Below, piece by piece: positions 1-64,000 of a stretch of DNA of 64,000 nt. The number at the start of each line of letters is the position of its first letter. Positions within the stretch are counted from its first letter, which is position 1. Under the pieces are notes generated by a model, which was not told where the DNA came from, made no database searches, and was given only the letters and a program-made list of their open reading frames with translations. The position numbers and the translations under genes are program-made. Source of the DNA: Chaetoderma sp. LZ-2023a (lineage: Eukaryota > Mollusca > Caudofoveata > Chaetodermatida > Chaetodermatidae); the NCBI GenBank assembly GCA_034401795.1, contig JAVVLW010002751.1, positions 1-64,000 of the forward strand, in the 5' to 3' direction.

Positions 1-177
1 GAAACGAGGAATCCAAAACTATCCTAAAATCTGATCAGAAATGACCGAGTTATCCTTATTTAACTCCGTAAATTATGCTCAAAATATTGAAAACGTCATA
101 AACACGTGGATGTACTGAGGGAATGGGAATGCAGTCCATCACGTGATAATGTCCTTGCCCTTGGAGCCCGCACGCTG

Positions 178-242
178 ATTGGCTACAGTTCGCGCACTGA
201 TTGGCTGGGCGTTCTAGCCATGGCGGCAGGAGGAATATAAAA
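178..242 (+). promoter_or_regulatory. CCAAT/TATA promoter-like block in LINE leader A
   Basis: Inverted CCAAT boxes (ATTGG) lie at 178-182 and 200-204, and a TATAAAA box at 236-242. Copy B has the same order on the other strand, with CCAAT at 10,639-10,643 and TATAAAA at 10,606-10,600. The CCAAT-to-TATA spacing is about 32-33 bases in both copies. A strongly conserved block follows about 40 bases downstream. Preservation in two diverged copies suggests a real RNA polymerase II core promoter, but no transcript data support this. Confidence 0.5.
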
Positions 243-1023
243 TGAGCGCAGAACTGAGAATCGAGACCACACTTCGACGAGAGAGAAAGGTGGTAGGTTG
301 TGTGGCCTGAGCAGTGCGAGACGTGGGCAACTGCTTACTGGTTTCATCTTAACCGCAGCAGTGCCTCTCGGTTTTGAGATCTTAAATCTTTGGCCCACAC
401 CCACCGCATCTGCATCTAAACTTTTGAAATGCTCTCGGCAGCAAATCACCCAAGGGCAAATAAACTAAACAAATAAAGAAGGGCCCCTCACCGTCAATAA
501 CTTCAGAGGAGTCTTCCTACAGATGGGCCTTACAGCCCCGATGTAACGAACTCGTAGTATGTAAAACGAGTGGTGATTCTTGGTGGATGACTCATCAGAT
601 CTGCCGGACCATGCTGAAAAGAGGTAATCAAACTCTGTGCAATGTGTTGTATGTGATATTTAACTTTTGGACCACAGTCTAGTGGAACATTGCCTGGTGC
701 GCCGCACGAGCTATGTGGTGCATCATGTATTGTGTATACAGAAGATGCACATGCATTATTTACCTTTCAACTGTAGCCCTTCGTTACTACAGGACAGCTT
801 CCAGCTTCCACGACAGTACTGAACTTTTGACACTCTGTACAATTAAGATATGTAACTTAGTATGACTATCTAGTATACATCCGCATACGCAATCGTTTTT
901 GTCACTGTCTTTGAGACTGAGCCGCATCAACATTTTGGCTGCGGATATTTCCCAGCAACCTCAGAATCGTGCCATCTCGCGTCCCTCATCTGTTATATCC
1001 ACAGTGATCTATGAACCTTTTCT

Positions 1024-1215
1024 GTACCGATGACTAATAGGTACTCATCTAACCATATTTGTGTGTTATTGTATTTTTATGTTTCTGTGTAGGTACTGAT
1101 GACTACTAGGTACCGACCGGTCGTCTGAGACCGCATTTTATAATTTATATTTGCAATGTATATATTATTTTTATTTTGTGCTTATGACTAACGAGCACCG
1201 CAAGGTTGTGTGACC
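1024..1215 (+). other. Repeated paired-hairpin motif in LINE leader A
   Basis: Three hairpins share a loop containing ATGACTA: 1,024-1,044 (stem GTACC/GGTAC), 1,092-1,114 (GGTAC/GTACC) and 1,178-1,198 (GTGCT/AGCAC). The second and third are followed at once by another small hairpin, at 1,119-1,132 (GGTC/GACC) and 1,204-1,215 (GGTT/GACC). The stems differ in sequence but still pair. The same motif occurs four times in copy B. Its function is unknown; a structured RNA or a protein-binding array is possible. Confidence 0.45.
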
Positions 1216-2837
1216 CTATTTATTGTCAATACAGTGATAGTTAGTTATATGTGGCAGCAGCCATCCTAGTTACTTGTTTTGTTTATATTATATAAAATAC
1301 TAGGACCGCAGTACGCTAGGCTACACTATACAGCAACAATAAATCCGCACTACCTTTTCCCCCAGCATCACTCTTTCACTGAGGTCACTGTTCAGGTTCT
1401 CTCATTAAGTGAACCTAACATATAATCGACGTAACCTGGCTATTCTAGCTCGATAGGATAGGTTTAAAAGTAGTTAGGGATGATCGCTCTTTAGGAGTCA
1501 CTTGTGTAAGCCTCTTGTCCAGATGTAGTGGATATGTAACACCGCACACCGGCTAGTTGAGTTAAATTGCCCATGTACCTTAGGGCCTCCTTATTAACAT
1601 ATGAGTGATTGTCTCTTCCTATGCTCCTCCAGCTACAAGGCTTATAATTGTCTGGACCTCCCTTCGTCATGTTGGTGCAATCTGACTCCGGAAACTATTG
1701 GTGTTTCCATGCGGTGAAGACCAAAGTGCCGATTCCGCAAACACCCCCTCTGTATCGTCGGACACTAGTTAGCATAGATATCCATGTCGAAGTAGGAAAC
1801 ACTGCGAAAACATATTATTTTAACCAGTCGGCAGTGCATCTCTGGGCATTTTAACATATCCCTAACGACAGGTAAATGTTAGTCTCCGGGTTCGGATCTC
1901 ACACGATCTGCTCCCGACACATCAGGTGATGGACAAGACACTGATCTCCATCTAACTCTTCACAATGACTGGGTGCGGTCTTGGAACCCACAACGCCCTC
2001 ACGAGAAGGTCACTATAGTTGGATATCTGTCTCCTCCTATCCACCATAAAACATATATGCGCTTTTCAATTGCTTACATAACTATGTCTTGTCCTAGTGA
2101 TGTTGTATGTGGTTGCGGTGTGGTAAGTAACAGGATCGTTATATGACATGTCCGCATGCTGTCTATCTGAGGCGGATGCTCCGTTGAGTGACCATATGGA
2201 AACCGATCATTTCTGCCACTCATTCTCATGTATTTAAAGATAGGTAGAAATCCAAGCGACTTGCGGCCTAAGCATGGAACATGGACCTAACAACTGAAGG
2301 TTAGTTTAGGATTTAGCAGAAGGACCACATAAATAAAGCGGCAAATACCAATACAGTATGTTTAACCCACATACGATGATGGTGTTGAATTCTCCGGAAA
2401 TCATCCACCCCATCTTCACGTAATACAGCGTGCATCACAATAACTTACAATTTCCCTAGGTTGGCTCGCACTACACGCTTAGTATATGTTTGAACAAGAG
2501 AGTGGCCCTTTTTGCCAACTCTCATCCTCCGCTTTGGCGTTGAAGGCATTTTCCTGTGACTGAGGCCCGGGCGAGGCACTTTCCTCTCGCAATAATAATA
2601 TTTTGTTAGGGTATAATGGTTTATATTAAACTTGATAAGTGACCGCGTTAGGACTCTCCCTTGCAGGGATACCTCGCGAATTTAAAGATCGGCGAGGTAC
2701 CTCTGATGAGCACTACGATAGGCAAGACACCAACTTAGTTCTATGTACTGTATTTTCTCTCTCATACTAGCAAATGAGTAGCATTGTTTGTATGTATCTA
2801 ATTATTTAGTAATTATGTCTAGATTCCAAAGGTGAGT

Positions 2838-3065
2838 AATGGACCGCCATACCAGTGACATGAACAGTCGGGATGAGTACAGTGTGGTTCGATCTCAGCG
2901 GCAATGGCTGCATAGCCCCACCGGAACTTTATCATTCAACCTGCTTTAGAAGTCAGTCTTTATATTTTCCGGCGAGTCGAAACACAAGATCCGTAACCCT
3001 GAGAACCGATGCTAACCAGCCAACATGCGCATCATGTATTTGTGGTGCTGCGAGATGGAATATAT
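2838..3065 (+). pseudogene. LINE ORF1 N-terminal fragment (copy A)
   Basis: The reading frame opens at the ATG at 2,838 with MDRHTSDMNSRDEYSVV, matching the ORF1 starts of copies B (MDCQTGDINSRDNTVV at 7,952) and C (MDRHTGDTNSWDETVV). A frameshift near 2,885 moves the match to another frame, which continues with APPE, RSQSL, TRSVT and CASCICGA, all with counterparts in B or C. Homology ends near 3,065, before the coiled-coil and RRM-like parts that B retains. It is therefore a non-functional N-terminal piece of an RNA-binding ORF1 protein. Confidence 0.65.
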
Positions 3066-3289
3066 GGACGGATATGGAGGCTAAAATATATATTTATCTA
3101 CCACTTGAACCATTGGGTCCAAGGATATCAATTTCAGAACAGTTCCACAGCTAAGCTGCCGAACACTCTTAGACCAGTGCAACGGACACCTTCGCTGTCA
3201 CATGCAGCTATGGCTCTGGTCAGACTAGCTTCCAAGTACTCAACAGAATACCTATAAATTGTAATATCAGTGCTCCAGCATCCATCGTG

Positions 3290-3490
3290 CATGGTGCTCG
3301 AACTGTAAGATGGCTGGAGGTGTATATGTGTTTGTGCCTGTACAAGAACCTTTCATACACATATTTATTCCTAGAATATGTGTGCTTATATGCACATTCG
3401 TACATGTGTACGTGTACGTGTACATATACACGTGGGTGTGTGATCTGGAACATTAGTGTGCAAATGCGCGTGCTTGCGTAAATGTGCTCG
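3290..3490. repeat. TG/CA-rich low-complexity spacer between LINE copies A and B
   Basis: The stretch holds irregular tgtg, tgtac and acatat runs, densest at 3,395-3,445. It sits between the truncated 3' ends of the two facing LINE copies. The short ORFs on both strands here are low-complexity by-products. Confidence 0.4.
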
Positions 3491-3760
3491 TGAGTTCTTG
3501 CATGTGCTTATTATATTAAAATCGAGATTAGCAACATTCACTTCTCTATCGGGCCTCGGCATATCTATACAGTTTTGTAACCGTTAATCGCTACCTATTT
3601 CAGTAATCGAATAAAATATCCAGACCCCTCTGTAATCCTTTTCTACTTTCTGACGGAATAATTATATCATCAGCATATAGAAAAAAAAAATTCATTTTCT
3701 AAATCATTCAAATACAGTGCGAATAAAAATGGCGACAGACTTTACACTTGACGACCCTCA

Positions 3761-3776
3761 CCCCACCCCCCCCCCC
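3761..3776. repeat. C-rich tract inside LINE B RT
   Basis: A short C run (poly-G on the coding strand) replaces glycine-rich codons just ahead of the LSPFLFALYLND motif and shifts the frame. Confidence 0.8.
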
Positions 3777-5462
3777 GCAGTACTGCATTCAAAATTGTCT
3801 GAGAGCATAGCATTAACCCGAACACATGTTTTTTATGTCTTGATGCATTGACATTATACTATTAATGATATATCCTTTTACATTTAACTTTATTAATTTG
3901 TACCACAAACAGTCTCGAATCACATAACCAAAAGCCTTTGGAAACAAAAGTGCAATATAATTTCTTTCCATTATTCAAAATGTTTGAAATCAAGTCATGC
4001 ATAACGAATGAGACCGGCCCTAAAACCAGCCTGTGCTTCGACATATACAGTGTTTTTATCTTCCCGGTCATTGAGACGATTATTGAGAACATTAGTGAAT
4101 AATTTGAAAAGGCAGCTCAATAACGTTATACCACGATAATTCTGTTCATCGTTTACATTGCCTTTTTTGTGAAGCGGTATTAGAATTCCTTCTGACCAAA
4201 TTCTGGGAAATATGCTGCTTTTAAAAATGTCATTAAAAAGTATTACAATATATGGTAAAGGTATTTCAATTCCATTTTTATAAAATTCATTTATCATCAA
4301 AACTGGCCCAGGGCTTTTACCATTATTGAGCTGCTGTATGGCTGTTTGTATCTCTATTTATGAAATTTCCTTATTTAACTCGTCGAATACTAATTGTACT
4401 TCACTTGTTTGGTACTCACGCGCAAGATCGACAATGTCTGTGTCAGCCCGATAAAAGCCCTTATCAGGGTTATTTAATCTTAAAAAAAAATTTTTAATTC
4501 ATATTTAAATGCGATGTTTCGGTTTTGTCGTCTCTGTACCAGTTCAACGCATTAAAAATTGTTTTCGTTTTATTTCACATGCCTGTGAGTAATGCTGTAT
4601 TTTTGTTCGCTTATTGTTTCGCAAAGTGATTGGTTTTCTCGTTTTCAGAATAAGTGTTCTGTTGCTTTATCAATTGCAGTATTGAATAGGGTCACCATTT
4701 GATTTACACCATCCTCATCTGGTTCCCTCCATTCCCTTATCAAACAATCCATTGTGTTTAGTAATTCTAAAGAATCAGGTTTTAACAAATTAGTCCTTTT
4801 GCATCCCAGATGTGTAATGGTAACTGCATTCTCTACTGTAGTTGTCCTCGCCCCTGCTCGTGTATTCATTAATATATCACATCTTACTACTGTATGATCA
4901 GCCAACTCATTTGTGTGTTCTATTTCAAAATTGGGTAATAGCCTTGAATTATTTGCAGAGCAAAGAGAGTAATCTACAAATATAGGACCACATGCAGTCG
5001 ATCCATACCCACTCTGCCATTGACGATCCTAATCACTATAGTTTTACAGAAATTTAACAAATTATGCCCATTTTCATTTAACTTCCCCAAGTCTTTAGAA
5101 CATCTTCCTATCATACAATCCTCATCATAACTAACTTCTATTGAAATATAGTTTACATTGTCATCTTCGGTAAAATCCGGTAGAGCTTTGGTTCTGGCAC
5201 TTAAGTCGCCACAAATTAAAAATGTACAATTTCTATCCTCAAGAATATTCGTATTTACATACAATGACAGTCTTTAAAACACATCAATATCTACATGAGC
5301 TGTTCTCGACGAACCATTAAGAAGTACATAACACAGAGCAATATATAAATTCTCATCTAAACCATAGAATAATTGATCAGTTTTTGTCCATATAATGTCA
5401 TCAGATTCTTTACTTTCTATAGAGACACCGGCTGCTATTTGGTCCCTAAAATAAATTAGAAG

Positions 5463-5494
5463 CCCCCCCTCCCCCTCCCCCTCCCCCCCCCCCC
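5463..5494. repeat. C-rich tract inside LINE B endonuclease
   Basis: The tract is almost pure C with three interrupting T's. It lies just before the endonuclease strand LIYFRDQI on the minus strand, where it reads as a poly-glycine stretch. Confidence 0.85.
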
Positions 5495-6430
5495 AGCATC
5501 ACACTTTGCCCGTTTGTGTCTTTGCCTATTTAGTGGTATATATGTATAACCATCTATTGAAATATTTGTTAATTCTGAGCACCAAGTTTTGGTTAATAAT
5601 ATCATATTACATTTTGCAATTTATTAAAGACATGAGAATTAATTTTATTTTGGCGTTTCGTTACAAAGTCATTAGCATTTCACAATGCTTATTTTATCAC
5701 TTTCCCTACCCCATCCTAGTGATTATTTAGCTTAATTGTGATTCAATTTGATCATTTGGTGTATACGTGTTATCCAGAGGTGCCTGACTAGTGTCTATAT
5801 TACATGGTATATTGCCTATGTTCGCGATTATGGGAAGGTCAACAGAGTTTTTCACATTGTCTGGATTATCTTTGTCCATTGGAAACATGTTACTAGCATT
5901 TATGATTGTTCGGTTGCCTTGTAATGGTAAGACTATGCCACTGGCTGTACGACTCGGTACATTAATGTCGAGTAATCGTGCCACCACTTTCCACACACGG
6001 CTGACTTGGATTGGAATTAGCTAACTCGTTAGAACCATATGCTGCTTTGTTCCAAATGGTAAGTGCTGAGGTTATAGCTGACTGTACTGACTCTGAGCAA
6101 AGTGGTACATTTGGTAATGATTTGTCTGGTCGTGCATCTCTGCATGGCATGCTTACTGTAGGATTTGGCATCTGGCACATTATAGTCCTTCAATATTGGT
6201 ACTCATGCGATACTGTGACACTATATCTGAAATATCAGATCGGTACGGGTGTTGTGTCTCATTTACGGAGGACTGTATTATTTTAAGAACGAGTTTGCTG
6301 AAAATAGTTCTGACTTAGTGACGGCTCTGTTCCAGCTACTCCATGTTTATGAGTATTTGTCATGTTATGGTCAACACTCGTACTAACTGCACCAACTGCA
6401 CCAATGTGTGTTTCAATAGTGGATGACTGT

Positions 6431-7952
6431 TCAGCTCAGTTGACATATGGCGGCAGCGTAGAGCGTGTGTTCCTGCAGGCGGGGGAAAGGGCCGTCTTCC
6501 CATTTCGTGTCTGTATGGCTGTCTGATCGTGGTGGTTCTCTAGTAAAACGATTCTGACTAATCGAATCCATGTGACCATGCTCATACATGACATTGTCCC
6601 AATCCGGAAACATATCCTTCATCACCTGGCGCTCCACCACTAGTTTTGCCAGAAACACAATCGATGTAATGTTACCACTTTGTTTAGCACACCGACACTT
6701 GGGCCATAGTTCTTTCCGCCACTCCACAATCTGGCTTGGATAATCTGGATTAACCGAGTACAATGTTCCTCACAAATTTGGCATTGCTTGAAAGATAACT
6801 TCTGTGTCACAGAAGTCTCTAAATATTGCGATCAATGGTCTAGGTTTAGTACTATTATAGCGATATCATCCTAAACGATGAGCTCCTTGGATAACAATGT
6901 TTTTAGCGTTATCGATTTTCATTTTTCCTGATAGGAATGCAATAATAATGGAGCTGCATTTTCGTTCGACTCCTCGTTAATTCCAAAACACAACACGTTC
7001 TGATGCCTCCTTCTAGTATCCAGCTATATACATTTATAGTCAAAATATCTTATATGTTTTCGATAATCTGTCCATCTGATTATATATGCCATTGCTATTA
7101 TTAGCATTATCCTCCACTTTAAAACCTATTGTGTAAAGTGCGGCCTGGATTGTATCTAGTATGTTTAGGCGAGAGATAATTCTATCGCATTTGTTCTCAA
7201 CTAACACGTTTGGATGATAGCCAGCAAACTGACCTTTGACAGTTCTCTGATCACTAACAGTGTTTACGTTCCTATCAGGCATAACATAGTTTTCTGTGTA
7301 TGCAGTGTATATTGACGGCTCCCCTTGACCAGAATCGTCTCTGCTAAGACGCGGCCGTTTCTGTGTTCCTTGTGTGGCCTCGCTGATTAAGAGCAATTGT
7401 AGTCTCTGGGGGTACGCGCTGGCCCGATTTATTCTCTCACACTGCAGCACCGCATGTGCATGGTGCGTTGGAGCGAGGCTGCTGGTTAGCTGCGGATCTC
7501 GGGGTTGCACTTATCGCCGAATACCCCTGTTCTATCGGTGCTGCAGTTTCTGCACCTGGGAAATTCTGGTCGTCATCGGTGACTACACGTGCTGCCTTTA
7601 CATGGTAGTATTCCACCTCTGCATCGCTAGAATACTGCTTAAAATAGAAGGGAGACTGGAACATGTGGGTGCTGTAGTTGGCCGAGGGTTCACCTCTTGT
7701 TCGAGACCCACATGGGGCACCACTTGTAGCCTCTGGGGTTATGCGCTGGTCCGATTGATTCTCTCGTGCTGAGGCACCACATGCACACGGTGCATTGGGG
7801 CGAGGCTGCTGGTCAGCTGTGGATATCGGTATTCGTGAGTCGGTGGAACATTCACATTCCAGTGGGGCCATGTGATCATCGTCATGGAAGTTGAACCACA
7901 CCGTGACCACCGTATTGTCCCGGCTATTTATGTCACCGGTTTGGCAGTCCAT
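6431..7952 (-). pseudogene. LINE ORF1 (RNA-binding protein), copy B
   Basis: ORF1 proteins of LINEs bind their own RNA and form the retrotransposition particle. Translation starts MDCQTGDINSRDNTVV and runs through a low-complexity N-terminus. A segment like a short coiled coil follows (about 7,040-7,200), then the RRM-like region (INNAKN..AHRLG; RPLIAIFRDF at about 6,800-6,860). The C-terminal domain at 6,763-6,590 carries YSVNPDYPSQIVEWRKELWP and VFLAKLVVE..VMKDMFPDW, typical of animal LINE ORF1 proteins. Frames change and stops occur between these parts, e.g. near 7,437 and 7,040. A segment of about 110 bp is duplicated inside the N-terminal half (7,391-7,500 and 7,726-7,835). Confidence 0.65.
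7391..7835 (-). repeat. Direct duplication inside LINE B ORF1
   Basis: Two copies of about 110 bp lie at 7,391-7,500 and 7,726-7,835 in the same orientation, starting about 335 bp apart. Both encode a QQPR.NAPC.CGA segment. Copies A and C show only one such segment before their homology ends. Confidence 0.6.
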
Positions 7953-9586
7953 TTACTCAATTAATGTTGAGACATTATGTAAAATGTATACCTAATTATC
8001 CTATAGATTCAAACAATGGTACTCGTTTGCTGCTATGCGAGAGAAATTAAGTACATAAGACTAAGTTGGTGTTTTGTGTAACATGGTCCTCGCCAGAGGT
8101 ACCGCTCCCCGCTCTCTGATCGGTATAATTAGTGAGGTACCCCTGCAAGGGAGGGTCCTACCGCAGTTACTTAGCAAGTTTAATATAAACCATTATAACC
8201 CCTAGCACACATATTATTTGTTTGTGAGAGGAAAAGTGCCTCGCACGGGCCTCCGTCACAGGAAAATGCCTACAATGCCGAAGCGCAGGAAGAGATGGCC
8301 ACCCTCTTATTCAAACTATGCTATTGTGTGTAAAATGAGTCAACCTAGTGAAATTATAAGTCAGTGATGCACGCTGGTTTACGTGAAAATGGGGTGGATG
8401 ATTTCTGCAGAATTCAACATCGTCACCTTATGTAAGTCGAAAGATACTGTATCGGTAGTTGCTGCTTTTATTTATGCTGTCGTTCAGCTAGATCCTATCC
8501 TAACATATAGTTTTTAGGTCCACATATCAAGTTTAAGCCGCAAGTGGCTGTGGGTTCTACCTATCTTTAACATATAAGTCTGACTGGCGAAAATGCTTGG
8601 TGTCCATATGGTCACCTGGCAGAGCATCACCCTCAGATAGACAGCGTGTGGACATGTCACATGGTGGCAGCTTCAGAATCATATAACGATCCTGTCACCA
8701 CTGCAACGTGACCACATATATCAGTACAGGGGCAAGTCACATTCACATTTATAAGCACATATAGGTTTATGGTGGCGGGTAAGAGACAGATATCCAACTA
8801 TGGTGACCTTCTCGTGAGGGCTTGGTGGGTTCTAAGACCGCACCCAGTCACTTGTAGAGTTAGATGAGGATCTGTGCCCTGTCTATCACCTAGCATGTTG
8901 GGTGCGGACCATGTGAGATCCACACCCTGAGACTAACATTTACCTGTCTTTAGGATTATCTAGATTACCCAGAGATGCGCTGTTAGCCAGTTAGTATAAT
9001 ATAATGTTTTCACAGTGCTTCCTACTTTGGTATGGTTATCTAAGATAACAGATCGCAGATACAGAGGGGATGTTTACGGTCTTTGATACCTTGATTCTAA
9101 CTGCTCTGAAACCCCAAATGGTTTCAAAGTCAGCTCTAACCGACGTGGCGGATGGAGTCCAGCCAATTATTAAGCCTTAAGGTTGGAGGAGCATAGACAG
9201 AGACAATTACTCATTTATTCAAAAGAATTTAGGAGGCCTTATGATATATGGCCAATTTATACAAACTTGCCAGTGTGCAGTCTTACCTATCAGCTACTCC
9301 CGGAAAAGAGACGTACACAAATGTCTCCTAAAACGTAATCGTCCCTAACTACTTATAAACCTATCCTATCGAGCTAAAATATCCAGGTTTACACAGGTTC
9401 GCGTAGTGAGAACACGAGCAGCGATCTCAGTGAAAAATTAATGCTGTTGGGGAACAAGGTGGCGCGGTTGTTGTTTCTGTATAGTGTAGCCTAGCAAACT
9501 GCAGTTCTAGTATTTTATATAAAATAAGCAAAATATACGATGGCTACTGCCATATCCCTAACTATCGCAGTACAGTCAATATATTA

Positions 9587-9836
9587 GGTCACACGACCTT
9601 GCGGTGCCTATTAGTCATCAGCACAAAATGAAGATAAATTTATACAGTAAAAAGAAGTAAACTATAAGAATGTGGTCTCAGACGACCGTGTGGTACCTGT
9701 TAATCAATCAGTAGCTTATATAAACTATAAAAATGCGGTCTCAGACGACCATGCAGTACCTGTTAGTCATCAGTAGCTTATATAAACACATTAATACAAT
9801 AATACAATAACGGAGTACCTATTAGTCATCAGTATG
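9587..9836 (-). other. Repeated paired-hairpin motif in LINE leader B
   Basis: There are four hairpins on the minus strand with the loop core ATGACTAA or a variant: 9,836-9,814, 9,777-9,756, 9,714-9,692 and 9,624-9,603. The last three are followed by the second hairpin GGTCGTCTGAGACC or GGTCGTGTGACC (9,750-9,737, 9,687-9,674, 9,600-9,587). Two of the units are an evident tandem duplication of about 63 bp (about 9,652-9,778). The order matches copy A. Confidence 0.45.
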
Positions 9837-10361
9837 GACAGTTTTAAAGTCACTGTGGTTGAAGCATCATATATCTGAGGCGCGAGATGGCACGATGCTG
9901 AAGTTAGCTGCTAGGAGTATAACCGCAGACGAACTGTCTGATGCGGCTCACTCTCAAGAACGGCAATTGCAGAAAACTATTGCAGATACGGATGGCTAGT
10001 AGATAGTCACGTTTATTCACACATTAGTAATTTAAATGGTGGTAGGAAAGTACCATACTGGTGTGGCTCCAGTTGAAAGTTAATTGATGCAAACGCATCC
10101 TGGCGGACCACAAGACGTGATGCATCAGGCAATGTCCCAACTAGGTTGGAGGTCAAAATGTTCAATGCTGAGCATGATACATGTGCAGAATTTGAATCAA
10201 CCATCTTTAGCGTGTCTCGGTGGATCTGGCGAGTTATCCATTGAAAACATCACTCGTACTACATACTCAACGAGATCTTACGTCAGCCCTAAAAGGCCCA
10301 ACCGCAAAAAGGTCCCACTGTGGTGTTGGTAGTGGGGTTACATTACTGTGATTTGGTTCTT

Positions 10362-10391
10362 GCCCGCCCACCCCCCCCCCCCCCCACCCCC
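10362..10391. repeat. C-rich tract in LINE B leader
   Basis: A C run with a few interruptions (poly-G on the element's sense strand). Copy A has no such run at the matching place (about 470-520), so it expanded after the copies separated. Confidence 0.85.
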
Positions 10392-10599
10392 AGTGATATC
10401 CTTTCGGGGAGCTTCCACAAACTTAGATACGGAACGGATGCGGAGGCTGTGCCCTAGAGATGAGGCTGAACTCCGAATGGCAATGTAGTCGGCTATAAGG
10501 AACCTGATCTACAGTAAGCAGTTGCCCCACGACTCGGTCTGCTCTGGTCAACACAACCTTCCACCTTCTCTCAGCTGGTGAATCTGTTTTTTCTCATAC

Positions 10600-10643
10600 T
10601 TTTATACTACTCGTGACGTCACAGCTGGAGTGCCACAACCAAT
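10600..10643 (-). promoter_or_regulatory. CCAAT/CRE/TATA promoter-like block in LINE leader B
   Basis: On the minus strand a CCAAT box in inverted form (plus-strand ccaatcagcg, 10,639-10,648) is followed by a TGACGTCA palindrome at 10,614-10,621 and TATAAAA at 10,606-10,600. It aligns with the 178-242 block of copy A; the CRE-like palindrome is present only here. Confidence 0.5.
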
Positions 10644-11056
10644 CAGCGTTCGAGGTCTGAGGCATGGCAACCATTCACCGAGTACATGCACGCCTCTAAG
10701 GCATTTAGAGCAATATTTTGAACGGAATCAAACATGAATAATTCGGTCTAAGTAGTAGTCCTCGCTTCATTCTGGTATTGATTGATACCAAGAGCGACGA
10801 GGAGAATATATTCTAAAGGAATTACGAGTACCGACTCAGTACACGATAAGATGCCATTCTCTCCAACACCAACGCGTGTTGGTAGGCAATCGCAGACGCC
10901 CGCGCATGCACGCTAGCCTCTCTTATATGGCTTTATACACACATACTATCCTACCCAGTGTGGCGTGCTTGGAACGCACCCAGTCCAGCCGTTCCGTACC
11001 CAGACGAGTTGGTGTGGTTCGTACCTTACCGGTTGATCCGCGCTACACAATCATTT

Positions 11057-11762
11057 GTGAATATTTAACATTAGACGGGGGTTGAGCCTTACGCAACTTC
11101 TGTAAATGAGCGTAGCTATTGGCCCAAACATTGTTGGTCGGTCCACTGGACACTCGATAGTTAGGCGGTACACATCTTTCGGCCAAGAACATGGTGAACT
11201 GCTAGCAATGGCTAATTAAGACAGTCTCTTCACAGTGAGAATTACTAAAAAAATAAATAAATACTTCACAGCGGCTATCTGAATCTATCTGAACTGATCT
11301 GTGTTGCCAAATTACACTTAATGTTCTTATAAACCAAATGATCCACTTTTAAATTAACTACTTTATATAATTAATGACTAACACCACAAAATGACGAGGG
11401 CTATAAATATACGTCTATTGCTAGTGACCGCCATTAATATATGTATTAAATAAGTTATTAAGATGTATAGGCTACATTAATGTCGTACAATGAGGGGCAT
11501 AATAAAGACGCATTTGCCTTGTCAGACCCTGCATAAAACTGAAAATCTAAGCATCTAATACTAGGGATCTGATTAGTGTCTGAATAATTAAATACTTGGA
11601 TATGGCGGCAACACTTGAACCACACATCAGAAATCGGAAAAGTTAACGAAGTTATTAATAATGTGAATTGCGAGTTAATATTAAGATTTAAAAGTGTAAT
11701 TCTGAAATTACTATTAAAAAATCACAATCATAGGTCAGAATCCTAACCCCACTTTTCCCCAC
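11057..11762. other. Unassigned sequence between LINE B and the BEL element
   Basis: AT-rich DNA with no ORF, RNA gene or repeat that I recognise. It is the left flank of the BEL/Pao insertion. Confidence 0.5.
11758..11762. other. Target site duplication CCCAC (left)
   Basis: Matches CCCAC at 17,788-17,792 directly after the 3' LTR, as expected for retroviral-type integration. Confidence 0.9.
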
Positions 11763-11977
11763 TGTTCAGGACTAGGCGTAATGGTGTACTTTTTAGACTC
11801 AAATCTATATTAACGCTGTACAATTTAACGTGTACTTGGTTGACTTGTCGGATGAGGTTTTCACCCACATAAATAATAAAAAGGGTTTATACAGACTTCC
11901 GGTTATAATTGTTGATTTTTTCACAAATCACTGTGAAATCGTGATTTGTGTGTGTTCAAGTGTCGTTTTACTGAACA
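11763..11977 (+). repeat. BEL/Pao 5' LTR
   Basis: Starts TGTTCAGG and ends CTGAACA. A short AT-rich stretch 'aaataataaaaaggg' may supply promoter or polyadenylation signals. It is nearly identical to 17,572-17,787. Confidence 0.95.
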
Positions 11978-11981
11978 TAAT

Positions 11982-11998
11982 TGGTGCCGGAACCAGGG
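11982..11998 (+). other. Primer-binding site
   Basis: TGGTGCCGGAACCAGGG begins four bases after the LTR. TGG complements the CCA tail of a tRNA; I cannot name the tRNA. Confidence 0.75.
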
Positions 11999-12125
11999 AT
12001 TTAAAGTAAACTTTATCTGGGAGTCAATACTTGCGGCCCTGCATGTGCGGTGAGTGTATAAACACAACTGTTTGTTTCATAAACTGTGAACTTGTACAAA
12101 AGGTCACAGAGGTCGCATTATCAAT

Positions 12126-13214
12126 ATGACAGACAAGACAGTGCTACGGTCCCAAGCAGCGGCCCGTGGCTGGGTTGCTCGTGCCGGAAATAAGTTGGAG
12201 AGCCTCTGTAACGTTGCTGATATTTCTGTTATAGAATTAACTGATGCATTGGACGAGTTTGATCGCAGACTCGGTACTTTGGATCAAAGCCAAGAAGCAG
12301 TAGAACAGGCAATAGCTTTAACTGAGCTAGACAATGATATCAATGAAGCGGCCGATTTTCGTGAGAGGTCGCTGGTGCCTCGGATACAGGCAGCAGTACC
12401 ATTAGCATCACGTAACCCTGTACCCGAGGGTGGTGATCATATGCCTATAATGTCAGCTACAGCGGTTGAGGCCAAGTTGGCCAAATTAGAGCTTCCGACC
12501 TTCAGCGGGGATGTTATCACATGGATGTCCTTCTGGGAACAATTTCAAGCAGTTGTTCATGTAAGCGAGTTGCCGGACATCACCAAGAACTCCTATCTCT
12601 TGTCTCTTCTGGATGGCGACGCAAAGGCGGCGGTGCGGCGGTTGGCATTGACTGTTGCAAACTACAGGGCTGCATGTGACATTTTGGAAAAGCGTTTTGG
12701 ACGGCCAGAACGGACAATTTCTTCGCATCTACAGGCGCTGCTTACAATCATCGTACCATGACAACCCAAAGTATCTGTTCTATGGAAGATGTACGATGAC
12801 CTACACGCCTACGTACGCAGCCTGGATGTTCTGGGAATTAATGGGATACAGTACGGTATTGTGCTGACACCTCTTGTTCCGTCTCGCCTCCCTCTAGAGT
12901 TACGGATGGAGTGGGCGAGAGATGGTGAGCAGCATGACAGTGACTTACAGTTTCTGTTGTCATTTCTCCAGCATGAGATCGAGCACAGAGAGCGATATCA
13001 GACATTGTCCAAAGAGCACGACTCGGTAAATGAAGGCGCAGCCATGTCGATTGAAAAGAATGCGCCTATGGCTACCGCAGCAGCACTGCACTCATCATCC
13101 GAGATAGGTTGTTCAACTTGTGGTCTGGGTCAACGTCAAGGCCACACACCTGACCGATGCTACAGCATTACCAAAGCTCCTGTGGGCGAGAGAAAGCCAT
13201 ACTACGCTATGTAG
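12126..13214 (+). pseudogene. gag: BEL/Pao gag
   Basis: Gag builds the particle shell. The frame starts at the ATG at 12,126. It has an acidic helical N-terminus (about residues 1-120) followed by the DUF1759-type gag domain: LPTFSGDVITWMSFWEQF, then LLDGDAKAAVRRLALTVANY and LEKRFG. One in-frame TGA at 12,759-12,761 interrupts the domain; the same frame continues at WKMYDDLHAYVRSLDVLG up to the stop at 13,214. Near 13,190 the true coding path shifts frame into the zinc-knuckle part. BEL elements normally make one Gag-Pol polyprotein, and the continuity here agrees with that. Confidence 0.85.
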
Positions 13215-13786
13215 GGATATGTTTCCGGTGCCTGACAACTGCTAAGGGACACTCGTTTCGCAATTGTCAGGCCAAATATGCCAAATGTAAGGGAAAACAT
13301 CACACTTTATTATGTTTACCAAAACAAAACTCTGCCCCATCTGGTGTTACTAATAATACCCCTTTTATGCAACACCCCCTAAACACATGTGCGTCTGATC
13401 CAGGTATATCAATTGTTAATACAAATGTTTCAAATATAAATTCTGTTACGGGGATAGCTTCTCGAGTTTTATTACATGGCGGCCGTGTGTCCGTGCATAG
13501 TAAGTGTGGAGAGACTGAGTCTATTATTTTATTTGACACAGGTTCTGATAAGATCTTTTTTTCAAAACACTTAGTAGACAATACTGCGCCAGAGTGGATT
13601 GGGTCCCAAAACATTGCTTACGCGAGCATTGGCAGTGGTCACACCAGCAGTGCAGAGCAAAGGAATATTTACAGTATAATTTTACAAGGGCCTCGGGGGA
13701 ATACTGCAACCTTGTCAGCTATTGAGATTCCCGTTCCGTCCATCTGTTTCCCACAGTGTACTGACATCCTTTGGGAAAGATATTAA
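13157..13786 (+). pseudogene. pol: BEL/Pao zinc knuckle and aspartic protease
   Basis: The first knuckle is intact: CFRCLTTAKGHSFRNC at about 13,224-13,271. The second, KCKGKHHTLLC, has lost its first cysteine (Y before AKC). The protease active site is FDTGSD at about 13,532-13,549, in a region like DUF1758. It would cut the Gag-Pol polyprotein. The frame ends at 13,786, where a frameshift moves the remainder to the frame starting near 13,722. Confidence 0.85.
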
Positions 13787-15290
13787 GTTTGTTGATGTTC
13801 CTGTGGGACAGGAGGTGCGAGTGGACATTCTAGTAGTCCTATATGTCTACTGGAAGCTGATGACCCCTGAAATGGTATTCCTGCATGATGGTTTGGTTGC
13901 TCAGTGATCTGTGATTGGTTGGGTCTTGTCGGGCCCTTTGCCTGTGCCTACATTTGCAGCAACTCGGATGTGTGTTTCTCATCAACTGTTTTGCACACAA
14001 TTATCAGAGTCTGGCTTAAAGAGTTTCTGGGACTTGGATTCAGTGGGCATATGTGATAAGGAGCCCCTGGTAGTGGATCCAGTGTTGGATACATTTAACA
14101 AGCAGATACAGTTCTCTGAGGGCAGGTATGTAGTGCCTCCTACATAGAAGTCTGAGGAAGTGCGACCCAATCTCCTTAGCAATGAGAAAATGGCTAGGTC
14201 CCGTTTGGACCATCTGACACATCGCCTCAGCAAAGACCCAGATCTGGAGTCCAAATTTATAAGGTCTTTTGTGAGATGCAAATGGAGGGCATTATAGAGG
14301 AGGTTCCTGAAATTGAGACATGTGGTTCTCACACCACCTTTCATATGCCATACCGTCCAGTGGTCAAGGGGAGTAGCCAGACCACAAAAGATCCGTCCTG
14401 TATTTAATGCCTCGGTTAAGGGGTTTAATGGAGTATCATTGAATGATTGCCTGGAGACAGGTCCTAGCATGCTCCCTGATCTTCCTGGTATTTTGTTGCG
14501 TTTCAGGCGGTGGAAAGTTGCTCTTTTAGCTGATGTGACAAAGGCGTTTCATCAGATCCAGGTCCGACCTGAAGACCAGGGTATGCATAGATTTTTCTTG
14601 AGTGACCGGGGTGTCATCCAGCGGATGAGGTTTGTGCGTGTACCCTTTGGCAACAAAAGCAGCCCATTTCTACTCAATACTACTATTAAATATCACTTGA
14701 CACAGTTCCCTTAATCACGTGTGACAGAAAAACTGTCTGAAAACCTGTATGTGGATGACTGGTTATCTGGGTGCGATGAAGACTCGGAGGGTTGTGACAG
14801 GCTTCGTGAGACTGATGAGGTCATGAGTCAAGCTGGAATGTCTCTGGCAGAATGGCGTTCAAATTGTAAACAGGTTGATGATTTGTTAAGTCGGGACTTC
14901 GTTGACAAGTTGGCAGGAGAAGACTCTTTCACGGTATTAGGTATGCGATGGTTAGCAGCCCAGGATTGTTTCTCCTTTGATGTCTTTTTGGTATCTAGTG
15001 ATCTGTGTGTCACAAAACGGCTGGTCCTGAGTCTCATATCACGTGTATTTCTTTCACCCTTCATCATGACGGCCAAGTGCCTGTTTCAGGAACTTTGGAG
15101 GCTTGGACTGGCATGGGATGAGGTAATGCCTGTGGAAATACAGAAGAGATTTTCACAGTGGCTCCAACGTTTGGAGTTTTTGAAAACCTGGAAGATTCCT
15201 CGGAGTTACACTGGAGTCACTTGGTATGACAATAGTGTATTCCAGCTGCAGGCCTTTGGAGATGCATTCCAGTTGGCTTACGGCGCATAG
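13722..15290 (+). pseudogene. pol: BEL/Pao reverse transcriptase
   Basis: The region copies element RNA into DNA. It holds the protease-RT linker and the palm domain: IRPVFNASVKG, LLADVTKAFHQIQV (motif A Asp present), VPFGNKSSPF and NLYVDDWLSG (catalytic YVDD at 14,747-14,758). The thumb and connection follow to 15,290. In-frame stops lie at 13,905, 14,145 and 14,712. Around 14,265-14,385 the coding path visits another frame (VPEIETCGSHTTFHMPYRPVV). All catalytic aspartates seen are intact, so damage is from frame breaks, not active-site loss. Confidence 0.88.
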
Positions 15291-15349
15291 TCTACTTAAA
15301 TGTACAGCTGCAGGATAGAACGTAGAAGCCATCCCTGGTTATTGCTCAG

Positions 15350-15712
15350 GCTACGGTAGCCCCCTTGAAGAGATTGAGTTTGCCACGTCTCGAGTTGTTA
15401 GGTGCCCTACTTTGTGCCCGCTTAGTGGTGTATGTGAGGCAGGCATTAAAGTTGCCTGACGATATGATTTGTCACTGCTGGACAGACTCTATTGTGACTC
15501 TAGCATGGATCCAGAGTGACCTGCATAAGTGGAAACCATTTGTTGGTAACAAGGTTGCTGAGATCCAGACACTTATTAGTCTTTCAAAGTGGCATCATCT
15601 TCCTGGTAAAGAAAATCCGGTAGATTTGGTCACGCCTGGAATCTCAGCAGCAGCGTTGCTAAAATCACAGCTCTGGCTTCAAGGTCCTGTTTTTTTTGTC
15701 AGAAACGATTGA
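15350..15712 (+). pseudogene. pol: BEL/Pao RNase H
   Basis: RNase H removes the RNA strand during reverse transcription. RLSLPRLELLGALLCARLV and CHCWTDSIVTLAWIQSD (acidic residue in WTDS) followed by WHHLPGKENPVDLVTPG are typical of BEL/Pao. A stop at 15,288-15,290 and a frame change near 15,300 separate it from the RT. Confidence 0.8.
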
Positions 15713-15959
15713 TTGTGATTCAGGTAGTGGAAACCTCGCAGTTGGTGATGACAATCGGAACAATAGTTCTGTTGCGATTATGATGGAGGAGGTCTGGGGA
15801 TCAGGTGTTTCAGAGTATCTGCTAATCAGTGTAGCTTTGGAAGAAGGCAACCCTGCGGCATCTTGTGTTAATGGTGAAGGTCCTTATTTGGATATGGTTC
15901 TTAAGATTGTCCGATGGAGTAGTTTGGCACGAGCCATGCGAGTGATGGGCTGGATACAG

Positions 15960-17370
15960 CAGCAAGGTATCCCAAGATCTGCGTAGGTAGGATGATTTGT
16001 CCTTCAATGAGCTCAGGGATGCTAATCTCGGGTTGGTACAGTATGTTCAGAAGCACGAGTTTAAGAAGGAACTCCAGGCTCTTCAAAGTAATCGGCCAGT
16101 GCCTATGGGCCTTCAATTCTTAAATTGACTCCGTTCATTGTAGAGGATGGTTTGCTTCATGTTCAGGGTATACTTCAATTTGCGGGTTAACCATACGAAG
16201 CTGAACACCCTGTTATTATACCCAACGGTCATTTAGGCGTACTGCTCGCCAGGTACATGTAAGTTTGAAGCATGCAGGCGTGAACAGCATGCTGGTTGAG
16301 CTCAGGAATCAGTACTGAATTCTGGGTGCGAGATGTGCCTGTAAAAAGGTAAAACGAGAATTCATTTCTTGCCAGCGTCTAGATGCCCCACCAGGTATAC
16401 AAACTATGGATCCTTTGCCAGAGATGCGCGTTAAGCAAGCCCTGCCATTTTCTGTCACAGGACTGGATCATGGGGGATCCTTGTACTGTTGTGATTATGT
16501 CGGGAAGAAATTCTATGTTCTTCTATACACCTGTTCAGTAACCAGGGCCGTACATTTGGAACTGGTAGATTCCTTGTCTTGTATGATCACTGTATTGGCC
16601 TTACGATGGTTCATTGCACGTCGTGACATGCCAACTATCATGATGTCAGACAATGTTAAGGGTTTCTTGGCAGCAAAGGATCACTTGCTAGGGGTCCTTG
16701 GCCCAGAAGGGCCAGATTGGAAGTTCTTTGTGCCTCGTGCTCCATCGTGGGGAGGTTGGTGGGAGAGACTTATAGGATCAATCAAGTCAGCTTTGAAGAG
16801 ATCCTTAGGTAAAAGGTCACTCACTCGGGTGGAATTAGAAACAACTCTTCATGAGGTTGAGGCTTGTGTCGACTCCAGGCCGCTGATATTTGGTGGAGAT
16901 TAACTGGATTCTGGGGCGCCTTTGACCCATCCCATTTCCTTCTGTGCAGATCGTCTAGTTTCAAGCCCACCATCAATTCAGAATGCATTGCACTTGAACC
17001 TCATGATCTGGTTGAGCGGCAGGAGCTCGGTAGACAACTACTTGATAGGTGTTGGTCATGTTGGGTCAAAGAGTATTTACGCAACCTCCCGCCCAATAGG
17101 GGCGTCCCTGCTAATAAAGGCGGTGTGCAAGTAGGATCTGTAGTTCTGATTCGGGGTGGAGGACCCAAAAGGTTGCAGTGGCCCCTTGGGGTTGTTCAGG
17201 TGGTTCATCCAGGTCGTGATGGATTAATACACGCTGTTTGTGTGAACACTGCCAAGGGCCGCTACGTAAGGCCTATCCAATGTATTCATGATCTTGAAAT
17301 AATTGATTGTCACGGTCTTTCCCCCACAAAACTATGCACGATCACCAAATTCTCAAGATCAATCAGATGA
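15960..17370 (+). pseudogene. pol: BEL/Pao integrase with C-terminal DUF5641-like region
   Basis: Integrase inserts the DNA copy. A zinc-binding H2C2 region at about 16,255-16,380 reads in mixed frames (HAGVNSMLVELRNQYW, CACKKVKREF). The catalytic core (16,406-16,903) has all three acidic residues: D in TGLDHGGSLY, D in MMSDNVKGF and E in WWERLIGSIKSALKR. A frameshift near 16,900 moves the rest to a second frame, with CWVKEYLRNLP and VLIRGGGPKRLQWPLGVV, which is the C-terminal region typical of BEL/Pao. Confidence 0.85.
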
Positions 17371-17558
17371 ACCTTCATACAAGGTTATCCATGGATCCGA
17401 TACGCATGGCAGTGACAATTCGCGTGATCCAAACCTGGTAGTACCTATGTGTCCAGACTCAACAAAAAATATGATGAATATTTCACTAAGATGAACCTTT
17501 TAGCTCCCCTTCATAGACTAAAGATCTCATGTTAATTTCGAGTCTTCACTGAGACTCC

Positions 17559-17571
17559 AAGGTGGGGAGAA
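17559..17571 (+). other. Polypurine tract
   Basis: AAGGTGGGGAGAA directly precedes the 3' LTR and would prime plus-strand DNA synthesis. Confidence 0.7.
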
Positions 17572-17787
17572 TGTTCAGGATTGGGCGTAATGGTGTCATT
17601 TTTAGACTCAAATCTATATTAACACAGTACAATTTAACATGTACTTGGTTGACTTGTCGGGTGATGTTTTCACCCACATAAATAATAAAAAAGGGTTTAT
17701 ACAGACTTCCGGTTATAATTGTTGATTTTTTCACAAATCACTGTAACTTCGTGATTTGTGTGTGTTCAAGTGTCGTTTTACTGAACA
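17572..17787 (+). repeat. BEL/Pao 3' LTR
   Basis: TGTTCAGG to CTGAACA. By eye it differs from the 5' LTR at about 12 bases plus one extra A in the A-run. Confidence 0.95.
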
Positions 17788-17792
17788 CCCAC
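17788..17792. other. Target site duplication CCCAC (right)
   Basis: Partner of the copy at 11,758-11,762. Confidence 0.9.
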
Positions 17793-18702
17793 ACTTGTCA
17801 GTGTCGTGACTGAAAATAAACGTAGCAAACACTGGCTTGCGATACAAGCGACTTTCCCGGCCGAGAGTCATATTTTAACATTATTGGTTTCGAATTGCGC
17901 GATTTGAAGACCAATATAGGCTTGAAAATCAATGTTTGTAATTGATTTGCTCTCTTTGTAACGGTATCTACGCAGGCGGAACCGATGTGGATTGATGGCC
18001 TGAACGATATCATATTGAGCTCCAATAACTTCACAGCAATGTCAAGCAAGTGTGATTGATGGCCATTTGAGACAGCTTAGATTAATCTTAGCATCTCCTC
18101 CTCCACCCAATATAAACATGTTTTGTGCACATGCCAGACTGCCAATCAATCTATTTTTGCAGAAATTTACGGATTTTTGGATTCCTATTGGTATATAGTT
18201 TAGCCTAATTTTATTTTCTTCCTTCGATTGAGTCAAGTATAAACTCTGTCAAAGTAGAAACACAGTTAATATACACAAATTTAGTCACTGGGCGAATAAC
18301 TTAATTGAAAACACAATTATATTGTCAGCCCCTGTCAAAAAGCGTTCAGTAAAAGTCCTAGGTTGGCGATGATCTCCATGGAGAGTGATCTCATCACTGT
18401 GTACTGTTTAGCAGCATACAATTCCTTGCGTGTATGCAATTATTATTTTTGCTAAATGTAATAAAAATACATTTTTGCGAATTCTTCTAGTATGCCCTAA
18501 AATATTAAATTAACCATACACCTCGAAAGACTAAATGCACATAATAATCAATTAAAAATATTGTTTAGAATTATCTGAAACAATTTTGTGGGCCCGCTGC
18601 TTCCTATGCTAGCAACATTTTCTTGTGTGTTGTGACATTAGTTTTAAATATTAACCCTTTAATGACTAAATTTCTTCGAAAAATTAAAACATTTGCTTAT
18701 TG
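17793..18702. other. Unassigned sequence right of the BEL element
   Basis: AT-rich, with only short random ORFs. I see nothing further. Confidence 0.5.
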
Positions 18703-18806
18703 AATGTCTATTTGCAGGCCAAGAGAAGACTATTTTTGACATTTTGCCAGTCATTTCAGTGGTAAAATTTCAAAAATAGACTTCTCTTGGCCTGTAAATA
18801 GACATT
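18703..18806. repeat. Palindromic MITE-like element, single copy
   Basis: About 100 bp forms one near-perfect palindrome: 'aatgtctatttgcaggccaa' on the left is mirrored by 'ggcctgtaaatagacatt' on the right. The arms contain 'gagaagactatttttga' and a 'gccagtcatttcagtggta' core. The same core occurs in the satellite at 28.4-29.8 kb and at 37.35 and 37.94 kb. Confidence 0.75.
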
Positions 18807-19489
18807 ACTCAGAACCACTACAGAGGCCGGGTTTGGCCGGTTTCGTCACGAAAGTGTTAAACAGGCCACATGGAAAATTGCCATGTTATTAAGATTATGC
18901 GACATCATGGCTGATGTGGTTAATATAACTAACAAACCTTTTTATGGTAAACGTTGTGCCACACATATTTGCTTTTCCCCTAATATTGCCATCGCCATAG
19001 TGCACATTTCTGTTTCTCTGACCCACCATTGTTTGAATTGAATCTGCTAAAGACGCTAACACCATGTTCAAAGATTTTCATTGATGACATAATTGGACCA
19101 GGGTGCTGAATATTTGTATGTACGACACACTGCGGAAAATCAATATTGTCTGAGTATCTCCATAATAGAACACCCACTTACAGATGAATGATTTCAAAAT
19201 GGTGACCAGTATTCCATTATCAAATGTTTTCTTTGACATGTCTCTGAATAAACACAACCGGTATGTGTTTATATCAATTCCATGTCTTGAGTATGGCTTG
19301 CAATATCTATTCGGTTAAAATATATTTATCTTTTTCAGTAAATTTGACTAGAGACATCAGTTGATAACCTCCTCATGGTCATTTTACTGTTGTGGTTCAG
19401 GTGAGGAAACGTTTATATTTTCCGTGATACGAATGGAATGAAATATGATTATTATCCCCACGTTTTAAAAAAACGTTGAAGATATTGTT
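18807..19489. other. Unassigned sequence
   Basis: No gene or repeat recognised. Confidence 0.5.
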
Positions 19490-20815
19490 ATCGCCTATCC
19501 GTCCGGCACGCTATCTCCTCCAAAATCGTTAGGTGGCATTCAACCAAATTTGGTATGTGGGTTACCCTTATGATTCCGCTTTGCAAGACGATATTTACAT
19601 TTGGCTCCGCGTGGGGTGCGTGGCAGAGATCAAAAGGCCAACTCACACGTAACGCAACTCCTATCAAACTGTTAGACGTAACTGAGCCAAATTTAATATG
19701 CAAATTACCCATATGATTCCGGAGTGCATGAGGACGTTTACATTTGACTCCGCCCCCAGGGGGCATAGGAGGGGTCAAAAGGTAAAATTGCAACATGTGG
19801 AAATTGATCGCAACCGAAACCGTTGGACAGAATTCAAGGAAATGTAGTATGTGAGTACCCATATCAATGTGGAGTATATGAGCACATTTACATTTTGGCC
19901 CACCCCCAGGGGTGAATGGGGAGGGGAGGGGGTCACAAGTAAAACAAATTTGTATTGCAATGCAAATCCTCCGAAACCGTTAGACGGAACTCAACCAAAT
20001 TTGATATGTGAGCTACCCATAAGATTGCGGAGTGCAAGAGGCCATTTACATTTGGGGTCAGAAGGTCAAATTTTAACCTGCGTAAATTGATTGTAACGCA
20101 TCTCCTCCGAAACCGTTGGACAGAATCAACGAAATTTGGTGTGATTTACCGAGATCAATGTTAAGTCCATAAGTACATTTACATTTATCCCATCCCCATG
20201 GGATAGTGGTGGATGGGGATCAAAAGGTAAAACATTGATTGTAATGCAACTCCTCCGAAACCATTGAACAGAATTCAACCACGTTTGGTATGTGAGTTAC
20301 CCATACCGATGTGGAGTTACATTTGGCCCCGCCACATTTGGGTGGGGGGAATGGGGGCGCGGGGGGGGGGGGGGCTGGGGTCAAAAGTTCAATAAATTAA
20401 TTATAATGCAACTCCACCGAGACGGAATTCAACCAAATTTGGTATGTAAGTTACCCATATCAATATGGAGTGCATGACCACATTTAGATTTGGCGCCACC
20501 CCAGGGGTGGGTGAGGTGCAGTCCAAGTGTCAAGAAATTGATTGTAATGCAACTCCTCCGAAAAGATTGGACAGAATTCAACGAAATATAGTATGTGAGT
20601 TACCCATATCACTGTGGAGTGGATGAGCACATTTACATTTGGCCCCGCCCCGGTCATTATTTGTAATTGTAATGCAACTCCGCTGACACGGTTGGATGAA
20701 ATTCAACCAAATTTTTGTATGTGCATTATCGGTATGATCGTGGAGTGCAAAAGGACATTTACATTTGGCTCCGCCACCGGGGGTGGGTTGTGGGTGTGAT
20801 GACACGTCATGGACC
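19490..20815. repeat. Tandem array of about 148-bp units, about 9 copies
   Basis: Each unit has the order: 'ctcctccgaaaccgttggac', a 'gaattcaaccaaatttggta' motif, 'gtgagttacccatat', 'gtggagtgcatgagcacatt', a 'tacatttggccccgcc' G/C-rich block, and 'ggtcaaaaggtaaa'. The 'ttcaacnaaatttg' motif recurs near 19,535, 19,685, 19,830, 19,987, 20,122, 20,270, 20,425, 20,573 and 20,697. Single or double units also occur at 26.7, 27.45 and 35.94 kb. A G run is at 20,360-20,373. Confidence 0.85.
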
Positions 20816-21059
20816 AATCAATCTATCAGAATTTCATGGAATCACACCATATTGTTCTAAAACATACTTACAACTGAAACCTTTATAACAAACTGACAAG
20901 ATGTCGCATCAAAACCACCTTTTGCATCTGAATTTCATATTCATAGCTCGCCGATTTCATGTCGATCAATGGACCTTTACAGTTTTAGCTATGCTCTGCC
21001 CATCTCTATCTAAGCTCACCCACACGTCATCGGTGGTGAGATCGACCGATCTCTGCAAA

Positions 21060-21345
21060 TCCCCGACGACCAATTTCCAGAAAACTATACAGGTAAGCTG
21101 TTACATGTTTTGAAACAAATTTGACTGGCCATAGGCAGCAACAGCGTCCCGTCTAATTAGTTTCAAAATATTCAACATAATCTTTATTAAATGGTAAAGA
21201 CATATATTTCGTACAATGTGTCAGACTATTAAGCGTTAAAGACGGACTATATTGCGTCATTCATGACGTCATGATTATGACGTCAGCCTACACGTCACGT
21301 ATTTGATTATGACGTTATATGACGTCATATGATGGATGGATAGAC
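21060..21345. repeat. Dispersed repeat with CRE-like palindromes
   Basis: 'ttttgaaacaaatttgactg', 'gcagcaacagcgtc', 'ttagtttcaaaatattcaac' and related blocks reappear at 26.97, 27.70, 30.16, 39.2, 62.4 and 62.95 kb. This copy ends with four TGACGTCA-like palindromes within 75 bp (21,262-21,335). Confidence 0.6.
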
Positions 21346-22427
21346 TTGGAAAGGTCAACTGCTTGATATCACTTTGGCTATTGTGACTGAACACGAGTGG
21401 GTATGGCTCTGTATGGCGGTATAATAATAAAATACACAATTCTCGTTATTAAGTCAATTTCGAATGATATTCACATTTTGTGTGATGCAAGGCAGGTTTC
21501 TGTGAAACAGCAAAAGCACACTAATTGTATTGAATTATGTATTGTTAAACATGTGATTTTTTACGCGTTACAAATTAAACCATGCACGTTTAAGTTTTGG
21601 ACGTGTTTGTTGTTGGCTCTATTAATTTAACTAACTTCCCTGATCTGGGTTTACATGCCCATACTGTGCATTAGATTGTTTATTATTGCATAGCTTAGTT
21701 CAATCAACATACATACGTCCACGCTCACTTTCTAAGTACAAGAGCTTGGGAAAGGCAGCCTACACAGTTTTCCCATGGAGCTATATGACCATGTCAGCTG
21801 AATAATCAATGGTTTGTGTAATACTTTCTCTACCCTGGTGTGATCTGGATAGGTACAGATAATGACACCACTAAAGCAAGACAAGGCATGATGAACCTAT
21901 AGTCCGTCTGTCAAGTCCAACTTTTTAACCCTTACTCTAGCTATATAGTGGGCAGGTATAGAAACATGCCAATGGTACCATTTGCTCAGTGCATCAACTG
22001 GGATTTTTTCAGACGTAAACATAAGAAGGTGGCAAGTAAAACTTCTCCAATACGTTCAACACATGATGCCGCATTAACAAAACATGTTTCGTACACAGAG
22101 ACGGCTAATGCAAAGAGAAAGCCTCTGCTATGAACTACATGATGGACCATTGTCTTAAATAATGCATGCCACATGGACAGGTCTAACTATATATGCTGTA
22201 ATGTATCAAGCACAATTTAATTGCAAGTTGCGGTGACATCTTATAAGTTCATAATTATGGGCACTAAAAACCACTAGATTTGGTTATGACCGAGTCCATT
22301 AAAACACATTAACTGCCATAATCAACAAGGTGACGGAAGCGAGAAATTGGGAAACTTTTATTTCCTAAGATTTTAATACATTGTCAAGCTATTTTCTGCG
22401 TCATAGTAGTCTTATGGTAGTGCTGTT
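21346..22427. other. Unassigned sequence
   Basis: Short ORFs only, none recognisable. Confidence 0.5.
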
Positions 22428-22749
<322 letters not shown>

Positions 22750-25387
22750 TGTGTGATTTCAATATCATTGACGTGTTACAGCACATAGACTTAATACAAA
22801 CTGATGAATTTATAACACGTATGTATCTCCGATAGGAAACTTAATTGACGGACAGGGCAACCACCAATCTATGTGTTCATAAGCCTCGGTTCCTACCCAA
22901 TGAAACGACGTCTACTGTCTGAGGCTGTCCGTGATATTGTAAAGAAACCATGGCTTTGGTGTTTCCAGTGAGAGACACATTAGAGTAAATTGCAGTAGCA
23001 TCGCCTCACTGTGCCGAAAGCACTATTATTGGCGCTATCATCTGTAGACTAGCTTTAAATATATTCTGAAATATGTCAGAAAGGTGTATGCCATTCATCT
23101 ACCTGAAGCGCCGTCCTCTTGGGCTATGTTTAGTTGGTTAACAGGTCTAATACATAAATATGCGATTATCGCGACCCGGCCATCAATAAGGTTGCTTGAA
23201 GCTGTTTCCTCACAATAAACATGTTTACTTTGAATTACGTCGGCACAATATAGAGAAAGTGGTTAATTAGTACCAATAGCGTCAGTCTTGTGCTTCGTCT
23301 CATTAAGCGTTCATACCTTACTCTGTGGGTTGCCAGTCCTGACTTAATTTAAGGAGCTAATTTGACAGACTGAGAAATAAAAATAGGATATGCTCAAGAC
23401 TGTCACGTCCCCTCTCGCATAGAGCTCTTGCAAATTGGAATCACAATCTGGGGTGCGTGTGCCAGTGGCTAAATATATATGAATACTCACCAAAAAAATA
23501 TATTAATAATGAAATACGCACAGGAGCATCCCGAGTCTTACAGAAACCGGCATACACCCGTATGGTGAGAATCATAGACATAGCTTGTGGCACATTAAAA
23601 TATGAATTAGTTACGCCCAGCGTTTGACAGAACTTCGTCTTTAGATCAAGTTCTTAGAATATGAGTATTGAAGTGTGTTTAATCCACTCCGACTGATGCC
23701 AAACGATTATTTGCTGCATAGCCATTAGAGGAAGGATCTTGGACATGTGTGAAACATTGTTTCTGAAATCTGTTGCTTCCAACCAACTGGCAGTTACATC
23801 AAAAGTATACAGCAGCATTGATCGTAAAATTAAGAAATATGGCATAAAACAGGGACCAGGATTTAGGAATCCGAGATATGGACCCATGGACTTGAAGAAC
23901 ATATTACCGAACACCTTATCACTGTCAGTAGACACATGACAAATATATGTCGATGGTTGTGTTTTGGTAAAAAGATTCATGGATTAATTAGAAAGCGTGT
24001 TATAGCCTCGTAAATCGAAAGCCAATGGTTCATGTTTTTGCAACAAATACACGAATTATCCGCAAAACAAGTAATTTTAGCACCGTTCTTACATTTCAAG
24101 ACCACATGATTAAAAGGAGCTAAACACAATGTATGTTGAATATCTAGATACGTTTTCACTGAAAGTAGTTGGAGGTACCTAGGTAAAACTTTCAGTCTGA
24201 ATATTTTTATATAGACATCATGGACTTTGATTCGGTGATGTTGAAAGCGGTATATAAATTACGTTATGCCATATGGGTTATTGCGTATTTAGTGTTACTG
24301 GTCCATAGCTATAATGGGATAGTAACAGATTTTGACACATTGAGCCTCTTAAGTGGTGATGGTAAGACGTCTACGAGTGCTATACATGGCAATTCTCACT
24401 ATCCTATTCCCACAATGCATTACTATTCTGAGAGAATGTGTGGATCAGTATATATCATTTTCAGCGAACAGCATAACTATCAATAATGCAATCCGCTTTG
24501 ACGTACACTATCAGCTTATGGACTTTGTCATTTCTGATTTTGCTGTATGATTAGCTAGCTGAGCACGTTAGATTTTGTGCTTAGACGTGTTACAGCCATA
24601 CCAGCAGTCCCATTGCAACAATACTTCTTATAATTCTGTTTGCGAACTTTGCCATTGCATCTGTAGCATTACCATATGCTGACATAATATATTTTCAACT
24701 TAGAGAATATGCCCCCGTCAACGTAAATTGTGTGTTTTATTTTGTTCGACGTTGATATTAGTTCTGCTTGAGCTAAACTACGGGTCCATATCAGGCAGAC
24801 CCGATATAAACCAATCAATGGTGCATTTATGCATTTGTCAACAGCTAACATGATGACCACTTTTCAAATTTATTTTACTTTAAAAGGTTTCTCATTTCGG
24901 AGTAGCTTTTGTGTTTAGCAGGAGCTATTATAACGAACCTACCTACATCGGTCACTTGCCGCACGTATGTTCGATGAGGCAATGCATTATGTATCTATGT
25001 CGATCGGGAGTGTATCATTTCAAGATAGGGTTTGTACAGTTCTTTCAAGTTAGGAATTGTGTTTGTCTCCAATGCTAACTTACGTTTTGTGTCTTTTGTA
25101 TTAATGGTCATATATGGAGATCGTCTTTTAAGACATTTCAATATATACAATAACTCCAAATGCTATATCTGATTCCCATTTGATAATATATAGTGTAATT
25201 TCATATTTATCAGCGATAAAATGCAACGCTGTAGAAAATCGTATCATGGATTACCTCCCTTGGATTATGGAAAGCGACCAGCGGAAGTGATGTAATAGTA
25301 GAACTTCCGCAAAAACATTACTCGAATTCAGAGTGTATTGACGTCGTCGTCTGCTTTGGGTAGATGTCGATATTTAAAAATTTAGAC
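22750..25387. other. Unassigned sequence with unrecognised small ORFs
   Basis: No repeat or family is recognised. The minus-strand frames 24,159-23,977 (60 codons; cysteine cluster CKNGAKITC..CICC) and 23,980-23,654 (108 codons) lie nearly end to end. The plus-strand frame 24,220-24,486 (88 codons) has one hydrophobic segment (WVIAYLVLLV). None has a match I can name, and chance ORFs are the simplest explanation. Confidence 0.3.
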
Positions 25388-25593
25388 ATGGATTTTGAAA
25401 TGGACAACTATCTAGAGGATATTCCCGAAGTAGAAATTGCGCAGGCTGAAGGTATTACACCTATGCTGTATTTATATGAGCCGGTCAGACAGGCGAACGC
25501 GGAAGCTGAACCTGAATCGGATTTTTAAAGCTCATCAGCAGCAACAAGCAGTGAAGACGAGCTATTAGAGGCAGTTCCTGATGTCGGTGAATG
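25388..25593 (+). pseudogene. P2X7-like relic, exon 1
   Basis: Acidic N-terminal exon with one in-frame TAA at 25,526-25,528 (after PESDF; SSSAATSSEDE follows in frame). It ends at a consensus donor, phase 2. Confidence 0.5.
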
Positions 25594-25734
25594 GTAAGCT
25601 ATACTGTTTAAATCATCTAATGTCCAAACGCCGGTTACACAGTCAATAGAAACATGCAGATATGTGTTAGTTTTTATATCTAAAAAGACACTCCTGTGAT
25701 CGATCTCACCACACGTCCACATGACTTGGAATTT

Positions 25735-26150
25735 TTGTCAAGCCACCCACAACCACATATCCCACTAGAGTGAAGCATTTATGCAAGCGTTGGGTAGATA
25801 CACCATCAATGCAAGTCTTATAGGCTATTATTTATTTTAAGATGATAGTCTGTGTTTTACACAAACTCAAAGGCCCAGCCCGCCCCTCCCCAACCCCCCT
25901 TTATGTAAATGTTTATGTCATAAGTCATGTCTCCACACGTAATTTGTTTAAATGTATTGTATCATACTCTATGTCCTTTGTAATATAAAATATCCATGTA
26001 GATGTATATAAATGTTGTATGTATAAACATAATATTATAAATTTATGTTATATGTCAAGGGTCCACCGCATCATAGGCCTTGCCTTTGGTGAATGTCTGT
26101 ATTGAATTGTTGAATTATTTACCGATATGGAAATAAAGAATCTTGAATCC
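25735..26150 (+). repeat. Possible retroelement 3' end inside the P2X7-like intron
   Basis: Non-coding AT-rich sequence ending 'aaataaagaatcttgaatc' (about 26,132-26,150), an AATAAA signal in the setting usual for LINE or transcript 3' ends. No coding part is attached, so the source is uncertain. Confidence 0.3.
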
Positions 26151-26679
26151 TATGTCTATTACTCACTGGTCAGTGAATGGCTACAGGAGCTGAAAAATTA
26201 CAATACCAACACAGCTACAGAGGCAATTACAAGCCAAGGGCTTATGCTCGTAAAATGATGATGATTGACAGGTTGTAGACTTCATCAAGCAATAAGAGTC
26301 ATATCATTCTGATTTCATGAACAAACTAGATATCTACTTCAAATAACTTTTGAATGGGACTGAGCAAGCCTTATTATACCACAAGCATGTTGGAAACATG
26401 TATAGCTTTCATACATAGTGTACACTTCTCGCTCACATACACTCTATTTGTAACCAATGCCACTACATATTTGTCAAGAAATGTACAGCATGGGTTAACA
26501 CAGTTTCAAAATCCTGCATCTACAGCCATAATATAGTCAATGGGCAGATACTGCAACTAATGTACACATCTGAGTAAGGCTGGTGATTTTACATGCCTGA
26601 CAGACTCCAGGATGTTTCATAGAGGCTTACAATTTTATCCTTTTGAAAAAATGATGGTGCTATTCCAAACACCTGCATC

Positions 26680-26850
26680 CATCAGTCTGTCTCCACCTGG
26701 CTATCTTCTCCAAAACAGTTTGGTGGAATTCAATCAAATTTGCAATGTGAGTTACCCATAAGATGGGTGATTGCAAGACCACAGCTACATTATGCTCCGT
26801 CCCAGTATGGGGTGGGTGGGGTTGGATTACGTGTTTTACAGGCCCTAGGG
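26680..26850 (+). repeat. Single unit of the 148-bp repeat
   Basis: 'ctatcttctccaaaacagtt', 'ggaattcaatcaaatttgca', 'gtgagttacccataag' and a 'ggggtgggtggggt' block match the array at 19.5-20.8 kb. Confidence 0.7.
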
Positions 26851-26969
26851 ACATGCTGGCCATAAAATTTAAAGAATTTGGATAACCTAGATATAGTTTA
26901 CCTGATTTAAGCCCAGTAACCTATCATATTAGTAAATTATTGCTTCACCAAGAAAGTCTCTACATGTAT

Positions 26970-27145
26970 CATCTCAATTTCAGGGTAATCATACAGGAAA
27001 GCTGTTGGATATTTTGAAAATAGTTTGATTGGAAGAGATTGCTTCCCAAAGCATGCAGCAATGACTTTCCGTCAAATTATTTTTAAAATATTCAATAGAA
27101 TATAAGTGGTTATAAATTATGCATAAGTAACATGTTTTGTATCTG
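26970..27145. repeat. Dispersed repeat (21.06-kb family)
   Basis: 'attttgaaaatagtttgatt', 'gcagcaatgac' and 'tttttaaaatattcaataga' repeat the order of the copy at 21.06 kb. Confidence 0.5.
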
Positions 27146-27429
27146 GTCACTACCCGTGAAAGTGTGAATGTAGCATTTTAATTACACGTTGTCTTGATTG
27201 ACTTTGTTTATGGGTTATCTGCTCAACATTATGGTCAACGAAAAATCATTCATCGTGATTTCAATTCAGGTAACCTTCAGACGAATAATCATTTCTTTTA
27301 CCTCAAATTGTATGGGTCATCAAAATCAAATATTCAGTCACATTGACAATGTTGACCCAGTGTTATAGCCAAACTAGAAGGTGGGTAGTGTTCCTAATGG
27401 ATAATCAGGTCCTGGGCTGAGGCCGAAAG

Positions 27430-27625
27430 TCAACGTTGGCAGAACTCAACCAAACTTGTTTCAGTGATTGCAGATTGTGAGACAAATTCAGACAATGTTT
27501 ACATTAGCCTCCACACTTAGATGGATGGTGTTGTGGGGTCGAGGGCAGAACATCAAAGTTGACGGAATTGAACTGAATTTCGTATATGAGTTAGTCATCT
27601 CAAAACATGCTGTAATTAAATCATT
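27430..27625 (+). repeat. Diverged units of the 148-bp repeat
   Basis: 'agaactcaaccaaacttgtt' near 27,442 and 'gaattgaactgaatttcgta' near 27,565 are weak matches to the array units. Confidence 0.45.
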
Positions 27626-27689
27626 ATGGTTAGACATTGCTAACCCTTTCACCAACAAATCACAGAATAAGTAAATTCTTTATGATGTA

Positions 27690-27840
27690 AAACTTTTCTG
27701 TTGAATAGTTTGGAATTACTTTGACTAATGCAGCAACGCCTTCCAGTAAAATTAATTACAAAATGTTCAACATTTTTCTTGTATGGTTGCCTTGACAATG
27801 AAATAGCAGGAATTCATCGATGAAAGGGTTAAAGAGGGGA
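27690..27840. repeat. Dispersed repeat (21.06-kb family)
   Basis: 'tttggaattactttgactaa', 'gcagcaacgcc' and 'aattacaaaatgttcaac' match the family order, ending in 'aagggttaaa'. It abuts the P2X7-like exon 2 region. Confidence 0.45.
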
Positions 27841-27896
27841 ATAATCTTTGATCAGGTGGTATATTTATAGATATTCTTTGGTATGATTTCTTTCAC

Positions 27897-28248
27897 GTGT
27901 GTTTGCAATAACTGCGTGAACATGACAACACACCGTGAATCCAAATGTTGCCGTAATAAAAATGTGGTTGATGGGAACGTGGACGCTGCTAATTTGAGCT
28001 GCATTACAGAACACGAAGGCTTTATTGTCAATTGTTAGAATATACATGTGTTGGAGACGTCATATTATGACTATGTCCTCAATACTGGGCCATTAGATGA
28101 AGATCAGCTCATACACGAACTTTACAGATATCTCGCATATTGCCTCCTTGGTAAAGGCACTCGGAAGGTTATTCCTTCATGTGCAGTAACGGCCATACGG
28201 GATCAATTCCCTTCTGAAGAATATTGTGGCTTTCAATACCCTCAATAG
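27897..28248 (+). pseudogene. P2X7-like relic, exon 2
   Basis: Carries the conserved cysteines (CVCNNC, KCC) and the RKVIPSCAVTAIRDQFPS signature, ending at TAG. One in-frame TAG lies at 28,036-28,038. The preceding polypyrimidine stretch 'gatttctttcac' ends in AC, not AG. Confidence 0.65.
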
Positions 28249-28344
28249 ATTTAATATTCATGGATGAGCTGATCTTCCTCTATTGGCAAACTCTGATGTA
28301 CATGTAAGATATGCAATGACAACTGTGTGAAAACATTCATATTC

Positions 28345-29815
28345 ATTTTTATGTACAAAATATGCTCAGTAGTACTTCCTTGAGTGTAAATAAAAACTGT
28401 GATACGAATCCTTGGCTAGTGGCTCTCTATTTGCCGGCCAAGAGAAGAGGATTTTTGGTAAATGAGCCAGTCATTCAAGTAGTAAATTTTCAAAAATCGC
28501 CTCCTTGGCATGCAAATGGACATTCACAATTCAGATTTTCATCACAAATCGTGGCCAATAGAGGGCGAACGCCAATGTCATATACATAATATTAACAATT
28601 CATACTGACTGTAAGTAAAAACTGTAATACCACTTCGTGGTTAGTGAATCTCTATTTGCCGTCAAGAGAAAATTTTTTAAAATTTACCACCTGAAGGACT
28701 GACTTGGTAAATGAGCCAGTCATTCAAGTAGTAAATAAAAAAAATTGAAAACGAATTTTGAAAATTTACCACCTGAAGGACTGACTTGGTAAATGAGCCA
28801 GTCATTCAAGTAGTAAATAACAAAAATTGAAAACGAATTTTGAAAATTTACCACCTGACTGACTGACTCTGTAAATGAGCCAGTCATTCAAGTAGTAAAT
28901 AAAAAAAAATTGTCTCCTTGGCGTGCAAATGGACATTCACGAATCGTGGCCGATAGAGGGCGAACTCTGATGTCATATACATAATATTAATAATTCATAC
29001 TCATTTTTATGTACAAAATATGCTCACTAGTACTTCTTCGACTGTAAGTAAAAACTGATGCGAAACCGTGGCTAGTCAATCTCTATTTGCCAGCCAAGAG
29101 AAGACAGATTTTGAAAATTTACCACCTGACTGACTGACTCTGTAAATGAGCCAGTCATTCAAGTAGTAAATTTTCAAAAATTGTCTCCTTGGCATGCAAA
29201 TGGACATTCACGAATCAACGTTCAGATTTTCATCCCAAATCGTGGCCAATAGATGGCGAACTCTGATGTCATATACAGATTATCAATAATTTATACTCAT
29301 TTTTATGTACAAAATATGCTCACTAGTACTTCCTTGACTGTAAGTAAAACTGTAATACCACTTCATGGCTAGTGAATCTCTATTTGCCGAGAAGCGGTAA
29401 TTTTAGAAAATTTACCACCTGAATGACTGACTCGGTAAATGAGCCAGTCATTCAAGTAGTAAATTTTCTAGAATCGTCTCCTTGGCATGCAAATGGACAT
29501 TCACGATTCAGATTTTCATCACAAATCGTGGCCAATAGAGGGCGAACTCTGATGTCATATACATAATATTAATAATTCATACTCATTTTTATGTACAAAA
29601 TGTGCTCACTAGTACTGCCTTGACTGTAAGTAAAAACTGATACGAAACGTTGGCTAGTGAATCTCTATTTGCCAGCAAAGAGAAGACCAACAAATTACCA
29701 CCTAAATGACTGACTCGGCAAATGAGCCAGTTATTCAAGTAGCAATTCTTTAAAGAGTGTCTTCTTGGCCTGCATATGGACATTCACTAAGCAAAATGTG
29801 TGGCATGGACAGATT
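28345..29815. repeat. Satellite of about 290-bp monomers centred on a palindrome
   Basis: Monomer starts ('ttttatgtacaaaatatgct') lie at about 28,349, 29,007, 29,303 and 29,589, so clean monomers are about 286-296 bp. Each holds 'ctatttgccggccaagagaa', a palindromic core ('aaatttaccacctgaatgac' against 'gtcattcaagtagtaaattt'), 'ccttggcatgcaaatggaca', and 'cgtggccaatagagggcgaa'. One monomer is enlarged: the core is repeated three times at 28,681, 28,763 and 28,845 with an 82-bp period. Confidence 0.85.
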
Positions 29816-29886
29816 GTGATTAACGATTAAATCTAGCAACATGAGATTTTACAATAACATCTTTACACATATGATCATGTCGATAG

Positions 29887-30086
29887 TCACGTACAGGACT
29901 CGCGGTATGACCAGCGAACGAAAAGAAGAAGAAGAAGATCTTTACTCAAATGAGGTTTTATTGGTGTACTTTGTGCAAGCGGAACTGGTCGTATAGGTTC
30001 TAATTCCCGTGCTGCATTAGCTTTTGAGTAGCTTTTGTTGACGTCCCTCCGTTCGAGTACCTCACTGATCAGTTTGTCTACATAGT
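29887..30086 (-). pseudogene. Transposase-like gene, exon 6 (last)
   Basis: Acceptor TTATTCCCAG|AC. It encodes DYVDKLISEVLERRDV and a tail to TGA at 29,889-29,887. No AATAAA was seen in the next 100 bases, and the satellite begins about 70 bp downstream, so the original 3' end may have been replaced. Confidence 0.7.
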
Positions 30087-30149
30087 CTGGGAATAAAGGC
30101 ACACAGATTATTCAGTCTTAACCCTTTAATCGATAAATTCCCGATATCT

Positions 30150-30270
30150 AATTTACAAGGCAACCATCCTTGAAAACTTCAATGTTTTGAAAATAATTTG
30201 ACTGGATGCCATTAATTTCAAAATATTCACTAGAATAAGCTATACATAGTAAGGAATTTACTCGTTCATG
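30150..30270. repeat. Dispersed repeat (21.06-kb family) in intron 5
   Basis: 'ttgaaaataatttgactgga', 'atttcaaaatattcactaga' match the family. Intron 5 is 30,087-30,820. Confidence 0.5.
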
Positions 30271-30820
30271 AATTTGATGGGGAAAGGGTTGTCCCATCTA
30301 TAGGTTTGCTATCCTTCTGTCTGATGGAGACATTCTTACAGGCTTTATAATTCTTGAAAATGGAGTATTTGACAATTCCATAAAATTATGTGCTGTTTGG
30401 TCTATGAAATGAGCAGATTTCCAGTTTTCTGGATTTTTGTGCCACGCAGGAGACCGTGTCTTACATGTATTACAAATAATTAAAGTGTTGAACTCACTGA
30501 TATATACATGTATATAAATGTCATGAAACATGTAAGTACATATAGCAGAAATTCAGGTTAACAGGATATGATATTGTCTGCTTAACCTCACACCAACTGA
30601 CTAATTTCATGGTACACAATAAATTACCACTTACATGTACATAATATCACTTAAATGTACACATGAACCAACATGAGCATGATTTATATTGCCACATAAA
30701 TAATAATTTAACATTATTAGATGACAATTATTTTCGGGTAGGTACATTCAGAATCATCCATCTTAAAGACAATAACTACTTAGCGTAAAATTTCTTATAA
30801 ATACATTAAGCTATCCTTAC

Positions 30821-30969
30821 CGAACGTCTGTCCTGTCTTGATCTCTTTAGCTACTCCTTCTCCTTTCCTGCCCTTTGGAAATGAAATAGTATATTGTGGC
30901 TTTCCTTCTTTTGTAACAGCCTGAGATCTGCGGGTATTCTCATTGAAATGGAGAGCAGCCAAATATAAC
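30821..30969 (-). pseudogene. Transposase-like gene, exon 5
   Basis: Acceptor ATTTCAG|GTT and donor TTCG|GTAAGG. It is open throughout: LYLAALHFNENTRRSQAVTK, EGKPQYTISFPKGRKGEG, ending GQTFG across the splice. Confidence 0.78.
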
Positions 30970-31775
30970 CTGAAATATGGGATAGCTTGTAAGTGCAGAC
31001 AAGATGTTGACAATACAATCAGAGTTTGCAGAGCCTCACCATCCCAGTTTTGTCACTAAAAGGTCAGGGCTTTGGATTACCCCTTAGCTATGACTTTACA
31101 AGTCATGCCCAAATGAAATCTGCCCATGTTAGTGAGCCCAAATTAAAATCCTACTGGCTGCTTTGAACACTAATTAACTGATTTACTCAATTAAATACTC
31201 AGAGATGGATGCTGTGACATTTTATGGCCATTCAGAGGTCTTATAATTCTATTAAAACTAAAATGGCTCAAAATCAATCTCTCAGATTTCTAAATTCTCT
31301 AGTTTCTATGAGCATTGATGGATCCCGGAACAGATACATGTGGGTGGTGTGCCAAAATGAGGTAAATCTAAAGCCCTGAAAGTATTCAGATTTTCCGAAT
31401 TCTTTTATTTACATATTTTGGATAACCATGTTACATAAATGGTATATGTCCAGGACACAAAGATTGGTAGCTTTGAATTGTACATGTTTGTCTACACATA
31501 TTTGTATAACATACCATTGACTATCAATGTAATTTTGATATTTTTGTAACTCAATTTAGTAGGCAGCCTGAGCTTATTTTTAATTAATGTTTATCGCTGA
31601 ATGACTATGCAAGAGACTATTTCTAACATCTGTTTATCAGTAGAGCAATTTGGAAAAATGTTCCTGCCCTTCCATTGTTGTAACTTTGTCTAAAATATTA
31701 TGCCATTAAATCTTACTCAAATGATTCACAAAATATTCAGCAGCATCCCTGCTTAGTTTGTTTGAAAAAACTTAC

Positions 31776-31948
31776 CATGCCTCCATTTGAGCATGGAAGT
31801 AGTGAACAAACTTTGATGCAAAACAACAAATCAACTTGTGAAATGACTCTAGTGCATCGGTTTGTTCAGCAGGAGACAATTGCTTTATGTCTTTCACTAG
31901 CATTCCACCTTTCACAACTGCCTCCAGTTCTGAGTAAGGTTTGAAACC
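31776..31948 (-). pseudogene. Transposase-like gene, exon 4
   Basis: Acceptor TTTCACAG|GT and donor CATG|GTAAGT. It is fully open: GFKPYSELEAVVKGGMLVKD, IKQLSPAEQTDALESFHKLI, CCFASKFVHYFHAQMEA. Includes the Glu proposed as third catalytic residue. Confidence 0.78.
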
Positions 31949-32270
31949 TGTGAAATGTTAACGAACATTGTTAAACATTTTAAATCGGAGAAAAATGCAC
32001 CATCTACAAAGATTATTAGACAATTAGATTATTATCACAAGGTAAAGTGGAAAAAAAAATTAGTGCACAAATTTTAATTTAGTCACCGTCATCTTTGAGA
32101 CCAAAATCATAACACGTTTTTTCATACCTTGAATTTTATAGCGTGTCAAACCCCATGACTAATTTGTCAAATTCTTACAACTTAATACAGACTTATTTTT
32201 TGCATATTTATTGAGGTATAATTCCTGTTAGTGATCTTAATTTATCACGTAAGTGTGTTATTTAGCATAC

Positions 32271-32481
32271 CTTTCTTCATCCAGTCACGATCATCAAGTT
32301 GCTCATGTTCACATCTTTCAAATCTGTGATTTAAGATTGAAAGCCACTTCTGTTTAACAAGCTCGCCATCCCCATTGCTGCTAGCAGCACACCAATACAA
32401 GTGATTGCTCAGCGACATAGCCCAAGCCGTTCACCTTTTCACAGCCCTTCTTTTTGCCTGCACTCTCCAGCTTCTTATAAA
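32271..32481 (-). pseudogene. Transposase-like gene, exon 3
   Basis: Acceptor CAATGAG|TT and donor AAAG|GTATGC. It encodes KKLESAGKKKGCEK, then after a frameshift near 32,425-32,436 TAWAMSLSNHLYWCAAS and RFERCEHEQLDDRDWMKK. Confidence 0.7.
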
Positions 32482-32639
32482 CTCATTGAGTACAGAAAAC
32501 ACATGATTTTACATGGATAATTGGACAAGAATCTAAATATGCATATTGCCAATATTTAGTACAGTTCTGGTATGACAATGAAACAATTATTTTCAGTCAA
32601 ATTGTTCCCAAAATAGTCTTCAAGTGATTTCTCTACACT

Positions 32640-32925
32640 GTCAAAAATGTCCATGACCTCCAAGAATTAATATCTTGGAGATTTGTGCTCTGCAAAATGT
32701 TGGAATATTGCCTCTTGCAACATCCAAGCTGCAGCATTGTTTTGATAAGATGTTGTCATAATTTTATTGCATCGAGGTGATTTATGACAACAATTCTTTT
32801 TATTTTCCATATTACTATTTTCCATGACTTATGATAAAAAAACCCACAGATTTTCCATGACTTTCCAGGCATGGAATTTAAATTTTCAAATTCCATGACT
32901 CCAAGATGTGCATGACGAGTACGAA
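32640..32925. repeat. 'ttccatgactttcc' repeat segment in intron 2
   Basis: 'ccatgac' motifs recur in 'tttccatgactttccaggca' and 'aaattccatgactccaagat'. This is a common short interspersed motif in animal genomes. Intron 2 is 32,482-33,346. Confidence 0.4.
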
Positions 32926-33346
32926 CCCAGATAATAAACAACATCCTTATCATGATTCCTCATACACTAAACGTATATAGGCAATGCTGCTGTCATGACG
33001 GTATTGACCACAGTGACACTACTAAACATATCATTAAAATAGGTTTATAAAATATATTCATGCATTTTTTTCCTGGGGGGGGGGGGGCAAAGTGCTCTTG
33101 TAGGGGCATTTCTCTTTTCACCCTGTCCTCCCACAGTGTCCCTATAGAACACTATGTAGACCATTATAGAATGACAAACTTCTATTTTACACAGGTGTCG
33201 CATGCCCTTTATATGGTGAGGAGATAAATTGATTTCTTCATTTCACGCCTAATAAAAGTCCCCTATATATGAAGGTGTTTTATAGCAGGTTTTACTATAT
33301 AAACTTAGGTGAAGTATAGTTAGTGATGGTGACATAGAGTTAATAC

Positions 33347-33536
33347 CTTTCGCTACATGCCATACATCAAACCAGTGTCTGATTTCTGGATGATGAAGCC
33401 GCATGAAATTTTTTACAGAGCTGTGGCGATCTGTAACAAAGTCTGTAATTTGGAGTTCAGCAGCAGTTGTCAAGAAATCCAGTGATCGCTTCAGACCATC
33501 CAGTTCCATGGCATTGGAATTTACAACTTCATTACT
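33347..33536 (-). pseudogene. Transposase-like gene, exon 2
   Basis: Acceptor TTTCAG|AGT and donor AAAG|GTATTA. It encodes SNEV, MELDGLKRSLDFL, FVTDRHSSVKNFMRLHHPEI and FDVWHVAK, all open. The second proposed catalytic Asp is in TDRH. It ends in phase 1. Confidence 0.75.
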
Positions 33537-33789
33537 CTGAAATTATAGTCAAATAGTTATAACTAATAAGTACTGCATTTTACTTTTATACATCTTGTTT
33601 TTCAAAATTAAATGTCCCTTATAAAATTTCCAATATAAATGTCATGCTTTCCTAACACACAACTACATAATATGTTATCAGGCTTCATCTTACCATTATA
33701 TAGCGATACACTGGTCAAGATGGCCAATGTAGTGATATTAAATAATTTGCATGTCAAGAACATTATTTGTGAAAACTTAATCATGCTAT

Positions 33790-34240
33790 GACTTCCAGGC
33801 ATGCTAAACAAGAGGCCCAAGGGCCTATAGCACTCATCTGGACCATTGGCATTTGAACCATTTGCATTTAAATATGGATGATAGATGATTTTCAGAAAAT
33901 TCAAGATGGCCACCATAAAATTTCGACAAATCCAGATTCTTGTTTAATATGTTGAAGCCTACCGTCATAGGATCGGTCCACCCAAGTTTTGTTGAACCTG
34001 GGCCATTGGTTCCGGAGTGGCGTTTAAATCGTTTCGGAAATTTTTCAGAAAATCAACGATGGCTGCCAAAACATTGACCTACATTGTTTCAAAATTTTGA
34101 CTAGAATTTCTAGAGGCTACTACAATAGGATCCAGCCAACCAAATTTGCTTGAAATTTCCCAAGCGCTTAATGAGGAGTAGCATTTTATACGAATTCCCA
34201 TTTTTCGGAAAATCCAAGATGGCCACCCAAAAAAATCAAG
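33790..34240. repeat. Tandem repeat of about 155 bp, 3 copies, in intron 1
   Basis: Each unit contains 'ccattgg' or similar, 'ttttcagaaaatccaagatggccacc' variants and 'taggatccagccaaccaaat' variants. The 'gatggc(c/t)(a/g)cc' blocks lie at 33,904, 34,058 and 34,218. The array begins with 'acaagaggcccaagggccta' at about 33,809. Confidence 0.6.
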
Positions 34241-34381
34241 CCGTCAAAATACATACATGTGAACAGCAATTGTTATCAGGCTTCCAATACCCTTTTGTTT
34301 CAAGCTATATGCAGCCATGTCTTTATGATAAATGTGTATTGTGTCTGTACCATTCATGTATTTAAGCCCTCTATGCTTCAC

Positions 34382-35085
34382 CTGAACAAGCTTGATGTCC
34401 AAGATCTTTCCTGTCTCGAGATCCATCATGGAGTATGATCCAAACATGGCAGTATGACCAGGCGAACAACATCTACCATCACCACCAACTTTCACAATCC
34501 TACCCTCCTGGCGAATCCCTTCGAACATGATGCTCTGGCTCCGTTCCCACACTGAAATTATTGATGGAGTCAAATATGAAGACTGAAGAGATAGATATGT
34601 GCCTACGCTGAACTCCAATAAAATCCAAAACTCCTAAAATCTTTACAGGACTTGCACCAGCAAACATAATCCCTGCACTTAACAGAAGGTTGCCCATGGG
34701 CATTGTTCCAGACATTTGCTGACTACACCAGTGTTCAGTTTCACCACATGCATGATAGGTTGAGGTACACATCAAGCATGTGCCCACACTCCTCTTAACG
34801 ATACAAACATGAAATCCACATAAAGAACATTTTCCAAACAATTTGTCAAGACAGGATTCATATACAATAAATATCCTTTCTTTATTACATGTTTCAACAC
34901 TTTCACTTTCAGGCTCACTGTCGCTGGACACACTGCCGTCTTAATTTGGTGTCCAGTCAACATCATTGGTATCGCCACCCTTCATTCACCTTCGGCAATG
35001 TAGTATCTAAAGTACCGGTATTATCTAGTTCTGTTGGTGTTAACTTATCACTACATGTATCTGTTTGAGTCGCCATGTCCACCAT
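34382..35085 (-). pseudogene. Transposase-like gene, exon 1
   Basis: A possible start ATG is at 35,085-35,083 (MVDMATQTDT). The acidic serine-rich stretch SSDSEPESESVE precedes the cysteine-rich N-terminal part and the GGDGRCCSPGH motif. The exon ends LVQ at a consensus donor CAG|GTGAAG (phase 0). Three breaks lie in this exon: a frame change near 34,975, TAA at 34,943-34,941, and a frameshift near 34,605-34,612 that looks like a deletion of several bases between GVQ and TYLSLQ. Confidence 0.65.
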
Positions 35086-35934
35086 GCTGGCTGAGCATTG
35101 GATGCGCACACTCCTTCTGGCCTGATGAAGAAATAAATCTTTACTTAGATTGTAACTATAGTTCAGACTTACATATATGGAACTTAACAGATTACATTAT
35201 CACTGATTAACCCACTTATTTCGGACTTCTGATTATATTCAATATGTTCACTATTTTCAATACAATAAGTATAGTTTAAGGGTATGTTGATTATATTAAA
35301 ATTGGTTTAACTGTAACTCAAACGCTATTTACCAAGATACATGTAGGCGCACAGCCCTCGTCAAACAGTTTTCAGAATATGAAACAGCTTTACTAATTAG
35401 CTCATTTGAAAGCCCTTTTTCAGAATTCTGAATAAAAGACACTAACATTTTAAATCCCACATATTTCAATTTCAAAGTAACTGCTTGAATAAATTAAAAC
35501 TGTTTTGATTGAAAGCTGTTGCTGGCTTCAAGACTCAAAATTTTCATCACATGTAGACATCCCCACACATTTTTAAAATCGGTAAAGATGGCAGAATCCA
35601 AACAAGTTGTTTAAGTGATATATGCATATGATTGTGGATAGCAACTATGTAATGTAGGGATGCAATGAGACACTTGTCTAAAAGTAATCTTAGGCGAGTC
35701 GGGATGAAGGAGCGCAATCATTCAGCTCTTGTGGAGAGGCCTTATTCACATTATTTGCTTTGTAAATACATATATGCATGATATATATGTTGACTAAATA
35801 AAGTTTTATAATCAAATCCATGTTCTTATTGTTCTTCACAATAATGTCCTTGAATGTATACTTTTTCTGATGAATATAAATGAGCTTCCTGACCTACTAA
35901 CCGGACACTGCAAAATATTTCAACACAGATAGAA
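35086..35934. other. Unassigned sequence upstream of the transposase-like gene
   Basis: No clear promoter, repeat or gene seen. Confidence 0.4.
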
Positions 35935-36190
35935 CTCATGGCAGAGCCAAATGTAAATGTCCTCTTGCACTCCGCAATCATATGGGAAACTCATACCTAA
36001 TTTTGGCGAGTTCTGTCCCACGGTTTCGGAGGAAATACGTTATAATCAATTTCACCGTCTTGACCCCTGCCCCGCCCCAATGTGGGCAGAGCCAAATCAA
36101 AACATTGTCTTGTAAAGCACAATCATATGAGTAACCCACATTCCAACTTTGGTTCAATTCCACCAAATGGTTTGGGAGGAGAGTGACTGA
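35935..36190 (-). repeat. Two units of the 148-bp repeat, reversed
   Basis: Read on the minus strand it gives 'ctcctcccaaaccatttggt', 'ggaattgaaccaaagttgga', 'gtgggttactcatatgattg' and a second unit with 'gaactcgccaaaattaggta'. Confidence 0.75.
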
Positions 36191-36334
36191 CAGACAGGCT
36201 TGATATTGACTTTTAGGGGAATGTTATCGTTATAAATCTTGTTGGATATTAATTACCATACAATAATGCATCAAATTTGATAAAATTCGTGCCTAAAGTT
36301 GCTTTCTCCATATATGACTTTTAAGGACGATAGA

Positions 36335-36450
36335 CAAAACCTGTCCTTCGGATGAGACATTAAACCTAGGTCCCGTCTCCTTACATGTAGGTGGACGCTA
36401 AAGATCTCACTGTCTGAGGTTGAAACTCGTCAGGTAGAGAAATTTTAGCT
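36335..36450 (+). repeat. SINE-like fragment
   Basis: 'acctgtccttcggatgagac', 'attaaacctaggtcccgtct' and 'gctaaagatctcactgtctg' resemble the conserved 3' part of SINEs common in molluscs and fish. No tRNA-like head is visible. Confidence 0.35.
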
Positions 36451-37346
36451 GGCCCTTTGGTCACAGTTTGGCCTCTTTTAAAGGAATAGGGGCAGATGGG
36501 AAATGGAAGTCTTTGGCCAACTGGCGTAAGCCCATTAATCTGACCCTTAGTCCATTAAACCAGCCTTTGTCTATATATAGGTATACAAGCACATTTTTAA
36601 AAGAAGATTGTGCGTGTATGGCTCTATAAAGATAATTTAAAAATACGATGTACCGCCATTGGCTGTGTGAGCTCACTACAAGATTCGTTTACCTGCCAAC
36701 TGATGTGTTTCCTGGTGGTGTACAGCTTGCATTAGAAGTATTCTATACATTTTCCTGGTTCCTGAAACGGATCCATTTTTCCCCTCGTCCCAGCAGCAAC
36801 AGGATTTTGAAGGAAGGTTCGTTTAAAGAAAAGCAGTTCCGAGAGACGGGATCTACTCATGCAAACGCAGGATGAAGTCACACATGCGAGGTCACCGAGA
36901 AGCGTCTATTATAGTATTTAATATGTTATTATTCCGAGGGGGATCGTCTGCATGTTTAGAATGAGTACATGCGGTCACACAGGTACGTAATACTCTATCT
37001 TAAAGAGAGGTGGCGTGAGATAAAACAGCTGAAATAATCAATGTTATGTAGTCTTGCTGCCCTCACTGTCAAACAGGGGGTTCTCCTAAGTGAAATAATG
37101 AAGAAAAATATGTAATTACCAGTATTCGTAAATTTGTGGTGTTAGTTTTCGTAAATTTGTGGTGTTGCAATTCTTTGTTATAACTGGAGATATATTGACC
37201 GAACTGCATGGGTGATCACCCCTAGGGGTCATCTAGAAATGTGAACAATTTGGGGTCAAAATTTCAAATGGCAAGTTCACAGTGACCAGATTGATCACAA
37301 TTATCACGGTGACGATTTAATAATAACACAGGCCTTTCTAATCTCG
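36451..37346. other. Unassigned sequence
   Basis: Only short ORFs without recognisable similarity. A 'gtaaatttgtggtgtt' phrase is repeated at 37,127 and 37,149. Confidence 0.4.
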
Positions 37347-37470
37347 TCCGTTTGCAGACCAAGAGAGGACTATTTTTGAAAATTTACCACTGGAATGACT
37401 GGCTCGATAAACGAGGCAGTCACTCCAGTGGTAAGTTTTCAAGGATAGTCTTCTCTGGCTCTGTAATTAC
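37347..37470. repeat. Palindromic MITE-like element (18.7-kb family)
   Basis: 'gaggactatttttgaaaatt' and 'taccactggaatgactggct' are mirrored by 'ggcagtcactccagtggtaa' and 'caaggatagtcttctctggc'. Confidence 0.7.
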
Positions 37471-37941
37471 ATGTACCAGATCTTCCATTTTAATTTTTTC
37501 TAAATCACATGGAAATTATCTAATTTCATTTTCCAGATTTATTCATTCAGACTGCCCTCCCCTCTACCTCGATTAAGGGTGGCCCACCCCTTATGGCATG
37601 GATGCACACACTCTACCCCCTCCAAACACCCCTAGGGAGTCCTGGGGACTGATTAGAAAATTGTAAAAAAAAACCTACAAGCTTGGGGAGACATTTGGAG
37701 TACTAGTTGGGAAAGGGTTATAAGATGTTGGTTCTCGGGTTGGTTGTTCACTATTATTTCACATAGAAATGTGTACATTAAAATGTTTTCAGGGTTTTCA
37801 TGATTCTGCTGAATGTAAATCCCAGCATTCATCACTCAAGTTGCTGCCGGTTTGCTTGCATCTATCTCGGACGTGGCGTTTCGCTTTTTTATATTTCCGA
37901 CAACCTAAATGTATTTTCTCTTTAAGTTTAGCAGTTATCGA

Positions 37942-38050
37942 AACAAGACTATTTTTGAAAATGTACCACTGAACTGACTGGTGCGGTAACCGAACCAGTC
38001 ATTCCATCGAAAATTTTCAAATATAAATTTCTCTCGAACTGTAAATGAAC
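37942..38050. repeat. Palindromic MITE-like element (18.7-kb family)
   Basis: 'aagactatttttgaaaatgt' and 'accactgaactgactgg' are mirrored by 'ccagtcattccatcgaaaat' and 'aaatttctctcgaactgtaa'. Confidence 0.7.
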
Positions 38051-39011
38051 ATCTGAGAGTGTGCATACAACAGTGCTTGAATTGCAAAAAAAAAAATTTC
38101 TATTATATAACATCATTCGCAATCAACCTATTATTTCAAATAGCAACAGGTTTTAATTCTAAGTTTTTGCCCAGGTTATTTCTTTTACAAACACTAGATA
38201 TTCTGTTCTCTAGTTTTCATGTTTCTTGTTTATTTAATCACATGGAAATTATCTAAGTTTAATTAATTTTATTTGATAATATTGACAATGATTTTCATCT
38301 CTTAATATTTTTATTTCATAATTCTCACCTGAGTTCATTTTATAGATTTAATTTTACAGACTGCCCTCCACCCCCTATCAAGGGTGTCCACCCCACCACA
38401 CCTCATTTCGCATAGATGCACACTCGCCATGCCATCCAATTCTTCTCCCATCCAAATCCCCCTTGAGGTGAGATCAGAAAATTTTGAAAAACTTCAACCC
38501 TGGAGAGAGTACTTAGGCTGCAGTGGGGGAGGGTGTATGGGGTGGGTCCCTGGGTTAATACTCTGGATAATTAGGCGGTCCTAGGATCCTCCCCCGGTAA
38601 AATTCTGATAATTTGACTCTGAGTGGCCATTTCAGACAATATTTCTAATAAATGGGCTTAATAATGTGTGGTGGGGCACTGGCGGGGTAGCTGGACTCTT
38701 GGTTCCAACACCCGTCTTTAGTGGGGCTTTTGTAGGAGGCCTTGGGGGAGGGTGTGTGGCATGGTGGTCGTGGCGGAATTGATTTTCCTCCTGATTCGAT
38801 GAGAATGCAAACTTAATCTCTGACCCACTGTGGAAGCCCCTGAGTCCCCATCCTACCCCCAAGTGAAATAAAGTACCCCACTTCCACCCACTCTTACACT
38901 GCATCCAACAATTACACCCGCCAACAACAGTTCATTAGGCAGCAACAGGCACCGCATACACCCCGAGCAGCATCATAATTTTTTTATTTTTCAGTTTTAA
39001 CACTTATTTAG

Positions 39012-39054
39012 AGCAACCCTTCGGGGAAGCAACGCAACCCTTCGGGGAAGCACC
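39012..39054 (+). repeat. Short direct duplication
   Basis: 'gcaacccttcggggaagcaa' is followed directly by 'gcaacccttcggggaagcac'. Confidence 0.9.
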
Positions 39055-39124
39055 TCTAAGAGCGAGTCATGGCCCAAATACATCTCGGTGTAAGCGGCCA
39101 ATAAACCAACTAAAACAACAAAAC

Positions 39125-39440
39125 AAACACATGATCAATTGCGTCATGAATGATGCGATTTAGTCCGTAATAAACGCGTAATAGTCTATTAAGTTGTTCT
39201 AATATTTAATAAACATGCGGACGAATATTTTGGAACTAATTTGGATGGGCAGCACAGTGAAATTCGTTTCAAAATCTTCAACAGCGTAACTGTATAGTTT
39301 TCTGGAAATTAGAATTCAGGGAGTAATCGATCCCAACACGGCCAAAGGGCGGTTGGAGCCTTGCTAGAAAGGATTGTGGCATAGCTAAAACTTGATTCAT
39401 CCATTCATATTCAGCAGTCACACAGTTTGTGCATGATCAC
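39125..39440. repeat. Dispersed repeat, long copy
   Basis: Collinear with about 62,395-62,720: 'taatagtctattaagttgtt', 'attcagggagtaatcgatcc', 'caacacggccaaagggcggt' and 'gcatagctaaaacttgattc' all have counterparts in order. The left part overlaps the 21.06-kb family. Confidence 0.65.
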
Positions 39441-41930
39441 TTTAGTACAAGTGCCTCATGCTGGTCTGATGCCTATATTTGTGTTTATATCATGGTAAAT
39501 AAACACCTTTCAATTTCATATGTATTTGCAAGATCCATGCAATTAGATTGATAATGATTGTTAATTCAAGAAAAGCTAATTGAAATTCATGAATACCTCA
39601 CACACGCCCATGCATTGCACATGTGCCATCTGTAATTTCGCTGTTGTCAGGGGGAACTGGCTATGCTACGTGCTGGGTCAATGATCGACTCTGTGATGGT
39701 GGTTGTCGTATGAAGACCATTAGCTACCGAGGCCCAATATGAGTACCTCTATTATAAGTGAATCATTCAAGCTCAGACAGATATATATGAATAAATTGTC
39801 AAGCAACAGCGGAATAGGAACGAATGTATGGCATTATGAGTTGATCGGCTGTCAAAATAAGATTATTAGTATAATGCTGTCAGAAATCCGTCAAATCAAT
39901 TTGGATGCAAATGGAGCAATCCACTGAATAGTGTTGCATGTGAAAATCTTGGATAAGATCTGATTGGCACGACAAAGATAGCCAACCAATCGGATACCAC
40001 TTCCCAAAGAAGGAATAGCAAATTTGATAGATAATCAAAGTCATCCGCCTATCTGAATATACGGCATTGATAGGCTTTTAGAGCCATCCCTCGACGACCA
40101 GATGATACTAAAATTTAGTTATCATTTATAAGATCGATTAGCCATTCTTAGTTTTATGCAACATTACTTTCATATTCCGTATCAGGTTAACTTTACCCAA
40201 TTTGTCTATCATTTTGATTTAAAATTAACCAGCTTGTACAGCACATTTGTTTACTATTAATGTGTGTATAGCTACAGACTATAAGGCTAAAGATACACAT
40301 TTATTCCACATAACACCTTTTGGTATAATGTTGGTGTTTTAGTCAACTTTGCAGCACACACATGACTAATATGGTTAAATACATAACATAATCTAGCGCA
40401 GGTGCAGGAGTTGCTGTCCAAAACCAACTAAGATATTGGTCAGCAAAGCATGCAGGTTCTGGACTGAGAAAGGATCAGTTTGTTTATATTCGATAGGACA
40501 CAGCCTATTGACAACACTCCAGTACCTTTCTTATATAGCTGAAATGCTAGAACACGAATATCAAATCGTGATAGACGTGTTCATCTGATTATATTGTACG
40601 GATGACTGAAGTCATAGGGATTTCTATGAAGTAATAACATAGTAATGACGTAAGCAACTGGACGTCATGGCATTCCGCATTATAGAAGAACCTTAGCTGA
40701 TCAGATAAAACCAATAATCACGAATAGAGTTGATCGTGTTTACCTTTGAATATGACATGTACTCAAACAAAGTTTAATGATGATGCGCGAAGTAGTGAAT
40801 AAAATACAACTAAATGTATGAATTCGGATGATGTACTAAGCGGTTGAATAAACACAGCTACATAGCAAGTGTGATAACGATGCATGATATATTTGGTATT
40901 CTAGATACATCTCTGAACAAATGTGGAACTTTATAGTTCAGTGTCTCGAAGTGAAATATTAATTCCGTAGCAGAAATTAGTTATCGAATTCGATTATGAT
41001 TCTTAGTTACTGTGTCTGAAACAAAATCAGTAGTAGAACTGGGTTATTGATTTTGTCTGTGAATTCTATCCTAATGCGAAATCATGTCTAGAGTGATTGT
41101 CTAGTCAAATGACAAGAGATAGGATAATAATGATGGTCGGGGCAATGTTGGAGGAATGGGGTCAATCGTAGGCAAACAACTGGGATACCATGACATGATT
41201 TATTCAAATAATGAATATACATAATTGAATTAAACGACCAATCTACAATAATCTACGGTTTTGCTGCCTAACCAATTTCACGATCTGTGACAGATGATAA
41301 ATTGATTGGAAACCGGACCTGCAATACCTTGAACACAGAATATATATCTACCCTTTACAAATCCATGATATCGATGGTGGCTTTCAATAGTTGAAGTGTC
41401 GCTGGGTGACGATAGTCCGGTTATTCGACAGAAACAACTTAACAAACCTAGTTTCAAGTTTTACATGTTATCGTAACAATTTATTATCTTGACCGGATGG
41501 CAAGTTACTGGCACGTTTTCGGACTTTATCTCTTTCTGCTGGATCGCTGGTAGGCATTAGTGGGGTTGGACTATGAAAAACACTCACCAATTATGATGAC
41601 ATGACAATTTCTTTCTGAGCAAAACGTCACTCTGTCGATCGTTATCAAATCAGGTACATCGTGTCTTGATCATCCTATTGGTCAGACGAAGTAACATCAT
41701 GGGCAATTATAGACCATCTACATAGGTTTATAGAATAGAACACTAAAAATTAACCGATATATTCGCTAAACTATCCCGTCGCATATATAGCGCAAAGTAA
41801 ATGACTGATCAGGGGAAATAATTTACACACATTATATAATATACCAAAAAGAGTTTGATATAGTTATTTCAAATTTAAAAGATTTACTTTCTTATTTTCA
41901 TTTTTCTTTCATTTCCTGAGAAGGCACTGT
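39441..41930. other. Unassigned sequence
   Basis: AT-rich, without long ORFs, RNA genes or repeats that I could identify. Confidence 0.5.
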
Positions 41931-42038
41931 CATTACGATATAATGAAAATTTGACCACTCAAATAAAACTGTATAACATATACATTTATATGTTATAAAG
42001 TATTATTTGCGTGGTCAAACTTTCATCATATCATACTG
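41931..42038. repeat. Palindromic MITE-like element, second family
   Basis: 'gatataatgaaaatttgacc' with 'actcaaataa' on the left mirrors 'ttatttgcgtggtcaaactt' with 'tcatcatatcat' on the right, around an 'acatatacatttatatgt' centre. It is unrelated in sequence to the 18.7-kb palindromes. Confidence 0.75.
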
Positions 42039-42469
42039 TCTGTGTATATATATACTACTAATGGACCCTAATGTATAGATACGATTATTTTACTTTCGCT
42101 TATTTTGGCTTTACATAATTGGTAATATTAATATAATTGATGTTATAGTTAATACATTTGAGTTAATTTATTTGTGCTAGATGCCAGATGTTGCGCATAA
42201 ATAGTGGTCAATATTGATATTATATAACCAGTTCCATAATTCAGATTAAACTGTTGACACTCGACGATGTTAAATTGGTTTAAACGTGATTTATTTTGTT
42301 CAGATTGAAGCACGATAAGACTTAGAGTCTTATGCCCGTGTCTCACATACACATACAGATTATTCAACCCTTTTTTACAACAAAATGGCGGAAAATCATA
42401 ATAGTTTAATTAATTGTAGTCTATTGGTGTGCATAAGTGTGTGGATATTGAGTGTGACGTGGGGGAGAG

Positions 42470-42545
42470 TAGGAAGAAAGACCGAGATGGAGAGAGAGGG
42501 GGAAAGGGGGGAGAGAGGGTGAGAGATAGAGAGAGCGAGGAATAA
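42470..42545 (+). repeat. GA-rich low-complexity tract
   Basis: Repeated 'gagaga' and 'ggggga' runs, located just 3' of the minus-strand LINE ORF2 end. Confidence 0.85.
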
Positions 42546-42657
42546 GATCAAATGGAAGAATGGCAGAGGTGAGCTCTAGGTGCTGCCTTCGTCCCGACCT
42601 GTACGTGTTGGGCTGCTGTCCATTTACCCCTTAAACTATAAGTTCGGGAACGGGAAG

Positions 42658-43407
42658 CTACTGAAAGCGGTTGGTGTTAATTATGTATTGACATACCGTA
42701 TTACAGATCAGTTTGTTCATTTCCAAGTTGGCAGTGTAAGTCCCGTATAGAAGCTGGTTGACCGTAAGATTAGCAAGAGAAATATCGTTCAAGGCAAGCT
42801 GATTTTGGAAAACGACTCTTTGCTCGTTAAAAAGGGCACAATGTAAGAGGTAGTGGTTTGTAGATTCATCATTGTTCCCACAAGAACAACTGGCAGATTC
42901 CGACAGAAAGTTGTCAAATAGATGTCGGTTTAAAGAACTACAACCATTTTGGAGCCTGCATAGCATTATGTTGGCAAACCTCGGGCCTACGTAATACCAC
43001 TCAGGGGGTTGTCGTATGGGTGACATAGCCTTGAGTTTGCTTTTAAATTCTAGAAGAGTGACAGAATCTCTCACCGGCACAGGAAGCATATTCCAGGCGC
43101 GGATGGTTGCTGGGAAAAAGGATCCGTAGAAGTGCTCAGTACGGCAGCGGAACTGAGTGAAGAAATTTGAATGACGGATATTGTAAGGAGTTCGTGCTTG
43201 GGATAGTGTGGGAAGATGGTTGACCAGAACCTCACAGGTCATCCCGTTAATAATTTTAAATTGCATAGATAATCTATGAAATTCACGTCTGCTTGACAGG
43301 GTTTCGATGCCTGTTTCTAAGTACAGGTCTTCAGTGCTCGCACTACGTGTCATTCCACATACCGTTCTGAGACCATCTTTTTGGATATCCTCTACTGCAT
43401 GGCACAA
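42658..43407 (-). pseudogene. LINE ORF2 C-terminal region (post-RT, zinc-finger part)
   Basis: An open frame of 249 codons with no RT catalytic motifs. It matches the C-terminal domain of LINE ORF2 proteins: VEDIQKDGLRTVCGMTRS, LSSRREFHRLSMQFKIINGM, SFFPATIRAWNMLPVPVRDS and GPRFANIMLCRLQNGCSSLN. It ends with the zinc-binding pattern CSCGNNDESTNHYLLHC. It is a typical 5'-truncated LINE insertion; the family could be the same as copies A-C, but those lack this part so this cannot be tested. The open frame over 750 bp suggests a younger age than B. The 3' UTR would be downstream of 42,657 on this strand; no poly-A tail is obvious. Confidence 0.78.
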
Positions 43408-44178
43408 TTAGCTAACAGTATTCAGCAACACCATTTCAGAAATGGAGTACAGCTTCCATGCAACTGTAGCGATTGCTACTGATTGCATTAACATGAGCAG
43501 ACTAATGTCAGCCATACCCCAATCTTGTGCAGGATCTAACAATTATACAACTATCGTAGATGATATTTCCTTTCTACGTGCATTTCCATTCAGATTATTG
43601 CAACGCATTTCTGAATAAACGTGAGTATTGACTCACATAACAATGCCTTTCAGCCAAATCGTTCTCACATGATGCAGTAGGTGTGATATCTAGTTCCACT
43701 AGCGAATTGCCTTTGCCATTTCAGAATGAACTGCATTGACGAATCCACAATTTCCCGATCATGAGTGAGCGTATAAGCTTCAATTACCTCTCGAGCTATT
43801 ATTTACAAATGCATAACAATAATACTATCCAAAACCCAGAATCTTGCATTTTTATAGTCGTAGCCTAATTATGTTCAGACTAACCTTGATTTAATCAACT
43901 ACAACACCATGTTAGGAACATGCCAGTACAAGGCTCTTGCGAGTAGCACTGATTTAATGCCGCTGAATAAGATACAGAATATTCGAAACAATTATGTGGC
44001 ATCTCGGGCAAATTGTGCATCATAACATTGTAATGGGCTCACAACTAAAAATCAAAACCTATGCTCTGCTTGATTCCATAACAAATGGACGATAATTAAG
44101 AACTGCCTTGAGCCGGCTGCCGAACCCTTACTCCCTCTTTGAGGTTAGGTTTACCCTCTGCTCAAGACCAGTTTTAAG
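43408..44178. other. Unassigned sequence
   Basis: Nothing recognised between the LINE fragment and the gypsy 3' end. Traces of LINE coding sequence may extend to about 43,440. Confidence 0.4.
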
Positions 44179-45057
44179 TGTTGTCTCAATAATCGCCCTC
44201 GGAATCTAACCATATAATTCTGTTAGATAATGCTATAATATTACAGTTTCTGCAATCGAATGTTATCTTGTAGAATATATATAGGCTATCGTATTTGTGT
44301 ATCAGTAGGTCATATAACACTTCATGACATACCCTTCCAGGCAGGAATGCCTTTCTAGGCAAGATATCAAATTTACTAAAGCTCCGCGAACAGCTTCTAG
44401 CTATGTTCATAAAGCATACATAATTATATTGTCTCTGTACGACGCGAGGAGTGGGGAGGGGTATGGAGAGGGGTTCTCCTACTCGCGCGTACTGTAGATG
44501 GTGGCAGTGCATTCATTTCATCCGTATGCTCAGTTCTCCCGTAACTGGATAAGAGGGTGTGTGCGGGAGGAATGTTAGCTGGTGTTGTTTATGATAATGA
44601 CTGTTGTAGGGGGATCCGGACTGCTGTACAAGGATAATCTTATGTGTAGTGGGCGTATTCTAGTTTTCCACGCTGGTGAACGCCGAGTCTGTTGTTATTG
44701 CGGAAGGTCGGGATTGCGGGAGGGATTATTTCTCCCGTATCTTGTGCGGATGGATTTGTTGAGGGAATTTTTATGTCGCTAACGGTACTTAATTAAAACC
44801 GTTAGGTGCTGTTAAACGATGTTGTCGCTGGTGATGAATGACTCTGTTGTTCTGAGTATAACTGAGTATGTGTGTGATGTTCGCGCAACATTGAATGGAT
44901 GTATCCAGCACTAAAGGCAAGTGTACTTTGTATGTAATTGACGTTCTGTCTGTGGTGTGATGTGCTGACTGCTCCGGGGTGGGGGGGGGCGGGAGATTGG
45001 TGGGCCTATGGAGAGGGTGGCCCTTGGACAGGTGGGATGTGGTCATCTCCCGTTACA
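44179..45057 (-). repeat. Candidate gypsy 3' LTR
   Basis: It begins TGTAACGGGAGATGACC directly after the pol stop codon and contains further 'acgggaga' motifs (about 44,533-44,540). No second copy is in the window, so both boundaries are unproven. The sequence before it is not purine-rich. Confidence 0.35.
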
Positions 45058-45775
45058 CGACGGTTGGTGCCTTGCCATAGTTTGTAGCCACCGGGAAAAT
45101 TCGAGCTGAGAGTCTGCTGAACAGGCTGCTTCCCTGTCCACCGCATGGGGTATTGTTGTTCGATGCGGTGCGGGATGCCAGCTCCTCTGTAACAGCAGTC
45201 TCTCTCATATCTGAAGATTGACGGTCAACAGATGACGAGTGGAATGTGAAATCGACGGGGACGGTGATGTCCGAACTTGGTGTATAGATAAGGGACGCCA
45301 ATTCGGTCTGGGGCGGTGTTGTTGTTATGGTCAGGGGTGCAGCTTGGGTGGAGATTGGTCTGGTGATTTGGGGGTGATTTGGGGGCGTGGTCGGGTACAC
45401 CTTGTTGTACGGTTCTGCGGTTCTAGACACGCCAAGGCTTCATCCAACTTCCGCTTGTGGTAACCCTATGATGGGGGGTATAGCATGAAGTAGGTGGGAA
45501 TGGGAAGAGGTCGGTGGAACAGCTTTTCCATCCGGCCCCTTGGACAACACAAACGAGAAGTTCTTCAAATACGACTTCTCAGATCGAGTAGACCCATACT
45601 GAGGAGGGAGAGGGCGAGTACGTATCTTGTCATCGTCCTCAGTGTCAGCCGCTTGTTCAGCAGTGTTCTGGCTTGGTAGAAGACGGGTTGAACTGGCACC
45701 GTGGTGCTCTGCACTAACTGTGGGAATACTAGTTTTCGCCCTGCCCGAGCTCTGGTACAGGGTCGTCACTGACAC
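45053..45775 (-). pseudogene. pol: Gypsy pol C-terminal tail
   Basis: Two frames (45,775-45,440 and 45,430-45,053) continue after the GPY/F domain. They are low in complexity, rich in Ser, Thr and Pro, and include DTEDDDK and RPLPPQYG. They end at a TAA that overlaps the presumed LTR start. The tail has no recognised domain, and an envelope gene is not indicated: there is no signal peptide or membrane segment. Confidence 0.5.
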
Positions 45776-46800
45776 ATGGTTTAAGGCGATCGAAGTGGAT
45801 GACTGAGGTCAGGCCATCCGAAGCAAGTATACGGTAAGTCACATCCGACGTCTTACCTACTACCACATAGGGGCCTGTCCACTGGTAACTGAGTTTACTT
45901 GGCACGTTTGCAGATCACCGTGAATCGTGTACCCATACCATCCATACTGCTTCATAAGGATTTCCATGCACTCTCCGGCCGTGCCATGTCTTTTCCCGCC
46001 AGTGTGCAGTGGATAACGTGTCTCTTACTAACTCATGGGATTGTTCTATCCATGCCGCAAGGGTTCTACGTAAAGAGAAGGCGAATTTTTCTCTCCATGT
46101 ATCCTAGGCATAGGCAGGTCAAGGTGTAAGGCTAATTCAGGGCCTATCACTAACCGAGCAGGGGTGTAACCCATGCTGGAATGCACTGAAGTGCGGTAAG
46201 CCATGAGTACATATGGGAGTCTTAAATTCCAGTCTCTACAATCAAGGCGTGTTTCTTTAGTAAGCATCTCTGTGAGAGTTCGATTGAACCTCTCCACGAT
46301 CCCATCACTTCGGGGGTGGTATGGAGTTGTTCTTGTTTTGACGATAAGAACCCATTTGCAGAGCTCTGATATGAGCCGGCTCTCAAAATTACTTCCTTGA
46401 TCGGAGTGTAGTTCATAGGGCATACCAAAACAGCAGAAGACATTACTTGCCAAGACCTCCGCTATGGTGGATGCCTTGTGGTCTGGCAAAGCAAATGCTT
46501 CTACCCACTTTATAAAATAATCTTGTAATACGAGGATGTACTTGTTTCCGTCATCCGTCATATTCAAGGGTCCGAGCACATCAATAGTCACTCACTCTCA
46601 TGGTGCACCGACAATTTTAATTTGTGATGGTGTGCTTTGGTGCTGGCCAACAGCGTGTCTTTGCCAGTGGAATATGTGTTTGATACTGGTACCGGTCCTT
46701 TCCACGGCCAGATTCCCAGTGTTATCATGTAGTTGTTGGAGTATAATAGTATGATAACTTTCCGGGATTACCAGATGGTTGTTGATGTAGAGAACGTTGT
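45730..46800 (-). pseudogene. pol: Gypsy integrase and GPY/F domain
   Basis: The integrase core is open over 46,591-46,046 with the catalytic triad: D in TIDVLGPL, D in HSDQGSNFES and E in DGIVERFNRTLTEM. TPYHPRSDG and MAYRTSVHSSMGYTPARLV are typical. The N-terminal zinc region is only poorly readable at 46,800-46,600. After a frame change, YQWTGPYVVVGKTSDVTYRI and HFDRLKPC at about 45,900-45,770 form the GPY/F domain, which helps integrase multimerise. No chromodomain was seen. Confidence 0.85.
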
Positions 46801-46883
46801 TGTTAAGATGACATTCTTCAAACCGCTGGTAATAATATTAGCCATGGTGGATAATGGTTTTACCGATTAGGACGTACCCCCTC

Positions 46884-47342
46884 CTAGATCCACGCGTATA
46901 TATTTCGTGTTTGCACGTCTGTTGCTTGCTCCTGTGCGATTTTCTCCAGATTCCACTCTGTGCACTGCATTTCGGGGAACTCCAGAGATGGCTGTGTAGA
47001 TTGTGTCACGGTTTCGGCCTGTTCATGTTCTGCCTCCATTCCAACTCTACCAAAGGCATTCCCGTGCAGTTTGCCGTGACGGTGAACAGCATTAAAGTTA
47101 TAGGCCTGCAGGGATTCCTGCCATCTTGCTACCTGGCCCTCTGTATTTTTAAGGTTTCTGAGCGAGCGTAGTGAGGCAGGCTCTGTATGGAGTGTAAATC
47201 GGCGACTGTACAGAAAGTGTTTATAGTACTTGACAAAATGTACTGCCGCAAGTAGTTCTCGCTTGGTGGTGGCGTATCTTTTCTCTGTTTTATTAAGAGT
47301 ATGTGAGCCATAACTCAACTCCTGCTCCGTTCTATCCTTCAT
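46884..47342 (-). pseudogene. pol: Gypsy RNase H
   Basis: SYGSHTLNKTEKRYATTKRE and LLAAVHFVKYYKHFLYSRRF are characteristic. The usual TDH motif reads TEP (HTEPASLRSL), and GRVGM stands where a D-x-LSR motif is usual. RWQESLQAYNF and HRHGKLHGNA follow. Key acidic residues are thus altered. Confidence 0.8.
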
Positions 47343-47470
47343 GACCTGAGATAGAACCGCGCCAATGGCATAAGTCAGTGTCTAAGATGAAATCGGGGTT
47401 TGGATTAGGATGGGCAAGAATCGGGGCAGTCGTCAAGAGTTCCTTCAATGCCCTGAAGGAACCTTCACCC

Positions 47471-48425
47471 TCACCAATAGTATTGACAGAACCCGAGGAA
47501 ACTTCGAGTTTCTGTCACCGAAGAGGGCGTTTGCCACTCTGGTACTGCCTTTGTTTTTGATGGCTGAGTAGCCACTCCATCACCGGATATGACGTGTCCC
47601 AGGAAGTCAACACTCTGTCTGAAGAGATGACATTTCTTTGGCTTGAGCTTTAAGTTGGCCATGCGGAATCGTGACAGCACGGTGTCCACATTATTTAGTG
47701 TTTGCTCAAATGTTGGGCCAAAGACTATTACATCGTCAATGTAACACAGACAGATCTCCCATTGCAGGGTGGTTAATACCTGCTCAATGAGGCATTCGAA
47801 TGTTCCGGGAGCATTGCACAAGCCGTAGGGAATCTTGTGGAATTGGAAAAGACCATCCCCACAAATGATTGCAGTCTTTTCCATGTCAGCTTCATCCATG
47901 GCCACTTGCCAGTAACCGCTAGCTAGTTCAAGGGTACAAAACCATTTGGCTCGGGACTGAGACTCCAAGGCCTGATCTATTCCCAGGAGCGGATATGCAT
48001 CCTTAACACTAAGATCATTAAGATGGCAGTAGTTAATACAAAACCGCAAGGATCCTGCTAGTACGATGGGGCTGGCCCATGGAGATGCTGATGGTTCAAT
48101 GATACTGGTCCACAACATGTTGTTTACTTGTTGGTGGGCTTCTGCTTCTTTGTGAATGGGAAGACGTCGTACCGGTTGTCGTATGGGGAGAGTGTTGCCC
48201 GTGTTGATGGAGTGTCGTACAAGATGTGTTTCTCCGCAATCCATGTCTCTGGAGGAAAAGTATCATGATATTGTAAAGCAATTTCCGAATTTGATGTTTC
48301 TGCATTTGCTGTAATCCTACTGTGGCACGTAAATACAAATCATGTAGGTGTTCAGGTAAATCATCAGTCATTTCCGTGTATGTGGTGGTAAGTGTGGGTG
48401 TTTCCAAAGGACTCACATCCACCAA
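47471..48425 (-). pseudogene. pol: Gypsy reverse transcriptase
   Basis: The linker LPEHLHDLYLRATVGLQQ (about 48,352) precedes a frame change. The palm then reads IRQPVRRLPIHKEAEAHQQV, SPWASPIVL, FCINYCHLNDL, TLELASGYWQVAMDEAD, GLCNAPGTFE and CYIDDVIVFG (catalytic YIDD at about 47,725-47,736), then LKPKKCHLFRQSVDFLGHVI. Motif A carries Glu where the family normally has Asp (TLDL), which should weaken or abolish activity. The frame breaks near 47,471. Confidence 0.88.
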
Positions 48426-48604
48426 ATGGCCGGTTCAAGAGTTATGGGATCTGCGGTGCCATTGAACACTCGGAATGGTATGTGTTCTTTATTGGTGGAG
48501 TCCACGATCATACGGGGACTTGCACATTTTGAGGTAATCATGTAGTCAGGGTCGGGTTTCAGCATGGCGATGTGGGCGTTGCTTCCTACCTGTGGTGCGG
48601 TGGC

Positions 48605-49945
48605 CTATAAGATTTGTTCTTGTCCCGGCTCAACTGTGGCTGTACTTGATAAAATTACAGCGCACTTGTCGCATAGTGATGACTCCGGTCCAAGGGGTAT
48701 CTGATGGCCGTGTATTTCGAGTTCTTGTTGTCTGCAGTGTATTACGGCTTCGCTGGCACTGAGGAAATCAGAACCCAGAAGACCATCATTTTGAATAGAG
48801 GCGATGACAACTCGCTGTATGAATTGCATCTCCTCTATTTTAATAATAAGATCAACTAACGGGAACATCAGCTCCCGTGGCTGTCTGTAAATATATATAT
48901 TTGTAGGCATAAGGGGTGGCTTCTTATGAGGTGGGATGCTTTTATATAAGCACATGTTAAAAATAGTGATAGAAGCTCCAGTGTCCACGGTGGCACTGGG
49001 GGAAATACCGCTAAACAGACAAGCACACTTGTATATAACTTTTCGATGTGCTTGCGGAAGTGTCTCCAATGATACAGTCTGTGACAAAGGCATCGGAGCG
49101 GAATCAGTCTGTATATATTCGGTCTGTTTCCGGATAGCTTCTTTTAGTGCTGTAGATGGCTGAGTGAGGACAGGGCCAGTCCGTCTTCTCCTCTGCTGTG
49201 AGTCCGTTGGCGACGACGGAACTGTTGGTAGCAATGGTGGTGGATTTGCTGCTGTTTCTGTGTATGCGGAGTTAGTATAGACAGTGGTATGGATAGGATT
49301 TTCACGATCATGGATAGGCGGTACTTGGGCTAGCCACTTCTTACAGTACATCATTGGATGCTTAGTAGAGACACAGAAAAAGCAGCGACGCCTTGGATTA
49401 CGTTTATATTGGCGTAGGCATCGCCGTTTGTGGATCCATGGTGCGGAATTAATGGTGTCTCCCGTACCGTTGCTATCTGTCGATGCAGGAGATGATGCTG
49501 TGCGGGAAGGTGTGTTGCATATCACCAAAGGATACCGTGAATCTAATGTCTTGGTGGTGGGACGTGGTGCTTGCAAAAACGTTGTTTCATCGGAGGTGCT
49601 ACAACCTACCACTGCCGTTTTACATAGAAAAGAAGGTTTGTTAAAAGCAGACATTGCGGGATGACTTTGTCCACATGAGGGGGATGGCCGTGCTGCTGAT
49701 GTGGGAGGCATCGTAGGCACAGACATATATGAAGCCGTGCGTAATGGTGTATGTGAGAATGCTGATGTAGATTGCTGATAGTTGTTGGCCACCGGACGTG
49801 GTTGTAAGGAGGCTACAGCTGAGCCAGGTTGTAAGAACGGGCACCAAGGTGACTCTTCAATCGGTGTCTTTAGTAGTTTGTTGGCTGGTCTGGTTGTGGT
49901 GTTTGGTAGCCAGCGGTAGCTGTTGTAGACGGAGGTCGGTTAGGG
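48605..49945 (-). pseudogene. pol: Gypsy protease region with second zinc motif
   Basis: It continues in the gag frame. A second knuckle-like motif CFFCVSTKHPMMYC lies at about 49,370-49,411. The aspartic protease active site is TVDTGASITIFN at about 48,954-48,989, with the flap and end strand GLLGSDFL near 48,770. It ends at a stop at 48,605. The long, proline- and threonine-rich spacer between the knuckles and the protease is poorly conserved in such elements. Confidence 0.78.
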
Positions 49946-51493
49946 GTTAGGGCACCGTTCCCTCCAATGTCCTGGCTGACAGCATCCGTAACATGTGTTC
50001 GGTGTTGGTGCGGGGTTGGCAGTGGAGGCTGGTGTAGGGTGTGTAGTGGCGAGGTTGGTGCTAAGTGTTGTTACTAAATTAGTGAATGCAGAGATTTATT
50101 TGTTAATCTCATCTATCCTGTCGTGCATATTGCCGCGGTAGTTGTTGTTGTTGTATTGGTTCCCATGCCCTTCGGTTCTATTGTGGCCTTGGCTACGCCC
50201 TCTTACTCTAGGCACGTGATTCTGATTAGATTCGTGTTGTGCTGGGGGTGGTGTGGATGGTTCTGTTGCTGATGATACTGTGGGTGTGGTGCAGTTGTCG
50301 GATGATGTGGCGATATGCGCACCATCTATCTCATTGATAGGATGAAGTTGGCGGCGGTTGTTTTTCTCCTGCTCCAAGAAAGTCTTTATGCATACCGCGG
50401 TGGCTGTTAATTGAGCCAGGCTTCCATGGTCAGCGAGAAAGAGTTTTTCCTTCAGAACGGCTTCACCGCTCAATGTGTCAATGAACGTGTCAAAGTGCAA
50501 GTGTGTCACGCCCTCAATGTTGGTACTGGGATACGCACGGGTGACCAGTCTCTGGATGAGACCAGCACACTCTGTTAGGGTCTCTCCCATGCGTCGACGA
50601 AGATTCTTGAGCTGGAGATGGCTGGTTTCCCCAAGCGCGGTGTCGCCAAGCCGTTCCGACAACGCTCGTTCTAGTTGTGTGTAGGTGGGGGCGAGGTCCG
50701 CGAGAACTTGAAGGGCTTTTCTGGAAAGCTTTGCGGCGAGATATTCACCCATTTGCTGATAATTCCAGCGGTTTGTTCTGCTGATTATCTCAAATTGTAC
50801 TTTGTGGTTGGCCCGGTCACTCTTCCCGCTAAATTCAGGAGGGGGGGTGACCTGGCCAGGACCACGGGAAGAACTGAGTGGTGCAAATCCGGGTGGTGGT
50901 GGCACTCGGGAGACTGATGAGAATGCTGATGGTGGTCGACGTGCGGGTGATGGTGGTGGTGGGGTGGGTGGTTTCCGTCGATGCTGATGCTGATGAGGAG
51001 GAGGCCTGTATGAAGGAGTCCGAGCGCGTGTAGGTAAATCCAAAGATGCCTGTCCCATGGTAGATTCATACACCCGGCGTAGGTCTATGGACGGGAGGCG
51101 GTGCATTGTGGAGATGACGCAGACGGTCTTCATGCGGAGAAGGCAGACACTCCTCGTATGGTGGTGGTGCGGTTGGCTGACGGTCATGATGTGTGGCATG
51201 ACTGATGTACCGATGAAATGGTGGTGCTGACTTCTCCCGGTGGTGTCGTGTTGGTCCCCATAAATAAGATGGTATATTTAATGGGGACTGTGCGGGAGGT
51301 TGTCGATCGTAAGGATTATAACCCTGCCATATATCATCCAGTGATGACACCGGTGAATGATAGCGATGGGAAGGATAATAGTTTTGCCCGTAAATGGGTC
51401 TTTGTTGAGATCTTCCATGATCCTGCCCTGATGGAGTTGGCCTATCATGGACGTCTGATATGGTATGAAATTCTGTTCCCACTTGTGAGGCAT
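49940..51493 (-). pseudogene. gag: Gypsy gag with zinc knuckle
   Basis: The N-terminal part (51,482-51,066) is proline- and histidine-rich and contains APPPYEE, a PPxY-type late-domain-like motif. After a frame change near 51,150 the main gag domain runs 51,199-50,096: TPPPEFSGKSDRANHKVQFE, then YLAAKLSRKALQVLADLAP, ALSERLGD, LKNLRRRMGETLTECAGLIQ and HFDTFIDTLSG. A stop TAA at 50,098-50,096 is followed in the same frame by the CCHC knuckle CYGCCQPGHWRERC at about 49,960-49,999, then another TAA near 49,946. The start codon is not certain because the 5' end of the element is missing. Confidence 0.8.
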
Positions 51494-51515
51494 CCCGGAA
51501 TGATCCCTTAAATGA

Positions 51516-51749
51516 TTAGAAAGAACAGGTGATATTGCTGTGCTGGTGATTCCGCATCGATAGAATTCTCGGGGTTACGGATCTCATGCGACACTGCCCT
51601 ATGGGTAACAAAGACTGGCTCCTAAGGCCGGTGGAACTCAATCGTTCCGGTGGGGCCGTGCGACCATCGTCTTGAACATTAAACACTACAGTCTCATCCC
51701 ATGAGTTGGTGTCACCGGTATGCCTGTCCATAGCAATTTTGAGATCCAT
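51516..51749 (-). pseudogene. LINE ORF1 N-terminal fragment (copy C)
   Basis: MDRHTGDTNSWDETVVFNVQ is followed by GRTAPPERLSSTGLRSQSLL and SVTPR, the same beginning as copies A and B. It starts in frame from MDLKIAMDRH, with the conserved ATG six codons in. The stop at 51,516 marks the junction with gypsy sequence, and nothing of the RRM-like part remains on this side. Confidence 0.65.
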
Positions 51750-53335
51750 TGACTTACAAGATTTGTTGGTGACCTAACCTAAATAAGCCTAAACAATTAA
51801 TTTATCTAAAACAGACAGTCAAGTATGCTAGATATAATGAGCATACGAAAATACAAGACATAGTGACAGCCTGATGTCTGCAGCTCCGCAGAGGTACCCC
51901 CGTGAAGGAGGCTCCCGTATACAAGATCACTAATTAACTTAATATAAGCTATTTTACCTCTAAGCTGAAAAGGAAAAAGGAAAATATCCTTTATGTGTGG
52001 CGAGAGGCATATGTCCCTCACGCAGGCATTACTTCTGATGCTGTGTTTCTGGGTGAGAAGTAGTAGCCTCGCGTGGGCCGCTGTCCCTGGATCCTTGCGA
52101 GAGGCAAGTGCCTCGCGTGGAGCTTTAAAGTGGGAAAAGAGTATTGGCCGGAAAGGGCCACTCTTATATTCAACCAAAGTGCTGTAAAGAAAAGACCATC
52201 CTAGTGAAATTATAACTAAAATGCTGCGTGCTGTTTTACGTGAAGACGGGACGAGTGACTCCGGGGGATTCCCACATCACCGCCTTATGTAGGTTCAAGA
52301 TGCTGAATTCGTTGGTGCTGCTTGTATTTCTGCGGGCCTTCTGCTATGCTTAACCTATCAGTTATGTTTTTAAAGACAAGAACTATTTTAGGCCGCAAAT
52401 GGCGGGGTTTCATACCTATATTTGAACATGCCTGCCCGAGGGTGCAGATGCCCCGCCTCCCGTGAAAAGCCGTGGAAAGCATCCACCTCGGAGGACAGCG
52501 CGCGTACATGTTACTAGGTAAGACATCCGAGCTTGGTGAAATCCGGAAGCCCGACTTCGTAACCACATAAAACGTCACAGGACAATGGCTACTTTTCACA
52601 TAAGCAAATTTAGGTAACTGAGTCATTGTTACGGTGGGGGTTGGAGAGACGAATATCCACCGTGAATGTCCTTCCCGAGAGGGCATGGGAGATTCCAACA
52701 TATTGCCCAGACATTCTTACAGAATTCGGTGGAGATGTGCATCTCACCCGTCACCAAGTCCTACGGAGCTAAACTTTGACCTGATGTTAGGTTTATACAC
52801 AAGCTGCCCAATATGCATTCTGGTGCGAGAAAGATCTTCTGAGGGATGTAAAAGATCAATAATTAAAATATGTTTTCGCAGTGCTTCCTACATTGGCAAG
52901 GATAATTAACTACTGGGTATCGAACGATACACGGGAGGTGAGTGTGATACCACACCTTGGCCATCACCGCTCGGAAACCTCTAATAGTTTCCCAGGGTCG
53001 GATCAGCCCATGGTGCAGATAGGGATATCCAAACAATTAAGAAGCCATAAGGCTTAGTGGAACATGAAGAGAGACACTAACTTTATAAATAAGAGGCCCT
53101 ATAGGTATATCGTCCAAATTTACACAACCTTGCCAGAGTACGGGGCTAGATTACCGCAACAGCCGGAAAGGAGGCGTACACTATATGTCACCTAACGAAG
53201 AAATGGTCTCTAATCACACTTATTGCTCTACCCAGGGGGGCGTGCTTATATGAACGAATCCAGGACTGGCGGCCCGTACCCAGCTTGGCTGGGACGGCCA
53301 ATACCCGACAGATCGATCCGCGCTACAATACAAAC
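51516..53335 (-). mobile_element. LINE copy C: shortened 5' leader and ORF1 start
   Basis: Collinear with copy B on the same strand: 53,335-53,240 matches B 11,056-10,950 ('gatccgcgctaca', 'cgtgctt', 'ccgtaccca'), then 53,225-51,520 matches B about 9,330-7,460. The intervening 1.6 kb of B, holding the promoter and hairpins, is absent. The copy ends inside ORF1 where the gypsy gag begins. Conserved leader blocks include 'gcagtgcttcctac' and 'cgtgaagacgggacgagtga'. Confidence 0.7.
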
Positions 53336-54439
53336 ATGCATGAAGCTGGTGGGCATGCGGGAAAACTTGCCAATGTAGGTTAATATTTGATAACAATAAG
53401 CGGCAAATTTAGTCAAATATATTAATGCAATAAAGCGATGCCCGTCATCGCGGAAAAAACTAATACAGGTGATATGTTCTTAATATCTAATGTAATTTGA
53501 CGCCAACATTACAGCTCTTATCTCGATAGAGATATATTATGTCATTGTATCTACTCTGGTCTTAATGCGAATGATCAAGGTATTCCTGGTCTTTGTTTCG
53601 GGCTAGCCATAATAGATAGACTCCTCACATTGTAAGTGTGTAAGCCTTTCCAGGCCGTTATTAGACAATACTAGACAAATACAACTGGTAACCTTTGTGA
53701 ATAAATTTTTAAGGCAGCACGTTAACACATAAAAAATAAGCATTACTTCCCATGCGTGACTGGCCATGAGCCACGCAACTATGTTCAAATATACATGTTC
53801 ATTGATAATTTCAATATAATTGCAATTAAATCAAATTTGCATAATAATTCTGGGATAAATTGTGTGTATTATTATTAAATATGAATTTGATTTATATGAA
53901 AACAAATTTACGAACTCTTTCGAAATTAATCTGTGATCAATGTGCCGGATTCGAGTCGAAAACTAGCATGTACCACTTAGAGGAATAGGCCGAGTAGTAA
54001 ATACGAAAATGAATTCGGCACGCGTCAAGCGTGCGCGTACGAACAAATACCTTTGATCAGAGCAGGGCGTAATTGACCTGAATTAACGTAGGTGATTATA
54101 AATAAAAAATGACTAAATAATTAACGATTTATAGTCTTCGGCTACGGAATATAAAAACCCCAAGAATATTGGCTTGTTTTCTGTCTAACCTAAATTTAGC
54201 TTTTTGAAATAAAATTCCAGTGACTTTCAATGGCGCTGCTGGCTGTATTATGTGTGACGTCACATTATATGTGTGACGTCAGACTATTAATGATTTAATT
54301 AATTTAGGGATATGATGGGTTAATCCAGTATTACCATTTATTCGCGATCCACTGGCCATGTATTCCATACATTCATGATCATGAAATAAACCTCTGATCG
54401 GGTAGTTCCGAATTCATATGCTAATTATGCTCTTGGCTG
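53336..54439. other. Unassigned sequence
   Basis: AT-rich, no gene seen. Two TGTGACGTCA motifs lie at 54,252-54,261 and 54,271-54,280. Confidence 0.45.
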
Positions 54440-54442
54440 TAA

Positions 54443-54605
54443 TAGTCCAGTAAAACTACAAATTAACCTAGAACAAATTGCAACAGAATTTATTTCTTTT
54501 CTGCGGCATTCATGGGACTGCCAGGTGTCACATATCAAAAGTCCTCCAAAATCCCTCGATGGGAAAGTGGGTAAATTCGCATATTTAGCTACCGCCATTA
54601 TCCGA
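54443..54605 (+). repeat. Left terminal inverted repeat
   Basis: Shared with the right TIR in reverse complement: TAGTCCAGT, 'gaacaaattgcaaca', 'catatcaaaagtcctccaaa' and 'gcata'. The two arms differ by substitutions and small indels. Confidence 0.8.
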
Positions 54606-54678
54606 ATAATGAAACTTCCCTTACCTGCTTCATTCCGCAAATAAACGAAGTAGAAATGTTGTCTAAGCTCTGAATTTC

Positions 54679-56409
54679 ATGGTCACGGAAGATATCAAGC
54701 AAGTTGGCAAGATCTGTATCAGGAACTTTGAGTCTCAACATACCAGGAACTTCCCATTGACCTTTAAGGAGTTAACTGCGATGGAACAAACAGACCCAAC
54801 AGCTGACATTGACATCCTCTGGGATTTCTCTTTGTTTCTGCGTTCAAGGAGACAGTCATGGTCTGGCATGATGCAAACTGTTCACCAAGGAGTTTATCCA
54901 GGTAAATCGTCTGTTATTTTCCTTCCGATGATAGATCTAGAGCCAAGTAACATGACCTGCATCTTTTCCACTTTGACTTATGTTTGTGAACAGGCAAACC
55001 GATACCATGTTGCACCCGTGATTACATTTAATCAGCCCTTATTTTGGAAAGCTATGACTATCATAGAGATTGAGCCGAGCTGGAGTCCATTAAAGCAAAT
55101 TATTCTAAGACTCGGAGGTCTTCATATGGAGATGAGCTTCCTTGGCTGCATTGGTCACTTAATGGCAGGAAGCGGTCTTGCACCTATTCTAGAGGTAGTC
55201 TACGCTGAGAATGCTGTCAAACACATTCTTAGTGGAAAGGCAATTTCTCGAGCAGTTCGAGGACACCTCATGGTTTTTGCTTCTCTCAGTACAATTTTGA
55301 TTGCAAATGCATACAACCTACCACTACCTACAATTGCAGATGCTGAAGTTGACACAGTAGAATATTCCGCTGCAATGCATTCAAAAGAATTGTTTGACAA
55401 TGATGATAATGTTGCAGGACATGAAACGATTGAAAGTTCCCTAAATAAAAGTCTGGTTAAAGTTGGAGAGCTCTATGATGACATTATCAAAAATCCGTAT
55501 GTAGCTACAAGATTGTCGTCGGAAAATGCATTACATGATGTCAAGGACAAACTAGACTCAGAGAAGGTGGTCATGAAAGATAAGAGGACTGCACGACTCT
55601 GGCTTTTGTATATGGAGTTGGTTGACATTCTGCGTAAATTCATTAAGGCAGAACGAACTGGTGATTGGAGCATGCACCTTCAGACCGTTCGTGAGATGCT
55701 TCCATATTTTGCAGCCGCTGAGCATAATCTGTACGCCAAGTCTGCATATGTATATTTACAAAAGATGTTAGAAATACCTGAAAGTCATCCAGATATACAC
55801 ACCAGCTTCCTCAATGGTCATCATGTCATTCATCGAAGTGATAGGTATTGGGCAGGGTTATCTACTGATCTAGTTATTGAGCAGGTCCTTATGAGAAGTG
55901 TAAAGTCAAGTGGTGGTCTAACACGAGGTCGTGGAATGACAGAGCTTCAGCGTCTTGTTTGGTTGTTGTCTATGCCCGCATGTGCAGATGTGTGGAATGC
56001 AATGCAAGAGCTCTCTGGGGTAAACTGTGATTCAAATGAACAACACAAAGATTCTACACAATCTCGAATAAAGCGTGATATGGATGATACTTACAAAATT
56101 CTCAAAATCCTTAGTGAACTGAATCCATTTGGACCAGACCCTTCTCTTAGAGGACTTGTTAGTGGATTGTCTGCACATGAATCAGTCAATGTTGACGATG
56201 CTAAAGCTATTGGAGAATCAATTATTAATTCGATGTGTGGCCAATGTGTATCAAGCATTTCGTTCCAGAGAAAGAGACAAGCTATTACCTTAGCATCCAA
56301 AACATCTCTCAAGATTGATGATGAATGTGTACAAATTGATCCACAACTCCTATTTCAAAGACTCAGTTTAATTGCTACAAATGGAACAAAAGGGAATCCA
56401 TCATCTTAA
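54679..56409 (+). pseudogene. Transposase-like protein, N-terminal part
   Basis: An open frame of 576 codons starts at an ATG 75 bp inside the TIR. It belongs to a large multicopy 'uncharacterized protein' family of invertebrates. Motifs: SVIFLPMIDLEPSNMTCIFS, VITFNQPLFWKAM, ILRLGGLHMEMSFLGCIGHL, LSGKAISRAVRGHL, then MLPYFAAAEHNLYAKSAYVY, SDRYWAGLSTDLVIEQVLM and GGLTRGRGMTELQRLVWLLS, MASK-like ASKTSLKIDD and DPQLLFQRL. I recall TFDQPL in relatives, so this copy has Asn at a probable catalytic Asp. The family normally continues in the same frame; here TAA at 56,407-56,409 stops it. Confidence 0.75.
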
Positions 56410-57722
56410 TTTGAGCATGAGTTGTGCACTCATCCGCCCGCACTCTTTGATAATTCATCTCTTCCATGGGAAGCAAATAAGCCGGCACTTCCTGATGCAT
56501 TGTGGAAATTAATTCAAAATGAAGATGCAGTCCTTCCAGATTCTGTCCACTATGTGCTTGATTGAGGAGCTCTATTACACCGTGTTCCATGGCAGCGTGG
56601 AGAGAGATTTGCAAATGTTTGTCAAAGATATGTAAAATATTGCATAAGCAAATATGGAATGGCTACAGTAGTTTTTGATGATTATGACCAAGGCCCAGAC
56701 ATAAAAGATGTAACACATAAGAGGCGAACTCGTGGATCAGGCGCAACTGTTGTACTGACTCCGCAAACAGTTGTAACTCTGAGTAAGCCTGATTTTCTTA
56801 GTAACAAGCAGAACAAACATCGGTTCATATCAATCTTAAGTTCATCTCTCGAACAGGCTGGATGCTTAACGATAAAGGCAAGCGGTGGTGCTGATGTCTT
56901 AATTACGCAAACGGCTATCTTGGATTCAAAGTCAACAAATACTGCTCTTGTTGGAGACGATGCCGACCTACTGGTGTTGCTTCTATACCATACTGATATG
57001 AATGGCTGTCAGCTATTTTTCAGACCAGAGCCAAAGCAAAATGCAAAGAAACCCCGACTGTGGAATATCAAAATGGCAAATGAAAAACTCGGGTTCTGTT
57101 TGTGCTCACAGCTGTTATTTATCCATGCTATCCTTGGCTGTACTCAGCATCTAGGCTTTATGGAATTGGAAAATCTGCATCCCTTAGCACAATCCAGTGC
57201 TGCAAAGAACTCTCTCAAATTGCTGAAGTGTTTACAATGAGTAATGCGAATAAAGATGACGTGATAAAAGCAGGTGAGAAGGCAATGCTTATTCTATACA
57301 ATGGCACTTCAATGGATAGTCTAGTTGCTTTGCGGTACAAGCGATTCAGGGAGAAGGTTGCAAAAAGTTCCAAGTATGTTGAAGCACGAGATTTACCACC
57401 AACACCTGCATCCGCAAAGTTTCACAGTCTTCGCGTGTACTACCAAATTCAAGTTTGGAGAGGAGATGCTGGAGATATGGATCCAACAGAATGGGGCTGG
57501 AAAGTTCTCAACCACCAAATGCTGCCTGTTAAGTCTGACATGCTGGCAGCACCTGACGATTTACTGTATTCATTTAGATGCAGCTGCAAAAGTGGCTGTG
57601 AATCAAAGAGATGCACCTGTAGAAAACATGGGCTCAGCTGCACATCCGCCTGCGAAGACTGTAAGGGTCTCAGTTGCTCGAATTCAATAACGCTCATTGA
57701 GGAAGATGACTTGGATAATTGA
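56410..57722 (+). pseudogene. Transposase-like protein, C-terminal part: PIN/XPG-like and CXC-type modules
   Basis: It continues in frame after the TAA: FEHELCTHPPALFDNSSLPW, a TGA near 56,563, then ALLHRVPWQRGERF and TVVFDDYDQGPDIKDVTHKR. A PIN/XPG-like core has ALVGDDADLLVLLLYHTD followed by LFFRPEPKQNAKKPRLWNIK and HAILGC. Near 57,140 the frame shifts by one base and goes on with SRLYGIGKSASL, RYKRFREKVAKSSKYVEARD, KFHSLRVYYQIQVWRGDAGD and EEWGWK-like TEWGWKVL. The end is a cysteine cluster, CSCKSGCESKRCTCRKHGLS then CTSACEDCKGLSCSN, ending at TGA 57,720-57,722. Together with the first part it makes about 1,014 residues. Confidence 0.75.
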
Positions 57723-58013
57723 TGCAAGATGAAATTAGTAGAAACCAGGTACCTATGCCATACTATTTCATCTTAGCTTAGCTTAGAAACACACAATACC
57801 GTGACATAATAAAATATAATATGTATTGTATCAATATCAATGATGGTATTAGGTAAATTCATGCAAGTGGCATAACACAATACATTTAATTTGTGGAGAA
57901 TATGTCAATCGTATTCATTTATTACTAAAAAAGTCCAAAAATACCCAGTCACACATATATTACATACCGGTTTTAAAGAAATAAAGAAAAATGGATTTTT
58001 CAGGTGAAATGGC

Positions 58014-58179
58014 CCAAATCTGGTAATAATTATGCAAATTTTACCCTTTCCCCTATTGGAATTTTGGAGGACTTTTGATATGTTGTACATGATGGCCCCC
58101 TATACACTGGGCGAGGTAAAAAAATTATGTTGCAATTTGTTCCGGGTTAAAATATTTTTTGCCTAGATTGACTGGACTA
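58014..58179 (-). repeat. Right terminal inverted repeat
   Basis: Mirror of 54,443-54,605; ends ACTGGACTA at 58,179. Confidence 0.8.
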
Positions 58180-58182
58180 TAA

Positions 58183-58780
58183 CTGATTACCACAAAGTAT
58201 AGAATTGTTCGATCTGTCCTAGCGGTCTAAGTCCATCCCACTATGTAACTCGGTGAACTATTGATCGATCTACTGTTTTTGAAGTCCCTGTACAGTAGAC
58301 TAGGCATCAATATTACTTAAAATTAACACGGCTTGTTAATTGCATATGATTGGCGCCGTTATGATTGGAAAAATAGTCCCTCTAGATTTTATTATATTGG
58401 TCAATTTAATTGTATAATTATTAATTTTTCTTGTATAATTATTATTTTTGAGATTCTATTTTCCAGTGAATTTTATCAAATTTTTTATATGATAAGATTG
58501 CCACCATGTTTAGGCATTATATGGACGTCGACGCATTTATACATCAAACCATGTGCTCGTTCATCAATCACGTGACAGTGTGTTGGTGGGAAGATCGCCA
58601 ACTCCCACTCATCAGTTCGAAACATATCTCTAAGCGGCTCACACGTCATCTAGGAGCCACTTATTTTCAAGAGTCCACGAACTCACCATGTAAAAATGTT
58701 AATGTAATAGTGTGCCTGTGTCATCCCGTCTTTGTCATCGTCTCAATGTAATCATCGTCATCAGCCATCAGTCGAGTTTA
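58183..58780. other. Unassigned sequence right of the TIR element
   Basis: No gene or repeat recognised. Confidence 0.45.
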
Positions 58781-58781
58781 G

Positions 58782-59010
58782 CTACCCGTGACTCCATCAA
58801 TTTAATCGTCATCAAACCAAATCTCAAAGCAAGCGGAACCTGGTGCCTTGCTTAGGTGGGTAGTAGTCTAAATTCCCTACCCGTGACGTCATCAATCTCA
58901 TCACCTTCAGACCAACTCCCAAAGCAAGCAGAACCTGGTACCTTGTTTGGGTAGGTAGAACTCTATCTTTTCCACCTGTGATGTCATCAATCTCGTCATC
59001 TTCACCACGC
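58782..59010 (+). repeat. Tandem repeat of about 95 bp, about 2.4 copies
   Basis: Units begin 'ctacccgtgactccatcaat' (58,782), 'ctacccgtgacgtcatcaat' (58,877) and 'ccacctgtgatgtcatcaat' (58,971). Each contains 'caaagcaagcggaacctggt' or a close variant. Confidence 0.8.
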
Positions 59011-59664
59011 TTTCATCCTTCTGAAATGTTCAGACTTTATTAGCGATTGCTGTCATCTTTTCGATTCTCCGCCATCTTTCGGCCTCGAACTTCTGTATCG
59101 GTAACTATGCTAGGTTATCACACGAATCATCTCAGTGTCTTCGAGCTTCTCAATTGAATATCTCGGATCATCTTAGTGCCTTCGTTTCTATTTCGGAAAA
59201 CAGAACATTCTTCCGGTTTCGTCATCCGTTTCTTCATATGTGTTTTCACTCCCGGTGCCACGACAGATTGGATCTTCATGTGTTCGCCTTCATTCCGTGA
59301 CCGGACTTCTGTGTTCAGCATATTTAACGTATCGAAACTTTAACTGTGATTTCTCAAAATTATTTACCATACACCCCGACCAACTCGCGTGGTGCCGAGA
59401 CTGTCCAGATTTTTACTTATGTAACCATATTTCAAAATATTCTATAAGTAAATTTCCATACTTATTATTGAAATATTTCTATTTAAATTGATTGAATATT
59501 TGTTTCAATTTGTTGTTATTACGTCATTTGTCCAAGTTCAAATAACCAACACTCATTCAGTAATCATCATGTACACTTAGTTAGTTTCTAGTTCCAAGGC
59601 CTGAGTAACTAATCACCCAATTCATAACGTAAGTTCTAGATTGGATGATTGGTTCATCAGTCTT

Positions 59665-59702
59665 TTGAATTACCCAATAAATTGCATTATTATTATTATC
59701 CT
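59665..59702 (+). repeat. Possible retroposon tail ending in (ATT)n
   Basis: 'acccaataaattgcattatt' followed by 'attattat' looks like the 3' tail of a SINE or LINE. The body was not identified. Confidence 0.3.
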
Positions 59703-62394
59703 ACCGACTAGCGGTCAACTCGCTATTAAAATACCATTGAACCTGTGATGCATAATCCTTGAATTAAAATATGCATTCAAATTGATTATAAGTTTGCTAT
59801 GCTATTTGGTGATTGGCCCTTTAATAAATTAACCCTTAATGAAAACTAAGGGCTGATTGATTAAAATTTCAATCATCAAATTTCCCAAAAAAAATTTCTT
59901 TCCGTTTATTTACGTATTAATTTACTCAGTTTCATATCCATGCTTATAACGCATCACTGGCTCTTAAAATATAATAAATATAACGTTAGTCCACTATCCA
60001 TTCATACTATATCAATATCAATACATTTACTCCGTTTTCTATCATCTGTGTAATGAATGAGTGATTAAAGTGTTTTCTGTTTTCATAGTTTCATTTACAA
60101 AATTTTCTCTACCGCATGCAGATTAACCATCAAATAATATCATTCCCAGATAGACGGATTTTCTGATTCTGGTAAAGAAGTTTAAACAGCTCTTGTCTTT
60201 TGAAAGAGAGATTGGAACTGTTTAACGTTAACTGCTAGAATTTGATTTGATGTATATCTGGATTGATCGCCGTAATTTTTCTCAATACGATTTCAAGGTC
60301 ATTTGATAGATCAACGATATTATTGTGGTCGGTTAATGAAGAAGGTTTGGTGGTGACTGAGCAACGTGCAACTATGACCAAGTCAGACATATCTGAATTT
60401 TGATCATAACTTGATCACTGGTATATTGATACTGTTGATCAAGTTTGGCAAAAAACAGAGACATGTGAGCTTTAAGTTTAATCCGGAAAGATCATCACCA
60501 TTGTTCGCTATAATTCAATCCCGATAATATAATTTGAGTTAAAGCCATATCCGTACCCTGTCCTCCTATCTCCTCAACTGCTTTCATTAAATCCGGAATC
60601 CTTTGCATTGATTTGAAATCCTTCCTATGTCACATAGAGCTGGTGCCCTGATATCATAAAATCTACAGCGGCAATATCCCTGTAATTCTTAATCCATTGA
60701 TACTAAACATTCGAGCCATTTAATTTACACCACTTTGGACGATTTCCTGTTAACTTGAAACTTCTGATCCGGCCCATTAACAAATTTGGTATTTATCATT
60801 AACATGCTTTTGAGGTCATTGAGGTCAAATTTTCACCTGGGTTGACCTGTTCGTCCAAACATCATGGACTGTTGAGCTTTGTAACCCCTAGATTTGCTTC
60901 CATAGCATAGCCATACTTTCTGTCATGTGCTTGAAATAACCTTAGGGGCAAAATTGATATATTTGACCCAGATAACTCGACATTCCTATGATAGCTGATT
61001 AATACTTTTTGCGGGAAATTTTGACTCGAATATTATTGCACTTGGAAATTAAACAGAATTTTGTATTTCGCTATTATAAATGTCTGAGGGCACTCCTACT
61101 CATGAAAGGGTGACTTTCATTGTATTTTATACCCGTGTTTTATATGTCTATAACGACATGGTTTTCCATTTACTCATAGTGATGCAATACTTTAGGCCGA
61201 TACAAATGATACAATTAAGTTTAACTTGGTGGCATACCAGCATTCTGCTACATAACAACGATTGAGATGTCACTAACTGAATAGAGTCAAGACTAATATC
61301 CTTATTCAACCAAATTATGCGAGTCCAAACGCTGCCTTCCTTAGAATCAGAAATGGAAATGTAGGTGACTGGTGACAGATTTGCGCTCTTCTATCAATAT
61401 TAGTATGAATCGTGATTGGATGGTATTGATAACTGTTATTGGAAGAAAATTAGCAGAACATAATATATACTCTCATAAATAGATTAAGATATTGTCTTGA
61501 GGCACAATGCAATGCACAAATGGAGAGTCCGTGTTATGCGTTTCATCAACCTCGTGCACTCGCAGTTAGTCCCATATTACACACTTCTATAAATCAAAAC
61601 CTGTGAAACAGCATGGACACAGCACACATTGCTGTCAACTAATTTGATAAAAGCTTAAAAACTATACACGGTATGTTACGCAAGGTTTTGAGGTCAAACT
61701 ATACAGCAGCATTCATACAAATACCAATCATTGAGAGTTGAGAATAATAGATGATCCTGACGCATAGACTATTTCATCAGTAAAGGATAACTGAGTAACA
61801 ACAATTACCTACTAAAATAGAATATCATTTCTGCAACAGAATTACAAAATCTACTTTGATATGCATCGACATGCTGTGTGAATAGATGAATGCCTTAAAA
61901 TTGTAATTTCTCTAACGTGCGTCATCGTATGAGCCTGACATCATGGCGCTTGAACATAATGTGAATGGCTATTTGAAAGGAAGCAATATCGCGATCTTAG
62001 TTGAAGCATACTCTTTTTATCGGCTATTTCACAAGCTCACCATCACCCTATGCATGCAAACCCCTACAGATTCCCTGTAATAATGTCTTTTAGAGTAAAC
62101 GTTTAAAGTACTAATTGTCTTCCTCAAAGGATCATTCACAACAGTGGCTCTTGAAAATGAAATTCTACTTATTCCATCTTAAGTCGTCAGGTATGTGACA
62201 GGGATCTGAGGAAAGTTGCACAGTATGTACGACTTTAAATATCAGCTAGTTCTCTTAGATCAACTGATTAATGCTAGCTACTTCAGGGCAGAGTTAACTG
62301 TTCGTCCCTGAATCAAATCTGTCAATTAATCATACATTTCTTATTCACTAGATGAATCTAGTTTATCGCTCAATCATATGGCGTCAAATTCAAC
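59703..62394. other. Unassigned sequence
   Basis: AT-rich, only short ORFs. Nothing recognised. Confidence 0.5.
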
Positions 62395-62720
62395 TACGTC
62401 ATATATAAGTTCATCATAAACGCCTAATAGTCCATTAAGTTGTACGAATTGTATGTCTACTATTTAATACACATGCTGTTGAATATATTGAACCGATTTT
62501 GCCATAGAGAGCAACAGAAACCAGTTAAATTAATTTGATAATATTTAACAGCGTACCTGCATATTATTCTGGTAATCGAGATTCAGGGAGTGCATGGATT
62601 GATCGATCCCAACACAGGCAAAGCATGGGTGGAGCGAAGCTACAGATGGGCTGGCCATAGCTAAACTGGATTCCTCCACTTATGTTAGTTCACCGACTGT
62701 CATTATCATCCATTACACAG
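62395..62720. repeat. Dispersed repeat, long copy
   Basis: Collinear with 39,125-39,440: 'taatagtccattaagttgta', 'attcagggagtgcatggatt', 'gatcgatcccaacacaggca', 'ccatagctaaactggattc'. Confidence 0.65.
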
Positions 62721-62939
62721 TTAGCGTTTTAGATGTCAGCACGTTGAGAGAGCAGAGAGTCAAAACATACAGTTAATAGATGGCTCCATTTATAGCTATG
62801 CATCACTAATTGCTTGCTAATCCCTGGAACCAGCCTTTATACGTGTTGTATCGATTTGAAACTTTGGAACATGAATTACGGGCATCTATATTTCAAGGCA
62901 AGGTAACTAATTATCTAAACTATATAGGTATATGTGTAG

Positions 62940-63190
62940 ATCTATCTATGGCAGCAACATCTCCCAATCAAATTAGTTTCAAAAACTTCAATTAAATTGT
63001 AAACCAATCAAAGACATACAATTCATACACTGCCCTTCGTGACAAACCTTTTTTGTGACGGAGGTATGTCATTTTGATTGTGGTGTATGCTAACATGAGC
63101 CATAACGTCATTTTGATGGTGATGTTGGCTAACATGTGACATATTTGATTATGACATCAGATACTTTACCAACATATCTGATCCCTCTAT
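62940..63190. repeat. Dispersed repeat (21.06-kb family)
   Basis: 'ggcagcaacatctcccaatc' followed by 'aattagtttcaaaaacttca' and later 'tttgattatgacatcag' match the order at 21.13-21.32 kb. Confidence 0.5.
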
Positions 63191-64000
63191 TAACAAGGAT
63201 TAAGGAGCGGTATACAATTGTGTGCTATGCAACCTACTTTCGTGCCTGAATGCCATACTTTGTTACTAGGAGTCTTAAAATGCTAGATACGGACACCAAT
63301 AATGGCCTAAGAATACTCATTTTAACAAGTTGATGATAATTTTTTGCTATTTATTTGAGGTTTTAGTTGTGGTATCTAACCGGGCGGCAATTGTCGCATA
63401 AACGTGAATTGCTGGCCTGAATGCTGTCTATCTGAGATCCAATACCACCATGACAGTATATCGCCACTGTGATTGAGATTATAGATTAAAGTCAGCCCTC
63501 GTCATTATAAATATTCATGTTTACTTCATGTTAGATTATCAATCCATCTCTGTATAATGAATAACATGACGATATGCCTAGTTGAGGAAATGTTTATGTC
63601 TTCAGCTCCTATGAAATATAGATACCGTTTCCATGAAAAATAGTAGAAACACAGATTTCCTTGAACACCTGAAATAACAAACTCTGTAGAGACAGGCAGT
63701 TTTATTACTGGCCAGTGATGAAATGGCATCTAATTGAATGCTCGTGTATTTTAATATAATCTTTCTAGACATGTGATTGGCAATTCTCGGCGTCTGTAAA
63801 TGAATTGTGGGAAATATTTATGTTCTTACAAGTTATACAATAAAGACAAATCAAATAATGAAATAAAATGACAAACTCGGCTGAGGCGAACATTCCTAGC
63901 ACTGGAATGTGAGGAGGAGGCATGTCAGTGAATCCAGATGAACTACCTGCATAGCAATATTTCATTAACAGGTTGACGTCAGGTAGGTCAATTGATTGGC
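63191..64000. other. Unassigned sequence at the window end
   Basis: Nothing recognised. Confidence 0.5.

Follow-up and report, generated by a model that had tools for sequence, protein, structure and literature searches.

The 64-kb window analysed here, that is the whole stretch of DNA examined, comes from Chaetoderma sp. (Mollusca, Caudofoveata), a worm-like deep-sea mollusc, and carries at positions 54443-58179 a transposon whose identity and architecture point, with a probability of roughly 0.85, to an Academ superfamily element of the AcademX type, a family whose full-length members measure ∼5.4 kb. This kind of transposon has already been named, in a 2020 paper by Kojima that reportedly defines the AcademX lineage of Academ, and the window element is a clear and well-bounded example of it. 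Judged by its sequence, the window element has suffered an internal deletion and further decay and is non-autonomous. Its ends are as follows.

54440-54442, no strand: left target-site duplication (TSD), TAA, from flank comparison
54443-54605, + strand: left terminal inverted repeat (TIR) with 5' start TAGTCCAG, from genome copies and alignment to the right end
58014-58179, + strand: right TIR, terminating in CTGGACTA, from genome copies
58180-58182, no strand: right TSD, TAA, from flank comparison

The TIRs are imperfect and ∼165 bp long (about 160 bp in a preliminary description of this DNA). Aligned over 163 x 166 bases, they share 122 identical positions and score 124, whereas none of 200 single-base shuffles scored above 45. 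A search of the 2.44-Gb assembly (2,753 contigs, of which contig 1499 holds the window) with both ends, as that description had proposed for finding copies and empty sites, returned 960 left-end and 1,044 right-end candidates, which are loose first-look places and not a copy count. All of the best 40 left-end candidates, which were scored, are 100% identical over 163 bp; among the best 40 right-end candidates, two are at 100% and 38 at 99%. When the copies are compared, their flanks diverge directly at TAGTCCAG and CTGGACTA. Both termini were found at 28 of the 31 places examined, one end being missing at the expected position in the other three. No copy lacking the TIRs was seen at these places, nor any TIR-like sequence running beyond TAGTCCAG into common flanks. 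The boundaries, the TAGTCCAG termini and the TAA at both ends proved to be exactly as first described.

The TSD measures 3 bp in 26 of the 28 two-ended places and 4 bp (TATA) in one, while one place has a 2-bp match only. Contig C508 contains the same insertion as window positions 53443-59179, with 100% identity that extends through the 1 kb of flanking sequence compared on either side; the window may therefore be a duplicated haplotype or an assembly duplicate. With the window insertion and its C508 duplicate counted as a single event, there are 27 independent two-ended insertions, comprising 25 with a 3-bp TSD, one with a 4-bp TSD and one without a 3- or 4-bp match. Random re-pairing of the flanks gave a mean of 3.4 matches and a maximum of 11 in 10,000 trials, compared with the 25 of 27 observed. 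The 25 triplets are of 13 kinds (TTA and TAA five times each, CTA four times, TAT twice and nine more once each); the 3-bp duplication of the preliminary description stands, but TAA is just one of these 13. One empty site was identified: the second genomic copy, within L024, of the repeat holding the L051/L113/L114 insertion is insertion-free and has a single TAT. Taken together, the TSDs and the empty site show that insertion is precise and that the element boundaries are real.

Both ends are present in three retrieved copies (L069, L070 and L071), which are 5,383-5,385 bp long and have one long intronless open reading frame (ORF) each; that of L070 encodes 1,484 residues between its ATG and its stop. 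A database search with the L070 protein yielded 373 relatives at E ≤ 0.001. Among the 120 listed, identity to L070 is 42-66%, with the exception of P0001, and most span at least 94% of the length. A host name accompanies only a minority of these: Porites, Mercenaria, Mytilus, Patella, Littorina, Mizuhopecten, Argopecten, Pinctada and Lytechinus. The relatives are called 'uncharacterized', 'hypothetical', 'unnamed' or 'Tesmin/TSO1-like CXC domain-containing' and, for three metagenome proteins (P0051, P0076 and P0124), '5'-3' exonuclease'. Together with the termini and the empty site, these names support the earlier proposal that an 'uncharacterized protein' family belongs to a TIR-bounded cut-and-paste element. 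P0001, encoded on a 5,412-bp JGI metagenome contig, matches the L070 transposase at 100% identity. Viral contigs were also scanned for relatives and their flanks; the 44 pattern matches obtained included no relative.

The L070 protein consists, in order, of N-terminal Cys/His sites, a central RNase-H-like DDE domain, a C-terminal FEN1/EXO1/XPG-type nuclease and a CXC cluster. Conservation was assessed in an alignment of 83 sequences, L070 and 82 relatives hand-picked from the 120 listed of 373. The following features lie in the window copy.

55030-55032, + strand: site of the putative second catalytic aspartate, D588, in a T-F-D-Q-P-L motif (Asp in 83 of 83, Asn in the window)
55879-55881, + strand: candidate catalytic glutamate E871, in a D-L-V-I-E-Q motif (Glu in 83 of 83)
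56560-57191, + strand: predicted FEN1/EXO1/XPG-type 5' nuclease core, approximately residues 1098-1308, with the frame broken at 57142
57579-57677, + strand: CXC-type cysteine cluster, C1438-C1470, with nine cysteines (Cys in 81-83 of 83)

At the N-terminus, C8 (80 of 83), C11 (82), H52 and C55, followed by C95, C98 (82), H159 and C162 (81), would by their pattern form two zinc-type sites. In the DDE region, D432, D435, D442, D588, H619 and E871 are kept in all 83 sequences. The structure model shows an RNase-H fold of the DDE type, interrupted by a helical insertion, in which catalytic positions could be assigned to the second Asp and a candidate Glu: D588 directly follows the fourth core strand and E871 sits in a long helix beyond the insertion (model helix 567-584). 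Significant fold matches of this model came from a second structural aligner, the best being the P element, Transib, Hermes and RAG1; Foldseek gave no significant match against the PDB. Model and sequence likewise show a predicted FEN1/EXO1-type nuclease that has its full set of seven expected active-site acids, namely D1098 (82 of 83), D1137, D1207, D1209, D1231, D1233 (82) and D1292. At the positions of FEN1 E158 and E160, the family has Asp instead of Glu. Unlike FEN1, EXO1 and XPG, the nuclease here is placed behind a transposase and ahead of a CXC cluster. The PIN/XPG-like module and the CXC cluster named in the preliminary description were thereby confirmed, as was its RNase-H-like domain, although this lies centrally in the full protein and not N-terminally.

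The Cys/His sites and the CXC cluster may bind DNA or the TIRs, while the DDE domain would cleave the 3' ends and join them to the target at staggered positions 3-4 nt apart. The nuclease domain might cut or trim the 5'-ended strand, a role that is less sure than the identity and architecture of the element. Such a division of labor would resemble that of TnsB and TnsA, which share out the two strands in Tn7. We tentatively propose, at somewhat short of even odds, that one eukaryotic polypeptide with relatives in cnidarians, molluscs and an echinoderm splits strand processing in a Tn7-like manner, by means of a P-element-like DDE domain and a built-in complete FEN1/EXO1-type nuclease, and that this is the likely meaning of part of DUF6589. 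It is quite conceivable, if a little less than probable, that the FEN-like domain instead works after strand transfer, in 5' flap trimming or gap repair, and not in excision, the rest of the scheme being unchanged. The known substrates of FEN1/EXO1 relatives, 5' flaps and recessed ends, speak for such a post-transfer role. On the other hand, the difference in TSD between AcademX and AcademH, as given in an excerpt of PMC10045372, fits a role in excision equally well.

The preliminary description had not recognised the state of the window copy. Alignment to L070 reveals an inactivated deletion derivative in which full-length positions 1-245 are fused to 1893-5385, with 34 mismatches and one base missing.

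54687-54688, + strand: internal deletion junction; L070 positions 246-1892 (1,647 bp) are absent and GAAGA is common to the breakpoint
54688-57719, + strand: transposase gene remnant, residues 474-1484 of 1,484, from the L070 alignment

The remnant is interrupted by a stop codon that ends at 56409, by another that starts at 56563 and by a 1-bp frameshift at 57142. The ATG at 54679 differs from the family start, the first 473 residues being deleted; with only residues 474-1484 retained, the copy is devoid of both the N-terminal Cys/His sites and strands one and two of the DDE core. Of the six family-invariant positions that are damaged, one carries a stop and the other five are substituted, including those of the second DDE aspartate and of a nuclease aspartate. 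An identical deletion junction is present in three further insertions (L051, L052 and L060), all with different flanks, and the window's changes at the six damaged positions are absent from these three. A junction common to four insertions, combined with window-specific lesions, suggests that an ancestral deletion derivative moved first and that the window copy decayed later. From these sequences we infer that the ancestral derivative was mobilised by protein supplied in trans, and it would have spread by means of protein from full-length copies.

Several other repeats occur in the window. Tandem arrays with 82-bp and 286-bp units, together with short inverted repeats that include GAGCCAGTCATTCAAGTAGTAAATTTTC-like sequence, lie at 28674-29787, 37352-37466 and 37945-38017, and similar sequence adjoins transposon copy L052. 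A GTA triplet array of ∼105 copies occupies positions 22431-22744, and a tandem repeat with a 95-bp unit (2.3 copies, 58782-59004) lies immediately beyond the element.

The nuclease of AcademX is of the XPG type. In the part of PMC10045372 consulted, AcademX is described as generating TSDs of 3 or 4 bp and AcademH TSDs of 9 or 10 bp, a difference tied to the nuclease or helicase that each encodes. Compared with this printed description (TSD length and nuclease), the window family fits AcademX: 25 TSDs of 3 bp and one of 4 bp were found among 27 independent insertions, the nuclease has a FEN/EXO1/XPG fold with active-site acids, and the transposase is of the DDE type, with an RNase-H-like model and invariant acids. 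The full-length size of 5,383-5,385 bp is close to the mean of 5,565 bp reported for curated bivalve Academ elements, of which the library of that study has 100, in the section consulted of PMC10294476. The same section presents Academ as almost exclusively bivalve among the molluscs surveyed, in contrast to the abundance of the window family in a caudofoveate. AcademH, from the same superfamily, was rejected, as 27 of the 28 two-ended places have a TSD of 3-4 bp and not 9-10 bp; no helicase was matched by Pfam in the single ORF of 30 relatives at E ≤ 0.01. KDZ/Zisupton and P elements have TSDs of 8 bp, against 3-4 bp here, and were rejected as well, although the Drosophila P element transposase has the fold closest to the DDE model (10% identity over the alignment). 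Pfam matched neither KDZ nor THAP among 30 members. The CXC cluster by itself is not diagnostic of KDZ/Zisupton, and P element transposase is not known to have a FEN-type nuclease.

The family could also represent a distinct superfamily, related to Academ but outside it, in which a P/hAT-like DDE domain and a FEN-type nuclease were joined independently. In favor of this, the Pfam scan of 30 members found no transposase family at E ≤ 0.01 but only DUF6589, which reached that level in six of them with a best score of 26.4 bits, below the cut-off of 27. We nevertheless consider it unlikely, as TSD length and nuclease agree with the AcademX description (PMC10045372, in part), the length is near that of curated Academ elements (PMC10294476, in part) and the host annotation lists Academ (PMC10810820, in part). 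The Academ assignment, tentative in the preliminary description, is by this comparison of descriptions now better supported than a distinct group. A PIF/Harbinger-type element, with its two-protein layout and 3-bp TSD restricted to TTA/TAA, is very improbable in spite of the TAA in the window and of TTA or TAA in 10 of the 25 independent 3-bp TSDs, because the other 15 are different triplets, a spectrum that strongly disfavors it, because one protein including a nuclease is found instead of two, and because Pfam gave no Harbinger DDE match at E ≤ 0.01 in 30 relatives, though absence of a match is not proof.

The DUF6589 match to the family is, on its sequence scores, suggestive only. P0016, P0124 and P0169 have a precomputed Pfam DUF6589 label, and the weak match in P0016 covers the helical insertion and the catalytic-Glu half of the DDE domain. 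These matches hint that DUF6589 may be part of a transposase family. An XPG_I match in P0086 was sub-threshold in Pfam, a weak TNT match in one of 30 members was taken as chance, and NCBIfam gave two weak, unrelated matches in one of three proteins. In the literature searched, DUF6589 was not found, and Academ and XPG never occurred together as whole words.

At the protein level, identity to the window piece is 97-100% in all 76 genome matches scored, the best 76 of 12,876 candidates. By this measure the family in Chaetoderma sp. looks young; older copies are unrepresented among these matches because only top candidates are scored. When a Mercenaria relative served as query, the matched stretch was free of stops in eight of 32 scored copies and contained one to three in the other 24. 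The published repeat table of Chaetoderma sp., in the portion of PMC10810820 consulted, contains 18,303 Academ copies (13.7 Mb, 0.56%), which are tied to the window family by abundance and kind only.

A family known as 'uncharacterized', 'Tesmin/TSO1-like CXC' or '5'-3' exonuclease' thus becomes a transposase with defined ends, a copy structure and a modelled two-enzyme architecture. Among the annotated proteins of several invertebrates, this transposon figures as apparent genes, and AcademX transposition becomes testable through the transposon's near-identical ends and its several open reading frames.
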